Shown: in pieces, positions 1-64,000 of the stretch
Layout: each line of letters opens with the position of its first letter
Position numbering within the stretch: position 1 is the stretch's first letter
NCBI RefSeq assembly: GCF_900103085.1
Contig: NZ_FMWR01000009.1
Coordinates: 1 to 64,000, forward strand
Source: Gilliamella mensalis
Lineage (GTDB): Bacteria; Pseudomonadota; Gammaproteobacteria; Enterobacterales; Orbaceae
Direction of reading: 5' to 3'
DNA length: 64,000 bases
Made by a program: the position numbers and the translations under genes
Notes under the pieces: generated by a model
Seen by the model: only the letters and a program-made list of their open reading frames with translations
Database searches by the model: none
What the model was told of the DNA's origin: nothing

Positions 1-833
1 TTGTTCATATTGTTCAGGTGATACCCAGCCATTGGCTGAATGACGACGGATACGATTATAATAGATTTCAATATATTCAAATAGTCCTTTATTAGCCAAC
101 CTCCTCGTTTTATAGTAACAACCATGAATAATATGGATTTTAAATGTGTGAAAAAACTTTCAACGACCGCATTATCAAAGCAGTTTCCTCTTCGACTCAT
201 GCTTTGCCTGAGTCCATATTGTAACAATAACCGCTTGAAATCAGCACTGCTATATTGGCTACCTTAGTCACGATGAATGAGCACATCTTTAGGAAAGTGA
301 CGGCGAAACAAAGCTTGCTTTGATGTATTACACACTAAATGACGGTCTATATAGCGACTGGTTTGCCTAGCAATCACTTTTCGTCCATATAAATCGATAA
401 TCACCGACAAATATAACCAGCTTTCACCTGTTTTAATATAAGTGATATCGGTTACCCATGTAGTATTAGGCTTATCAGGATTAAATTGCCTATCTAACGT
501 ATTGGGGATGATATGATGATGGAGGCTGGTATCTATGTTATTCTTGACTTTATGAGCTGCTTTACTAAGTAATCTCAAACTACGTAATCCCCATTATAGC
601 TAACTGTCCTTTCTGAAACTTGATAGCCCGCATCCCTAGCATCATGAAGCAGGCTCGGTGTACCCAAACGTGCCTTATGCCGCCAATACTGCTGCTTAGT
701 ATACTCGCTGAGTTCGGCGGATTTGTTTGCCCTTTTTCACCAAGCATAATAGCCTGATGAACTAATGCCAAGTAATTAACATGCCTTGGTTATAGGATAG
801 GCTGTTAAATGATTTTTCATATAGGCGTACTTC
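1..833 (-). pseudogene. IS3-family transposase OrfB (DDE integrase), degenerate
   Basis: Pieces of a DDE integrase appear in more than one minus-strand frame. Residues readable at 264-578 include WVTDITYIKTGESWLYLSVI, with the first catalytic Asp, and end at LIHRD with a TAA (264-266), where relatives read HRDQGSQY. The same frame continues after the stop with GSQYSSADF and a later RRGNCFDNAVVESFF segment. The N-terminal part (about 580-771) changes frame: DARDAGYQVSERTVS is read in a different frame from the flanking residues. The far C-terminus (YNRIRRHSANGWVSPEQYE) lies at about 1-75. Together the nonsense codon and frame changes make this a pseudogene. Confidence 0.85.
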
Positions 834-1113
834 ATCGACTTAGATTGTTGATGAAGTACACATGCACCTTTTTTAGTATGACATTAGTCATTTTTAGTGC
901 TTTTATTTCATTTTCTAGCGCCATAATTTGCTGTTGCTCAGTCGTTAACTCACAACGGCTGGTTTTATTCGGAACTAGTTGTCTAATCCACTTATCTAGG
1001 GTTGATTTACCTACTCCTAGATGGTTGGCTAGTTCACTGATGGAAAAGTGTGCATGATATAACGCACAATCGACTGATTGTTGTTTGAATTCGACACTAA
1101 ATTTTATGACCAT
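832..1113 (-). CDS. IS3-family transposase OrfA
   Basis: This 93-residue protein has the helix-turn-helix of IS3 OrfA proteins: residues about 25-45 (ISELANHLGVGKSTLDKWIR) form the recognition region. A C-terminal leucine-zipper-like segment (about 60-85, QQQIMALENEIKALKMTN) follows, used in such proteins for multimerisation. In intact relatives OrfA is fused to OrfB by programmed -1 frameshifting near its end. Here OrfA itself looks intact, but its partner is broken, so it is probably non-functional for transposition, although it could still bind IS ends. Confidence 0.8.
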   Translation of the reverse strand: MVIKFSVEFKQQSVDCALYHAHFSISELANHLGVGKSTLDKWIRQLVPNKTSRCELTTEQQQIMALENEIKALKMTNVILKKVHVYFINNLSR

Positions 1114-1307
1114 GATAATTTTCTCCTATGATTTGTATTTATATCATAGAGGCGACTTCTATCCACTTTTTGGGAGAGGATCACAATACATAATAAAATA
1201 CCATTATTTTATATATCTTATGCGCATTTTCATAAAATAGGTTTCAAGCAAACTAAAAATAAAATTATTAAAATAACTTTAATTGCAGTTTAATAATTTC
1301 TCATAGT

Positions 1308-2360
1308 TTATATCGACTTACTTTTGAAATATAAAAGAAATTTATTTTCTACAAATATATGCGTTAATATTGAAATAATAGAAATAAAGATAATATAAAA
1401 TAATAATGCTGGAATACTAAAAATATTAGAAAAAATAATTTCCTTATTGATCACAATTCCTACGGGATGTAATAAATACAATGGGTATGAGATTTTACCA
1501 AACCAATTCCCAATAATATTATTGGTCAATTTAAAAATTATTCCTTTGTTAAAGGATAATGAAATTATCATCAATGAAAACAAAAAAATTGAGTAATATT
1601 CATTATTTTTTATGTAATCATTTTTGGCGTAAAAATAAATTATAAAGAAAACAATTATAATTTGAATTACTGATATTATATTTTCACTTTTCTTTGTACT
1701 ATTATTTTGCATAGATTTAACAATAATATAAATAAATGCTCCTAATGCGTATCCGAGCAGAGCCCTAATCAGACCAAAAGGCATTAATTTACCAAATTTA
1801 TGATAATGAATATTCATGTAATCAGTTGAGTAATTATTAATAATAAAAAAACAAATTAAAATAATTAACATTAAAAAAGGAAAAACTAATTGGTTTGCTT
1901 TCTTATCAAAAAAATGTAGGACCGGAAAAAATATAACCCCTACCCACAATTCAGCAGAAATACTCCAAGATACACCTAATGGCTCAAAAAATATAAAACT
2001 CGATGATTGAACAAAAGGTAATAATTCCCCGATGATTAAAATTCTTACAATATCCCCAAAATCAGGTTTTCCAAGATGGTGATGAAGCAATTTCAATACA
2101 ATAAAGGTGAGTAAAATTGAAAAAATATAAACTGGATATAATCTTAAGAATCGAGCTTTAGTAAAACTAAAACAATTAAATTCTTTTTTATTTAAAATAG
2201 AAAAAGCTAATACAAAGCCACTTAATATAAAAAAATAATCAACAGCTAGTATAAATGATAGTGGAATTGAAACATTACCATTCCAGTAAAAATAATGACC
2301 AATTGCAACACAAAAAGCCATTACACCACGAAAAAAATCAAGCGAATAGTTTCTTCGCAT
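1308..2360 (-). CDS. Acyltransferase family 3 membrane protein (OafA/exopolysaccharide O-acyltransferase type)
   Basis: The 350-residue polytopic protein has about ten hydrophobic segments and the acyltransferase-3 N-terminal signature: SLDFFRG (Arg11) in front of the first helix and a His22 inside it (AIGHYFYW). In this family the conserved Arg and His act in moving acyl groups, usually acetyl, onto sugars of O-antigen, exopolysaccharide or peptidoglycan across the inner membrane. It lacks the extra C-terminal SGNH domain of full OafA. It lies 90 bp after a family 2 glycosyltransferase on the same strand, so surface-glycan decoration is the likely role; the actual acceptor cannot be read from sequence. 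The coding region is strongly AT-rich, as is usual for glycan-modification genes. Confidence 0.85.
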   Translation of the reverse strand: MRRNYSLDFFRGVMAFCVAIGHYFYWNGNVSIPLSFILAVDYFFILSGFVLAFSILNKKEFNCFSFTKARFLRLYPVYIFSILLTFIVLKLLHHHLGKPDFGDIVRILIIGELLPFVQSSSFIFFEPLGVSWSISAELWVGVIFFPVLHFFDKKANQLVFPFLMLIILICFFIINNYSTDYMNIHYHKFGKLMPFGLIRALLGYALGAFIYIIVKSMQNNSTKKSENIISVIQIIIVFFIIYFYAKNDYIKNNEYYSIFLFSLMIISLSFNKGIIFKLTNNIIGNWFGKISYPLYLLHPVGIVINKEIIFSNIFSIPALLFYIIFISIISILTHIFVENKFLLYFKSKSI

Positions 2361-2450
2361 AATAAACCTATTTATATAAATAATATCGAGTAGCTAACAA
2401 TAATTGTTAATTTATGAAAATGATTATAATTAAAGGAGAGAAAGTCTAAT

Positions 2451-3410
2451 CTATAGCGTTCTTCTTCGCTTATACAGTAGAGGTAAAAACCTAATAACCA
2501 AAATTTTTTTAATATCTTTAAAAGTAAAAAAAGGATTTTTTTTACAATAAACTTGTTTATTTTTACGTATTTCTTTAGACATACGTAAAAGAAATAAATA
2601 TCGATGAGGCATTTCTAATCTATTATAATTCCATTTATAGCTTTTATATTGAATATAGCAAATTAAGAATTTTAGTTTTTCATATAACATTTTATTTTTG
2701 CAAAATGCCATTATTTCATTAAATTCATCACAAATACAAAACACCTTATCTTTACTCTTTATTGATGCCTGAGCATGTATTCGATAATAAATTAATGGAG
2801 CGTCAATAAGCATCATTCGTGTTGCGCAGGCATAGACTTTAAAACTAAATGCTGTATCTTGATATGATGCGCCGGGTGTTTCTAAAAATTTCAGATTATT
2901 TTTCTGAATAAATGTTCGCTTATAAATATTAGCCCATACCGACGGCCACTGTAGGAATGGCGATAAATCGTTTTGTGGATTAATTAATGTATTAGTTTCC
3001 ATTTGATATGAATCGATTTTTTTAATTGAACTATCTTTTTGTGTAAATGTAAAAAAGTGGCATCTTGCAATATCTAAATCATTTTCAATTGCTATTTTAT
3101 ATAATATTTCAAACATTTCGGATTTAGCAAAATCATCAGACTCAACTATACCTATATATTCACCAGTACATAGTTGAAAACCTATATTCATTGAATGACC
3201 ATAGCCACTATTAGGTTTGTCTATGACTCGAATTCTTGAATCTTTATCAGCATACTCTTGTAAAATAGTAAGCGAATTATCAGTAGAACCATCATTTACA
3301 CAAATGATTTCTATATTCGTTAATGTCTGATTTATAACACTGTCCAAACATTGCCGTAAATACTTTTCTACGTTATAGACTGGCACGACAATTGATACTT
3401 TAGGTAACAT
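2451..3410 (-). CDS. Family 2 glycosyltransferase (GT-A fold)
   Basis: At 319 residues this is a typical soluble GT2. The N-terminal nucleotide-sugar site reads VSIVVPVYNVEKYLRQCLDS, then VNDGSTDNS around residues 38-46 and the metal-binding SDD at about 91-93. The C-terminal third is Lys/Arg-rich and may lie on the membrane. It transfers a sugar from a nucleotide donor to a lipid-linked glycan in the cytoplasm; donor and acceptor are unknown. The ATG at 3410 follows the rfbB stop by three bases, and its Shine-Dalgarno (AAGGATAA) lies in the last codons of rfbB, so the two are probably translationally coupled. Confidence 0.87.
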   Translation of the reverse strand: MLPKVSIVVPVYNVEKYLRQCLDSVINQTLTNIEIICVNDGSTDNSLTILQEYADKDSRIRVIDKPNSGYGHSMNIGFQLCTGEYIGIVESDDFAKSEMFEILYKIAIENDLDIARCHFFTFTQKDSSIKKIDSYQMETNTLINPQNDLSPFLQWPSVWANIYKRTFIQKNNLKFLETPGASYQDTAFSFKVYACATRMMLIDAPLIYYRIHAQASIKSKDKVFCICDEFNEIMAFCKNKMLYEKLKFLICYIQYKSYKWNYNRLEMPHRYLFLLRMSKEIRKNKQVYCKKNPFFTFKDIKKILVIRFLPLLYKRRRTL

Positions 3411-3413
3411 AAA

Positions 3414-4445
3414 TTATCCTTGAATTCCTATATTATTTAAATACCATAAAATTGTTTTTCTCAAACCACTTTCAAATCTTTCCTGTGGCTTCCAGCCTAA
3501 TTGAGTTTGTATTTTAGATGAATCGATAGCATAGCGAAAGTCATGACCAGGTCGATCGGTCATAAATTGAATTAAATTTTGATATTGTTTAATTCCATGC
3601 GGGTGTTTTGGAATAAGTTTATCTAATATTGAACAAATAATTTGCACTACATCTAAATTAGTATATTCATTATTAGCTCCAATATTATAAATTTCTCCAA
3701 TTTTACCATCCATCAAAACAGTACATAAAGCTTTAGCATTATCTTCTACATATATCCAATCACGTACTTGTGACCCATTGCCATAAATCGATATAGGCTT
3801 ACCTGCTAGCGCCTTTAAGATTACCGATGGAATTAATTTTTCAGGATGCTGAAAAGGTCCATAATTATTAGTACTATGGGTTATAATCGTTGGCAGTCCA
3901 TATGTGCGGTACCATGCTTTGACTAAATGATCGCTCGATGCTTTAGAGGCGGAATAAGGACTACTTGGTGAATAGGGTGTTACTTCTGTAAAGCATACTT
4001 CTGTACTACCTAAATCGCCATAAACTTCGTCGGTTGACACATGAATAAAACGAAATTTTGCTTTATCTTTTTCAGGTAAATTGCACCAATAATTTCGAGA
4101 GGCTTCTAAAAGTGTAAAAGTTCCAATAATATTGCTTTCGATAAAAGTAATTGGGCTTGTTATTGAATTATCCACATGGCTTTCAGCAGCCAAATGAATA
4201 ACAGCATGAGGTTGATATTGTTGAAAAATTCGCAACAATCCTTGCTGATTACAAATATCCATCTTTTCAAAAAGATATCTACTATTATTGGAAACCATGG
4301 CAAGTGATTGCAAATTTGCTGCGTAACTCAATTTATCAATATTAATGACATAATGTTGAGTATGCTCAATAATATATCGAACAACAGCAGATCCAATAAA
4401 TCCAGAACCCCCTGTTATTAAAATTTTTTTAGCGTTATTAACCAA
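3414..4445 (-). CDS. rfbB: dTDP-glucose 4,6-dehydratase
   Basis: This 343-residue extended SDR enzyme converts dTDP-glucose to dTDP-4-keto-6-deoxyglucose, the shared precursor of dTDP-rhamnose and other deoxysugars. It has the NAD-binding GGSGFIG at residues 12-18, the dehydratase STDE at 137-140 (Asp139/Glu140) and the catalytic YSASK at 164-168. The only start consistent with the conserved N-terminus is TTG at 4445: the next Met is residue 50, inside the Rossmann fold. The TTG lies two bases after the tyrR stop, so translation probably depends on coupling to tyrR. No rfbA, rfbC or rfbD is in the window, so either they are elsewhere or this copy feeds a different deoxysugar route. Confidence 0.92.
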
Positions 4446-4447
4446 AA

Positions 4448-5692
4448 CTACCGCCCTATTCTATAATCCCTCAACTTATTCGCAATGGCCGTATGCGATA
4501 CACCTAATCTTTTAGCAAGTTTTCTTGAACTTGGGAATTGGCCATATAATTTTAATAAGATTTCTTTCTCAAATTGTTTAGTCATTTCATCAAGGGTTTT
4601 ATTTTCAATATTGCTCACCCAAGATAATTGCGATGTGGTTGATGTTGGTAACACAATATCTTTGACAGTTAATATCGGCAAGGTTAATTGCGCCAATGCA
4701 GAATAGAGGATATTTTTTAGTTGTCTTACATTCCCTGGCCATGAGTAATGGGTCAAATAATCAATCACATTATGATCAATAGTTGGCGGTGTAATGCCTT
4801 GTTTATTGGCAAACTCATTAACAAAAATATGAGCCAATAGTGCAATATCATCTTTACGTTCTTGCAAAGAAGGTAAATTAAGCGATAGTACATTGAGTCT
4901 GTAATAAAGATCTTTTCTAAATTTACCTTGTTCGACCAACTTAGCTAAATCAACTTTGGTTGCACAAATAATTCTTACATCAACATAGACTTCATTATCA
5001 TCACCCACACGACGAAAATAACCATCATTAATAAAACGTAATAGTTTGGTTTGCATTTGAAAAGACATTTCGTCAATGCCATCAAGTAATACTGACCCAC
5101 TATTAGCTTGTTCAAAAAAGCCTTTTTTATTTTCAATAGCACCAAGATAGGCGCCTGCTGCATGCCCATATAATTCGCTTTCAACAACATCATCAGGCAT
5201 GGCAGCACAGTTTAATGCTAGAAAGGTCTGATCACCGCGTGGACTATATTGATGGCAAGCATTAGCCAATAAATCTTTGCCTGTGCCTGTTTCTCCAGAT
5301 ATTAATAATGGCTCGCGTTGCATAGAAAAGGCTTTAGCTTGAGCAATGAGTTTTTGCATAACCAAACTTTGGGTGGCAAAAATATCAAAAGCATGACTAC
5401 CCACTACCTTGATTTTCGCTAATCGTTTTTTTAAATAGTCAATTGATTGTAGGATAAATATTGTTTTGGATGATCCAATCGTTTTTTGCAATAAAAAGTG
5501 CTGAGAATTTAAAACAATGATCGTATCATCATCTTGTTCATCTACATTTATTGTATTATCAATATTGAAGATCTTTTGATAATCAAAAGGTTGATTTAAA
5601 ACTAAAGCATGATCAGAAAATAGCGCCTTAGCGCTATGATTATACGCAACCAGAAGTTGGTTATTATCAATTTCAATGATTGCTACTTGCAT
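4448..5692 (-). CDS. tyrR: TyrR-like aromatic amino acid regulator
   Basis: The protein (about 414 residues) has an N-terminal region compatible with a PAS domain. An AAA+ domain follows, with Walker A GETGTGKD and Walker B VLLDGIDE, and a C-terminal helix-turn-helix ([19 protein letters not shown]) that closely resembles TyrR. The sigma-54 contact loop GAFTGA is replaced by GAYLGA, as expected for TyrR proteins, which act on sigma-70 promoters. E. coli TyrR has 513 residues; the N-terminal ACT domain is missing here, so direct aromatic sensing may differ. I prefer the ATG at 5692 (weak GTGGG upstream) over the GTG at 5710, which has no ribosome site; both overlap the end of nagZ. Confidence 0.82.
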
Positions 5693-6716
5693 AGTTTGCC
5701 CACTTTTCACTAAGTTTTACTAAATTATCACGTCGATATTGCCACTCAGTACTTCTCGTTAATTCTGAATAGGTAATTTTTGTATTGGTTAATAAACGTG
5801 TTGCTTTATCTGATGTTAAAGGATGAGTCTTATCTAACTCGGTTAATTGGTCCAAAATAGTTAACGTTCCTTGCCGGTTATTACAAGCCAAAAGCAGATC
5901 ACAGCCTGCGGATAATGCCGATTGGGCTCGTTCGGCATAATTACCCATAATTGAGGCACCTTCCATCGATAAATCATCAGAAAAAATGATACCATTAAAA
6001 TGCAACTGATTGCGAAGCACGTTCTTAAGCCAAAACGGTGATCCGCTTGCGGGTTTATCATTAAAAGCCGGGTAAATTACATGAGCAGGCATAATCGCAT
6101 CGAGTTTATGATTAGCAATAAGCCTAGTAAAAATCTGCATATCATGCTCAATCAATAATTTTTCACGATGATCAACTGGTGTTTCTTTATGCGAGTCGGC
6201 AATCACATGACCATGCCCCGGAAAATGTTTACCTGTTGTTTTCATCCCTGCTGCACGCATACCATCAATCATAGCGGAAGCAACTTGGTAAGCGATATTG
6301 ACATCTTGATGAAACGAACGTGTACCGATAGCTAAGCAGTCATGACCTACATCTAACACTGGTGCATAGCTAAGATCGATATCAAAGGCGATGAGTTCCA
6401 TAGCAAGAACCCAGCCGGCATCAAAGGCTAACGATTTGGCTTGTTCAAGATTATTAAGTGCCACAAAAGATTGTGCAGGAGGAATTGGTGTAAAACCATG
6501 CCTAAAGCGTTGAACACGCCCACCTTCATGATCGACCGAGATTAATAAACGCTGTGAAGAAGCTGTGCGAATCTGTTTTATCAATTCTACTAGTTGATCT
6601 TGATCTTGATAATTACGACTAAATAAAATCACCCCTGCAACAAATGGATTTTGCAAAAGAGCTTTATCATCATCGGTTAATGAAGTACCTTCCACATCAA
6701 TCAACAATGGTCCCAT
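5673..6716 (-). CDS. nagZ: Beta-N-acetylhexosaminidase NagZ
   Basis: NagZ is a cytoplasmic GH3 enzyme that removes N-acetylglucosamine from anhydromuropeptides during peptidoglycan recycling. The 347-residue length is normal. Visible motifs are VDHEGGRVQRF (from residue 61), KHFPGHG at 163-169, the Asp174-Ser-His176 dyad (ADSHKETP) used as general acid/base, and the nucleophile Asp248 in FSDDLSMEGA. The numbering matches characterised enterobacterial NagZ. Its ATG directly abuts the lpoB stop codon (TAAATG), and its 3' end overlaps tyrR. hinT-lpoB-nagZ is a conserved gammaproteobacterial order; thiK, present between lpoB and nagZ in E. coli, is absent here. Confidence 0.95.
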   Translation of the reverse strand: MGPLLIDVEGTSLTDDDKALLQNPFVAGVILFSRNYQDQDQLVELIKQIRTASSQRLLISVDHEGGRVQRFRHGFTPIPPAQSFVALNNLEQAKSLAFDAGWVLAMELIAFDIDLSYAPVLDVGHDCLAIGTRSFHQDVNIAYQVASAMIDGMRAAGMKTTGKHFPGHGHVIADSHKETPVDHREKLLIEHDMQIFTRLIANHKLDAIMPAHVIYPAFNDKPASGSPFWLKNVLRNQLHFNGIIFSDDLSMEGASIMGNYAERAQSALSAGCDLLLACNNRQGTLTILDQLTELDKTHPLTSDKATRLLTNTKITYSELTRSTEWQYRRDNLVKLSEKWANYASSNH

Positions 6717-7352
6717 TTATTCATGTGCCTCTGAAACGTTATCTTTATTATTAGTAGTATCTTGTTGCGAAGGAAAGTCTTTAGACGTTACTCTCGTTAA
6801 GATTTCTCCGCTTTGTGTTGATAGTAATTCAATTGAAAGATTGGCATCATTGCTATCACGGGGTGCTTTATATATAGTCGTAAATAGCACATATCCCGCA
6901 TTGATTGATTTAGCCAACCCAATCATCTTACCACGAGATACCAATTTATCATCAGTTGACATACCTAACGCTTGTTTAGCTTGGTTAATGGACTGTCGAT
7001 TGACCACTGTAAACACATTTTGTTTATTCATTAATTGATGTAGTGCATCATCGATTTGATTTGTTGCAAGATAATCATCACTACGATTTTGAATATCACT
7101 AATTAAAATAATATTATTGTCATTATCTGCAAGCGATGTATGCAATATTTTATTTACAAATGGCGATAATGTGGCGTTCCAATCAGTCTGTTTGACAATT
7201 TGAGGAGGCGTTTCAATCACACCTGTATCATCGGGCTGAGTGACATCAACAGGTGGTTTCACTTCAACTTTTTGGCTATTACTAATAAGCTGACAACCCG
7301 TTAAAGCAAAAACAAGTGAGCTAGTAACCAAAATACACTTGATCTGTTTCAT
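6717..7352 (-). CDS. lpoB: Penicillin-binding protein activator lipoprotein LpoB
   Basis: This 211-residue outer-membrane lipoprotein stimulates PBP1b from the outside in E. coli. The signal peptide ends in lipobox LTGC (Cys20). A Pro/Thr-rich linker (about residues 30-60, PPVDVTQPDDTGVIETPPQ) would span the periplasm, followed by a globular domain ending in an STQSGEI strand typical of LpoB. The linker is short and the C-terminal tail (from about 195) is acidic and probably disordered. It lies between hinT and nagZ, as in enteric bacteria. Identification rests on architecture, position and moderate similarity, since LpoB diverges quickly. Confidence 0.85.
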   Translation of the reverse strand: MKQIKCILVTSSLVFALTGCQLISNSQKVEVKPPVDVTQPDDTGVIETPPQIVKQTDWNATLSPFVNKILHTSLADNDNNIILISDIQNRSDDYLATNQIDDALHQLMNKQNVFTVVNRQSINQAKQALGMSTDDKLVSRGKMIGLAKSINAGYVLFTTIYKAPRDSNDANLSIELLSTQSGEILTRVTSKDFPSQQDTTNNKDNVSEAHE

Positions 7353-7358
7353 ATACTA

Positions 7359-7706
7359 TTAACCTATTAATCGCCCTAAATTTTTACCGCCTAATAGATG
7401 CATATGGATATGAAACACGTCTTGTCCAGCATCTTTATTACAATTCATGATTAAACGATATCCGCTTTCATCAACGCCTTCTTGCTTTGCAACCTTAGCT
7501 GCAACAACCATCATATGCCCAAGAATAGCTTCATCTTCTTCTTTAATATCATTAACAGTTGGGATAAGTTTGTTAGGAATAATTAAAATATGTGTCGGGG
7601 CTTGTGGAGAAATATCACGAAATGCCGTCACCTTATCATCCTGAAAAACAATATCAGCTGGGATTTCTTGTCGAATAATTTTGCTAAAAATAGTTTCCTG
7701 AGCCAT
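7359..7706 (-). CDS. hinT: Purine nucleoside phosphoramidase HinT (HIT family)
   Basis: The 115-residue protein has the histidine triad HIHMH at residues 99-103 ([12 protein letters not shown]) and the N-terminal [17 protein letters not shown] typical of HinT. These enzymes hydrolyse AMP-lysine and related phosphoramidates in the cytoplasm. I start it at ATG 7706 because AGGAG lies seven bases upstream; an in-frame TTG one codon earlier is less likely. It is the first gene of the hinT-lpoB-nagZ-tyrR run, with the lpoB start seven bases after its stop. Confidence 0.95.
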
Positions 7707-7988
7707 CAAACTTCTCCTCTTATTATATTTACACAGACATCGACCAATACCAATTCATCTGTGCCCAAGCATATCATATTTTACCAACAAAAATGTATAG
7801 AAATCGTTACATTTTACAATGCATTTTTATAATCATCAAAAATCGTCAAAAAATGTATTGATTTTAATTAAGTTTTCACTTTAATTTTTGACAACCCCAG
7901 TAAAAAAGTTTATAAAAAACGCACATAAAAACAAACGTTTTCTTAACAAAATACACTACCACCCAGTAGAGAATCTTGGCATATTCAT

Positions 7989-8017
7989 TTGTCAAACACA
8001 ATTACTTGATATATAAT
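7989..8017 (+). promoter_or_regulatory. Sigma-70 promoter of the rpsF operon
   Basis: TTGTCA at 7989-7994 and TATAAT at 8012-8017 are separated by 17 bases, close to the sigma-70 consensus. A GC-rich run (GCCCCG) right after the -10 may be the stringent discriminator expected at a ribosomal protein promoter. Transcription would start at about 8024, giving a leader of about 90 nt before rpsF. Confidence 0.8.
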
Positions 8018-8054
8018 GCCCCGTCGATTTCAACCGCCTATTTTCATGTTCCTT

Positions 8055-8089
8055 GCTTTCAATGGGTTGCGGTTGCCCCGACAGAAAGC
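8055..8089 (+). promoter_or_regulatory. S6:S18 ribosomal protein leader motif (autoregulatory)
   Basis: In the rpsF leader a stem GCTTTC (8055-8060) / GAAAGC (8084-8089) encloses GGG/CCC pairing and leaves a CCGACA bulge at about 8078-8083. A stem with a CCG-containing bulge about 20-30 nt before rpsF is the known binding site of the S6:S18 complex, which imitates the rRNA site and represses its own operon. Pairing was done by eye. Confidence 0.6.
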
Positions 8090-8112
8090 TGATTAATCCG
8101 TAGGGAGCGATA

Positions 8113-8496
8113 ATGCGTCATTACGAAATTGTATTTATGGTTCACCCAGATCAGAGTGAACAAGTACCGGGTATGATCGAACGCTATACTGGTACATTAA
8201 CCACTGATGGTGGAAAAATCCATCGTTTAGAAGATTGGGGTCGTCGTCAATTAGCCTATCCTATCGAAAAACTGCACAAAGCACACTATGTGTTAATGAA
8301 TGTTGAAGCAACTCAAGAAGCTGTTAACGAGCTTGAAGATAACTTCCGTTTCAATGATGCAGTAATTCGCAGTTTAATTATGCGCACTAAACACGCTGTA
8401 ACTGAAACTTCACCTATGTTAAAAGCGAAAGATGAGCGTCGCGGCTCTGATGAAGATTTTAACGAAGCAAACATGGACGATGATTCCGACGAATAA
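8113..8496 (+). CDS. rpsF: 30S ribosomal protein S6
   Basis: RpsF binds 16S rRNA with S18 in the platform of the small subunit. The 127-residue sequence begins [20 protein letters not shown] and contains the conserved [12 protein letters not shown] segment near residue 40. The C-terminus is a long acidic tail ([11 protein letters not shown]), the part that RimK modifies with glutamates in E. coli; glutamylation is known for that family, not shown here. GTAGGGAG gives a good ribosome site. The last 17 bases overlap priB. Confidence 0.97.
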
Positions 8497-8788
8497 TCGT
8501 TTAGTGTTATCGGGTATTGTAAAAAAAACACCGATACGAAAAATCAGTCCAAGTGGGATTTCGCATTGTCAATTTTATTTAGAACATGTTTCTGAGCAAG
8601 TTGAAGCAGAACTCACAAGGCAAGCATGGTGCATCATGCCTGTAATTGCTAGTGGACAACAAGAGTTAAGTTACGTAAAAAAAGGCAGTAGAGTTTTAGT
8701 TGGTGGATTTATAAGTACCCACACTAAACGGAATCAAACAAGCCAACTTGTTTTACATGCTGACCAAATTAAACTATTAGGAGAATAG
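8480..8788 (+). CDS. priB: Primosomal replication protein PriB
   Basis: PriB is a small OB-fold single-stranded DNA-binding protein that links PriA to DnaT during replication restart. The start is set at ATG 8480, giving [12 protein letters not shown] and 102 residues. This matches the family N-terminus, whereas the longer open frame from 8432 would add residues lying inside rpsF. Conserved parts include [14 protein letters not shown] and RQAWCIMPV. It overlaps the end of rpsF by 17 bases and precedes rpsR by four, as in other gammaproteobacteria. Confidence 0.93.
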
Positions 8789-8792
8789 CCAA

Positions 8793-9020
8793 ATGGCACG
8801 TTATTTCCGTCGTCGCAAATTCTGCCGTTTTACTGCAGAAGGCGTTAAAGAAATTGATTATAAAGATGTTTCTTTATTAAAAAGCTATATCACAGAAAGT
8901 GGTAAAATCGTACCAAGCCGTATCACAGGTACTAGCGCAAAATATCAACGTCAATTAGCTCGCGCAATCAAACGCGCTCGTTATTTGGCACTATTACCAT
9001 ATACTGACAACCATCAGTAA
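8793..9020 (+). CDS. rpsR: 30S ribosomal protein S18
   Basis: The 75-residue S18 begins [20 protein letters not shown] and ends with the basic [20 protein letters not shown], both nearly invariant. It binds S6 in the small-subunit platform, and the S6:S18 complex is also the predicted repressor for the operon leader. GGAGAATAGCCAA provides the ribosome site within the end of priB. Confidence 0.98.
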
Positions 9021-9042
9021 TTAGCAACAGAGGGAACATATA

Positions 9043-9492
9043 ATGCAAATTATTCTACTCGATAAAGTTGCTAATTTAGGCAGCTTAGGTGATCAAGTTA
9101 ATGTTAAAGCGGGTTATGCGCGTAACTTTTTGATTCCACAAGGTAAAGCAGTCGTAGCGACTAAAAAGAATATCGAATTTTTTGAAGCTCGTCGTGCTGA
9201 ATTAGAAGCAAAACTTGCTGAGACATTAAAAGCAGCTGAACAACGCGTTGCTGAAATTAATGCACTTGGTAAAGTCACTATCACTTCTAAAGCCGGTGAT
9301 GAAGGCAAATTATTTGGTTCAATTGGTACTCGTGATATCGCTGATGCAGTTAAAGCTCGCGGTATTCAAGTATCAAAAAGCGAAGTGCGCCTGCCAAATG
9401 GTGTACTGCGTACTACTGGTGAACATGAAGTGTTCTTCCAAGTACATAGTGAAGCTTTTGCTAAAGTTATTGTTGATATTATTCCTGAATAA
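9043..9492 (+). CDS. rplI: 50S ribosomal protein L9
   Basis: L9 is a two-domain 23S rRNA-binding protein joined by a long helix. The 149-residue sequence shows the N-terminal [19 protein letters not shown] with [15 protein letters not shown], a central helix rich in Glu, Lys and Ala (about 50-80), and the C-terminal domain with [12 protein letters not shown]. It is the last gene of the rpsF operon, and a strong terminator follows 22 bases after its stop. Confidence 0.98.
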
Positions 9493-9514
9493 TCATCCAA
9501 CAATAAATACCAAA

Positions 9515-9545
9515 AAAACCCGTTCAAGTAACGGGTTTTTATTAT
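9515..9545. terminator. Bidirectional intrinsic terminator between rplI and ggt
   Basis: AAAACCCGTT (9515-9524) pairs with AACGGGTTTT (9530-9539) around a five-base loop. T-rich sequence follows on the plus strand and A-rich sequence precedes it, so it can end both the rpsF operon and the convergent ggt transcript. Confidence 0.85.
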
Positions 9546-11249
9546 TTATTTTACAATGATTGATTTACCTCTACCTCGAATATCTGACACCGCTTCAGGT
9601 TTATTATTCGTAATTTTTATGGCTTGAATATCACCGCTAAAATCTTGTTGTTTAAAATGATAACCCATTTGTTTGAGTTTATCTTTTAAATCTTCTGGTA
9701 CTTTATTTTGAAAACGCTCAATAAAGATAAGATTAGTTGGTAATAATTGATGATGATAACGTGGAGCATCTATTGCTGCTTTTAATGACATATGGTTATC
9801 AAAGACATTCGTCACCACTTGAAAAATTGAAGTAAAAATCCTTGAACCGCCCGGTGTACCAATAACCATTGCAACATCATTATTTTTAATAAATATACTT
9901 GGCGTCATAGAAGATAAAGGGCGTTTATTTGGCTCAATTGCATTAGCATCTTTGCTCACAACACCAAACTGATTAGCAACACCTGGTTTACTACTAAAAT
10001 CATCCATCTCATTATTGAGTATAATACCTGTACCTTCTATTACAACGCCTGATCCAAACCAACCATTAAGTGTATATGTATTAGATGCCGCATTGCCCCA
10101 TTTATCCACAATAGAAAAATGTGTTGTTTGTAATTTTTCGCGATTATTATCTAAACCAGGTTTAACTTGTTCAGTAATCGAGATAGCTTTTGGATTAACT
10201 TGCTTAGCTCTTTGCGATAAATAATCAGCATCAATCAATTGAGTAACTGGTACAGAGATAAAATCAGGATCACCCATATATTCAGCCCGATCGGCAAAAA
10301 CACGTTTTTCTATTTCTGCTAATAAGTGAATATATTGTGGTGAATTCACTTTTACGGCTTTGAACTCATTCGCTAAATCTTGCTTCATTAATAAAAGTTG
10401 AATTAAACCAACACCACCTGAACTTGGCGGTGGTGCGGTGACAATTTGCATATCTTGCCACTTAGCAACTAACGGAGCCCGCCATTTAGCCTGATAATTG
10501 GCTAAATCGTTTTCAGTAATTAAACCGTCATTTTTTTCCATCTGTTGAGCGATTAATTTAGCGGTTTCGCCTTTATAAAATCCATCCCTACCTTGGTTTG
10601 CAATACGCTCTAATACTTTGCCAAGTTCGGGCTGTTTAAATACCTTTTCAGCTTGCATAGCACCGAAGTATTGCTTAAAGTGCCCATTAGCAGGTGCAAG
10701 TTCTGCAGCCTCTTGATAACGTTTAAATAACTGTTTATCTACAGTAAATCCTTCATTGGCAAATTGAATGGCCGGTACCATCACCTCTTTCCAAGATAAT
10801 TTACCAAAACGTTGATGCACCGCCCACATACCGGCAACTGTTCCCGGCACTCCCGAGGCTTTGTAAGAATATAAACTCAAATTAGGGATCACATTTTTAT
10901 GTTCATCAAGATACATATCTCTATCGGCCTTATTAGGGGCGACTTCTCGATAATCAATAAAGTAAGGCTGTCCATCCATCCAAAGGGTCATAAAACCCCC
11001 ACCACCAATATTACCCGCTTCGGGATAAGTAACAGCAAGAGCAAAGGCGGTAGCCACAGCAGCATCAGCCGCATTTCCCCCTTTTTTTAATATTTCCTGT
11101 GCGGCGATTGCACCATAATAATCAGGTGAGGCAACTGCACCAGCCACTAATTTTTGTTTTGCGCTTTCGACTGCAAATACTTGTTGGCTTATCAGCAATA
11201 ATGCAATAAAGTAGCAATACTTTATTAACTTACGTTTGAAATAACACAT
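9546..11249 (-). CDS. ggt: Gamma-glutamyltransferase (periplasmic)
   Basis: Ggt hydrolyses or transfers the gamma-glutamyl group of glutathione and glutamine in the periplasm after self-cleavage into two subunits. The start is placed at ATG 11249, where AGGAGGCGCTAT gives a strong ribosome site; an upstream in-frame extension to 11288 lacks one. A signal peptide ends near VFA (residue 26). The autocleavage nucleophile is the second Thr of TTHFS (about residue 376), followed by GNAASNTYTLN and NNEMDDFS. A substrate-binding Arg is in DYREVAP (about 101), and PSSGGVGLIQ precedes the cleavage site. Length (567 residues) fits the family. Convergent with rplI and apparently monocistronic. Confidence 0.94.
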   Translation of the reverse strand: MCYFKRKLIKYCYFIALLLISQQVFAVESAKQKLVAGAVASPDYYGAIAAQEILKKGGNAADAAVATAFALAVTYPEAGNIGGGGFMTLWMDGQPYFIDYREVAPNKADRDMYLDEHKNVIPNLSLYSYKASGVPGTVAGMWAVHQRFGKLSWKEVMVPAIQFANEGFTVDKQLFKRYQEAAELAPANGHFKQYFGAMQAEKVFKQPELGKVLERIANQGRDGFYKGETAKLIAQQMEKNDGLITENDLANYQAKWRAPLVAKWQDMQIVTAPPPSSGGVGLIQLLLMKQDLANEFKAVKVNSPQYIHLLAEIEKRVFADRAEYMGDPDFISVPVTQLIDADYLSQRAKQVNPKAISITEQVKPGLDNNREKLQTTHFSIVDKWGNAASNTYTLNGWFGSGVVIEGTGIILNNEMDDFSSKPGVANQFGVVSKDANAIEPNKRPLSSMTPSIFIKNNDVAMVIGTPGGSRIFTSIFQVVTNVFDNHMSLKAAIDAPRYHHQLLPTNLIFIERFQNKVPEDLKDKLKQMGYHFKQQDFSGDIQAIKITNNKPEAVSDIRGRGKSIIVK

Positions 11250-11736
11250 ATAGCGCCTCCTAATAAAAGTATTATTTATCTCACCCACTTAACACCAAAT
11301 TGCATAAAAAGTATTAATAAATCAGCAATAATTGGTTAAGGAGAATCATCAATATAACATAGAAAATCAAATAACGATCAAATTTTGATCAAAAACCCCG
11401 TGCGAGCTTAATTTTGGCTTTCCCATAATTGACCAATTTAAGGTAATGCACATACCTACTAGTACCCAAAAAATAAGATTCTCGGCTATTTTTATATTCA
11501 GTAGTGACAGTTAATTGAATGTTAAATACAATCGATGATGATGATGGCACCAAACTATATCGTGTTATCACTTACCTACCTTTTTTGGAGGGATACAATT
11601 AAATATTGGTAAAAAATCTTGTCAAAAAGTTTCAGATAACACCAACGTTTAAGTATAAAATAGTGTTGAGTTCAACAGAAATGTTTTTTAAAGCGCCAAA
11701 AAACAGGTACAGTTGACCTTATGATATAAATAAAAA
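11250..11736. other. Intergenic stretch without recognised gene
   Basis: Between ggt and the PTS operon terminator about 490 bases hold no credible gene. A 60-codon frame on the minus strand (11389-11571) has no ribosome site and no family I recognise. The region could hold decayed coding sequence, but I see no motif to name it. The ggt promoter should lie at about 11260-11340. Confidence 0.5.
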
Positions 11737-11772
11737 AGAGCGTAACCAACTTGATTGACGTGTATACGCTCT
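11737..11772 (-). terminator. Terminator of the PTS operon
   Basis: AGAGCGTA (11737-11744) and TACGCTCT (11765-11772) form an 8-bp stem. Read on the minus strand it is followed by TTTTTTATT. It lies 19 bases past the stop of the EIIC gene. Confidence 0.8.
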
Positions 11773-11790
11773 ATATAAATCATTATAAAA

Positions 11791-13140
11791 CTATGCTGTT
11801 TGAATTTGGCTTTCTGACTTGCCTTGCTCATCTTTATACAGTTTATTATCATATAATTTGACAAAAGGAAGATAAATTAGCACAGCTAAAATAGCAGAAA
11901 ATATCGCAACAATAGCCGCTTTATAATCACCGCCAGTACTAATAAATGCCCCTAATCCCATTGGCGATGGCCATGGAATTAATGCGATGATAGGGTGAAT
12001 AAAACCGGTATTAATAGCCAAATAACCTAATGTTCCACACGCCATGGGCGCTAAGAAAAAAGGAAGTGCTAAATAAGGATTATATACAATCGGCATACCA
12101 AAAATAACCGGTTCGTTAATATTAAATATTGCAGGTACTGCAGATGCTCGCCCTAAGATTTTTAGTTGGCTAGACTTAGCAAAAAACGCAATAAAGAATG
12201 TCATTAATAAGGTAGAACCTGATCCCCCTAAAATCACAAGTGAATTATTAAATTCACCTGCAAAAGGAATATGTGCTCCCGCCGTATTTTCAGTCATATT
12301 AGTTAACATAATCGGAGTGATAAATGCACCAATAATACTCGCACCATGGATTCCAACCACCCATAATGCGTGGATTAAAAATAGGATAACCATAATACCC
12401 AACCAACTTTTGGTGAGATTGGTTACAAAGGCAAATGGTACAGCAATGATATTAAAAATATCAGTACCAAAATAGATAAAAATGCCATTAATAATGATAA
12501 CTACAAAGGCAATCACAAAAGTTGGAATTAGTGCAGTAAACGATCGTGAAACGCCAAGTGGTACTGTTTCTGGCATTTTCACAACCCAATTACGCCTGAC
12601 GCATAAAAAATAAAGATGAGTCGCCACAATAGCCATAACTATTGCAATAAATATACCCGATGTCCCCAACCTAAAGACAAAGGGTTTTAAACGTAGACCA
12701 TTAAAGACTAAATTACTTTGATCATTGAGTAAGGTAATCACACCATTTTGCATAATCAGTTCAGGCAATGTCATGAAAAAGGCAAAAACGGATAACATCG
12801 CCCCATTAAGAGCATTAACTTTAAGCCCGGTTTCTTCCGCTTCGATCTTAGTCAGTTCATAACCAACAACAAAGTTAAAATAGAGAGCTAAAATACCTAT
12901 TGTTGCCGTATTAGCAATCATATAAAGATCACTCACTCTAAAAAAAGTATTTTCAAAAAAGCCTTCTAATCCCGTAAATGTCATTGGTAACGTGTTGAAT
13001 ACTAAAAACATGGAGCCAACAATAGAAAAAGGTACTGACGCCATTCCCGCCGCCATTACAGCTCGAACAATTTTAAATTGTGATATTTTCGCCATGGGCG
13101 TCATCAGATATTTCTGTAAAATAACAAATCCCGTATTCAT
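11791..13140 (-). CDS. PTS EIIC permease, lactose/cellobiose family
   Basis: This 449-residue inner-membrane protein is the sugar channel of a beta-glucoside PTS. It has about ten hydrophobic segments and the family signature in which a Glu precedes the substrate loop (FNINEPVIFGMPIVYNP, about residues 340-356). It also carries a conserved His-Gly-Ala segment (WVVGIHGASIIGAF, about 265-278). It would transport cellobiose, chitobiose or a related beta-glucoside and phosphorylate it through the separately encoded EIIA and EIIB of the same operon. It is the last gene of the run. The 6-phospho-beta-glucosidase at the head of the operon argues for a beta-glucoside over lactose. Confidence 0.9.
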   Translation of the reverse strand: MNTGFVILQKYLMTPMAKISQFKIVRAVMAAGMASVPFSIVGSMFLVFNTLPMTFTGLEGFFENTFFRVSDLYMIANTATIGILALYFNFVVGYELTKIEAEETGLKVNALNGAMLSVFAFFMTLPELIMQNGVITLLNDQSNLVFNGLRLKPFVFRLGTSGIFIAIVMAIVATHLYFLCVRRNWVVKMPETVPLGVSRSFTALIPTFVIAFVVIIINGIFIYFGTDIFNIIAVPFAFVTNLTKSWLGIMVILFLIHALWVVGIHGASIIGAFITPIMLTNMTENTAGAHIPFAGEFNNSLVILGGSGSTLLMTFFIAFFAKSSQLKILGRASAVPAIFNINEPVIFGMPIVYNPYLALPFFLAPMACGTLGYLAINTGFIHPIIALIPWPSPMGLGAFISTGGDYKAAIVAIFSAILAVLIYLPFVKLYDNKLYKDEQGKSESQIQTA

Positions 13141-13154
13141 TTTGTTTTCCTCAT

Positions 13155-13640
13155 CTAATTAATAAATTCTTCGTAAGCTTGGATTCTTTTAAAATGCAGA
13201 TCCTGATTATGTTGAATTTTATTTAACTTTCTAAGCATTAATAGGACAATAATCAAGCTTACTGTAAGTAATACTATTAATACATTTGCAGCCTCTTGTG
13301 TCTGTTTCAGAAATGGATAAAAAAAGTGATACAAAGGGGTATAAAGGGTCATTATTAATGCTATCAAAACGATCGCTAAACCTTGATAAAACAACCGTGC
13401 ATAAGGCAATTTATTGCAATGATTACGATAAAGCTTAATTTGTTCCCATGTAGTAAGTATACCTAAAACAAAAAGAGAAATCGGCAAAAGAGCTATAATT
13501 GACAGTGAACCAATTAAAAAGATAGCCCAATAAAGATTTAAAAATAAAAAAAATGCGGTAGTATAACGAATTGCTAAAAATCGATTAAAATAGAGGTTGG
13601 TTAGGCTGATTTTTTTATGTATTGTAAGCTTTTCTGTCAT
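13155..13640 (-). CDS. Unassigned four-helix membrane protein within PTS operon
   Basis: I do not recognise this 161-residue protein. It has two adjacent hydrophobic segments (about 31-63), a third at about 85-107 and a fourth at about 117-136, with short charged loops and a cytoplasm-like Lys/Arg/His-rich tail (RKLNKIQHNQDLHFKRI). No PTS phosphorylation site is present. It sits 14 bases upstream of the EIIC gene and 15 downstream of the EIIA gene on the same strand, so it is almost certainly co-transcribed. A role as an accessory to the permease is inference from position alone. Confidence 0.75.
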   Translation of the reverse strand: MTEKLTIHKKISLTNLYFNRFLAIRYTTAFFLFLNLYWAIFLIGSLSIIALLPISLFVLGILTTWEQIKLYRNHCNKLPYARLFYQGLAIVLIALIMTLYTPLYHFFYPFLKQTQEAANVLIVLLTVSLIIVLLMLRKLNKIQHNQDLHFKRIQAYEEFIN

Positions 13641-13655
13641 TATGCTACTCCTTAT

Positions 13656-14006
13656 TTAGCCCTTTGATTTTGTTTCTACCTCATGATGTTTTTCATATAG
13701 ATGTAACATTTCAATCGCCATTTCTCGAAAACTCATGGTTGTCATTAAATGATCTTGTGCATGCACCATAATAATTTCCATCGTGATTTTGGTACCATTA
13801 GCATAATTTTGCAGTAATTGTGTTTGTGAATGGTGTGCTTGTAAGATCTCTTTATTTGCCTCTTCAAGCAACTGATTTGCAGCACTAAAATCGGCTTGCC
13901 TCATTGCTTTAAAAGCATCATGGATTTTAGTTTTAGCATTACCACTATATAAAATAATATTAAAAGCGATAAGCTGAATATCTTCTGTACTCATTTCCTC
14001 ATTCAT
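13656..14006 (-). CDS. PTS EIIA component, lactose/cellobiose family
   Basis: At 116 residues this is a small all-helical EIIA of the Lac family. It passes phosphate from HPr to EIIB, using the His in the conserved MVHAQDHLMTT near the C-terminus. The start at ATG 14006 has AAGGA eleven bases upstream and overlaps the regulator's stop codon in ATGAATGA; an in-frame extension to 14057 would lie inside the regulator. The internal SGNAKTKIHDAFKA and DFSAANQLLEEAN segments match the family. Confidence 0.92.
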   Translation of the reverse strand: MNEEMSTEDIQLIAFNIILYSGNAKTKIHDAFKAMRQADFSAANQLLEEANKEILQAHHSQTQLLQNYANGTKITMEIIMVHAQDHLMTTMSFREMAIEMLHLYEKHHEVETKSKG

Positions 14007-16023
14007 AGCTATATTCCTTTTCAATAAGTTGGATAAAAATTTGTTTAAATTGGTCAAAGTTTTGTGCTTTCAATAGTTTTGATTGTATTTGTAAATCATC
14101 AATCAAGTTAACAATCGCTTTTGTCACCATCGCAAGAGTCGGATTTTGATAAATCGAGGGTGAAATCATAAAGATAAAGCGAATTTGTGGGTAATTAACA
14201 TCCCAAAATATGCCATCAGGAATTATTGCAATACCAATTTTAGGCAATTTTCCTACAGGCATTGTTGGATGTGGCACCACAATAGTTTGGCTAAAGAAAA
14301 TATCACCTAATAGCATGCGGTTTTCCATTTGCTTTATCATCTTTTGTTTATAATCGTTGTCTTCATTTAGCGCTAAAAGATCAAGCAAAAAATCTAAAAC
14401 TTGCTCTTTACTTTGGGGATGTGTGCATCGATAAAAAAAATCAGCAGATAAATCATCTAGCATTTGTTCAACATGAATTAAATGTTGTGAAGAACGGGAT
14501 GATGTAACGGTTGATATTGGTTCTTTACACGATGAAAGAAGCATATTACGTGACGAAAGATGGCAACGAATTTTTTGTACATCGCTTTCGGTAAAGAACA
14601 CAGATACACAAAAAACAGGGACTTTAAATACTTTCGATGATAGATCAACTGACGAAATAATAAAATCAATCTTGTCTAATATCTTTGGCTCGATTTCATA
14701 ATACCCTTGCGTGGCAACGATTTTAATTCTTTCATTAAATTCACATTCAACTCGATTTTTTAGTAGTTGAGCACTACCAAGCCCTGTTGCACAAATAATT
14801 AATACTTTTGCTTTTTGTTCATTTTTCAATTTTTCAATCGAAGCTAAAAAGTGCAAAGTCAAATAACCCCATTCATCATCATGAATAGTAAATTTTTTAA
14901 GCTCAGGAAGCTGACTAAGATAATTTTTAACTAACTCAAACAATTCTAGAGAAGTGGCTTTAATTTCATTAAGTAATGGATTTTTCAGTTTAATATGTTG
15001 CTCTAAGCGAACAATCATCGGTTTTAAGTGCTGAATAATGCCATTTTTCAATTGATCATCATTTAAAAATAAATATCCTGTCTCATGTTTTATCTTAATA
15101 AGTAAATTAGTCAAAGATGAATACAACTCAGCATCAAAATCATTTTGGCAAAAATTTGATTTACTCATTAAATGTAAAGTTAAATACATTTGTTCTTCTT
15201 TTGGAAAACAAAAACCTATTACCTTTTCAATTCTATTGATAATCTTTTTAGCCACTTGATATTCCAAGGTATCTTTTGTCGATTGTGACATATTAAGATT
15301 TTGAATAGAAAGTCCTGACTGTAAACGTTTAATGCTTAATGACAGATGTAACACAATATTTTGCATCATCACATCGGATAATTTTATTTTTGCCTCACGG
15401 CATTCATCTAAAATAATAATGGTTAACGAATCAAAACTAATGGCAGCATTTAACTTATTTAAATAAGTTAGGTGCTGCAAAAGATTAATCGAGCCATCAT
15501 GAAAAAAATAGCTCAAAATGAAATGCCTTTTGGCTTTTTCCTCACCTTCAACATACAACAAGGATTGACTTTTTTTGACTGTCAAACCATACGGTTTAAT
15601 TTGATGTTTAATTTCTAAAATATCTTTATTTAGTTGAGAAGAACTAATAAATAATTGCTCTGATAATACCTCTATATCGATTTTTTGACATTCTAACAAT
15701 AACAAATTGAGAATATGGTGTTTTCTTTGACATGCTTCTCGACAATTCGCGTGCTTTACATTGCGATCTAGCAAATGATGTTCAACTAGAAATAAGTTGA
15801 AAGCAGCTCTATTTTTAATTTGCAGTTGGTAGCCATAACCTTGTTTACTAACAATACATCCTCCATGGCGTTCAATTAATGATTTTAAATCATTAAGATA
15901 AGTGCGAACAGTGCGATCTGATAATGACAGTTCAGTTGCTAACCACGCACTACTTTTGAATAGATTTTTAGAACGAACCAATAAACTAATAAGGTCACGT
16001 TGTTTATTTTTAATCACAATCAT
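13999..16023 (-). CDS. PRD-containing transcriptional activator with EIIB and EIIA domains (LicR/MtlR type)
   Basis: The 674-residue regulator joins an N-terminal helix-turn-helix (about 10-70), two PTS-regulation domains (conserved His at about 226 and 284, then 332 and 391), an EIIB-like domain (LIICATGLGSAQ, Cys411) and a fructose-type EIIA domain (VVPHPTMPVG, His585). Such proteins activate their own sugar operon when phosphorylation of these sites reports sugar supply. ATG 16023 is chosen over TTG 16041, as the shorter form matches family N-termini; neither has a good ribosome site. It lies inside the PTS operon it presumably controls, which is consistent with autoregulation. Confidence 0.88.
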   Translation of the reverse strand: MIVIKNKQRDLISLLVRSKNLFKSSAWLATELSLSDRTVRTYLNDLKSLIERHGGCIVSKQGYGYQLQIKNRAAFNLFLVEHHLLDRNVKHANCREACQRKHHILNLLLLECQKIDIEVLSEQLFISSSQLNKDILEIKHQIKPYGLTVKKSQSLLYVEGEEKAKRHFILSYFFHDGSINLLQHLTYLNKLNAAISFDSLTIIILDECREAKIKLSDVMMQNIVLHLSLSIKRLQSGLSIQNLNMSQSTKDTLEYQVAKKIINRIEKVIGFCFPKEEQMYLTLHLMSKSNFCQNDFDAELYSSLTNLLIKIKHETGYLFLNDDQLKNGIIQHLKPMIVRLEQHIKLKNPLLNEIKATSLELFELVKNYLSQLPELKKFTIHDDEWGYLTLHFLASIEKLKNEQKAKVLIICATGLGSAQLLKNRVECEFNERIKIVATQGYYEIEPKILDKIDFIISSVDLSSKVFKVPVFCVSVFFTESDVQKIRCHLSSRNMLLSSCKEPISTVTSSRSSQHLIHVEQMLDDLSADFFYRCTHPQSKEQVLDFLLDLLALNEDNDYKQKMIKQMENRMLLGDIFFSQTIVVPHPTMPVGKLPKIGIAIIPDGIFWDVNYPQIRFIFMISPSIYQNPTLAMVTKAIVNLIDDLQIQSKLLKAQNFDQFKQIFIQLIEKEYSYE

Positions 16024-16109
16024 CCATACCTGTGCCAACAAAGCATATTGTTAATAATATAGTGACGGCTTTCATTAGTTAGATAAGCACGCCCCCTGCA
16101 AGGTAATAA

Positions 16110-16132
16110 GGCGCTGCCATTTAGCATACGCC
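16110..16132 (-). other. Hairpin between EIIB and regulator genes
   Basis: GGCG (16110-16113) pairs with CGCC (16129-16132), with an inner TGC/GCA pairing. It lies in the 142-base gap between the EIIB gene and the regulator and has no T-run. It may slow degradation or cap the upstream message so that the regulator is made at a different level. Function is a guess. Confidence 0.35.
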
Positions 16133-16165
16133 AAACCATATTCCTAAATTAGATAATCATTCTAA

Positions 16166-16483
16166 TTATTGGATATTATCCTCAACTAACTTAGCCAATT
16201 GCTCAATACCCGATTGAATGGGTATATAGGCCTGAAAAGGAATACTCACTACAGCTTTACCAACCTCTTCACCCATTTTTTTAAATTTATCAAGCATCAT
16301 CATCGTTTGTGGGCTAATTAAAAAAAGTGAAAAATCACTGTTATTAATCATATTACTCCCTTCGGTTGCTGATACCGCATCAACCGAAATTGCTTTATCT
16401 TTACTTGCAAAATATTCTGTCACTTTTTTTGCCATTAATGATGATGACATCCCAGCGGCACAAATAATTAATGCTTTTTTCAT
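16166..16483 (-). CDS. PTS EIIB component, lactose/cellobiose family
   Basis: The 105-residue cytoplasmic EIIB carries the phosphocysteine Cys8 at the start of its P-loop (KKALIICAAGMSSSLMAKK). It accepts phosphate from EIIA and passes it to the sugar bound by EIIC. A strong AGGAG lies seven bases before its ATG, and its start is 27 bases after the glucosidase stop. Confidence 0.93.
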   Translation of the reverse strand: MKKALIICAAGMSSSLMAKKVTEYFASKDKAISVDAVSATEGSNMINNSDFSLFLISPQTMMMLDKFKKMGEEVGKAVVSIPFQAYIPIQSGIEQLAKLVEDNIQ

Positions 16484-16510
16484 ATATTCTCCTAAAAATA
16501 GTGATTGGCT

Positions 16511-17974
<1,464 letters not shown>

Positions 17975-18175
17975 TCAAATTTAGTATAAAAGGGAAAAAA
18001 TAGAATTACTAACCAACTTTTTCCGTATTGATCAGGAAAAATATAAGTATATTTTGGAAGGATTGTTAATTAATATGGGTAAATTAAGCAAATTTTTATG
18101 GTATTTAGCTAAATATCAAAAAATATAAAAATAAGCAAAATAGATGTTAGGATTTGAATATTTAAATCTAATTGG

Positions 18176-18460
18176 TTAAATAAACTTTTCAACCCCATCA
18201 GTATATTTCGATGGCATAAACTCAATAATCTCATATTGAGCAATGTGATGAATATAAAACGGATCTTTTTGTAATATTGCTAGCGCTTGCTCTTTATTCT
18301 CAGCACGACAAATAATCACACCACCTGTACGGGGAACTTTTCGACCTGATGCAATAAAGTGTCCTAACTGATAATGTTCTTCAAGATAATCAATATGCTG
18401 TGATAAATATTTTTCTACTTCATTAATGGGTTTTACATAAGTAAGTGTATAAATAAACAT
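18176..18460 (-). CDS. YciI-family protein
   Basis: The 94-residue protein has the YciI/YCII ferredoxin-like fold pattern: MFIYTLTYVKPINEVEKYL, a central His (SQHIDYLEE) and GRKVPRTGG with an ICRAENKEQAL helix. The catalytic role of the family is not well established; some members act as dehydrochlorinase-like or stand-alone enzymes. ATG 18460 has AAGG upstream and matches the family start; the longer frame to 18484 adds a hydrophobic stretch not seen in relatives. Confidence 0.85.
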   Translation of the reverse strand: MFIYTLTYVKPINEVEKYLSQHIDYLEEHYQLGHFIASGRKVPRTGGVIICRAENKEQALAILQKDPFYIHHIAQYEIIEFMPSKYTDGVEKFI

Positions 18461-18551
18461 AATATAGAGCCTTAATAAATACATAGAAAAAAGTTTCAGA
18501 ATGTTAGGCTATGTTGTTCAACTTAGACCATTTAATTATCTAAATAGGTAT

Positions 18552-18779
18552 CTATTTAGCTACCCATTTACCATCTTCACCCTTGTGGTAAACCTTTTCG
18601 ACTGCTGACCAAGCCACTTTAAAAGCAATCGTTTCAGGATCGCTATTATCACGACGTTTATGTGGATCTTGATATTCCTTAATCGCACTATTGAATGCTT
18701 CTTTAAAAATATCTTGCGCATGTTCAGGCAAAACATGGCGTACTGAATCAGGTAAATCTCCACGTGTTTTATATGGCAT
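18552..18779 (-). CDS. chaB: ChaB family protein
   Basis: At 75 residues this matches ChaB, a small protein encoded next to the cation transporter chaA in E. coli and implicated in its regulation. Conserved features are YKTRGDLPDSVRHVLPEHAQ, then FKEAFNSAIKEY and the C-terminal VAWSAVEKVYHKGEDGKWV. ATG 18779 follows GAGGGA by seven bases, so it is the start; the frame from 18794 would use the Shine-Dalgarno region itself as codons. No chaA is nearby. Confidence 0.9.
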   Translation of the reverse strand: MPYKTRGDLPDSVRHVLPEHAQDIFKEAFNSAIKEYQDPHKRRDNSDPETIAFKVAWSAVEKVYHKGEDGKWVAK

Positions 18780-19012
18780 ATCACATTCCCTCATAAATTG
18801 ATCTTAGATGATTGAAAATTTAAAATGGTAATTGTGGACATCACTTTCAAAACAGCTTGTTGAAACCGAATTTATTCTTTTTTAGCTAAGAATACAAGAG
18901 TTATTACAATAATTAAGTATAAGCATCACAAATTTTTATTAGAAATAATCTTTAAAAGATAATAAAGTATAAATGCAATGAATTTATAATGCCAAAATTA
19001 GGGAAATAAAAG

Positions 19013-20062
19013 ATGAAAACAAAAATTTTAACAGCACTCATTGCTGGACTTTTAATGGTTGGTTGTAATGACAAATCAACAGATAATAAAACACAACAAC
19101 CTGCAGCTAATTCAGAATCTAAAACATCAGAAGATATTTCACAGCAATTAGCATTAAAGGCACGGAAAGGCAATATATGGCTGGACGTTTTTGATACCAA
19201 TTTATCTCAAGCAGCACAAGATTTAAGGGGAAGAAATTCGATGCCTTCTTCTCTCTACCTTCTTGATAATAGAGTCAGGGATTTTTTAAAAAGTGTCAGT
19301 GATAAAAATGGACAAATCGATGTAAATTATGTAAAAAAAAATCCATTAAAACTCTCCATTGTTAACAACCCTTCAGCAGAAAACCTTGATGAATATAAAC
19401 AATTGATTACTGAATTATTAGAACTTAAACCTGAGTTGCCCGAACTTGACGCTGCAGGCAAAGCAGTGAGCGATAAATATATTGAATTAGGATTAGCTTA
19501 TGGTTCAATTGCTAAATATTATTTCAACCATGAATATAAATTGGATGACTTTGCTAAATTACCTGAACTGTTAAATAATCTGGCAACGATTTATAATCAA
19601 TATGTTGAAGCTGAAAATGTCGCCTCTTTAGCTTATCGTAAATTATACGAAGAAATTCATGCATTTCAAAAAGTAGATATAAAAAATAAAGGATTAATGC
19701 TTAACTACAACTGTATTGAAATTATGGATCTATCTGAGGATGTTGTTGCGTTAATCAATAAGAGTTTTACAGAAAACAACCAATTTAAAAATCTTGATAA
19801 ATCAGCAATTGAACAAAAAATTGAACAAATACAATCGATCACCAATGAATTAATTGCCAATAAAGGCAAGACTAAATTGATTAAAGAACAAGGTTTAAAC
19901 GACCTTTATTATGATCGTTTTGTTGATCGTTTACCTCAATTGATTAACCAAATGAAAATAGTTTTAAAAAATTTACAGGCCAACAATGTTAAGATAGAAG
20001 TTGAATCTTTGAATGGGCAACTTGAAAATGCAATTGATGGCTATAACGAAACAATCAATTAA
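19013..20062 (+). CDS. Lipoprotein of the DUF3829 (YiiG) family
   Basis: The protein has 349 residues, a lipoprotein signal (LMVGCNDKS, Cys18) and a Gln/Asn/Ser-rich linker, then a mostly helical domain. Repeated motifs such as YIELGLAYGSIAKYYFNHEY and an SITNELIAN/LKNLQAN pairing fit DUF3829 proteins, whose function is unknown. AGGGAAATAAAAG before the ATG is a fair ribosome site. It appears monocistronic and is followed by a hairpin at 20134-20158. The Asp after the lipid Cys (CNDK has Asn at +2) does not give a clear inner-membrane retention signal. Confidence 0.75.
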   Translation: MKTKILTALIAGLLMVGCNDKSTDNKTQQPAANSESKTSEDISQQLALKARKGNIWLDVFDTNLSQAAQDLRGRNSMPSSLYLLDNRVRDFLKSVSDKNGQIDVNYVKKNPLKLSIVNNPSAENLDEYKQLITELLELKPELPELDAAGKAVSDKYIELGLAYGSIAKYYFNHEYKLDDFAKLPELLNNLATIYNQYVEAENVASLAYRKLYEEIHAFQKVDIKNKGLMLNYNCIEIMDLSEDVVALINKSFTENNQFKNLDKSAIEQKIEQIQSITNELIANKGKTKLIKEQGLNDLYYDRFVDRLPQLINQMKIVLKNLQANNVKIEVESLNGQLENAIDGYNETIN

Positions 20063-20133
20063 AAATTGATAAAGACAGATTCATTGCTAAAATTTTTGTA
20101 ACCTTAAATTACGATAAATGATGTGATAAACAA

Positions 20134-20158
20134 CAGCGGTGTGAATTTTATACCGCTG
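20134..20158 (+). terminator. Probable terminator after the DUF3829 lipoprotein gene
   Basis: CAGCGGT (20134-20140) and ACCGCTG (20152-20158) form a stem extended by wobble pairs. The following sequence is only moderately T-rich (ATTTGTT), so efficiency is uncertain. Confidence 0.5.
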
Positions 20159-20234
20159 ATTTGTTAAAACACTATATTTAATGAATGAACTACTGATTCA
20201 TAGTAAATATCAAAATACCACCATTTAGTCGAGC

Positions 20235-21236
20235 CTAAATTTGTTTGTTTACATCAACAACAAAGCGCCCTTTTATTTGTCCAGCTATCATCTTATTTGC
20301 CACTTCGACACATTCGTTTAATGTGATTGTTCTGCCGACATAAGATAAGATTTCTTCATCCAGATGCTTCGCTAATAAATTCCAAGCTGTTACTCGTTTA
20401 TCATAACTTGCCATTACGCTATCCACACCTGCTAACGTAACTCCTCGTAAAATAAACGGTGCAACCGTTGCTGGTAAGTCCATCCCTTGAACAAGTCCAC
20501 AGCATGCCACAATGCCACCATATTGGGTCTGTGCACAAGCATTTGCTAAAGTATGCGAACCAACAGCATCCACAACAGCTGACCAATGCTCTTTTTGTAA
20601 CGGTTTACCGGATTGTTTTAATGATTGACTATCAATGATATTAACAGCGCCAAGTTTTCGTAAATAATAAGCTTGGTCTATTTTACTGGTTGATGCTGTA
20701 ACTTGATAACCAAGTTTAGCCAGTAGCGCAACTGCAATTGAACCAACACCACCACTGGCGCCAGTGACTAAAACCATACCATCTTGTGGTTTTACACCAA
20801 AATCAAAAATACGCTCAACACAAAGCCCCGCAGTATAGCCAGCCGTACCAATAGTCATTGCTTGATGAGCTGTGAGCTTATCAGGTAATGGAATTAGCCA
20901 TTCAGATTTTAAATAAGCATATTGCGACAAACATCCCCAATGAGTTTCACCACAGCCCCAACCATTTAAAACAACTATATCGCCTTTTTGATAACGACCA
21001 CTAGCACATTCAAGAACCGTACCCACACCATCAATCCCCGGAACCATTGGCCATTGCCTAACAACCGGGCTTTTATTGGTTATGGCTAATGCATCTTTAT
21101 AGTTAATACTTGAATATGCCACCTGGATTAATGTATCACCTTGTTGTGATAATAATTGTTGTCTATTAATATTTTTTAGTGAACAGGTAAAACCCGTCAC
21201 TTCTTTTTTTTCCAAAAGAATGGCATTGAATAACAT
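20235..21236 (-). CDS. acuI: Acrylyl-CoA reductase / YhdH-type quinone oxidoreductase
   Basis: This 333-residue medium-chain reductase has the AcuI pattern: an N-terminal GroES-like domain (SSINYKDALAIT, then PGIDGVGTV), a Rossmann fold with VTGASGGVGSIAVALLAKLG at about 155-174, and no zinc ligands. AcuI uses NADPH to reduce acrylyl-CoA and removes this toxic electrophile. Family assignment is strong, physiological substrate less certain. It seems to be transcribed alone. Confidence 0.88.
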   Translation of the reverse strand: MLFNAILLEKKEVTGFTCSLKNINRQQLLSQQGDTLIQVAYSSINYKDALAITNKSPVVRQWPMVPGIDGVGTVLECASGRYQKGDIVVLNGWGCGETHWGCLSQYAYLKSEWLIPLPDKLTAHQAMTIGTAGYTAGLCVERIFDFGVKPQDGMVLVTGASGGVGSIAVALLAKLGYQVTASTSKIDQAYYLRKLGAVNIIDSQSLKQSGKPLQKEHWSAVVDAVGSHTLANACAQTQYGGIVACCGLVQGMDLPATVAPFILRGVTLAGVDSVMASYDKRVTAWNLLAKHLDEEILSYVGRTITLNECVEVANKMIAGQIKGRFVVDVNKQI

Positions 21237-21408
21237 AATGTCTCCTTATGGCTTAAGGCACCCAAGTAAAGTAAGTAATCCCCTTAAACACAAGTTTCCA
21301 ATATTAAATAGTCATTCCATAAAAAGCAACGGAATATGTTATATACGATAAGGTCATAATATATTATTAAAAAATAGAAAGGACTAGTCATCCATAAATT
21401 ATTCAATA

Positions 21409-21447
21409 AAACTGAGCAGATAATCATAAAAATCACATGCTCAGTTT
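21409..21447 (-). terminator. Terminator-like hairpin after sstT
   Basis: AAACTGAGCA (21409-21418) and TGCTCAGTTT (21438-21447) form a 10-bp stem with a 19-base loop. On the minus strand it is followed by TTATTG, a weak T-run. It lies 70 bases after the sstT stop. Confidence 0.6.
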
Positions 21448-21514
21448 ACAAAAAAATGGCCAATCAAATCGATTGAATATTCAAATAACGTTACTGTACA
21501 CTTTCATCGTAAAT

Positions 21515-22771
21515 TTAAGCTTTATTGATTGTCTTTTGTTTTTCTTGGGCTGCCGATGAAACAGCACCAATAAACACAACATCACTTGACGAGTTTAATG
21601 CGGTTTCAACTGAGTCTTGAATCACGCCGATAGCAATTCCAATGCCAATGACTTTAGCTGAAATTTCGTTAGGAATGCCAAACATACTACATGCGACAGG
21701 AATAAGCAGTAAAGATCCTCCCGCAATTCCCGATGCACCACAAGCACACACCGAAGTAACGATACAAAGTAATACCGCAGAATAGATATCAACATGAATA
21801 CCAGCACTAGCTGGCATTGAATTAACTGTTGCTAAAGTTAACACCGTTATAGTAACAGCAGCCCCCGACATATTAATTGCTGCGCCTAATGGTACCGCAA
21901 CAGAATAAGTATCCTCATCCATGTTATATTTTTTACAAACCTCCATATTAACGGGAATATTGGCTGCAGAGCTACGTGTAAAGAAAGCAGGTATAGCACT
22001 TTCTTTTAAAGAGGTAAGTACAAGTGGGTAAGGATTTTTTCGCATAACTAAATAAGCAAGCAATGGATTGATAACTAATGCAACAATTAACATACAAGAA
22101 ACTAATACAACCAATAAATGTGCATATTTCAGTAATTCACCAAAACCAGTCTCTGCCAACGTCGAAGCGACAAGTCCAAATACACCAAAAGGGGCAAATC
22201 GGATAATAATTCTTACAATAAATGAGATTGCATAAGACAGATCATTCATCATTGTTTTAGTGCTTTCACTAGCATGCCTTAGCGCTAAACCAATACCAAC
22301 ACCCCAAACAATAAGACCTATATAATTCGCATTTATCAGTGCATTGACAGGATTGTCGATCATTTTTCCGAGTAAGGTTTTTAATACTGCGGTAATACCA
22401 TTTGGCGGAGTAAGTTCAAGATTATTTAAGGTATCACCAAATGAAATTTGCGATGGAAACAAAAAACTGACAATGGTTGCCAATAATGCAGCTAACATCA
22501 TGCCAACAAGATAAAGGGAAATTAACGGCCGCATATTAGCTTGCTTACCATGTTGATGATTTGAAATCGAAGCAATCACTAAGATAAGTACAAGTATAGG
22601 AGCTACTGATTTCAAAGCATTGATAAATAGCCCACCCAATAATGACATGCTTAGCGCAGCATCTTTAGATACAGCAGCAAGAATAATGCCAAATATTAAG
22701 CCCAATAAAATCTGCGGTATCAACCCTACTTTCAAGTAAAAACGAACCAACGGATTAGATGAGTGTGTCAT
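21515..22771 (-). CDS. sstT: Serine/threonine:sodium symporter SstT
   Basis: The 418-residue inner-membrane carrier belongs to the dicarboxylate/amino acid:cation symporter family and imports serine and threonine with sodium. The SstT-type core includes [16 protein letters not shown], followed by [19 protein letters not shown] and [14 protein letters not shown]. About eight membrane segments plus re-entrant loops are expected. In an organism with a full ilv operon, imported threonine could feed IlvA. Confidence 0.94.
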
Positions 22772-23416
22772 GGTATTTTCCTGTTTATTAAAGATAAGAT
22801 TAGAACATTAACATAATTAAGCATTAAATTTATATAAAAAAATCATAATAATAATCTTTTTTTATATATTACTTTAATTAATCACTAAGTTTAATTATTA
22901 ATTTTAAAACGTATAACGAAATAGTAGTATTCTTTCACATGATAAAAGGCGGATATTGTTTGTTAAATTCAATAGAAGACAAATAGTTTAACGAAGAATG
23001 TAACTTGTTTGTGATTGCAACGATAAAACAGCAAAGTTTTATTGTTATACTTTGATAGTTATAAAAAAATAAGTTTTAGTAGTTTTAAATGTGACTTTTG
23101 CAACCTCATGAGCCTAAGAACAGTCTTTATTGTCTTAATGAATAATTAATATTAAATATGGATAGGCTACATTAACTCATACAACTTTTTTAAGGAACTT
23201 GTTGCAAAATAATTTGAGCTATAAAAAATGCGCTAATCAAAATAGCGCATTTTAGGTTTCACTAATCCATATCTACGTGATTATAAAAATAATCCACTCA
23301 ACTGTTTTGTTAACAAAATATATTTATATTTATATTTCTGCATAACCAAAACGAATCTTAAAGAAGAATTTTTTGTATTAGTTTATTACTCTATTTATAT
23401 CCTTTAAACATATTTT
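22772..23416. other. Intergenic region between sstT and acrB
   Basis: About 640 AT-rich bases hold the sstT promoter area and the acrB terminator at 23225-23253. I see no open frame with a ribosome site and no tRNA-like structure. Confidence 0.6.
23225..23253 (-). terminator. Terminator downstream of acrB
   Basis: AAAATGCGCTA (23225-23235) pairs with TAGCGCATTTT (23243-23253) over an 11-bp stem and 7-base loop. Read on the minus strand it is followed by TTTTTTAT. It lies about 165 bases past acrB, so the mRNA has a long 3' untranslated tail. Confidence 0.8.
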
Positions 23417-26400
23417 TTACTTTGTAAAAACAGGTTTGTTTTTATGCTTAGTAAATAATTTTGTTATAAATAAAAAGAATAATGGAACATAAAATATTGT
23501 TAAAAATGTAGCGGTTAGCATACCTCCTACGACACCTGTACCAACAGCATTTTGGCTTGCAGAACCTGCGCCAGTATTTAATGCTAATGGTAATACACCA
23601 AGAATAAAGGCAAATGAAGTCATTAAAATTGGACGCAAACGCAAACGACAAGCTTCAAGTGTTGCATCAACCAATGATTTACCTTCTTTTTCAAGCGCAT
23701 CTTTGGCAAATTCCACGATCAAGATAGCATTCTTAGCTGATAGCCCCATCGTCGTTAATAGACCAACAATAAAATAGATATCATTATCAAGTTCTCTAAA
23801 CATAGTTGCATAAACGGTTCCTAAGATACCAAGTGGAATAACAAATAGAATCGAAATAGGTACTGTCCAACTTTCGTATAATGCCGCTAATGATAAAAAC
23901 ACCACAATAATTGAAATAATATATAGCGTGGTGGTTTGTGATCCTGTTTGACGTTCTTGATAAGAAATATCTGTCCAGTCAAACGAAAAACCCTTAGGTA
24001 AGTTTTTAGATAACTCTTCCATAATAGCCATTGCTTGCCCAGAACTCATGCCAGGAGCAGCCGATCCACTAATACCCATTGCCGCTACACCATCATAACG
24101 AACCAATGATGGTGAACCGTAACTTTTTGAAGTTGTGGCAAAAGCGTCATAAGGTACCATTTGTCCATTTTTATTTTTGACATGCCAATAACTAAAATCA
24201 TCAGGTAACATACGGTAAGGTGCATCAGATTGCAGATATACTTTTTTAACTCGGTTATTATAAACAAAGTCATCAATATAAGCAGAACCTAATGCTGTGG
24301 ATAATACGGTATTAACGCTACTGACTGACACACCAAGTGCCTGCGCTGTTTCAAAATCAACATTAATTTTGTACTGTGGAACATCTAGCATACTGCCAGG
24401 GCGAACTTGCTGTAGATATGGATGCTGTGATGCTTGACCAAATAATTGGAAAAATGCACCAACTAAAGCATCATGCCCTTGCCCTGCTGTATCTTTAAGC
24501 ATATAAGAGAAGCCATTAGCCATACCTAAAGATGGTACCGCAGGTAAATTAACAATAATAACTCGACCATCGGTGATAGTAGATGCAAATCCCCAACCAC
24601 TAGCCACTAAAGCGTCAATTTGTTGATCATCTCGTTTACGTTCATCCCAATTTTTTAAGCGGACAAAGCCTAGTCCCATATTTTGTCCACGACCTACCAT
24701 ACTAAATCCAGCAACAGTAAATATTTCTTCAACTGAATCAGCTTTTTGTTCGGTATAAAAGCGAGATGTCTTATTTAATACTGACATTGTTTGTTCTAGT
24801 GTCGAACCTGGTGGCAATTCAACCATAACTAAAAGAACTCCCTGATCTTCGTCTGGAAGAAATCCTGTAGGTAAGCGGTTAAAGCCGAATAACAATCCAA
24901 CTAGAATTAGAGCATAACAAATAAAAGCAATTACGGGCTTACGAATAACCTTAATAACACCTTTTTCATAAGAACGTAAACTATTGCCATAAAAATTGTT
25001 AAACCATATAAAAAAGCGTTTCGTACCAATTGAGCACCAACTAAATGGCGGTATTGACTGTAGTTTTTCACCGAATGAGGTTTTTTTAATTTTACTTTTA
25101 GATGGGGCTTTTAAAATCTGTACACAAAGAGCTGGAGTTAACACTATAGCCATCAATACAGATAATCCCATCGCAGTGACAATGGTAATTGAGAATTGAC
25201 GATATATTCCACCTGCGGCACCACCATAAAATGCCATTGGCACGAATACAGCAGATAATACAACAGCAATCCCTACCAATGCTGAGGTGATTTGTTCCAT
25301 CGATTTAACAGTAGCATCATAAGGAGATAAGCCTTCTTCATGCATAATACGCTCAACGTTTTCAATAACAACTATCGCATCATCCACCAATAATCCAATA
25401 GCCAGTACCATCGCAAACATTGATAAAGTGTTGATAGTAAATCCGCAAATATATAAAATCGCAAAGGTACCTAACAACACTACAGGCACAGTAATGGTAG
25501 GAATAAGTGTTGAACGTAAATTTTGTAAAAACACATACATCACTATAACAACCAAAATGATTGCTTCAACTAGTGTATGAATTACATTACTAATCGATAA
25601 CTTAACAAATGGTGTAGTATCGTATGGAAAAGCATATTTAATATCTTCAGGGAAGATTTTAGATAACTCTTCTAGCTTTTTATCCACCTTGTCTGACGTA
25701 TCTAATTGGTTTGCACCTGTCGCTAGATATATCCCTAGACCGGCTGATGCATTACCGTTATAACGCGAAATAAAGTTATAATCAGATGCACCAATTTCAA
25801 CTGTTGCTACATCTTTTAATAAAATGTTAGAGCCATCAATATTGACTCGAACAAGAATATTTTGGAATTGTTCAGGCGTCTTTAAACGCGATTGTGCAGT
25901 AATTGTTGCATTAAGTTCTTGTCCATCTGTTGCTGGTAAAGCACCCAATTGCCCTGCGGTTACTTGGGCATTTTGCGCTTGAATAGCCGCTATAATTTCT
26001 TCAATGGATAAATTAAAGTAGGTCAATTTATTGGGATCAAGCCAAATACGCATAGCATATTCAGAACCAAATAATTGTGTATCACCAACACCCTGCACAC
26101 GTCGAATTTGATCTTGCACAGTAGAATAGACAAAATCAGCAATATCAGCCTGTGTTTTTTCGGGATTAGTTGAATAAAAACCTACAACTTTCAAAAAGTT
26201 ATTGTTATTTTTTGCGACCGATACACCATTTTTTTGAACACTTTCAGGTAAACGAGACTTAATACTTTCTACTTTATTCAATACTTGTACTTGTGCAAAG
26301 TCAGGATTCGTTCCTGGCGAAAAAGTTAACGTTGTTTGAACAACACCTTGCGCACTACTGGTTGATTTCATATAAAGCAGATTATCTAAACCTGTCAAAT

Positions 26401-26602
26401 TCTGTTCAATTAACTGAGTAACTGTATTTTCAATGGTCTGCGCATCAGCACCTGGATAAACAGCTGACACAGTAACCGCGGGAGGAGCTATATCTGGATA
26501 CTGTTCAACAGCTAATAGCTTGATACATAAAGCACCACCTAGCATCATCATAATGGCAATTACCCATGCAAAAACAGGTCTATCAATAAAAAACTTAGCC
26601 AT
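23417..26602 (-). CDS. acrB: RND multidrug efflux transporter, AcrB type
   Basis: The 1061-residue inner-membrane pump expels drugs, bile salts and other amphiphiles by proton antiport. It begins MAKFFIDRPVFAWVIAIMMM like hydrophobe-amphiphile efflux RNDs, and the proton-relay Asp407-Asp408 (IGLLVDDAIVVIENVERI) has the same numbering as E. coli AcrB. The trimer-forming loop region reads NAQVTAGQLGALPA at about 211-224. A cytoplasmic insertion around residues 500-540 (KSKIKKTSFGEKLQ) is slightly longer than in E. coli. It lies 19 bases downstream of acrA. No tolC or acrR is nearby. Confidence 0.95.
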   Translation of the reverse strand: MAKFFIDRPVFAWVIAIMMMLGGALCIKLLAVEQYPDIAPPAVTVSAVYPGADAQTIENTVTQLIEQNLTGLDNLLYMKSTSSAQGVVQTTLTFSPGTNPDFAQVQVLNKVESIKSRLPESVQKNGVSVAKNNNNFLKVVGFYSTNPEKTQADIADFVYSTVQDQIRRVQGVGDTQLFGSEYAMRIWLDPNKLTYFNLSIEEIIAAIQAQNAQVTAGQLGALPATDGQELNATITAQSRLKTPEQFQNILVRVNIDGSNILLKDVATVEIGASDYNFISRYNGNASAGLGIYLATGANQLDTSDKVDKKLEELSKIFPEDIKYAFPYDTTPFVKLSISNVIHTLVEAIILVVIVMYVFLQNLRSTLIPTITVPVVLLGTFAILYICGFTINTLSMFAMVLAIGLLVDDAIVVIENVERIMHEEGLSPYDATVKSMEQITSALVGIAVVLSAVFVPMAFYGGAAGGIYRQFSITIVTAMGLSVLMAIVLTPALCVQILKAPSKSKIKKTSFGEKLQSIPPFSWCSIGTKRFFIWFNNFYGNSLRSYEKGVIKVIRKPVIAFICYALILVGLLFGFNRLPTGFLPDEDQGVLLVMVELPPGSTLEQTMSVLNKTSRFYTEQKADSVEEIFTVAGFSMVGRGQNMGLGFVRLKNWDERKRDDQQIDALVASGWGFASTITDGRVIIVNLPAVPSLGMANGFSYMLKDTAGQGHDALVGAFFQLFGQASQHPYLQQVRPGSMLDVPQYKINVDFETAQALGVSVSSVNTVLSTALGSAYIDDFVYNNRVKKVYLQSDAPYRMLPDDFSYWHVKNKNGQMVPYDAFATTSKSYGSPSLVRYDGVAAMGISGSAAPGMSSGQAMAIMEELSKNLPKGFSFDWTDISYQERQTGSQTTTLYIISIIVVFLSLAALYESWTVPISILFVIPLGILGTVYATMFRELDNDIYFIVGLLTTMGLSAKNAILIVEFAKDALEKEGKSLVDATLEACRLRLRPILMTSFAFILGVLPLALNTGAGSASQNAVGTGVVGGMLTATFLTIFYVPLFFLFITKLFTKHKNKPVFTK

Positions 26603-26621
26603 AATTAAATCTACCCCTGTT

Positions 26622-27818
26622 TTATTTCATATTGTTTTTGATGATACTATCTAACTGGTCTTGTGATAAAGTAGCTGGTTCTCCAACCATTTTTCCTTTC
26701 ATTGGTTGTCCCATTTCGACCGCGGTTAAATTAAGTAATCCAGTAGTAATAACTTGTTCTCCAATGTCAATTCCTTTTATTACTACCCAATAACCACTAA
26801 TCCCCGTATAAATTTCGATACCTTGACGATATTCAATCGTATTGTCTGGTTTTAAAATTTTGGCAGTATATTGACCTTTAGCATTGCTAGTAATACTTTG
26901 TTGAGGTACAAGTATGGCATTTTTAATATAGCCTAGTGTCATCTGAGGCTTAACAAACATACCTGGTAGAATTTTTCCTTCAGTATTGGCAAACTGAGAT
27001 CGTAACGTTACTGTACCAGTCGTTTCATTAACCGTCATATCTGAAAATTTGATATTACCAGGCAAAGCATATTTTGAACCATCGTTAAAAAACAGTTCGA
27101 CATTATTACCTTTAGCTGGTTCATAAATAACGTTTTCATCTTGAAGGAATTTATTATAACGCGTTGCAGCTTCAGTCATATCAACATAGATAGGATCAAG
27201 TTGTTGCACTAATGCTAATGGAGAAGGTTGACCGGCTGAAACTAAGGCTCCTTCCGTAACACTTGATTTACCAATATAACCATCAATCGGAGAGTACACT
27301 TTCGTATAATCTAAATTCACTTTAGCAGTATGCTCTGCCGCCTGAGCAACTAATACAGCAGCTTGAGCTTGTTTGGCATCAGCTGCTGCTTTATCATAAT
27401 CTTGTTGGCTGATTGATTTGGTATTTAGTAGACCCGCATAACGTTTTAAAGTAAGTTGTGCAATATTTGCATTTGCTTTTGCACTAGCAACACTTGCCAC
27501 AGCACTATCATAATTAGCTTGATAAATAGCTGGATCAATTTGATAAAGCGACTGTCCCGCTTTAACATTTGAACTTTCATCAAATTCTCGTTTTAATATA
27601 ATACCACTAACTTGAGGCCTAATTTCAGCAATTTGAGATGCAACAACACGACCAGGTAAACTAATTTTTAATGTGTAGTTTAATGGCTCAACTTTAAATA
27701 CAGTTACTTGGGGTATTTGATCATCATCGCCCTGTAACTCGCTATTATCACAACTTGTTAATAAAAGCAGGCCAATTGCCACAGGTATGGTTAATAATAG
27801 TTTGTTAAATCTCATCAT
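26622..27818 (-). CDS. acrA: RND efflux periplasmic adaptor, AcrA type
   Basis: AcrA is the lipid-anchored membrane-fusion protein that links AcrB to an outer-membrane channel. The 398-residue sequence has lipobox LTSC, followed by DNSELQ. The biotinyl-lipoyl halves flank a helical hairpin (about 100-175), with DPAIYQANYDSAVASVASAK and a SVTEGALVSAGQPSPL strand. The start at ATG 27818 has GAGG seven bases upstream; a TTG at 27821 and an ATG at 27815 are alternatives. Divergent from zipA; the roughly 400-base space between them holds both promoters, but I see no acrR. Confidence 0.94.
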   Translation of the reverse strand: MMRFNKLLLTIPVAIGLLLLTSCDNSELQGDDDQIPQVTVFKVEPLNYTLKISLPGRVVASQIAEIRPQVSGIILKREFDESSNVKAGQSLYQIDPAIYQANYDSAVASVASAKANANIAQLTLKRYAGLLNTKSISQQDYDKAAADAKQAQAAVLVAQAAEHTAKVNLDYTKVYSPIDGYIGKSSVTEGALVSAGQPSPLALVQQLDPIYVDMTEAATRYNKFLQDENVIYEPAKGNNVELFFNDGSKYALPGNIKFSDMTVNETTGTVTLRSQFANTEGKILPGMFVKPQMTLGYIKNAILVPQQSITSNAKGQYTAKILKPDNTIEYRQGIEIYTGISGYWVVIKGIDIGEQVITTGLLNLTAVEMGQPMKGKMVGEPATLSQDQLDSIIKNNMK

Positions 27819-28225
27819 CAAAATGCCTCAGTAAACTTAATAATTATTTTTTAAATAACAATGAATTCAATTTAGAAGTAACGGATGATTTTACAAAAAA
27901 TATGCATAAATTGTAAGTATCTTTACAGGTTAATAGCACAGAGTTCTAAAAAATGGCTAACTAAGGTATGACTTTAAAAAAGTTTTATTGATAATTATGA
28001 TTCTTGCTACAAATAAAGTAATATAGATTAATTGATTTTTTGTGCTATAAAGTATCTTAAATAAAATGTTATACTACGAATATCAAATACGGTTGCTTTA
28101 ATGAAGATTACTTCACATTGCTAAGAAAAAGTAAAAAATTTACATTGCAGTACTCCGTAATCATTTTTATAAAATATGATTGAATAATTTAAGTCTATAT
28201 TTAATTTAATACAGAGATGGTTATT

Positions 28226-29155
28226 ATGGATAATTTACGTATTGTTCTAATTGTTGTTGCATCCTTGGTCATTATTGCATTGGTCATTCATGGTTTTTGG
28301 ATCAATAAAAAAGAACGTTCTTCACTTTTTAGTTCAAATAAAAAAGAAAATTTTGGACAAAATATTAAACGGCATCAAAACTTTTCTATAAATGGATTAA
28401 AAGAAGACGACGATAATGATGATGATGTTATTTTGCTAAGACCCCAAAAAACAAAAAATAGTGCCACCCTTGAAAAAAGAAGTACAATTATTAATGATGC
28501 CGTAGAAGAGCAAGAAAACAGACCTCAACAAGAAGATCTGTTTATTGATAACGATGATGAACAAAAAATTAATTTTGATAAGGTAAAAGAACCTATCATC
28601 AATGTTGAACATAATCATTTTGAAGACGAAAAACAACTTGACTTAATCCAAACAACTCAAGAAAAAACCGTTAATGCTAATAACGAAATTAACCATAACG
28701 AAAAACCTAAAAAACTAAATATTGACGATGAAAAATCAACAACCGAAATTATTGTATTAAATATCACAGGTCTTAACGGAAAATTACTTCAAGGTGATGT
28801 TTTACTTGCTAGCATTATGCAATCAGGCTTTCAGTTTGGAGATATGCGGATTTTCCACCGTCATATGGATCCTGCTGGTAATGGTCCAATATTATTTAGT
28901 TTAGCCAATATGGTCACACCGGGGTATTTAGATCCTGAAACAATGCATGAACTTACCACTCCTGGCGTGTCTATTTTTATGGTTGCACCGACTGAAGGTA
29001 ACAACCAACAAAATTTCAAATTAATGTTACAAACAGCACAACGCATAGCTGATGATGTCGACGGTGTAGTATTAGATGACGAACATCACATGCTAACACC
29101 ACAAAAAATCGACAGCTATAAAAATCGTATTAAAAAAGCCTGTAACGAAATTTAA
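28226..29155 (+). CDS. zipA: Cell division protein ZipA
   Basis: ZipA anchors FtsZ to the inner membrane at the division site. It has an N-terminal membrane helix ([20 protein letters not shown]), a charged sequence beginning NKKERSSLF, a long acidic disordered linker (about 45-180, rich in Asp/Glu/Asn), and the C-terminal FtsZ-binding domain (from [16 protein letters not shown] to the end). The second ATG (28226) has AGAG ten bases upstream, so I prefer it over 28217. The neighbour ligA follows 182 bases downstream, an order shared with E. coli. Confidence 0.92.
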
Positions 29156-29325
29156 TCGTAACATTTTCAACGAATCTTTAACAAAATCCCACCAACTTAG
29201 CTTGGTGGAGACAAATAGATATTGCTATAACCTATGTATTTAAATCATTTAATTTAGCTATGTACTATTCGCAGTTAAATTAATGAAATTGTAATAATAT
29301 TCCCAAAACCTACGTTTTAATTTAA

Positions 29326-31422
<2,097 letters not shown>

Positions 31423-31482
31423 AGCCATTGGTACTTATTAGCAGATTGATTAAAATAACAAGTAAAAAACAAGGAGGACATT

Positions 31483-32001
31483 ATGCCTTTATTAGATAGT
31501 TTTAAAGTTGATCATACCAAAATGAAAGCACCTTTTGTGCGAATTGCCAAAACAATGGCAACCCCAAAAGGTGATGATATTACGGTGTTTGATCTACGCT
31601 TTACCATTCCCAACAAAAACAATCTGCCAGAAAAAGGGATTCATACTTTAGAGCATTTATTTGCAGGATTTATGCGCGATCATCTCAACAGTGATAAAGT
31701 TGAAATTATCGATATTTCACCAATGGGATGCCGCACAGGTTTTTATATGAGCTTAATAGGTAAACCCGACGAAGGATTAGTTGTTGATGCATGGCTCAAA
31801 TCAATGCATGATGTCTTAAATGTTAAATCGCAAAATCAGATTCCAGAGTTAAATGAATATCAATGCGGTACGTATAAAATGCATTCATTAGATGAGGCCA
31901 AAGCCATCGCTGAACAAATTATAAAATCCGGTATAGGCGTATGCCATAATAACGAAATCGCGTTGTCTGATGAACAGCTTGCCCAAATTAGTAATCACTA
32001 G
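31483..32001 (+). CDS. luxS: S-ribosylhomocysteine lyase LuxS (AI-2 synthesis)
   Basis: LuxS cleaves S-ribosylhomocysteine to homocysteine and DPD, the precursor of autoinducer 2. Iron/zinc ligands are His54 and His58 (HTLEH) and Cys128 (QCGT); the catalytic Cys is in [10 protein letters not shown] (about 83). The 172-residue length is typical. A strong AAGGAGG precedes the ATG by six bases. A small tautomerase gene follows within 10 bases and is probably co-transcribed. Confidence 0.97.
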
Positions 32002-32010
32002 GAGATATTT

Positions 32011-32199
32011 ATGCCAAATGTTGTTATCGACTTTTTAGAAGGTCGTACTATAGAACAAAAAAGGGAAATGGCAAAACGTGTGACTGATGCAATTGCCGAA
32101 ACCCTTAACTGCAAACCAGAAGCTGTCCAAATCATCATGCACGAAATATCTAAAGAGCAGATTGCTAATGGTGGCGTGTTACGCAGTGATAAAGATTAA
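32011..32199 (+). CDS. 4-oxalocrotonate tautomerase-family protein
   Basis: After removal of Met, this 61-residue protein exposes Pro1, the catalytic base of tautomerases (PNVVIDFLEGRTIEQKREMA). It also has an Arg near position 11 and a second Arg/Lys cluster at about 38-40. Such enzymes form hexamers and interconvert keto-enol forms of unsaturated acids; the substrate here is unknown. Close spacing to luxS suggests a shared transcript. Co-location could mean a role in methionine/AI-2 metabolism, but nothing in the sequence proves it. Confidence 0.85.
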   Translation: MPNVVIDFLEGRTIEQKREMAKRVTDAIAETLNCKPEAVQIIMHEISKEQIANGGVLRSDKD

Positions 32200-32275
32200 T
32201 TTTAACATTGTCTAATAATGGGCAAAAATAACGGCATAAATAAGTTAAAAGCCCTTTTTGTCTATCAAGCCCATA

Positions 32276-32314
32276 AAAAAATCTCAAAATAGAAAATATA
32301 TTTTGAGATTTTTT
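32276..32314. terminator. Bidirectional terminator between the tautomerase gene and ribA
   Basis: AAAAAATCTCAAAAT (32276-32290) pairs with ATTTTGAGATTTTTT (32300-32314) around a 9-base loop, with A-rich and T-rich flanks. It can end both converging transcripts. Confidence 0.85.
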
Positions 32315-32378
32315 ATTCCAAAATTTTCAATAGATTAGCTAAAATTAATCACAGATAGATTATTATTCAATCAGATAA

Positions 32379-32990
32379 TTAATGTTTACAATTGCAATGA
32401 TGCAGATGAAGTAAATGCCCCATTTTATTCGCTTTTGTTTCTAAATAGTATTCATTATTTGGATTTTCGCCGACTTCCAATGGCTCTCTTTGTGCAATTT
32501 TAATGCCAGACTGTTCAAGCACTCTTATTTTTTCTGGATTATTGGTTAATAAGCGAATTTGCGACACCCCTAATAAATTCAGTATGTCTGCACATAAAGT
32601 AAAATCGCGCTCATCCGCTGCAAAACCCAATTGCTCATTAGCTTCAACCGTATCTAAACCTTGATCTTGCAATGCATAAGCTCTAATTTTATTCAGTAAA
32701 CCTATATTACGCCCTTCTTGACGATGATAAATTAAAATCCCTTTACCTTCTTTTGCTATTTGTTTTAAGGCCGCTTCTAACTGAAAGCCACAATCACAGC
32801 GTAAACTAAAAAGTGCATCACCGGTTAAGCATTCGGAATGAATCCTTGTCAGAACTGGTGTATCGCTAGATATATCGCCAAATACCAATGCTACATGATC
32901 CTTTTTTGTTGCAATTTCTTCAAATCCTACAATAGTGAAACATCCCCATGGCGTTGGTAGTTTCGCTTGTGCAACACGTTTTAATTGCAT
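32379..32990 (-). CDS. ribA: GTP cyclohydrolase II
   Basis: RibA converts GTP to the pyrimidine that starts riboflavin synthesis. Three zinc Cys appear at 54, 65 and 67 ([18 protein letters not shown]), exactly as in E. coli, and the nucleotide-binding [15 protein letters not shown] follows. The 203-residue length is slightly above E. coli's 196, with the C-terminus ending in a His/Cys-rich [11 protein letters not shown]. Divergently oriented to pgpB, as in E. coli. Confidence 0.96.
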
Positions 32991-33091
32991 TATTGTCTCC
33001 GTTTTAAATAAAACATAGCTAAGATTTTATAAAAATAAATCTATCTTCTATGCTAAAATATTAAGCATTTTGTACTTAATTGAGTTTATAA

Positions 33092-33811
33092 ATGGGGTTA
33101 GTAATAAAAAAAACAATAGCCATATTGGCTATTTTCTTAACTGTGCCTTTAGTTATTATAGCCATAAATTGGCATTGGCAACCAGCATCATTAAATGATA
33201 CATCTAAATATTTATTCTTAGTAACTGAAACAGCAAGTTTTCCTTGGGCAATAATTACATCAACAATTTTATTATTAGTATTTTGTCTATTATCATCCTG
33301 TAAAACCCCCAAAAAAATTATATTATTATGGCTGCTTCTTATTAGCACAATATTAAGTGGTCAGATAATTAAAAGTTTTTTAAAATCGCAGACAGCTGAA
33401 TCAAGACCTTATGTACTTTGGATGGCAAAAGAATTTAATTTTAGTAACCAACAATTTTATTCGGGATCGGAATCAGAAAGAAAAGAACTTATTGAGCAGC
33501 TATTTAAAAATTCACCCACAATTCCAAGTTGGTTATCTAACCACTGGCAAAATGAAACTGGATTTGCTTTTCCTTCTGGACATACTTTATTTGCTGTAAC
33601 ATGGGCATTTTTAGCTTTAACATTACTTAAATTTAAACAACATTATGTGATAGTATCAATTACCATTATTTGGTCGATATTAATTGAAATTAGCCGGCTA
33701 TTATTAGGCATGCACAGCCCGATTGATCTAATAACAAGTATATTAATCGCTTGGATAATTTCATTAATCGGCTATTTTTATGCTAAAAAATGGCATATAG
33801 TAGACAAATAA
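33092..33811 (+). CDS. pgpB: Phosphatidylglycerophosphatase B / undecaprenyl-PP phosphatase (PAP2)
   Basis: The 239-residue polytopic membrane protein carries all three PAP2 motifs: KxxxxxxRP (KSQTAESRPY), SGH (PSGHTLFAVTWAF) and SRxxxGxHSPxD (SRLLLGMHSPID). PgpB dephosphorylates PGP and undecaprenyl diphosphate at the periplasmic face. The gene neighbourhood ribA-pgpB-lapA-lapB is the same as in E. coli. Confidence 0.93.
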   Translation: MGLVIKKTIAILAIFLTVPLVIIAINWHWQPASLNDTSKYLFLVTETASFPWAIITSTILLLVFCLLSSCKTPKKIILLWLLLISTILSGQIIKSFLKSQTAESRPYVLWMAKEFNFSNQQFYSGSESERKELIEQLFKNSPTIPSWLSNHWQNETGFAFPSGHTLFAVTWAFLALTLLKFKQHYVIVSITIIWSILIEISRLLLGMHSPIDLITSILIAWIISLIGYFYAKKWHIVDK

Positions 33812-33968
33812 TTTTTAAATACTAATTTTGAAAAACTGCTATTTACAACAGGTACAATTGATTTTGGAACATCATGGATAACTGTTTAACTAAGTAAAGT
33901 CATTAGGTGGCAATAGTCTAGTATAATAAAAAACGTTTATCTAAAAATAAAAAAGAAAGGTCAACATT

Positions 33969-34274
33969 ATGAAATCTGTTATATCAATTTTATTGATAAT
34001 TATCATCTTTGCTATCTCAATAGCAATAGGTTCAGCTAATGATCAAATAGTAACTTTTAATTATTTGGTTGCTAAAACTGAAATCCGCTTATCGGTGTTA
34101 TTAGCTATTTTATTTGGATCTGGTTTTATTGTCGGTTGGATATTAACAGGCATCTTCTTTTTAAAAGCTAAATTTCAACACTCATCAACAAAACGTAAAC
34201 TGAGCAAATTACAAAAAAAGTATGATGAAGGCATGGCTAATTATCAACAAAAAAACTTAACTAAAACCAATTAA
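33969..34274 (+). CDS. lapA: Lipopolysaccharide assembly protein A
   Basis: LapA (YciS) is a small inner-membrane partner of LapB that tunes LpxC stability. The 101 residues hold two membrane helices (about 3-23 and 42-66) followed by a charged coiled-coil-like tail (FQHSSTKRKLSKLQKKYDEG). AGAAAGGTCAACATT precedes the ATG. lapB follows after 12 bases. Confidence 0.92.
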   Translation: MKSVISILLIIIIFAISIAIGSANDQIVTFNYLVAKTEIRLSVLLAILFGSGFIVGWILTGIFFLKAKFQHSSTKRKLSKLQKKYDEGMANYQQKNLTKTN

Positions 34275-34286
34275 GAATGGATTACT

Positions 34287-35465
34287 ATGTTTGAACTGTT
34301 ATTTCTGTTACTTCCTATCGCCGCCGGATACGGTTGGTATATGGGAGATAGAAATGCAAAACAAAAATATCTAAATCAATCTAATCGGCTATCTCGTGAA
34401 TATGTAGATGGTTTAAATTTTCTATTGTCTAACCAAAAAGATAAAGCTGTCGATCTTTTCTTAGACATGCTAAAAGAGGACGATGGCACACTTGAAGCAC
34501 ATTTAACATTAGGTAACCTATTTCGCTCTCGGGGCGAACTTGATAGAGCGATACACATCCACCAAGCACTGTTAGAAAGCTCATCTTTAACATTTGAACA
34601 ACGATTATTAGCTATTCAGCAACTGGGGCGAGATTATATGGCTGCAGGTCTTTACGATCGTGCCGAAGAGATGTTTTTGCAACTCATTGATGAAGAAGAC
34701 TTTCAACAACAAGCATTACAGCAACTTATCATCATATATCAATCAACCAGTGAATGGATAAATGCCATCAATATGGCAACTAAACTGGTCAAACTTGGTA
34801 ATGAAAAATATAAGACCGATATCGCACAATTTTATTGTGAATTAGCGTCACAGGCTATTGCTAATGATGATCTTGATAAGGCAAATAGTCTATTACACAA
34901 ATCAGCAATGGCAGATACTAAATGTGCTCGCACTTCGCTCATGTTGGGGCGAGTTCTTATGGTGCAAGATAAAACAACGCAAGCTATCCAATCTTTTCAA
35001 AAAATATTGCAACAAGACAAAGCCTTTGTTGGCGAGGCACTACCTTTATTAAAAGAGTGCTATTTAAAACTAAATAATCAACATGAATTTCAGCAATTTT
35101 TACAATTATGTGTCGATCAAGATACCGGTAATGTTGCCGAGTTGATGCTTGCTGATCTTATTGAAAAACAAAAAGGCTTAGACGCTGCACAATATTACAT
35201 GTATCGTGAATTACTTAAACATCCTAACTTAAAAGGATTTTATCGATTAATGAACTATCATGTTGCTGATGCAGAACAAGGTAAAGCTAAAGAAAGCCTG
35301 TTACTTTTAAGAAATATGGTTGGCGAACAGATAAAAACTGTGCCCAATTATCGATGCCAAAAATGTGGATTCACGGTTAACTCAATCTACTGGTTATGCC
35401 CTGCTTGCCGTTCGTGGTCTACAATAAAACCTGTTCGTGATTTTGAACAACCTTCAGATAAATAA
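34287..35465 (+). CDS. lapB: Lipopolysaccharide assembly protein B (TPR/rubredoxin)
   Basis: LapB (YciM) promotes FtsH-dependent turnover of LpxC and assembles LPS synthesis enzymes. It has an N-terminal membrane helix (LLFLLLPIAAGYGWYMG), about nine TPR repeats (first at about 65-100, RGELDRAIHIHQALL), and a C-terminal rubredoxin-like metal site with two CxxC pairs (YRCQKCGF and WLCPACRSW). The 392-residue length agrees with E. coli (389). Confidence 0.95.
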   Translation: MFELLFLLLPIAAGYGWYMGDRNAKQKYLNQSNRLSREYVDGLNFLLSNQKDKAVDLFLDMLKEDDGTLEAHLTLGNLFRSRGELDRAIHIHQALLESSSLTFEQRLLAIQQLGRDYMAAGLYDRAEEMFLQLIDEEDFQQQALQQLIIIYQSTSEWINAINMATKLVKLGNEKYKTDIAQFYCELASQAIANDDLDKANSLLHKSAMADTKCARTSLMLGRVLMVQDKTTQAIQSFQKILQQDKAFVGEALPLLKECYLKLNNQHEFQQFLQLCVDQDTGNVAELMLADLIEKQKGLDAAQYYMYRELLKHPNLKGFYRLMNYHVADAEQGKAKESLLLLRNMVGEQIKTVPNYRCQKCGFTVNSIYWLCPACRSWSTIKPVRDFEQPSDK

Positions 35466-35479
35466 AAAAGAGATTTTTT

Positions 35480-36265
35480 ATGTTTTTAATTGACTCTCAC
35501 TGCCATTTAGATAGTTTAGACTTTAGTACTAAATCTATCAAAGATGTTTTACAAGAAGCTACCAACAACGAGGTTAAACATTGCCTAAGCGTGGCAACAA
35601 CACTGTCTGGCTATGAATCTATGAAATATAGGCTCACACCCTATCAAAATCAATGCTCTTTTTCGTGTGGAATCCATCCACTCAACCTTGATGACGAAAC
35701 ATACGATGCCGAGCGATTTCAAAGATTAGCGCAAGAAGATAACGTCGTAGCACTAGGCGAAACAGGTCTTGATTATTACTACCAAAAAGACAACCTAGAA
35801 TTACAACAAACTATATTTAAAGAACATATTCGATTAGGTCGAAAACTAAGTAAACCTGTTATTGTCCATACACGTAATGCCAAAGAAGATACCTTAAAAA
35901 TCTTAAAAGATGAGCATGTTCATTCTGGTGTTTTACACTGTTTCACCGAAGATATTGAAACAGCAAAACAACTATTAGATATCGGTTTTTATATCTCATT
36001 TTCAGGGATTATCACCTTTAAAAATGCCGAAGCTCTACGCGAAGTTGCCAAATATGTGCCACTTGATCGTATCTTGGTCGAAACAGACTCACCTTATCTT
36101 GCCCCCGTTCCATACCGCGGTAAAGAAAACCAACCCGCATATGTTCGTGAAGTTGCGCAATATTTATCTGCTTTAAAAGGTGTCTCTTTAGAAGAGATAG
36201 CACACAAAACCACATCTAACTTTTGTCAATTATTCAATCTTAAAGGAAAATTAAATGAATTATAA
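35480..36265 (+). CDS. TatD-family metal-dependent hydrolase (YcfH type)
   Basis: The 261-residue TIM-barrel enzyme has the TatD metal ligands: DSHCHLD near the N-terminus, GETGLDYYY, PVIVHTRNA, LHCFTED and VETDSPYLAPVPYRG. TatD-family proteins are 3'-5' exonucleases or deoxyribonucleases; the closest E. coli relative is YcfH. The 3' end overlaps roxA by 11 bases, so the two genes are co-translated. A 14-base gap to lapB suggests it may be part of the same transcript. Confidence 0.93.
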   Translation: MFLIDSHCHLDSLDFSTKSIKDVLQEATNNEVKHCLSVATTLSGYESMKYRLTPYQNQCSFSCGIHPLNLDDETYDAERFQRLAQEDNVVALGETGLDYYYQKDNLELQQTIFKEHIRLGRKLSKPVIVHTRNAKEDTLKILKDEHVHSGVLHCFTEDIETAKQLLDIGFYISFSGIITFKNAEALREVAKYVPLDRILVETDSPYLAPVPYRGKENQPAYVREVAQYLSALKGVSLEEIAHKTTSNFCQLFNLKGKLNEL

Positions 36266-37367
36266 ATTAGCCATTGATTGGGATGATTTTTTAACAAACT
36301 ATTGGCAAAAAAAACCGGTAATCCTACGCAAAGCATTTGCGGATTTTATTGATCCCATTACACCAGACGAACTTGCTGGTTTAGCGATGGAAGAAGAAAT
36401 CGATAGTCGGATTGTCTCGAATAAAGATGGTGTTTGGGATGCTACATTTGGACCATTTACTGCATATGATAACTTAGGTGAAGATCATTGGAGTTTACTA
36501 GTGCAAGCTGTTGATCACTGGCACGAGCAAGCAGCCACCCTACTTGAGCCTTTTAAATGCATGCCACAATGGCAATTTGATGATTTGATGATTTCATACG
36601 CAACACACGGCGCTGGCGTGGGACCTCATATTGATAATTATGATGTATTTATTATTCAAGGAATGGGAAGAAGGCGTTGGCAAGTTGGCGATCGCAACCC
36701 AAATTATAAACAATTTAATGCACACAAAGCATTATTACATGTTGAACAATATCAACCCATCATTGACGAAGAAATCACCGCTGGCGACATCTTATACATT
36801 CCACTAGGTTGTCCGCATAATGGCACATCCATTGCTGAATCACTCAGTTATTCTGTGGGCTTTATGACGCGAACATCCCAAGAGCTATTAAGTAGCTTTG
36901 CTGATTATGTCATAGATAATCTGCCAAATGGTATTTATTATCAAGATCCAGATTTAAAACTACCTAAAGATCCATACCAAGTTCAGCCTTATGAACTAAC
37001 AAAACTACAAGATCAAATCATCGATTTAATCAAAACACATGAGTTATTTAACGATTGGTTCGGTAAATACATTACACTACCAATGCATGATTTAAATATT
37101 GTGCCAGTTGAACCGCCATACAATTATAACGAATTTGAATCACTGCTAAAAAATGGAGCAGAACTACACCGAGTACCAAGTATTCGAATCGTTAAGGTGG
37201 GCGATTTTGGCTACATCCATGGCGAAAAAATTGACTTACCAATACCTCTCATTAATCTTCTTTGTGAAACAGAAACACTCTATTACGAACAGTTACAAGA
37301 TAAAAACACGCTACAAGTCATGCATGATTTTGTGAACAAAGGCTATTGGTACTTTGCTGAAGAGTAA
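36255..37367 (+). CDS. roxA: 50S ribosomal protein L16 arginine 3-hydroxylase
   Basis: RoxA (YcfD) is a cupin-fold Fe(II)/2-oxoglutarate oxygenase that hydroxylates an Arg of ribosomal protein L16. The metal site is His125-x-Asp127 (GPHIDNYDVF) plus a His at about 187 (LGCPHNGTS), the same positions as in E. coli. The 370-residue length is normal. It requires oxygen, so the organism has at least microaerobic phases. Confidence 0.93.
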   Translation: MNYKLAIDWDDFLTNYWQKKPVILRKAFADFIDPITPDELAGLAMEEEIDSRIVSNKDGVWDATFGPFTAYDNLGEDHWSLLVQAVDHWHEQAATLLEPFKCMPQWQFDDLMISYATHGAGVGPHIDNYDVFIIQGMGRRRWQVGDRNPNYKQFNAHKALLHVEQYQPIIDEEITAGDILYIPLGCPHNGTSIAESLSYSVGFMTRTSQELLSSFADYVIDNLPNGIYYQDPDLKLPKDPYQVQPYELTKLQDQIIDLIKTHELFNDWFGKYITLPMHDLNIVPVEPPYNYNEFESLLKNGAELHRVPSIRIVKVGDFGYIHGEKIDLPIPLINLLCETETLYYEQLQDKNTLQVMHDFVNKGYWYFAEE

Positions 37368-37376
37368 CATATCGTC

Positions 37377-37400
37377 TCTGCCGATAATAAAATCGGCAGA
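37377..37400 (+). terminator. Hairpin after roxA
   Basis: TCTGCCGAT (37377-37385) pairs with ATCGGCAGA (37392-37400) around a six-base loop. It directly follows the roxA stop, but no clear T-run follows (TAAAAGG), so it may be a Rho-linked or stability hairpin. Confidence 0.5.
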
Positions 37401-37554
37401 TAAAAGGACTATTTAGTGCTTTAAGCTTGGCTTTTTTTAACTTTTAAGGATATACTTGCCCCCGCTTTAATTTACCCGCCGTTTAATCATAAATTAAACA
37501 TCATAAAATGGAAATTTTAAGTAACTGTCTATTTTTTACTAACTAGAGGTATAC

Positions 37555-38796
37555 ATGAAAACTGAAGCAAATGCAGCCCTGCAAGCAGAAAGTGAAAGCA
37601 AACAAACAACTCCATATCAAAAAAGAACCCTTTTTGCATCCACGGTTGGTTACGCACTCGATGGTATGGATATGATGATTTTAGGTGTTTGTTTTAGTCT
37701 AATTTCAGTCAGCTTCAACTTAACAAAAACAGATTTAGGCACTTTAACATCAGTAACTTTACTTGGCGCCGTATTAGGTGGCATTTTATTTGGTGTACTT
37801 GCCGATAAATATGGTCGAGTAAGGGTCTTTTCATGGACTATTTTGATATTCTCTCTTTTTACTGGATTATGTGCAATTTCACCTAATTACGAGTGCTTTT
37901 TAATATTTCGCTTTTTAAGTGGACTTGGTCTGGGTGGTGAATTTGGGATTGGCATGACTTTAGTTTCTGAAAGCTGGCCTAAAAATAAACGCTCAAGAGC
38001 AACATCTATTGTTGCATTAGGCTTTCAAGTCGGTATCATTTTAGCCGCATTAACCGTCAATTTTATTGGTGAAATTCATGGTTGGCGCTGGGCTTTTGCG
38101 ATGGGCGTGCTACCTGCGCTATTTGTCGCTTGGACACGTAAAGGTCTAACAGAACCAGAAATCTGGCAAAATCTAAAAGACCAAAACAAAAACAAAATAG
38201 CTGTTGGCAAATTATTTAAAAACCCACGAACCATAGCAACCACAATAGGATTAACCATCGCTTGTGCAGTACAAAACTTCGGTTTTTATGGACTCATGGT
38301 TTGGATGCCAAATATGATTGCAACTGAGCTCAAATTGCCATTTAAAAATACTATGTTTTGGACTATTTCAACCACTATAGGTATGTCATTAGGAATTCTA
38401 ATTTTTGGTTGGTTATGTGATAAGTTTGGTCGTCGCCCTTCTTATATCTTCTTTTTATTCATCTCGGCTGTTTCAATTTGGTTCTATTTTCATCAAACCG
38501 ATATGTTTATATTAATTATCTTTGGCTCAGTAATTGGCTTTTTTGTCAATGGCATGATGGGTGGATATGGCGCGCTACTTGCTGAACATTACCCAACAGA
38601 TGCCCGTTCAAGTGCTGAAAATATTATTTTCAATGTCGGTCGAGGCATTGCTGGTGTATCACAAGTACTAATAGCTTATTTAGCCACCGTTTACTCAATT
38701 AGCTACGCATTAGCTTTACTGTCTGCCGCTTATTTATTATCGGCTGCTGCATTTGTCTTTTTAATACCAGAAACAAAAGGCAAAGAACTCGAATAA
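37555..38796 (+). CDS. MFS transporter (sugar/aromatic acid:proton symporter type)
   Basis: This 413-residue 12-helix carrier has MFS signatures: ADKYGRVRVF in the first loop, RFLSGLGLGGEFGIGMTLVSE in helix 4 and CDKFGRRP in the second half. The acidic Asp in helix 1 (YALDGMDMMILG) is typical of the metabolite:H+ symporter groups that include NanT, ShiA and aromatic acid carriers. The actual substrate cannot be determined. It is preceded by a clear gap and followed by its own terminator. Confidence 0.85.
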   Translation: MKTEANAALQAESESKQTTPYQKRTLFASTVGYALDGMDMMILGVCFSLISVSFNLTKTDLGTLTSVTLLGAVLGGILFGVLADKYGRVRVFSWTILIFSLFTGLCAISPNYECFLIFRFLSGLGLGGEFGIGMTLVSESWPKNKRSRATSIVALGFQVGIILAALTVNFIGEIHGWRWAFAMGVLPALFVAWTRKGLTEPEIWQNLKDQNKNKIAVGKLFKNPRTIATTIGLTIACAVQNFGFYGLMVWMPNMIATELKLPFKNTMFWTISTTIGMSLGILIFGWLCDKFGRRPSYIFFLFISAVSIWFYFHQTDMFILIIFGSVIGFFVNGMMGGYGALLAEHYPTDARSSAENIIFNVGRGIAGVSQVLIAYLATVYSISYALALLSAAYLLSAAAFVFLIPETKGKELE

Positions 38797-38804
38797 AGTT
38801 ATAC

Positions 38805-38828
38805 ACAGGGCAATTGCCCTGTTTTTTT
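38805..38828 (+). terminator. Intrinsic terminator of the MFS gene
   Basis: ACAGGGCA (38805-38812) and TGCCCTGT (38815-38822) form a compact palindrome followed by a T-run. It starts nine bases after the stop codon. Confidence 0.88.
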
Positions 38829-38873
38829 ATGTGCTATTGATTAATTACATCAAAAAATTAAATCAAACTATCT

Positions 38874-39314
38874 TTAGTGAGTAGTACAAGAAGCTGGCGT
38901 CAATTGAACACTAAACAATTTTTCATCATGAATATAATAATTATGACTAACGCCATTTGGGAATGCATCCCTAAGCTGTTTAACTTGTGGGCTATTACTA
39001 CAATAAAGTGTTTTTAGACTTTCTGTCGTCATTTTTTGAGTATCAGGAATTGATACCTCATCTTTTGAACTATTAATCACATATTTATAATTAATTAAAT
39101 CATTATCTTTAGTGATATCAATCAAATTAGTTTTTGCATCAATTTTTACTGGAAGCATTTTTTTGGCTTCGTTAATAATAGTTTCTTGCAAACGACTAAG
39201 TTCGGTGTTTTTTGACGAATCACTATTTGCTTGATTAGTATCAGATTTTGAATTATCACAACTACAAAGAACCAAGCTTATCAAAATTGCTGACACTGTT
39301 TTTAAACTTTTCAT
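38874..39314 (-). CDS. Small lipoprotein with conserved cysteine pair (paralogue 1 of 3)
   Basis: I do not recognise a named family. The 146 residues start with a lipoprotein signal ending in LVLCSCDNSKSD (lipidation Cys19), then a Ser/Asn-rich linker. The mature domain shares its core with two neighbours: INYKYVIN, then LYCSN, FPNGVSHNYYIHDEKLFS and a final ASC. The conserved Cys in LYCSN and the last SC probably form a disulfide in the periplasm. Length and order of the three genes suggest tandem duplication. Asp at +2 after the lipid Cys would favour inner-membrane retention by the E. coli Lol rule. Confidence 0.8.
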   Translation of the reverse strand: MKSLKTVSAILISLVLCSCDNSKSDTNQANSDSSKNTELSRLQETIINEAKKMLPVKIDAKTNLIDITKDNDLINYKYVINSSKDEVSIPDTQKMTTESLKTLYCSNSPQVKQLRDAFPNGVSHNYYIHDEKLFSVQLTPASCTTH

Positions 39315-39452
39315 TATTATTCCTTTAAGTGCATTTTATAAATTACATGTTTACCACTTATTTAAAAGGCGGGCGATAAAATCGTAAAATATCAGCGAGA
39401 AAAGTACATAAAAAATTACAATCTAACACAAAAAATAAGTAATAAATAAAAA

Positions 39453-39470
39453 GAAGCTTTAATAAGCCTC
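39453..39470 (-). terminator. Terminator between paralogues 1 and 2
   Basis: On the minus strand GAGGCTT pairs with AAGCTTC (one G-T pair) around a short loop and is followed by TTTTTATTT. It lies 45 bases after the stop of paralogue 2. Confidence 0.65.
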
Positions 39471-39514
39471 ATTTAGTACCGATGATTTCTACTATTTTTT
39501 AAATTGAGTAATAG

Positions 39515-40042
39515 TTATTTAGAATCACAATCACTTGGTTTCAAATCAAACGACATAATTTTTTCATTTGCAAGATAATAATTATAACTTACTCCATTTG
39601 GGAATAAGAGTTTCAACGCCTTAACATTTGGGTCATTACCACAATATAAAGTAACTATCTTGTTTAATACAGATTGCTGATTTTGCTTTAGCAATATCAC
39701 TTCTTTAGGCAGACCTTTCATAATATATTTATAGATAAGTTTATTATTATTTCTTGATATATCATCGAACATCGTAAATTTATCAACCACAATGGGTAAC
39801 TTTTCTTTTATGCCTGCAACAACCGAATCTTGAGCAAAACTATAATCACTATCTTTTTGATTATTAAATTGCTTGATTTTTTCGGGTGTTGATTGAGTCA
39901 TAATTTTTATTCCTCTTTCAACAATATCCATATTTTCTTGAATATCGGTTTGCTCAGTATCTATAACTTTTGCTTCTGAATTATCAAAACCAAATAATAT
40001 TATTGCCATAAACATTACAACTGTTGCTTTCATGCCTTTCAT
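39515..40042 (-). CDS. Exported paralogue that lost its lipobox cysteine (paralogue 2 of 3)
   Basis: Start placed at ATG 40042, which has GGATAAGA upstream; the frame open to 40129 has no ribosome site of its own. The N-terminus (MKGMKATVV, then IILFGFDNSEAK) aligns with the two sister proteins, whose residue 19 is Cys followed by DNS. Here codon 19 (39986-39988) is TTT (Phe), so the lipobox is lost, most simply by one base change from TGT. The mature domain keeps the sister core: LYCGN, then FPNGVSYNYYLANEKIMSFD and a final SDC. It may now be a secreted or membrane-tethered variant, or a decaying gene; the frame is intact. Confidence 0.75.
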   Translation of the reverse strand: MKGMKATVVMFMAIILFGFDNSEAKVIDTEQTDIQENMDIVERGIKIMTQSTPEKIKQFNNQKDSDYSFAQDSVVAGIKEKLPIVVDKFTMFDDISRNNNKLIYKYIMKGLPKEVILLKQNQQSVLNKIVTLYCGNDPNVKALKLLFPNGVSYNYYLANEKIMSFDLKPSDCDSK

Positions 40043-40199
40043 TTTTATTCTTATCCAAGCTAATTCGTGACTACCCGCAACCTTATAAAATACTAATAAA
40101 TCTGTAAAAGATAGACTCGAAAAATACAAAACACTAATAATAAATTTTAATTACCCGTTAAGTAGTAAATAAATAATATAAAAGAAGAATGGTCAAAAT

Positions 40200-40223
40200 A
40201 AAAGGGCTTCAAGTAGCCCTTTT
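40200..40223 (-). terminator. Terminator after paralogue 3
   Basis: AAAAGGGCT (40200-40208) pairs with AGCCCTTTT (40215-40223) with a six-base loop. Read on the minus strand it ends in TTTTATTTTG. It lies 46 bases past the stop at 40270. Confidence 0.8.
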
Positions 40224-40269
40224 ATTACAAGTAAATTCTAACTATTTGTTCAAATTAACCAAGATCTAT

Positions 40270-40929
40270 CTAGTCATCATCACAATCAGTCGATTTTACA
40301 TCCACTGAAAAAACTTTATCATCATTGATATAGTAATTATAATTAGCTCCTCTTGGAAATACTAATCTTAGTGTTTTCATACTAGAATCATCACTACAGT
40401 AAGACTCGATCAGTTTGTTTCGTACTTCTTTTTGATTACTTTCAGCCTGTAACGCATCTTTTGTGGTATTATTCACTACATATTTATAATTGATCGCTTT
40501 GTTATCTGTCGATACATCAACTAAAGTCGTGTTCTGATCAATTGTCGCTGGTAATTTTGCTTTAATCGCCTTAATCATCAAATTTTCAGCAACACTATAA
40601 TTACCTTCTTTTACCTTATTAAGCATATCTTCTTTTTCTGATTTTGTTTGCTCATACAAATCTTTCGCTTTATCACTAATGGCTGCAGTTGTTTGTTTAG
40701 CTTTATCGCTAATCTCTGCACCTATTTCCTTAGCTTTGTCACTAACATCGGCGCTCATTTGCTGAACTTTGTCACTCAAATCTGACCCCATTTGCTGAGC
40801 ATTATCACTCATCTGTGAGCCTGTTTGTTCGGATTTTTGTTTAATATCATCGACATTTGATTTTGAATTATCACAATTGACTAAAAAAAGCCCTAACACT
40901 GCTAAAGTAGTCACTTTAAAAAGTTTCAT
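40270..40929 (-). CDS. Lipoprotein with five 11-residue helical repeats (paralogue 3 of 3)
   Basis: The 219-residue lipoprotein has lipid Cys19 (FLVNCDNSKS). Residues 41-94 hold five copies of an 11-residue unit starting with SD (at 41, 52, 63, 74, 85; for example SDKAKEIGAEI). This 11-residue period is like the amphipathic helix of LEA and apolipoprotein proteins, and may form a long helix or coiled coil. The C-terminal domain keeps the family core: SYCSD, then FPRGANYNYYINDDKVFS and a final TDC. A helix extending the domain away from the membrane is plausible. Function unknown. Confidence 0.8.
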   Translation of the reverse strand: MKLFKVTTLAVLGLFLVNCDNSKSNVDDIKQKSEQTGSQMSDNAQQMGSDLSDKVQQMSADVSDKAKEIGAEISDKAKQTTAAISDKAKDLYEQTKSEKEDMLNKVKEGNYSVAENLMIKAIKAKLPATIDQNTTLVDVSTDNKAINYKYVVNNTTKDALQAESNQKEVRNKLIESYCSDDSSMKTLRLVFPRGANYNYYINDDKVFSVDVKSTDCDDD

Positions 40930-40963
40930 TTTATTGTCCTTTCTGTTTTCTATTTTAGATTGT

Positions 40964-40991
40964 GACTATGATGAATCAATTCATCATAGTC
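40964..40991. repeat. Near-perfect 28-bp inverted repeat upstream of paralogue 3
   Basis: GACTATGATGAAT (40964-40976) and ATTCATCATAGTC (40979-40991) are exact reverse complements separated by two bases. It lies 35 bases upstream of the paralogue 3 start and 74 bases after the SDR stop. No T-run follows on the minus strand, so a regulator-binding site is as likely as a terminator. Confidence 0.6.
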
Positions 40992-41064
40992 CGTGCTTTA
41001 AAAAATAAATAAGTTATAACACTAACAGGGCTTACATCAGCCCATTTGCAGTAACAAATATCAA

Positions 41065-41952
41065 TTAGTTAATATGCATACCGCCAGTAACACCATACGT
41101 TTCGCCCGTTGTATAGCTTGATTCTTCTGATGCTAAATGAACATAAACACCAGCAAGTTCAACTGGTTGTCCTGCACGTTGTAGTGGTGTTTGTTGACCG
41201 AATTCAGGAATAACTTCACTAGGTTGACCACCACAGATTTGTAATGGAGTCCAAACAGGACCTGGAGCGACACTATTTACACGAATGCCCTTTGGCGCTA
41301 ATTGCTTAGCTAACCCACGAGTAAACGCGATAATAGCTGTTTTAGTTGCAGCATAATCTAATAAATTACCACTAGGTTGATAAGCCTGAACAGAGGAAGT
41401 TGTAATAATTGTTGAACCTGGTTTTAAATAACCCAAAGCGGCTTTAGTGATCCAAAAAAGCGAAAACACATTAATTTCAAAGGTTTTCTTAATTTGCTCG
41501 GTGGTAAGCTCCATAATATCTTCAACTGCAGTTTGCTTACCTGCAACCAGTGTCAGATTATCCAAACCACCTAGCTTATGATGCGCTTCATCAACTAATT
41601 TTTTACAAAAGCTCTCGTCACTTAAATCACCGGGAATTAATATTGCTTTGCGACCAGCAGCTTGAATAACTTTAGCGACTTCTTCCGCATCTTTTTGTTC
41701 AACTGGAAGGTAATTTATTGCTACATCAGCACCCTCTTTAGCATAAGCTATTGCAGCTGCTCGACCGATACCTGAATCGCCACCAGTCACAAGCACTTTA
41801 CGTCCTTCTAAACGATTATGACCTTGATAGCTTTTTTCACCACAATCAGGAATTGGATCCATCTCACACTGTAAAGCTGGTGCAACTTGTTTTTGTTTTG
41901 GAAATTTATCGTGATGATATTTGGTAAGTGGATTATAGACTTGCTTGCTCAT
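41065..41952 (-). CDS. Short-chain dehydrogenase/reductase (YghA/general stress type)
   Basis: The 295-residue classical SDR has [13 protein letters not shown] (about 55-67), an SSVQAYQPS segment and the catalytic Tyr/Lys in [13 protein letters not shown] (about 220). The N-terminal extension ([20 protein letters not shown]) before the Rossmann fold is characteristic of YghA and YdaD/GsiB-associated stress SDRs. Cofactor preference is not certain; ADVAINY suggests NAD. Substrate unknown. Confidence 0.87.
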
Positions 41953-42905
41953 ATTTTTCTCCTAAGTTAAACATGTATTTGAAAACAAATTCAATATAAC
42001 TTAAATGAAATCAATTAATAATCACAAAATCCTATTGCTAAGCATATTTTAATCTTTAAAATAACCAATTAATTCAATAAATTATATTTACTGATGACAA
42101 CAATTTGAATATTTATTTCTTAAAACTAAATAATACTGATCCATCTTATTCCCAAAAGTTTTAAACAAACAACTAAGGCAAATATAATAATTAATAAAGG
42201 TAACTTTCCATAATTGGCTTGAAAAGGTAAGTGAAATTAGTAAAGCCAAAACCCTTAACGTTGCATAATCTTTAACCTAATTAAGTGTATCAAATTAATA
42301 TATACTAAGCTAGTGAGAACAAATTAAAAAAAAGAATTAATTTACTTAAAATTGTATTGATTTTTATAAAATTATTATGTTTTATTTATTATAAATATCG
42401 TAGCGATAGTTAACGCCTTTATAAAATTATCTTTAAGTTCGTTCATTTCGTCATTATTATCACAATATGCATTAATTTTAGTAAACAATATCAATTATCT
42501 TATTATAATCTTTAGATATATTCTTTAACCTAGAAAGTTCTCAATATCAATGAGTAACTCTTTTTTATAGGTTGAATAACTGGGTTTTGAAAATAACTAA
42601 AATTGCTATTTTTCAAATCAGCAGTAGATGCATCTTGCAAAGCTTTATTTATTTGCAACATCTCAGCTTATTGCGACTAGACTTAGAATAACAAAACACA
42701 ATTAGTTACAATATTTTCAGGCAGATATCTCTTATTAGTATTTTAGATGTTCATTAATATTATTCATGCTTAGAATCTATATATTAACATTATAAAAAAC
42801 AGCACAATAAATCATTGCCCCCTGCTTTTTTATACTAAAACACCAGTTTTCCTGAAACTTTTTTACAGATTATTTATTCTACATAACAAAAACTACAAAA
42901 AACTA
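41953..42905. other. ORF-free AT-rich region upstream of the ilv operon
   Basis: About 950 bases with no credible frame in either direction. A short hairpin at about 42845-42865 (AGTTT/AAACT followed by TTTTTT) could end an unknown small transcript. No tRNA or known RNA was recognised. The length is unusual in this otherwise compact window. Confidence 0.5.
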
Positions 42906-42933
42906 TTGCACTTTTTTTTAAAACGAGTATTTT
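42906..42933 (+). promoter_or_regulatory. Candidate promoter of the ilv operon
   Basis: TTGCAC (42906-42911) and TATTTT (42928-42933) are 16 bases apart and would start transcription about 45 bases before the leader peptide. A second TATAAT at 42972-42977 lacks a -35 and is too close to the leader ATG. Confidence 0.5.
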
Positions 42934-42983
42934 GTTAGAAACAATTTTAAAAATGATAAAAAAGTTAACCATATAATAGCATT

Positions 42984-43067
42984 ATGAAATTTTCACTCAA
43001 AATCGTCCTCATCAACATTATTGTCAGCGTGGTCATTATTCCAACGCGGGGGCGTTTTTTGAATTAA
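42984..43067 (+). CDS. ilvL: ilv operon leader peptide
   Basis: A 27-codon open frame reads MKFSLKIVLI NIIVSVVIIP TRGRFLN. Fourteen of residues 5-19 are branched-chain amino acids or close to it, with clustered Ile and Val codons, exactly the three end-products of the downstream operon. This is the attenuation sensor: stalling at Ile/Val/Leu codons in scarcity lets the antiterminator form. It resembles E. coli IlvL (a similar IVS-VV-II run followed by Pro). The stop is 24 bases before the terminator hairpin. Confidence 0.92.
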   Translation: MKFSLKIVLINIIVSVVIIPTRGRFLN

Positions 43068-43090
43068 AAATGTGTTCATACATAAAATCA

Positions 43091-43125
43091 AAAACCCCCG
43101 CTCTCCAAAAAGCGGGGGTTTTTTT
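43091..43125 (+). terminator. ilv attenuator (terminator and antiterminator)
   Basis: AAAACCCCCGCT (43091-43102) pairs with AGCGGGGGTTTT (43111-43122), then a T-run, forming a strong terminator before ilvG. GCGGGGG at 43046-43052, inside the leader peptide, can pair instead with CCCCCGC at 43095-43101. The two structures exclude each other, as needed for attenuation by leader translation. Confidence 0.93.
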
Positions 43126-43204
43126 ATGAATATTTTTTATAAAAGGCTTATAAACAATGTTTTATAAACAGTAAATGAATAAAATAAGAACAAGTGAGGA
43201 ATAA

Positions 43205-44881
43205 ATGTTAGGAACACAGTGGATAGTAAAAACCTTAAAAGAAAAAGGCGTTACCACCGTTTTTGGATATCCCGGTGGACAAATTATGCCTCTATATGAT
43301 GCACTGTATGATGGTGGAATTGAGCATGTACTTTGTCGCCACGAGCAAGGTGCTGCAATGGCCGCAATCGGCTATGCTCGTGCAACAGGAAAAACTGGCG
43401 TTTGTATTGCCACATCAGGACCAGGTGCAACAAATATCATCACAGGGCTTGCCGATGCTTTAATTGATTCAGTGCCGATTGTTGCTATAACCGGTCAAGT
43501 ACCAACCAAACTTATTGGTACTGACGCCTTTCAAGAAGTGGATGTATTAGGATTATCACTAGCCTGTACTAAACATAGTTATTTAATCGACGACGCCAAA
43601 GACTTACCAAACACTTTAGAACAAGCATTTAACTTAGCCAATTCAGGCAGACCGGGACCAATATTGATTGATGTACCCAAAGATATACAGCTTGCAAATC
43701 TTGACTATCAACAATATTTTACTCCATCCTCATTAAAAACCGCACAAGATAACAATCAACTATACCCACTCTTGCCTGATGATATAAAACAAGCCAAAGA
43801 AATGATCGCCCAAGCGCAAAAACCGATACTTTACATTGGTGGTGGTGTTGGACTTTCTGGTGCCATATCCGAACTAAGAGACTTTATGGCCTTAACACAC
43901 ATTCCAAGTGTATCAACATTAAAAGGGCTTGGTGTTGCCGATTTGAATAATCCTTATTATTTAGGATTAATAGGTATGCACGGCGCCAAAGCCGCCAATT
44001 TAGCCGTACAAGAGTGTGATTTATTAATTGCCTTAGGTGTTAGATTTGATGATAGAGTGACCGGCAATCTTAATGAATTTGCGCGACATGCTAAAGTGCT
44101 TCATATAGATATTGATCAAGCTGAAATCAACAAATTACGCCAAACCCATTTAGGATTACAAAGTGATATAAGGCAAGTTTTACCACAACTAAATCAAACG
44201 GTTTCGATTCAAGAGTGGCATAAAAAAGTTAATCAATTAAAAGCAGAGCACCCAACTCGTTACGATCATCCTGGCGAAGCTATCTACGCACCGGCTTTAT
44301 TAAAAACTATCTCAGAAAAAAAATCAGCAACGACAATTATTACTACCGATGTTGGACAACACCAAATGTGGACAGCCCAGCATATGCGCTTTACTCACCC
44401 GCAGAACTTCATTACATCAAGTGGACTTGGCACAATGGGATTTGGTTTACCGGCTGCAGTTGGCGCACAAATGGCAAGACGGGATGATTGTGTGATTTGT
44501 GTATCCGGTGATGGATCTTTTATGATGAATGTCCAAGAACTCACTACCATTAAACGTAAAAAACTACCCATAAAAATCGTATTAATTGATAACCAACGTC
44601 TAGGCATGGTCCGCCAATGGCAAGAATTATTTTTTAATGAAAGATACAGTGAAACAAATCTATCAGACAACCCCGACTTTTTAATGTTAGCTAACGCGTT
44701 TGACATACCGGGAGAAAGCATTAGCAAAAAATCACAAATTGATACAGCGCTTGATAATCTATTTAACTCAACAGGCGCTTATTTGTTACATGTCTGCATA
44801 GATGAATTAGAAAACGTATGGCCACTGGTACCTCCTGGGGCAGCAAACGAAAACATGCTAGATAAAAGTTGCAAGGAGTAA
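43205..44881 (+). CDS. ilvG: Acetolactate synthase II large subunit
   Basis: IlvG makes acetolactate and acetohydroxybutyrate, using TPP and FAD. The 558-residue protein has the TPP Glu in [18 protein letters not shown] (Glu47), a central GxGV region and the C-terminal TPP/Mg site ([12 protein letters not shown], then [12 protein letters not shown]). The frame is intact, unlike the well-known frameshifted ilvG of E. coli K-12. AGTGAGGAATAA precedes the ATG. Confidence 0.96.
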
Positions 44882-44884
44882 GTG

Positions 44885-45115
44885 ATGAACGAACAAGCGC
44901 AATATCAATTGACCATAAGGGCTTATGACAAATTGGGATCACTTGAACGTATATTACGAGTTATCCGGCATCGAGGTGGACATATTAAATCATTGCAAAT
45001 GCAAACAATTGAAAATAATGCACTGACTATGACATTAATATTAACCACCGAAAGACCACTATCAACATTAAAAAATCAAGTAGCAAAATTAGAAGATGTC
45101 ATAGCGGTTGAATAA
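44885..45115 (+). CDS. ilvM: Acetolactate synthase II small subunit (ACT domain)
   Basis: The 76-residue regulatory subunit has an ACT domain pattern (YQLTIRAYDKLGSLERILRVIRHRGG, cited in part). AAGGAG six bases before ATG 44885 sets the start; the GTG one codon earlier is less likely. IlvM of the AHAS II isozyme is insensitive to valine, in contrast to IlvN and IlvH. It follows ilvG immediately. Confidence 0.93.
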   Translation: MNEQAQYQLTIRAYDKLGSLERILRVIRHRGGHIKSLQMQTIENNALTMTLILTTERPLSTLKNQVAKLEDVIAVE

Positions 45116-45249
45116 TAATTTTTACAAACAACTTATTGTTAAATAATAAGTTAAATAAACAAGTATAGTATGATGCTTAGCCGTTAAAGCGAAAATAAAT
45201 AAGGCAAAGTACTTACTTAGCAAATTGAAAAAATAAAGAGGAAAACAAC

Positions 45250-46179
45250 ATGAGTTCTACAGCAAAATCGGATTATATTTGGTTTAATGGCGAAATGGTT
45301 CCATGGGCAGATGCCAAAGTACACGTCATGTCACATGCCCTACATTATGGCACATCGGTATTTGAAGGTGTCCGTTGTTATGACACACACAAAGGACCGG
45401 CTATTTTTCGTCACAAAGAGCATGCACAACGATTATTAAACTCTGCCAAGATTTATCGTTTTCCTGTACCTTATTCGCTTGAAGAAATCATGGAAGCGAC
45501 TCGCCAAACCATCAAAAAAAATAATTTAAACAGTGCTTATATCCGTCCATTAGTTTTTGTTGGTGATGTTGGCATGGGGGTTAATCCACCTGCTGGTTAT
45601 CAAACCGATGTCATGATTGCCGCATTCCCATGGGGTGCCTATTTAGGCGACGAAGCCTTAGATCAAGGTATTGATGCAATGGTCTCTTCTTGGAATCGCG
45701 TGGCATCTAACACTATTCCTGCTGCGGCTAAAGCCGGCGGTAACTATTTATCGTCATTATTAATTGGATCTGAGGCTCGTGCTAACGGCTTCCAAGAAGG
45801 CATTGCGTTAGATGTGCATGGTCACCTATCTGAAGGTGCTGGCGAAAACCTATTTATCATTAAAGACGGTATTTTATACACACCGGTTCTTTCATCTTCT
45901 GCGCTACCGGGCATTACACGTGATGCTGTATTAACGCTAGCGCGTGATATGAGTATTGAAGTACGTGAACAAACACTATCACGTGAATCACTTTATTTAG
46001 CTGATGAAGTGTTTATGACTGGTACCGCCGCCGAAATTACCCCAGTGCGTAGTGTTGATCGCATCCAAGTTGGCATTGGTCGCTGTGGTCCTATCACTAA
46101 ACAAATTCAACAAGCATTCTTTGGCTTATTTAATGGTAAAACCGAAGATAAATACGGTTGGTTAGATCTGATCAAATAA
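45250..46179 (+). CDS. ilvE: Branched-chain amino acid aminotransferase
   Basis: IlvE is a fold IV PLP enzyme that makes the last step to leucine, isoleucine and valine. Features include the substrate loop SHALHYGTSVFEGVRCY, the PLP Lys in AAAKAGGNYLSS (about 160) and the phosphate-binding TGTAAEITPVRSVDR near 257. The 309-residue length is identical to E. coli. GAGG twelve bases upstream. Confidence 0.97.
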   Translation: MSSTAKSDYIWFNGEMVPWADAKVHVMSHALHYGTSVFEGVRCYDTHKGPAIFRHKEHAQRLLNSAKIYRFPVPYSLEEIMEATRQTIKKNNLNSAYIRPLVFVGDVGMGVNPPAGYQTDVMIAAFPWGAYLGDEALDQGIDAMVSSWNRVASNTIPAAAKAGGNYLSSLLIGSEARANGFQEGIALDVHGHLSEGAGENLFIIKDGILYTPVLSSSALPGITRDAVLTLARDMSIEVREQTLSRESLYLADEVFMTGTAAEITPVRSVDRIQVGIGRCGPITKQIQQAFFGLFNGKTEDKYGWLDLIK

Positions 46180-46194
46180 AAAGAAAAATTAAAC

Positions 46195-46215
46195 TCCGCC
46201 AACTCACTTGGCGGA
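46195..46215 (+). other. Hairpin between ilvE and ilvD
   Basis: TCCGCCAA (46195-46202) pairs with TTGGCGGA (46208-46215) around a five-base loop. There is no T-run, so it is more likely to stabilise or process the ilv mRNA than to end it. Confidence 0.5.
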
Positions 46216-46299
46216 TAACATTTTAACTTAATGATTGATTTTAAAGAACTACAGACCGTTAAAGACGGTTACTTGCATAAAAAAAATTGGGAGCAAGAA

Positions 46300-48150
46300 A
46301 TGCCTAAATATCGTTCAGCAACGTCAGTCGAAGGCCGAAACATGGCTGGCGCCCGCGCATTATGGCGTGCAACTGGCGTAAAAAATGAAGACTTTGGTAA
46401 ACCCATCATTGCGGTGGTTAACTCATTTACGCAATTCGTACCGGGACATGTCCATTTAAAAGACATTGGTCAACTAGTTGCCAAACAAATTGAAGCATCG
46501 GGTGGTATTGCCAAAGAGTTTAACACTATCGCGGTTGATGACGGCATCGCCATGGGGCATGGTGGTATGCTGTACTCATTACCATCGCGTGAACTTATTG
46601 CTGATTCTGTTGAATATATGGTTAACGCGCATTGTGCCGATGCTATGATCTGCATCTCAAACTGCGACAAAATCACCCCCGGCATGTTAATGGCCTCACT
46701 TCGTTTAAATATTCCAACTGTGTTTGTATCTGGCGGACCAATGGAAGCGGGCAAAACCAAACTTTCCGATCAAATTATTAAATTAGATCTGGTTGATGCC
46801 ATGATCCAAAGTGCTAACCCAAATGTCAGTGACGAAGATAGCAAAGCGATTGAAGAATCCGCTTGCCCTACTTGTGGATCTTGCTCTGGCATGTTTACCG
46901 CCAATTCCATGAACTGCTTAACCGAGGCATTAGGGCTTTCACTACCGGGCAATGGCTCATTAGTTGCTACCCATAAACAACGTGAACAGCTCTTTTTAAA
47001 TGCCGCTAAGCGCATTGTTGAGATCACAAAACGCTATTATGAACATGATGATGCTTCGTATCTACCACGCTCAATTGCCACTAAAGCCGCTTACGAAAAT
47101 GCCATGTCACTTGACATTGCTATGGGTGGTTCAACCAATACGGTACTGCATTTACTTGCCACCGCGCAAGAAGGCGAAATCGACTTCACCATGTCTGATA
47201 TCGACAGACTATCACGTAAAGTGCCACATTTATGTAAAGTGGCACCGAGTACTCAGTTATATCATATGGAGGATGTACACCGTGCAGGTGGGGTTGTCTC
47301 AATCATGTCTGAATTAGACAAAGCTGGCCTACTCAACCGTAACGTTCACAACGTACTAGGCTTATCGTTGCAAGAAACTTTTGCCCAATACGACATTACC
47401 CAAACCAGCGACGAAGCGGTCAAAAAAATGTATCGCAGTGGGCCAGCAGGCATTCGCACTACCAAAGCTTTCTCGCAAGATTGCTATTGGGAGACACTTG
47501 ACGATGACCGTGTAAATGGTTGTATTCGCGATAAAGCTCACGCCTATAGTCAAGACGGCGGGCTTGCAACACTCTATGGCAACGTAGCCCTTGATGGCGC
47601 AATTGTTAAAACCGCAGGCGTTGCTGCTGAAAATTTAATTTTCCAAGGACCTGCCAAAGTATTTGAAAGCCAAGAAGATGCTGTTGATGCCATCTTAGGA
47701 GGCAAAGTGGTAGCTGGCGATGTAGTTGTCATTATTTACGAAGGTCCAAAAGGCGGCCCCGGTATGCAAGAAATGCTCTACCCAACAAGCTACCTAAAAT
47801 CAATGGGGCTTGGCAAAGCCTGCGCTCTGATCACCGATGGCAGATTTTCGGGTGGATCTTCGGGCTTATCAATTGGTCATATCTCACCCGAAGCCGCAAA
47901 TGGCGGTATTATTGGTCTTGTGCGCAATGGAGATATTATTGATATTGATATTCCAAATCGCAAATTAGTATTAAAAGTCCCTGATGACGAACTTGAACGC
48001 CGCCGCGTAGCCGAACTTGCCCGTGGCGACAAAGCCTTTACTCCTCATAATCGCGATCGCTATGTCTCTTATGCACTAAAAGCTTACGCCAGTTTAGCAA
48101 CAAGTGCGGATAAAGGTGCCGTTCGTGATAAAAGCAAACTAGGTGGTTAA
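46300..48150 (+). CDS. ilvD: Dihydroxy-acid dehydratase
   Basis: IlvD dehydrates dihydroxy acids to the 2-keto acids and uses an iron-sulfur cluster. The start is put at ATG 46300 ([20 protein letters not shown]), where GGGAG lies eight bases upstream and the sequence matches the family; the frame from 46231 would add 23 residues that have no homologous counterpart. Cluster-ligand Cys occur in [10 protein letters not shown] and [12 protein letters not shown]. The 616-residue length is identical to E. coli. Confidence 0.96.
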
Positions 48151-48151
48151 C

Positions 48152-49693
48152 GTGAAACAACAAAATAACAAGCTCACTGGTGCTGATTACTTAAAAGCAA
48201 CACTCTGTAGCGCCGTATACGACGTGGCCGAAGTCACCCCGCTTGAAAAGATGGAAAAAATCTCAACACGATTAAAAAACCAAATTTTTGTAAAGCGCGA
48301 AGATCGGCAATTAGTCCACAGTTTCAAAATCCGTGGTGCCCAAGCCATGATAGCCAGTCTAAATGAAGACGAACGTAAATGTGGCGTTATTGCCGCATCG
48401 GCTGGCAACCATGCACAAGGCGTGGCTTTTTCGGCTACAAAATTAGGCATCAGTTCTTTAATCGTCATGCCACTAACAACTGCCGATATCAAAGTTGAAG
48501 CAGTCAAAAGCTTTGGTGGCGAAGTACTCCTTTATGGCGCCAATTTTGACGAAGCCAAAGCGAAAGCCATGGAACTGGCAAAAGAGCAAAAACGCATCTT
48601 TATTCCACCGTTTGATCACCCACTGGTAATTGCTGGGCAAGGTAGTATTGCCATGGAATTATTACAACAAAATGCCAAACTTGATCGTATTTTTGTACCC
48701 GTCGGTGGGGGTGGCCTTGCTGCCGGGGTGGCGGTATTAATCAAACAAATCATGCCATCAATCAAAGTCATTGCCGTTGAACCTGCTGATGCAGCTTGCT
48801 TAAAAGCGGCACTCGACGCAGGCAAACCGGTTGATTTAAGCCGCGTTGGGCTATTTGCTGAAGGGGTTGCCGTTAAACGAATTGGCGAGGAAACTTTCAG
48901 GCTTTGTCAGCAATATATTGATGATATTATTACCGTTGATAGTGACGAAATTTGCGCCGCAGTGAAAGACCTGTTTGACGACGTCCGCGCAATCGCCGAA
49001 CCATCTGGCGCTGTGGCATTAGCAGGGCTAAAAAAATACGTAGAACAGCACAACATCAGTGGCGAAAACCTTGCTCACATATTATCGGGAGCGAACTTAA
49101 ATTTCCACAACTTACGCTATGTATCAGAACGTTGCGAACTTGGCGAAAAACGCGAAGCACTCTTAGCTGTCACAATTCCAGAAAAGAAAGGCAGCTTCTT
49201 AAAATTCTGCCAACTTCTTGGCGGGCGCTCAGTGACTGAATTTAATTACCGCTATCATGACGAAAAGTCTGCTTACATCTTTGTCGGCATCAAAATAGCA
49301 CAAAGCAACGAAAAAGATGACATCATGCAAGAGCTTACCGCTGCAGGCTACAAAGTTGTCGATCTAACCGAAGACGAAATGGCAAAACTACATGTACGCT
49401 ATATGATTGGTGGCAAGCCTTGCAAACCAATACAAGAGCAAGTATACAGTTTTGAATTCCCAGAATCGCAAGGGGCTTTGCTTAAATTTTTACAAACATT
49501 AGGCACCAATTGGAATATTTCAATGTTCCATTATCGTAGCCATGGCACCGATTATGGACGAGTACTTGCCGCGTTTGAAATTAGTGAAAATAGCAATAGT
49601 GAATTTGATGAACATTTGACCGAGCTGGGTTATGGTTTTCATAACGAAACGAAGAACCCATCACTCAAACTTTTTTTAATCAACCAAACTTAA
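48152..49693 (+). CDS. ilvA: Threonine deaminase (biosynthetic)
   Basis: IlvA deaminates threonine to 2-ketobutyrate, the committed isoleucine step. PLP Lys is in HSFKIRGAQA (about 60) and SAGNHAQGVAFSA follows. The C-terminal half holds two ACT-like regulatory repeats (about 330-420 and 425-510) for isoleucine inhibition and valine activation. GTG 48152 has AGGTGG upstream and is preferred over the GTG at 48143, which would overlap ilvD. Length (513) matches E. coli (514). Confidence 0.95.
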   Translation: MKQQNNKLTGADYLKATLCSAVYDVAEVTPLEKMEKISTRLKNQIFVKREDRQLVHSFKIRGAQAMIASLNEDERKCGVIAASAGNHAQGVAFSATKLGISSLIVMPLTTADIKVEAVKSFGGEVLLYGANFDEAKAKAMELAKEQKRIFIPPFDHPLVIAGQGSIAMELLQQNAKLDRIFVPVGGGGLAAGVAVLIKQIMPSIKVIAVEPADAACLKAALDAGKPVDLSRVGLFAEGVAVKRIGEETFRLCQQYIDDIITVDSDEICAAVKDLFDDVRAIAEPSGAVALAGLKKYVEQHNISGENLAHILSGANLNFHNLRYVSERCELGEKREALLAVTIPEKKGSFLKFCQLLGGRSVTEFNYRYHDEKSAYIFVGIKIAQSNEKDDIMQELTAAGYKVVDLTEDEMAKLHVRYMIGGKPCKPIQEQVYSFEFPESQGALLKFLQTLGTNWNISMFHYRSHGTDYGRVLAAFEISENSNSEFDEHLTELGYGFHNETKNPSLKLFLINQT

Positions 49694-49702
49694 AACTTAA
49701 CA

Positions 49703-49733
49703 AGGCTATCTATAAGTTTATAGTAGATAGCCT
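49703..49733 (+). terminator. Hairpin at the end of the ilv operon
   Basis: AGGCTATCT (49703-49711) pairs with AGATAGCCT (49725-49733), about 10 bases after the ilvA stop. Following bases (GTACTATTG) are not a strong T-run, so it may be a weak or Rho-assisted terminator. Confidence 0.55.
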
Positions 49734-49899
49734 GTACTATTGAGCAACTATGCATTTAAATAACAGTCTTAAATGTGATCTGCTCACTGTTTAATAAAGA
49801 GTTTTTAACAACAAAAAGTGTACCATCTCATATAATATTACTGAGTAATAAACAGTTATGTGGTTATAACATAACTTCCTTTTGAGGTTAATTTGGCAA

Positions 49900-50799
49900 T
49901 TAATTATTTTTTATAATCATTTGCACAGGGTAGTGATCTGAGTATTTATCGGTAAAATCATCTTTTAATACTTTGACGTCCATTACATCGTTTTTAAGTA
50001 TTGGTGAAACATAAATATAATCATAGCGTAATGGTGTTGATGCTTGATCATAAAATACCTTGGTCGGTGCAGTAGCAACAAAATTTTTATTTTTTAATTT
50101 TAAAGCATCAATAAAACCAGCATCAAGAAGGTTTTGTTGCACCGTGTAACTTAGCTGACCATCAACAAGGTTTTCTAAAATTGGGCGTTTTTTTTGTTTT
50201 TCTTTTATATCTTCAAGCAAATTACTTTTGTCATATTCAGTTTTATCGGCTGGTGAGAATGAATTTAAATCCCCTGCGATAATCCATCTTCCTTCAGGAT
50301 CATGGCTATATTTTATTGAGTCAATAATTAGATTTATTTCATCTATTCTTTTTGCTGTCCAAAATGGATTCATATGTGTAACAACAAAGTGATATTTTCC
50401 AATATCTGCATATAATGCACCATGCCACATATTATCAACCACTTTAGTAACATTAATGATTGGATACTTCGAGGTAATCGCAACTGGGAAAAATGCCGCA
50501 TCATCAGGTGATTCTTTTAATAAAACTGCATACTTATGCCCAAAACTGGCTGCAAATTTTTCTAGTTTTTCACGTGTAAAAAAATTCATTTCTTGCCAAG
50601 CAATAATATCCACATCTTGTGCCTTTACCCATTGAATAAACTTTTGTTTTCCTGCTGATTCATCTAACTTCATACCATTGTAAACATTATAGCTAATTAT
50701 CTTTAATTCTTTTATATCGTCAAGCGAAGCAAACGCAGTTGAAGCACTTAAAAGGATACTACTAATTATCGCTGCAAATTTTAATTTACTTTTATTCAT
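49900..50799 (-). CDS. Exported endonuclease/exonuclease/phosphatase-family protein
   Basis: The 299-residue protein has a signal peptide (LLSASTAFA, cleavage near 24) and then the EEP fold. It shows ISYNVYNGM, the metal Glu in IIAWQEMNF, VVTHMNPF, the catalytic AGDLNSF (Asp and Asn) and the final SDHYPVQM with the catalytic His. Members include DNases, sphingomyelinases and inositol-phosphate phosphatases; the substrate is not readable. An exported enzyme of this kind near an autotransporter could act on host or microbial nucleic acids or lipids, but that is conjecture. Confidence 0.85.
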   Translation of the reverse strand: MNKSKLKFAAIISSILLSASTAFASLDDIKELKIISYNVYNGMKLDESAGKQKFIQWVKAQDVDIIAWQEMNFFTREKLEKFAASFGHKYAVLLKESPDDAAFFPVAITSKYPIINVTKVVDNMWHGALYADIGKYHFVVTHMNPFWTAKRIDEINLIIDSIKYSHDPEGRWIIAGDLNSFSPADKTEYDKSNLLEDIKEKQKKRPILENLVDGQLSYTVQQNLLDAGFIDALKLKNKNFVATAPTKVFYDQASTPLRYDYIYVSPILKNDVMDVKVLKDDFTDKYSDHYPVQMIIKNN

Positions 50800-51058
50800 A
50801 AGATATTCCTTCCTTTTATATATGTTTACGATAGATATTATATTGATTCAGCGCGTAGCAAAAATTTTTTTATAATTTATGTGATAGAAGTCAACAATCT
50901 TCTGTACCTATTGATCTATCTAATTATTGATAAAAGTAATATAACTCAATTTATTTGGATAAAAGAAATAATACAAACCTTCGTAAAGCTATTAGCAAAA
51001 AATACGATAACTTTAATAACATTGGAGAGAATAACGGATATAAGTAGCACAGTAAGAT
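50800..51058. other. Intergenic region between EEP gene and CRISPR relic
   Basis: This stretch contains the promoter region of the EEP gene and AT-rich sequence with no recognised gene. A plus-strand frame (50881-51084) has no ribosome site and runs into the CRISPR relic, so I treat it as chance. No cas fragment was recognised. Confidence 0.5.
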
Positions 51059-51146
51059 CTTCTAAACCACCTATACGGCGTTAAACTATTCGTGCCCAAT
51101 TACCTAAAATTGCCAATTTTGCTAAACCATCTATACGGCGTTGAAT
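51059..51146 (-). CRISPR. Relic type I-F CRISPR unit (two repeats, one 32-nt spacer)
   Basis: On the minus strand the copies at 51059-51086 and 51119-51146 are 28 nt, match at 23 of 28 positions, and start exactly 60 nt apart. This leaves a 32-nt spacer (51087-51118), which is the standard type I-F geometry. The copies share AACGCCGTATAG as core and fit the I-F consensus style (GTTCAC, GCCGTATAGGC, TTAGAAA) at about 20-21 of 28 positions. The first copy in minus-strand order starts ATTCAAC, the second GTTTAAC and ends TTTAGAAG. The stem CGCC/GGTG is still partly paired. No further repeat at either 60-nt step and no cas gene in the window. Degenerate repeats suggest a decayed array; a chance duplicate cannot be excluded. 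Confidence 0.72.
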
Positions 51147-51273
51147 AAGAAATTGATATACTATAAAACTGTTTATTAATCAGAAAAATAAGATTTAAAG
51201 AGTCATTTGTATAGTGTTTTTAATTTGCTGTTTTTATATATAAAATCAAACATATAAATTATGATGCAAACTA

Positions 51274-51301
51274 AAAAAGCGCATAATTTTTAGCGCTTTT
51301 T
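51274..51301 (-). terminator. Terminator of the lactate dehydrogenase gene
   Basis: AAAAAGCGC (51274-51282) pairs with GCGCTTTTT (51293-51301). On the minus strand it is followed by TTTTTTAG. It lies about 30 bases after the stop. Confidence 0.82.
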
Positions 51302-51328
51302 CTTAAAATCGATAATGTCTATTGATGA

Positions 51329-52249
51329 TTATTTAATTTGATCAATATACCCTTTTACAATATTAATGCTTTTTTCAAAGAGTTGCTTTTCGTTGTCGGT
51401 AAAGTCTAGTTTGATCACTTTTTTTATTCCATGCTGATCTAAAATTGCAGGTACCCCAATAGCAACATCTTTATAACCGTATTCGCCATTTAAAATACAA
51501 CTAAGCGCTAATGCACGGTGGCTATTGGTGAATATATGTTGGCAGATTTCGGTAATAGTGCTAGCAATACCATATTCGGTGCAGTGTTTTCGATTCGCGA
51601 TTTCAAAACCCATTTTTCGAGCTTGACTGCCAATTTCATCAAAATCAATTTTGTTTTTTTCTAAGTCATTTAGATTAATACCATAAACCGATGAATGAGA
51701 CCAAACTGGAAACTGTGAATCACCATGTTCGCCCACGATAAAAGCATCAATGCTTTGTGGACCAATATCCATTTTTTCGCCCAATAATCGACGTAATCGC
51801 ACCGTATCAAGCCATACTCCTGTGCCAATCACTCGGTGACGAGGTAAGCCAGATAGTCTCCATACTTGATATGTAATAGCATCACAAGGATTGGTTGCAA
51901 TTAAAAATATGCCTTTAAAACCATTGTTCATCATATTGGGTACAATGCTGGCTATGATTTTAGAGGTTCCAGTAAGCTCTTCTGCTCGACTTTTTTGAGC
52001 AATGCCTGAGGTAACAGTGATAATGGCAATATCAATGTCAGCGCAATCACTCGATTCGCGTAAACTAACCTTTATCATATTTTGCCGATAAGCTGCCGCA
52101 TCTAATAAATCTTGCGCATGCCCATATGCCAATTCTTTATTCAGATCAACCAGTACAATTTCTTCACAAATACCTCGGTTAACCAATGTATAAGCCGTTG
52201 TTGATCCAACATTACCCACACCGATAATCATCACTTTTCGTAATTTCAT
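51329..52249 (-). CDS. L-lactate dehydrogenase / L-2-hydroxyacid dehydrogenase
   Basis: This 306-residue NAD-dependent enzyme has the Rossmann IGVGNVGS (9-16), TNPCDAITY (about 119-127), LDTVRLR (147-153) and the catalytic His175 in GEHGDSQFP. In the substrate-recognition loop the usual lactate dehydrogenase QKPGETR is shortened to QKSRAEEL (85-92). This shorter loop resembles L-2-hydroxyisocaproate dehydrogenases. The enzyme should reduce pyruvate or a branched 2-keto acid and regenerate NAD. GGGGGG precedes the ATG and gives a strong ribosome site. Name as L-LDH is the most economical, but substrate should be tested. Confidence 0.85.
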   Translation of the reverse strand: MKLRKVMIIGVGNVGSTTAYTLVNRGICEEIVLVDLNKELAYGHAQDLLDAAAYRQNMIKVSLRESSDCADIDIAIITVTSGIAQKSRAEELTGTSKIIASIVPNMMNNGFKGIFLIATNPCDAITYQVWRLSGLPRHRVIGTGVWLDTVRLRRLLGEKMDIGPQSIDAFIVGEHGDSQFPVWSHSSVYGINLNDLEKNKIDFDEIGSQARKMGFEIANRKHCTEYGIASTITEICQHIFTNSHRALALSCILNGEYGYKDVAIGVPAILDQHGIKKVIKLDFTDNEKQLFEKSINIVKGYIDQIK

Positions 52250-52452
52250 ACTTATCCCCCCTATTTTATTTGGATTAAAAAGGAATCATTTATTTACCCT
52301 TATACTCTCGTTAATTAAAGATTCAAGTCAAAATGACTAATTAATGGTATTGCTAAAAATCTATAAGGTAACAACCCATTAAGGTTGATTATTGAGAGGA
52401 GATTGCTTTATTGTTAAACTATTATTAATTATAGAAGAAAGGAAATTATTAG

Positions 52453-54462
52453 ATGAAAAATAAAATAATTCTAGGATTATCCCTAGCCACACCATTAGTA
52501 GTAAATGCACTTGAGCTAAAAGGAAATCAAACCTATACTGATGAAATTAATGTCCCCGTTACTCACGATTTAAATAAAGTTAATGGAGAAATTACATCAG
52601 GTATCCGTATATTTTCTAATAGCAACACTATTTTTGAAAAAAATGTCACTGTCAATATCCAAAGAGAAGCTAACCGCACAGAAGATGGAGTTTCTATTTC
52701 AGGAATGGATAATGCTTTTTTACCTAACTCTGCATCATCTAGCACCATTTTTAATGGTGATCTTACAATTCATATGCAAGGACATGATTCTGACGCAATT
52801 TCTTTACTTGGAAATTCAACCATCATCGTTAATGGAAAAACGACCTTAAGTGTTAGCGATCGTGAATGGTCAGATGCAATTTTTATCTCTGATGGAAATT
52901 TAACATTAAATGGCGAATCATTTATTGATGGTAATATTAGTTCTATTGAAAATGGGGTATTAAGAATCAATAATAAATCAATAATTAATGGCGATATCGA
53001 TGCAAGCTTTGGCGGAACAATTATATTAGATTTAGCATCTGGTTCCAAAATTGTAGGTCGAGTGTCAGGATTTGGTGATCCAGATGATCCTGATGAGGGT
53101 AATCCTGATACCACTGGAATTATAAAAATGAATCTTGCCAAAGGTGCTTCTTGGGAAATAACAGATGATAATTCTTACCTTACAGAACTATCTGGACAAG
53201 GTTCGATAAAATTTGTTAATGATAATTCTAATGGTAATTATGTAGAGTTAACCATTGAGAATTTAAAAGGTGAATCAAGTTTTGATTTACGTACCGACAT
53301 TGCTGCAGAAAAAAGCGATAAAATTATTATTTCAAAATCAGCTGACACAAACCGCCCTATATCCGCAGAAGGAAGTCATACCCTAAATTTAACAAATAAC
53401 GGAGCATCTAATACCACAGGTAAAGAAAAATTAACTTTAGTCGAAATTGATGATAATGCCACAAGTACTGCTGAGTTTAAAACAAATCATAATGTTGAAC
53501 TTGGTGGTTATCAATATTTCCTAAATAAAGAGGGTAACAATTATGTGTTAACAGCTCATCCTATTACTTCATCAGCAATGGCTAGTGCTGGATTTCTTAA
53601 CAGTAATTATCTAATGAGCTATATTGAAACCCAAACGTTACTCAAACGCCTTGGTGATATTCGAACAAGTGGACAGTTTGGTGATGTTTGGTTACGCGGT
53701 TTTTCTGGTAAGTTGGATTCATTTTCTGGCGGTAAATTAACTAAATTTGATATGAGCTATCATGGATTCCAATTTGGTGCAGATAAACAGTTATCTGAAG
53801 CCTCACCTTTTGTAGTCGGCGCTTTTGTTGGACAAACTTATGGAGATCCAGATTATCGTAAAGGAGATGGATCTTTAAAATCATTTAATACTGGTCTTTA
53901 CGCAACTTATTTAAACAATGACGGATTTTATATTGATGGTGTTGCTAAATATGCTCGTCAAAAAAATCACTTTAAGGTTAAAGATACAGCGAATAATCAT
54001 GTTCAAGGAACAGGTCATACCAATGGGCTTGGTTTATCTTTGGAGTTAGGTCAGAAATTTAAATTGAATGATTTTTATATCGAACCCCAATCTCAATTGT
54101 CTTACAGTCACCAAAATGCTACATCAATTAATGCTACCAATGGACTTAAAGTAAAATTAGGCAATTATAATTCGTTAATTGGTCGAGCATCAGCATTATT
54201 TGGATACGAGATCAATTCAGACAACAATAACATCAATATCTATGCTAAAACAGGAATTGTTAGAGAATTTCATGGTGATACTTACTATAAATTAAATACA
54301 AGTAAAGAAAAGCATTCATTCAAAGGTAATTGGTGGAATAATGGGGTAGGTATAACTGCACAGTTTAATCAACAACATAATATTTATTTGGATTTAGAAA
54401 GCTCACCGGGTAGCCGATTTGATTTATTACAAATCAATGGCGGATATCGTTTTTCTTTCTAA
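52453..54462 (+). CDS. Autotransporter (type Va secretion)
   Basis: The 669-residue protein has a signal peptide (SLATPLVVNA, cleavage near residue 19). The passenger is beta-helix-like (about 20-375), with many Asn/Gly/Thr-rich strand repeats such as LNGESFIDGNISS and NNKSIINGDID. The C-terminal 270 residues form an autotransporter beta-barrel that ends RFSF, the terminal aromatic signal. The barrel starts near FGDVWLRGFSGK and contains LGLSLELGQKF. No protease, lipase or adhesin motif is seen in the passenger. An acidic loop (GDPDDPDEGNPD) around residue 210 could bind calcium. AGAAAGGAAATT precedes the ATG. Confidence 0.88.
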   Translation: MKNKIILGLSLATPLVVNALELKGNQTYTDEINVPVTHDLNKVNGEITSGIRIFSNSNTIFEKNVTVNIQREANRTEDGVSISGMDNAFLPNSASSSTIFNGDLTIHMQGHDSDAISLLGNSTIIVNGKTTLSVSDREWSDAIFISDGNLTLNGESFIDGNISSIENGVLRINNKSIINGDIDASFGGTIILDLASGSKIVGRVSGFGDPDDPDEGNPDTTGIIKMNLAKGASWEITDDNSYLTELSGQGSIKFVNDNSNGNYVELTIENLKGESSFDLRTDIAAEKSDKIIISKSADTNRPISAEGSHTLNLTNNGASNTTGKEKLTLVEIDDNATSTAEFKTNHNVELGGYQYFLNKEGNNYVLTAHPITSSAMASAGFLNSNYLMSYIETQTLLKRLGDIRTSGQFGDVWLRGFSGKLDSFSGGKLTKFDMSYHGFQFGADKQLSEASPFVVGAFVGQTYGDPDYRKGDGSLKSFNTGLYATYLNNDGFYIDGVAKYARQKNHFKVKDTANNHVQGTGHTNGLGLSLELGQKFKLNDFYIEPQSQLSYSHQNATSINATNGLKVKLGNYNSLIGRASALFGYEINSDNNNINIYAKTGIVREFHGDTYYKLNTSKEKHSFKGNWWNNGVGITAQFNQQHNIYLDLESSPGSRFDLLQINGGYRFSF

Positions 54463-54507
54463 ATTACCGATTTACCAATAAAACTACTTTCACATTTTCC
54501 TAAAATC

Positions 54508-54541
54508 CATAAACCACATAGTTAAAAATATGTGGTTTATG
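54508..54541 (+). terminator. Terminator-like hairpin after the autotransporter gene
   Basis: CATAAACCACATA (54508-54520) pairs with TATGTGGTTTATG (54529-54541) around a small loop. The T-run is distant, so efficiency is uncertain. Confidence 0.6.
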
Positions 54542-54684
54542 CCAATTTATTTGATCATTTTTTTCTACTGTAACTATCATTTAAATAGATGGAATTAGCT
54601 ACTATTTATTTTAGTTTTATATACAATGAATTAATAACATAACTAGGTAACCAGTTAATAGAAATAGTGAGTTTTAAAAAGGAT

Positions 54685-54720
54685 TTGACTTTTATTTATT
54701 AAATAAGAATAATTCTCATT
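54685..54720 (+). promoter_or_regulatory. sit promoter with overlapping Fur-like box
   Basis: TTGACT (54685-54690) and AATAAT (54708-54713) are 17 bases apart. A 19-base sequence at 54702-54720 (AATAAGAATAATTCTCATT) matches the Fur consensus at 12 of 19 positions and covers the -10. Iron (or manganese via a Fur-like protein) would repress sitABCD here. The leader to sitA is about 145 bases. Confidence 0.65.
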
Positions 54721-54865
54721 AATAGTTAAGCTAATTGTTATTATGAATTAGTCATCATGTTTCACCATTACAAATAATTAATTAAATAAAAAGGATATTG
54801 CTTGATTTAGTAAAAATGATCATTGTGTCTTGCTATTTAATTATGTTAAACGCAAGGAGTCGCTA

Positions 54866-55774
54866 ATGAAGTTCAATTTTTTGAGATTTTTAAGCATTAT
54901 TTTAGCCTCGTTGATTATTTTCATTGGAGTGTTTTCATCTGCCCATGCTGCAGAAAAAAAGTTTAAAGTGGTTACCACCTTTACCATTATCCAAGATATC
55001 GCACAAAACGTTGCTGGTGATGCAGCTCAGGTTGAGTCAATTACTAAAGTCGGAGCTGAAATTCATGAGTACGATCCCACACCAAAAGACATTACCAAAG
55101 TGCTTTCTGCCGATTTAGTATTATGGAATGGCCTTAATTTAGAGCTTTGGTTTAAACGCTTTTTTGAAGACGTTAAAGATGTACCTTCGGTTGTAGTGAC
55201 AGAGGGTATTGCGCCAATGCCAATTCAAGAAGGTAGCTATAAAGGTAACCCAAATCCGCATGCTTGGATGTCGCCAACGTTGGCTTTAATTTATGTTGAA
55301 AATATCCGTGCGGCGTTTGTTAAATATGATCCTAAAAATGCAGAGATTTATAATAAAAATGCAGCCGATTATATTGCTAAAATTAAAGCACTTGATGCAC
55401 CATTACGTGAACGTTTAGCTAAAATTCCTGAAGTTAAACGTTGGTTAGTCACCAGTGAGGGCGCGTTTAGTTATTTAGCTCGTGACTATAATTTGAAAGA
55501 AGCTTACCTTTGGCCAATCAATGCCGAGCAACAAGGCACCCCTCAGCAAGTTAGGCATTTAATTGATTTAGTTAGAGCAAATGATATTCCTGTTATTTTT
55601 AGTGAGAGTACTATTTCAGATAAGCCCGCTAAACAAGTTAGTAAAGAAACTGATATTAAATATGGCGGCGTTTTATATGTCGATTCACTTTCAACTAAAG
55701 ATGGCCCTGTACCCACTTATATTGATCTACTCAAAGTGACCGTTGAAACTATCGCTAAAGGATTTGAAAAATAA
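54866..55774 (+). CDS. sitA: Manganese/iron ABC transporter substrate-binding protein
   Basis: This periplasmic metal receptor (SitA/YfeA type, cluster A-I) has a signal peptide ending near SAHA, then [20 protein letters not shown]. Metal ligands are visible in [24 protein letters not shown] and YVDSLS (His, His, Glu, Asp), the pattern of Mn/Fe binders. ATG 54866 has AAGGAG six bases upstream and is the start; the frame to 54830 lacks a site. sitB begins on the last base of its stop codon. Confidence 0.93.
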
Positions 55775-56667
55775 TGACTCAAATTTGCTTGAATGTTGAT
55801 GATATCACCGTGACTTATAATAATGGTCATACCGCAATTTATGATGCTAGCTTTCGCTTAAATGGTGGCACTATCTGTGCGTTAGTTGGCGTTAATGGTA
55901 GTGGTAAATCGACGTTATTTAAAAGCATTATGGGGATGGTTCGTCCAACTCGTGGTCATGTCACATTTAATGATATGTCAGTTAAGCAGACCTTAAAGCA
56001 AAATATCATTGCTTATGTGCCACAAACCGAAGAGGTCGATTGGGATTTTCCTGTCCTGGTGTCAGACGTGGTCATGATGGGACGATATGGGCATATGTCT
56101 TTTTTACGTATTCCAAGTAAAGAAGATAAAAAACAAGTCGATCTTGCCCTTGAACGTGTCAATATGCTCGATTTTAAACATCGTCAGATTGGTGAGCTGT
56201 CAGGTGGGCAAAAAAAACGGGTATTTTTAGCTCGAGCGTTAGCTCAGCAAGGTAAAGTGCTGTTGTTAGATGAACCCTTTACTGGGGTTGATGTTAAAAC
56301 TGAAAATGCCATTATTGATCTGTTGAAAGATCTGCGTAAAGAAGGCCATTTGATTTTAGTTTCAACTCATAACCTAGGTAGTGTGCCTGAATTTTGCGAT
56401 CAAGTGGTGTTAATTAATCAAACTGTTTTGGCCTTTGGTCCAACTAAAACAACCTTTACACCACAAAATTTAATGACCACCTTTGGTGGTGCCTTGCGTT
56501 ATCTGAGCTTGTCGGGCGAAAAATTGCACGATGATGAAGATCCTCGTAAAGTATCGATCTTAACCGATGATGAACGCGCTGCAATTTTTTATGGGGAAGG
56601 TAAGCATGACTCGCCTCATCGAGATTTGCTAGTTAACCATCACGATAATGAACCAAAAGGGCAATAA
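55774..56667 (+). CDS. sitB: Manganese/iron ABC transporter ATP-binding protein
   Basis: The 297-residue ATPase has Walker [10 protein letters not shown] (about 39-47), signature LSGGQKKR, Walker [11 protein letters not shown] and the switch His in [11 protein letters not shown]. It powers metal import with SitC and SitD. The extra C-terminal 50 residues, rich in Asp and His (HDDEDPRK, then [15 protein letters not shown]), are a possible metal-binding tail, also seen in related proteins. Confidence 0.94.
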
Positions 56668-56670
56668 TAA

Positions 56671-57537
56671 ATGGAACTATTACTTGAGCCATTCACCTAC
56701 GGTTTTATGTTAAAAGCAATTTGGGTAAGTAGTATTGTGGGTGCTGCCTGTGCTTTTTTATCGGCTTTTTTAATGTTAAAAGGTTGGTCACTAATGGGCG
56801 ATGCGCTTTCGCATTCTGTTGTGCCTGGAGTTGCAGGGGCTTATGCGTTGGGGGTACCTTATTCTGTTGGTGCTTTTTTTACCGGATTACTCGCTGCGCT
56901 AGCCATTACGCTAGTGCGTGCCTTTACGCGATTAAAAGCAGATGCCATTATTGGTTTTATCTTTTCAACCTTTTTTGCTGTCGGTTTGTTAATTATTTCG
57001 CTCAATCCAACATCAATCAATGCGCAAACCATTATATTTGGTAATATTCTAGGAATTGATGATAGTGATATGTGGCAAGTGCAAATCATTATTTTGGTGT
57101 CATTTATATTACTTTTCTTTTTTTGGAAGGATTTATTAGTCGTTTTTTTTGATGAAACCCATGCCCGATCCATTGGATTAAAACCACTACCGTTAAAAAT
57201 CCTATTTTTTACCATTTTAAGTGCCTGTACTGTTGCGGCACTGCAAACTGTTGGAGCCATTTTAGTAATTGCTATGGTTGTTACACCCGGTGCAACCGCT
57301 TACTTATTGACTAATCGATTTTCGCACTTATTGATTATTTCGGTTCTAATTGGTGCGATAACAAGTGCTATTGGTGCTTGGATCAGTTACTTTTTAAATG
57401 GCGAAACCGGTGGCGTTATTGTTACGTTGCAAACGCTAATATTTATTGCTGCATTCTTATTTGCTCCACAGCAAGGGTTAATTGTAAATCGCCTTAGGAT
57501 CCGCCAAAGCCGTTTAAATAAAAGGGGGCAGGTATGA
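56671..57537 (+). CDS. sitC: Manganese/iron ABC transporter permease
   Basis: This 288-residue ABC-3 permease has about eight helices with the SLMGDALSHSVVPGVAGAYA signature (about 35-54) and VIAMVVTPGATAYLLT near the cytoplasmic loop that contacts the ATPase. It pairs with SitD. Its last four bases overlap sitD. Confidence 0.93.
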   Translation: MELLLEPFTYGFMLKAIWVSSIVGAACAFLSAFLMLKGWSLMGDALSHSVVPGVAGAYALGVPYSVGAFFTGLLAALAITLVRAFTRLKADAIIGFIFSTFFAVGLLIISLNPTSINAQTIIFGNILGIDDSDMWQVQIIILVSFILLFFFWKDLLVVFFDETHARSIGLKPLPLKILFFTILSACTVAALQTVGAILVIAMVVTPGATAYLLTNRFSHLLIISVLIGAITSAIGAWISYFLNGETGGVIVTLQTLIFIAAFLFAPQQGLIVNRLRIRQSRLNKRGQV

Positions 57538-58370
57538 CAGAGTTTTGGGAATATATCTATTATCCACTTACTCTTCCCCTTATTGAGCGCGCAATCTTAG
57601 CTTCGTTAGCAACCGGTATTGTATGTGCCCTACTATCTTGTTTTTTAGTTTTAAAAGGTTGGTCGTTAATGGGGGATGCGATTTCGCATGCGGTTTTACC
57701 CGGCATTGTGCTGGCATATGTAGCAGGTATCCCTATTATCATTGGTGCTTTTGCTTCAGGTCTATTTTGCTCGGTTGCAACGGGTTATATTAAAGAAAAC
57801 AGTCGCATTAAAGAAGATACGGTCATGGGAATTGTGTTTTCGGGGATGTTTGCTTTTGGCTTAGTGTTATTTTCCAAAGTAGATACATCGCAACATTTAA
57901 ATCATATCCTATTTGGTAGTGTGCTTGGTACCAGTTATGACGAGCTTAAACAGATCATCTTTATTGCTGTAATTGTCTCGCTTTTAATTATCATTAAACG
58001 CCGTGATCTAATGCTCTATTGCTTCGATCCAGTGCAAGCTAAAGTTGTAGGACTACCCGTTAAGTTACTCCATTACGGTTTGTTGAGTGTTTTAGCTTTA
58101 ACTATTGTAGGATCATTAAAAGTCGCGGGGATGATTTTAGTTATTGCGATGTTGATAGCCCCGGGCATTACTGCTTTTTCATTAAGTAAACGCTTTGAAT
58201 GGATGTTAGTTATTGCTGTATTGATTTCAACATTTTCAACAGTGATGGGAACGTTGATAAGTTATTATATAGATGCGTCAACCAGCGCTTGTATTGTTAT
58301 TTTACAAGCAACTCTTTTTTTATTTGCCCAAATTTATCAGTTTGTTGCTCACAAAAAAGTGCGCCGTTAA
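57534..58370 (+). CDS. sitD: Manganese/iron ABC transporter permease
   Basis: A 278-residue ABC-3 permease closely similar to SitC, with SLMGDAISHAVLPGIVLAYV near the N-terminus and VIAMLIAPGITAFSLSKRF near the C-terminal half. Hetero-oligomer with SitC is expected. Last gene of the sit operon. Confidence 0.93.
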   Translation: MTEFWEYIYYPLTLPLIERAILASLATGIVCALLSCFLVLKGWSLMGDAISHAVLPGIVLAYVAGIPIIIGAFASGLFCSVATGYIKENSRIKEDTVMGIVFSGMFAFGLVLFSKVDTSQHLNHILFGSVLGTSYDELKQIIFIAVIVSLLIIIKRRDLMLYCFDPVQAKVVGLPVKLLHYGLLSVLALTIVGSLKVAGMILVIAMLIAPGITAFSLSKRFEWMLVIAVLISTFSTVMGTLISYYIDASTSACIVILQATLFLFAQIYQFVAHKKVRR

Positions 58371-58433
58371 ATTAATTTTTGAAACTACTATCGAAATCAC
58401 TATTAAAACTACATTGTTAATAGCTATAAAAAA

Positions 58434-58469
58434 ACAGCGTAAATATATTTGTAACTGTATTTACGCTGT
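58434..58469 (-). terminator. Terminator of dnaB (also ends sit transcripts)
   Basis: ACAGCGTAAATA (58434-58445) pairs with TATTTACGCTGT (58458-58469) over 12 bp. On the minus strand it is followed by TTTTTTTATAG, a strong T-run after dnaB. On the plus strand the T-run is absent, so it may only partly stop sitD transcripts. Confidence 0.82.
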
Positions 58470-58493
58470 ATCGATGCTTATTACTTTTAGTTG

Positions 58494-59927
58494 TTACTCA
58501 TCATCCAGATATTTACTGTTATCGGCATAATTATCAAAACGTGAAAACTGACCTTGGAATTTTAATCGTACTTTACCAATTGGTCCATTTCGTTGTTTTC
58601 CTAAAATGATTTCAGCAATACCTTTATGTTCTGATGCTTCGTTATACACCTCATCACGATAGATAAACATAATCACATCAGCATCTTGTTCAATAGAACC
58701 CGATTCACGTAAGTCTGAGTTAACCGGTCGTTTATCAGCACGTTGTTCCAAACTACGATTAAGCTGAGATAGCGCAACCACAGGCACTTGTAGTTCTTTA
58801 GCCAAAGCCTTTAGTGAACGTGATATTTCGGCAATTTCTAGGGTACGATTTTCAGAGATATTAGGCACGCGCATAAGTTGTAAGTAATCGACCATAATCA
58901 TACTTAACCCTTTATGCTCACGATAAATACGTCTGGCTCTTGAACGCAACTCCATTGGTGTTAAACCTGATGAGTCATCGATATAGATATTTTTCTTTTC
59001 CAGCAATAATCCCATAGTGCTTGAAATTCTTGCCCAATCATCGTCTTGTAATTGCCCTGTCCGAATTCGGGTTTGGTCAACACGTGAAAGTGACGCTAAC
59101 ATACGCATCATAATTTGTTCTGATGGCATTTCTAAGCTGAATATTAACACCGGCTTTTCTTGCTCTAAGGCAGCATTTTCACACAAATTCATGGCAAAGG
59201 TGGTTTTACCCATTGATGGCCTTGCTGCAATAATAATTAAATCGGAACGCTGTAAACCAGCCGTTTTTTTATCTAAATCAATATAACCGGTTGAAACCCC
59301 TGTCACCCCATCATGCGGACGTTGAAAGAGCTCTTCAATCTTTGCGACTGTTGCTTCTAACACTTCAGTAATACTTTTTGGTCCTTCGCCTTGTTTAGTT
59401 CGGCTTTCAGCAATCTGAAATATTTTACTTTCCGCCAAGTCTAAAATTTCGGTACTATCGCGCCCTTCGGTGGCATAACAGTTATCAGCAATATCATTTG
59501 ATGCGCTGATTAATTCACGCAAAATCGCTTGTTGGCGAATAATATCACTATAAGCAACAACATTAATCGCACTTGGTGTGTTTTTAGAAAGCTCGGCCAA
59601 ATAAGCAAATCCACCTACATCGGCTAATAGGTCTTTACTTTCAAGACTTTCTGAAAGAGTAATTAAATCAATTGGCGTCCCTTTGCTGACCAAGGTATGC
59701 ATTTCAGAAAATATCAATTGATGATGACGCGAGTAAAAATCCCGCTCAGTGATCATTTCAGATACCGCATCCCAACGTTGATTATCAAGCATTAAGCTAC
59801 CCAGCACCGCTTGTTCAGCTTCGATTGAGTGTGGTGGAAGCTTGATATTATGCAGATTTGATTTTTTCGCATCTTGATTTTTAAAATCTTTGTTTGCGCT
59901 TGTTCGATCAGTATTCATTACATTCAT
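58494..59927 (-). CDS. dnaB: Replicative DNA helicase DnaB
   Basis: DnaB is the hexameric 5'-3' helicase of the replication fork. The 477-residue protein has the N-terminal primase-interacting domain (PPHSIEAEQAVLGSLMLDN), Walker A RPSMGKTT, Walker B MIMVDYLQLMR and the DnaB-type RESGSIEQDADVIMF. An N-terminal extension of about 25 residues rich in Lys/Asn precedes the usual start, as in other gammaproteobacteria. Confidence 0.97.
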   Translation of the reverse strand: MNVMNTDRTSANKDFKNQDAKKSNLHNIKLPPHSIEAEQAVLGSLMLDNQRWDAVSEMITERDFYSRHHQLIFSEMHTLVSKGTPIDLITLSESLESKDLLADVGGFAYLAELSKNTPSAINVVAYSDIIRQQAILRELISASNDIADNCYATEGRDSTEILDLAESKIFQIAESRTKQGEGPKSITEVLEATVAKIEELFQRPHDGVTGVSTGYIDLDKKTAGLQRSDLIIIAARPSMGKTTFAMNLCENAALEQEKPVLIFSLEMPSEQIMMRMLASLSRVDQTRIRTGQLQDDDWARISSTMGLLLEKKNIYIDDSSGLTPMELRSRARRIYREHKGLSMIMVDYLQLMRVPNISENRTLEIAEISRSLKALAKELQVPVVALSQLNRSLEQRADKRPVNSDLRESGSIEQDADVIMFIYRDEVYNEASEHKGIAEIILGKQRNGPIGKVRLKFQGQFSRFDNYADNSKYLDDE

Positions 59928-59966
59928 CTTTTGTTCTAAATTGAATTTATTGCTAAGCTACTTCGC

Positions 59967-60758
59967 TTATCTTAAAAATAATGGACCTAAACTCGGTTCG
60001 GGAATTTGATATTCGGATGGATAATCCACCTGAACTAAATATAATCCTTCCGGTTTTGCTGTTGCGGCAGCTTGCGTTCTGTCCTTAGCTTGCAAAAGTT
60101 CATAAATCCATTCTGGACGCTGATTTCCCACTCCAACTTCTAGTAAACTACCCACAATATTGCGTACCATATGGTGCACAAATGCATTGGCTTTTATATC
60201 CACAATAATATATGCACCCTGCCTTGTCACTTCAATATGATGAATATTGCGCCAAGGCGTTCTTGATTGGCACTGAGCTGCTCGAAATGATGAAAAATCA
60301 TTTTCGCCTAATAAATACTGCGCCGCTTGGTGCATTAAAGTTTCATTAAGCGGTAAATAATAATGCGATACCCCTTTAGCTAAAATCGCAGGGCGATAAC
60401 GATGATTATAGATCACATAACGATAACGCCGAGCTGTCGCACTAAACCTTGCATGAAAACTATCCTCAACTATTTGCGACCAGCGCACAGCAATATTATC
60501 AGGTAAATGCGAATTAACACCCATTGTCCAAGCACTCACTGAGCGCGCAGCTTGGGTTTCAAAATGCACAACTTGTCCTGTCGCATGCACGCCGGCATCG
60601 GTTCGACCAGCACAAAATACGTTGATTGGCGCATTAGCAATAATTGATAACGCAGATTCTAGCCGCTCTTGGATAGAATCGACAGACTGCTGACGTTGCC
60701 AGCCAAAATAACCACTACCATCATATTCAATGCCAAGGGCAATTTTACAGATAGTCAT
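59967..60758 (-). CDS. truA: tRNA pseudouridine synthase A
   Basis: TruA modifies U38-U40 of the tRNA anticodon stem. Catalytic Asp54 is in [14 protein letters not shown], followed by [21 protein letters not shown] and [16 protein letters not shown]. The start at 60758 overlaps the usg stop by 14 bases. The gene order usg-truA is known from E. coli. Confidence 0.96.
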
Positions 60759-61764
60759 TAATCAGGATCTCAAGCGTCTCAATTAACATTAATGCCCCTA
60801 AATAACGGATATTATCGGCCACTGACCAAAATTGAATTTGTTCATAATGACCATAACTGTGTCTTAAATTCGCCAACTTTATAACCAAATTATGTTCTGA
60901 TTCGGTACTGACTTCGGTCACTGGCGTTGGCAAGTTATCGCCTTGCACTTCAACACCAAATTCACCAAAGCGTGCCATATCTAATTCAATTGGCAAGCTA
61001 CTTGATACATTAATGGCTTGTGACACGCCATAAAACACGGGCACAATCACTGACTCGATAGAGACAGGAAGTTCATAATTACTCAATACTTTACGAATTT
61101 GATCAACTTGAGATTTTTCTCCTAGTATTGCATCGTGATGTTCATGCGATACTGGTAATAGATTAAAAGCTAATTGCTTATCAAACAGTTGATTATCAAC
61201 TGGCATACCATTTAACAAGCGAGCACTTTGCCCTGCCAGCTCATCAACACCTGGCTTACCATATAATGATGCAGGAATAAAGCTGGTAGCATGTAAATTC
61301 GTTAACAGCGCCATATCAGTTAACGAAGCAACACAACGCAACAACTGGCATACAGTGGCGCTAGCAACGGCAATGATGTTTTCATTACGGTATTCGGTCA
61401 ATACACTATTATTAACTTTAGGTACCACTAATGGAATATGATCTTGCTGGGCAAAATAGCCACTTGCATCAATTACCACACATCCCGCTTCTGCTGCAAC
61501 TTGCGCATACTTTTCACTGGTTTTAGCACTAGCGACAAAAAAAGCAAAATGACACTCGCTCCAATCCATTTGTGCACTATCAATCACCGTTAAATTTTTA
61601 CCAGCAAAGCGAACTATTTCGCCAGCACTATTGTCGCTACCGACTAAATAAAGGTTTTCAATTTTTAGACTACTGTCTTGTAAACTACGTTGCTGTAGCA
61701 ACTCAACTAGCGCAGAACCAACCTGGCCTGTCGCCCCTACAATAGCAATATTCCATGCAGACAT
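60745..61764 (-). CDS. usg: USG-1-like aspartate-semialdehyde dehydrogenase homologue (likely pseudoenzyme)
   Basis: The 339-residue protein has the Asd fold: N-terminal [26 protein letters not shown] and the C-terminal dimerisation half. At the position of the catalytic Cys (Asd motif NPNCST) this sequence has ASATV (about 134-138), with Ala136 for Cys. Such USG proteins are known to be catalytically inactive relatives. Coupling to truA by overlap suggests the two are translated together; function unknown. Confidence 0.88.
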
Positions 61765-61852
61765 ATTTATAGACCCAAATAAAAAATTTAGTGGTAATTA
61801 TATCACTATATTGTCAAAGATAACGGAAAAAGATATGTGACAATAGCATTAG

Positions 61853-62074
61853 ATGAATAGATTTTATTTAACTGTGAGTTTGAACATTAAAACGATAAGC
61901 CATCATCAAGATGGCTTTATTGATACTGAGCTTTTGATAATACTCGAAAATGAATTTAGCAGTTTACATTTTCACAGGTTATTTGACTATTCAAACACAT
62001 ACTCTGATTTGTTAGTCTTCACCAATAACGAATTAGCTTTTATTGATAAAGTTTATACTAAATCATTATATTGA
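61853..62074 (+). CDS. Small hypothetical protein (doubtful)
   Basis: A 73-codon frame opens at ATG 61853 with no recognisable ribosome site and no family I know. It lies in an otherwise empty gap between usg and an exported protein. The C-terminus converges with the stop of the next gene. Possibly real but more likely chance. Confidence 0.25.
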   Translation: MNRFYLTVSLNIKTISHHQDGFIDTELLIILENEFSSLHFHRLFDYSNTYSDLLVFTNNELAFIDKVYTKSLY

Positions 62075-62087
62075 TTTCCAAATAGTG

Positions 62088-63098
62088 CTAATTGGCTAAC
62101 TCATCTTCCACATGTTTGATGGCCTGCCGATGTTGATCAATTAAGCAAGTCAAAACTTTGTCTAAATAAGGTTCGATATCACTTTCATGAATAGGTGCTG
62201 GTGTAATTAAACACGCTGTATTTATATTTTGTTTTAATGTCAGCAATAAATCTTGCTGTTGTTTCTTGCTATCAAGTAATTTTATTTTCTCTGTTAGCTG
62301 ATCTTGATAATAATGATAAACTCTAGATGCAAGACTATAATCGGAAGAGCCATTTTTAGCTGATTGATTAAATAGTGCAATAGCCTCTTCTAATGTTAAA
62401 CCATATTCAACAGCACCTTCGTGAAATTTAGTATTAAATTGATTAGGATAGATAATGTGATAAGTTGCTTCTGGCATATTGATTTGCATCTCTTTAAGCA
62501 CAAATTTCATATTACTTGTATCAATATTGTAATGCTTCCATAATGTAGGAAAAGTCCCAGACTCAGCCTCAATTGGTTCTGATTTTATCGACAATAGCGT
62601 GTAAATATCGCCACTTGGAGCAATATAGTAATGCTGATAACCATGCCAAAGAGTAGGATTATTAGAAAAAGAGTTATTTGCTAAAAAAAGCTTATCAATT
62701 ACCTGATTTTTGCTGATTAAAGATAACGTAATATCTCGCCCTAAATTAGGTAAATCTTTTTCGTTTTTGTTGTTAGGATTAATTGGGCTAATGCTTAATT
62801 TTAGTTGAAAATCATTACCATTATAGGCAATAGGATCTTCATCAATTAATTTATCTAACCGTTTAAAATCAAATTTCAAATTGTTGAGTGGGCAACGGCT
62901 ATCGTATTTTATCTTTTCTTTTTTATCGAGTTGATTATATTCATCTTCGTTTCTAGCACAATCTTGTTGCAATTGCTGCATATCAACATTGATAAAAAAT
63001 GGATCACCTTGATATTTTGTCTTAATATCAAACAATTGCCCATAAGCACAACAACTAAACATAAATAAAATTGCGCCTAATGAAAGTTTCTGTTTCAT
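62088..63098 (-). CDS. Unrecognised exported protein
   Basis: I do not recognise this 336-residue protein. A signal peptide (LGAILFMFSCCAYG, cleavage near residue 20) is followed by a domain with CARNEDEYNQL and RCPLNNLKFDF, a central beta-rich part (YYIAPSGDIYTLLSIKS), and a helical C-terminus with NTACLI and LTCLIDQHRQAIKH. Four mature Cys in two pairs (C48/C69 near the N-terminus and two near the C-terminus) suggest disulfides. The Asp/Glu/Lys-rich helical end recalls lysozyme-inhibitor or DUF1311 proteins, but that is weak. Apparently monocistronic. Confidence 0.7.
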   Translation of the reverse strand: MKQKLSLGAILFMFSCCAYGQLFDIKTKYQGDPFFINVDMQQLQQDCARNEDEYNQLDKKEKIKYDSRCPLNNLKFDFKRLDKLIDEDPIAYNGNDFQLKLSISPINPNNKNEKDLPNLGRDITLSLISKNQVIDKLFLANNSFSNNPTLWHGYQHYYIAPSGDIYTLLSIKSEPIEAESGTFPTLWKHYNIDTSNMKFVLKEMQINMPEATYHIIYPNQFNTKFHEGAVEYGLTLEEAIALFNQSAKNGSSDYSLASRVYHYYQDQLTEKIKLLDSKKQQQDLLLTLKQNINTACLITPAPIHESDIEPYLDKVLTCLIDQHRQAIKHVEDELAN

Positions 63099-63405
63099 AT
63101 AGAATTCCTTTTATCCATCTTATTTTAACATGACTCCATCCTATCTTTTTTGTTAATAGAATAAAGCACTAATCTGTACCTGAATTTTTAATAATCATTC
63201 TTTTATTCAAGTAGGTCGTCCACACTATATAACATGGATATATTACTTATGCCATAGCTTTAATAAAACATATTCATTTAAACTTCTTTAGATATCTGTC
63301 ATAGATATTTTGGAACACAGATCGACAAAACAAAATTTTATCGCTTACAAATCCATCTAATATCGGTAAAGTAATAAGACTCTTTAATGCACTTATATGC
63401 GATTT
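63099..63405. other. Divergent promoter region
   Basis: The 307 bases between the exported protein and the LacI-type regulator hold both promoters. I see no clear consensus pair, no open frame and no RNA gene. Confidence 0.45.
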
Positions 63406-64000
63406 ATGACAAAAATTACCCTATCAACGATTGCCAAAAAGGCTAATATTTCTGTTGCTTCAGTTTCTAGAGTATTAAAAAAACCACATCTAACATCACC
63501 TCAAACTCAGTTACGCGTTTATCAAGCGATTGAAGAATTAAATATAGACATAGCCAAAAACTTCAAACCCTATCAACCAATACATAGCAGTAAACGGATA
63601 TTAATTATTGATAATCAACTTTTTTCAAAAAGTTTAATCAATGTTGGCTTAGAGCAAGTTTTAAAAGAAGAACAGTACCAATGGTTTTATTTACAGTTTC
63701 CTTATAATAATAAAAATGATATCTATCATATTATTCGTTATGTGGCGCAAAATACCTTTGACGGGATTATCATTATTAATGACGCCCCTTACTTAAAAAC
63801 ACTGATTTCTTATAAAAATACATTACCGCCGATTGTATTAGTGAATCACTTTTCGCTTGATTTTGTTTGTGTTCACTTTGACCATTTATTTATTGGTTAT
63901 CAAATGACGCAATATTTGATTGATAATTATCATAACCAAATTGCCATTTTACTTAATGATGACAAGGCGATGAATTCAGTACTTTTACTGCAAGGTTATA
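63406..64000 (+). CDS. LacI-family transcriptional regulator (partial, runs off window)
   Basis: An open frame from ATG 63406 to the window end codes for the first 198 residues. The N-terminal helix-turn-helix reads TLSTIAKKANISVASVSRVL (about 5-24) with a hinge KPHLTS. A periplasmic-binding-like ligand domain follows (SKRILIIDNQ, then FDGIIIIND, FDHLFIGYQMTQYL). This LacI/CytR style suggests control of a sugar or nucleoside gene outside the window. The usual TSPQTQLRVYQAIEELNI segment is present. The C-terminus and targets are not visible. Confidence 0.9.
   Translation, partial: MTKITLSTIAKKANISVASVSRVLKKPHLTSPQTQLRVYQAIEELNIDIAKNFKPYQPIHSSKRILIIDNQLFSKSLINVGLEQVLKEEQYQWFYLQFPYNNKNDIYHIIRYVAQNTFDGIIIINDAPYLKTLISYKNTLPPIVLVNHFSLDFVCVHFDHLFIGYQMTQYLIDNYHNQIAILLNDDKAMNSVLLLQGY

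Follow-up and report, generated by a model that had tools for sequence, protein, structure and literature searches.

The array between the EEP-like and LDH genes

The window considered here is a 64,000-nt stretch of Gilliamella mensalis DNA, located on contig C24 of a genome of 2.28 Mb in 44 contigs (G000). Between a gene for an exonuclease III/EEP-like protein and a gene for L-lactate dehydrogenase (LDH), we observed two 28-nt repeats whose starts lie 60 nt apart and which enclose a 32-nt spacer (Table 1). The two copies are identical at 23/28 positions, or at 24/28 if the start is moved to 51058, and the array is read (crRNA sense) on the minus strand, with its leader on the right side. This geometry, first noticed in a sequence-only reading of the window, stood up to two controls, since no second pair of 28-mers with at least 23/28 identities at spacings of 55-65 was found in the 64 kb and a 23/28 pair at these spacings occurred in 0/100 first-order Markov sequences. 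The copies agree with a type I-F consensus at 21/28 and 20/28 positions, as that reading had estimated (20-21). Elsewhere in the window, the RpsF leader RF02893 (8033-8115) is the sole Rfam match at the gathering threshold.

Table 1. Features of the array and its flanking genes, in window coordinates.
Feature	Position	Strand	Sequence in crRNA sense	Similarity
Exonuclease III/EEP-like gene	49900-50799	-		NCBIfam match below curated cut-off
Leader-distal (terminal) repeat	51059-51086	-	GTTTAACGCCGTATAGGTGGTTTAGAAG	25/28 to the repeat of the C42 array
Spacer	51087-51118	-	AATTGGCAATTTTAGGTAATTGGGCACGAATA	30/32 to own grxD, with CC PAM
Leader-proximal repeat	51119-51146	-	ATTCAACGCCGTATAGATGGTTTAGCAA	23/28 to the repeat of the C42 array
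Decayed leader	51147-51241	-		Homologous to the leaders of own arrays C34a, C19 and C25
LDH gene	51329-52249	-		NCBIfam match above cut-off

The repeat family and its cas operon

The repeat pattern was found at 46 sites in the G. mensalis genome, against 0 for a reversed control pattern. Eight arrays of this repeat family were identified (on C15, C19, C25, C29, C34, which carries two, C42 and C24), with a 60-nt period throughout and with 32 nt in 42/42 spacers. On contig C15, one of the arrays adjoins an operon of cas1, cas2/3, cas8f, cas5f, cas7f and cas6f, and each of the six encoded proteins exceeds the cut-off of a type I-F model in NCBIfam (five of these models are equivalogs, that for Cas1f an "exception" model). 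The window element is thus a genuine type I-F array, as had been proposed, and one of several that lie in trans to the cas operon. The proposal that it has no cas genes is correct for the neighbourhood and fails for the genome, because of this complete-looking operon on C15; the suggested loss of the operon is not supported, for the same reason, and the alternative suggestion of an array served, now or formerly, by a distant I-F system agrees with what we found. The drift ascribed to the repeats is also supported. As outcomes that would speak against an array, the sequence-only reading had named a repeat and an I-F system missing from relatives and copies dispersed at other spacings; among 35 genomes of the genus, the repeat is present in 26/35 and cas8f in 21/35, and the seven further arrays of the own genome keep the period constant.

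Repeats of the own arrays are near-uniform within arrays and differ between arrays, with eight dispersed I-F arrays per single cas operon. A type I-E cas8e (Cse1, E = 8.5e-104) was also observed in the same genome (G000:C23:111706-113073, L001), which thus has parts of two type I systems.

Between cas2/3 and cas8f (L063 11040-11462, on G000:C15; see also loci L041-L062) we noticed two degenerate I-F repeats enclosing a spacer of 30 nt. Over its first 11 nt this spacer is identical, next to a CC PAM, to DNA between the mini-CRISPR and cas8f; further on the match is partial. A two-repeat unit is present at 19/22 of the cas8f loci examined. In 12/19 units we found a CC-flanked seed of at least 8 nt within 450 nt, with ≤1/500 shuffled spacers as good; 4/19 have seeds of 5 nt, with the first mismatch at position 6 (13-51/500 shuffles as good), and the remaining 3/19 are unconvincing (seeds of 3, 6 and 1 nt), including one ordinary array and one doubtful repeat pair. 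A mismatch there would be in keeping with type I guides, in which the sixth base is flipped out. The gap unit is regulatory-looking and may be a creR-like autorepression element.

The spacer and its match in grxD

The window spacer matches the grxD gene of its own genome at 30/32 positions (G000:C34:237955-237986). This gene encodes a Grx4-family monothiol glutaredoxin and is present in 35/35 genomes of the genus. The protospacer is preceded by GGCC, thus placing the I-F PAM, CC, at its 5' side, and the seed is perfect over 9 nt. Given the base composition, the chance expectation for such a match in the genome is ~4e-9. This near-full match to the own chromosome, outside the array, marks the spacer as self-targeting. 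Self-targeting spacers beside mutated repeats are already known, and the grxD self-match is the new point here.

In order to polarise the two mismatches, we compared 30 of the 35 grxD loci found. Position 10 of the spacer is T and is A in 30/30 loci; position 22 is G and is C in 29/30 loci and G in one. In the protein, the spacer bases T10 and G22 would give F85I and E81Q, respectively (129-aa ORF numbering). Since grxD is near-invariant at both positions and the spacer bases alter residues, the simplest reading is that the spacer changed, and on parsimony we infer that both mismatches arose there and not in grxD. At position 5, a synonymous site, G is common to the spacer, the own grxD and 1/29 other loci, which points to the own lineage as the source from which the spacer was captured.

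The sequence-only reading had proposed a search for the spacer among phages and plasmids. We discarded such a source, or a viral one: the best E values were 3 among 50,697 phage records and 0.2 among 72,556 plasmid records, neither of them convincing, and IMG/VR gave 0 exact matches when both variable bases were permitted. IMG/VR likewise gave 0 exact matches for three spacers that are leader-proximal in other own arrays, and absence from that collection therefore says little. A grxD-like self-match was not found among the 31/41 other own spacers (those of C29, C34b and C42) that were searched genome-wide with all matches listed (E <= 0.01). Their one partial match, of C34b spacer 6 to C27:110265-110296 (27/32), was set aside as a second self-target, having TC rather than CC beside it. 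The C19 spacer was also searched genome-wide, with 13/16 of its own-genome matches listed, and the nine remaining spacers were compared with ~234 kb of DNA from the own genome, a total that counts overlaps. In one survey, as quoted in a review, self-targeting spacers were put at 0.4% (PMC6990116). Among the literature matches listed, titles and the beginnings of abstracts mention neither Gilliamella type I-F arrays nor a grxD self-spacer, which does not prove their absence.

Repeat damage and leader decay

In the leader-proximal repeat, the positions facing each other in the stem are A-G, C-G, G-T, C-A and C-G, and the stem is broken by a C:A mismatch plus a G:U. Its 5'-handle is altered as well, ending in TTTAGCAA, where the remaining own arrays end in TTTAGAAA. 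The distal repeat retains a foldable stem with one G:U wobble. In the earlier view both stems are weakened and not fully destroyed; the C:A mismatch of the leader-proximal one (GATG) had been missed there. Between other own arrays the stems covary (TGCC/GGCA versus CGCC/GGCG), and paired changes of this kind are what one would expect of a hairpin that matters.

The first repeat is preceded by a leader that is homologous to those of other arrays and is decayed. We compared it with three (C34a, C19 and C25) of the seven other own arrays, finding identities of 76/143, 77/150 and 76/150, respectively (150 alignment columns), whereas the three leaders are identical among themselves at 110/149 to 119/149 positions. 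By eye, the inverted repeat AACCCTTTTTT/AAAAAAGGGTT of the C34a, C19 and C25 leaders is missing from the window leader. The TATAGTATAT adjoining the leader-proximal repeat is retained, and transcription of the array may therefore go on.

The EEP-LDH site in related genomes

At the same EEP-LDH site, the genome G006 (L078), taken here to be that of Gilliamella sp. App4-10, has a three-repeat array with different spacers. A comparison of this locus in relatives had also been proposed earlier: a repeat scan of 19 EEP loci with up to 8 mismatches, several of these loci being cut by contig ends, recovered an array in App4-10 and none in the other 18/19. Two further loci gave one weak repeat match each, with 7 mismatches in L067 and 8 in L076, and we attribute these to chance. 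LDH adjoins the EEP gene in 2/13 loci checked (of the 19), namely in App4-10 and in G003, presumably WF3-4; in the latter, a 291-aa ORF lies between the two genes and no repeat was found there.

One of the two App4-10 spacers matches the asnA gene of its own genome at 28/32 positions, with CC 5' of the match. Its mismatches lie beyond the first 9 positions, and its bases would change two residues. For the other spacer at this site no target was listed in the 35 genomes (E <= 0.001). The repeats that flank the asnA self-spacer are foldable, the first repeat of the array is without the usual stem, and the leader is identical to those of C34a, C19 and C25 at 108-110 of 148-149 positions; by eye, the inverted repeat is likewise missing. 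As the flanking repeats fold and the leader is well kept, repeat damage does not explain tolerance in App4-10, where the 4 mismatches might do so.

Array C34b and the grxD protospacer are 9,953 bp apart, the protospacer being on the leader side of the array. In Pectobacterium I-F, chromosomal spacers are described as coming partly from near array leader ends (PMC5059440), and the grxD spacer may have been captured near an active array. The asnA target of App4-10 lies ~5 kb from an isolated, leftover I-F repeat (L155 12927-12954, G006:C2:121026-121053), on the side away from the leader, which counts against a leader-end source; we regard this as a lead only, given that there are two cases and that the side is wrong in one. 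The neighbour genes of this leftover repeat are those of the 10-repeat C34b in the own genome, indicating that the array has been largely lost in App4-10. Arrays near grxD were observed at varying distances in several species, among them a six-repeat array at ~0.3 kb (L147 4832-5159, G021:C65) and a lone leftover repeat at ~1.7 kb (L148 4005-4032, G007:C41).

A probably disarmed self-targeting array and the alternatives

We consider it probable that the window element is a trans-array that acquired self DNA, became disarmed and is now subject to drift. An array lying in trans to the cas operon would have taken up a 32-nt piece of grxD beside a correct CC PAM, probably later than the split from App4-10. 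With such a spacer, Cas2/3 should be guided to attack the chromosome. Survival of the lineage would then be due to disarming of the array, for which the most plausible cause is the damage to the leader-proximal repeat (a broken Cas6f hairpin and an altered handle), with the spacer mismatches and the decay of the leader as possible helpers in tolerance; after disarming, repeats, spacer and leader would be free to drift. In Pectobacterium, I-F chromosomal targeting is reported to be toxic, and a C18A stem mutation placed in both repeats abolished the toxicity (PMC3630108). The parallel is not exact, because one stem is broken here and both were mutated in that test. We infer that the window array has ceased to produce crRNA or that its crRNA has ceased to be lethal, and the array itself is presumably inert. 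The decay may precede or follow the capture of the grxD piece.

An array that is still fully active, its self-targeting tolerated through an anti-CRISPR, through low Cas expression or because the two mismatches suffice, would agree with the intact look of the cas operon, with the retained stem of the distal repeat and with the creR-like element, which may hold cas expression down. We nevertheless find this unlikely, since the broken leader-proximal stem, the altered handle and the decayed leader point to damage in the array itself. A natural CRISPR interference guide, expressed from the array and lowering grxD expression in the manner of creA, is also conceivable: mismatches 10 and 22 would block Cas2/3 cleavage while Cascade binds inside grxD. 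Degenerate ectopic repeats that produce repressing guides are described for creA (PMC9458426, PMC8501985), and the perfect 9-nt seed with its CC PAM, the retained promoter-like TATAGTATAT and the self-match of the App4-10 array, with its first 9 positions free of mismatches, are in line with such a role. However, the regulatory-looking mini-CRISPR of the own genome, in the cas2/3-cas8f gap, is built differently. Elements of the creA/creR kind are characterised by a PAM-flanked partial (seed) match in a promoter close by, and nothing of this sort was found for the window spacer. Its best CC-flanked seeds are 0-3 nt in the neighbouring intergenic DNA and 4 nt upstream of grxD, the latter equalled by 46/500 shuffles. 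Moreover, the targets differ between the two species and the site array was found in one other genome only, so that we hold a regulatory guide to be distinctly improbable. Still smaller is the probability that we assign to the EEP-LDH site being a specialised ectopic array, in which self-derived guides (grxD; asnA) would have arisen independently in two Gilliamella species and would make I-F Cascade a binding-only repressor of housekeeping genes rather than an agent of immunity.

Type I-F3 transposons are marked by TniQ and lack cas1 and cas2/3 in their operon. The self-match of the guide and the degenerate state of the mini-array are reminiscent of the atypical guides of I-F3, and the sequence-only reading had mentioned a transposon-encoded system of this type. 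We rejected a homing guide of a CRISPR-associated transposon as hardly credible, given 0 TniQ matches in the own genome (2/35 genomes in the genus) and an operon with cas1, cas2/3 and separate cas8f and cas5f; by eye, the ORFs around grxD look housekeeping and no transposon genes were seen among them. The two TniQ-family matches above cut-off (G025:C1:866428, L163, and G009:C20:89252, L164) may belong to Tn7-like elements. As the copies are just two and imperfect, a chance or unrelated dispersed repeat might also be considered. To this we give next to no weight, in view of the Markov control, of the homology of leader and repeat to arrays of the same genome, and of the 60-nt period and 32-nt spacers common to all eight own arrays.

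Comparison with known systems and significance

The window array resembles the type I-F arrays of Pectobacterium and Pseudomonas in its 28-nt repeats, 32-nt spacer, GTATA loop and TTTAGAAA-type end, as well as in the CC PAM 5' of the protospacer and in the presence of a complete cas operon in the genome. It differs from them in having two repeats only, both divergent, with a broken proximal stem and a decayed leader, away from cas. The closest likeness in P. atrosepticum is spacer 6 of CRISPR2, also an I-F self-targeting spacer beside mutated repeats (PMC3630108). There, the cas operon is functional (it is complete-looking in Gilliamella), the target lies in a genomic island and is matched at 100%, and tolerance is attributed to a PAM mutation, the repeat changes being immaterial (PMC3630108). 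In the Gilliamella case, by contrast, the target gene is found throughout the genus and the PAM is intact, and it is the spacer, the stem and the leader that are altered. With the creA/creR mini-CRISPRs (CreTA, cas autorepression) the array shares degenerate ectopic repeats served by the host Cascade. Those elements are described as repressing through partial promoter matches (PMC12737573), whereas the window spacer matches, nearly in full, a coding sequence located on a different contig, and the site is not kept in the genus.

The trans-array, disarmed in our interpretation, shows CRISPR self-targeting as it occurs in nature, in a bee-gut symbiont whose system still looks complete. A base-by-base comparison of the spacer with its target is possible, and a second, different self-match is available from the array that App4-10 carries at this site. 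The case permits testing directly which lesion (stem, handle, spacer mismatch or leader) suffices for tolerating I-F chromosomal targeting.
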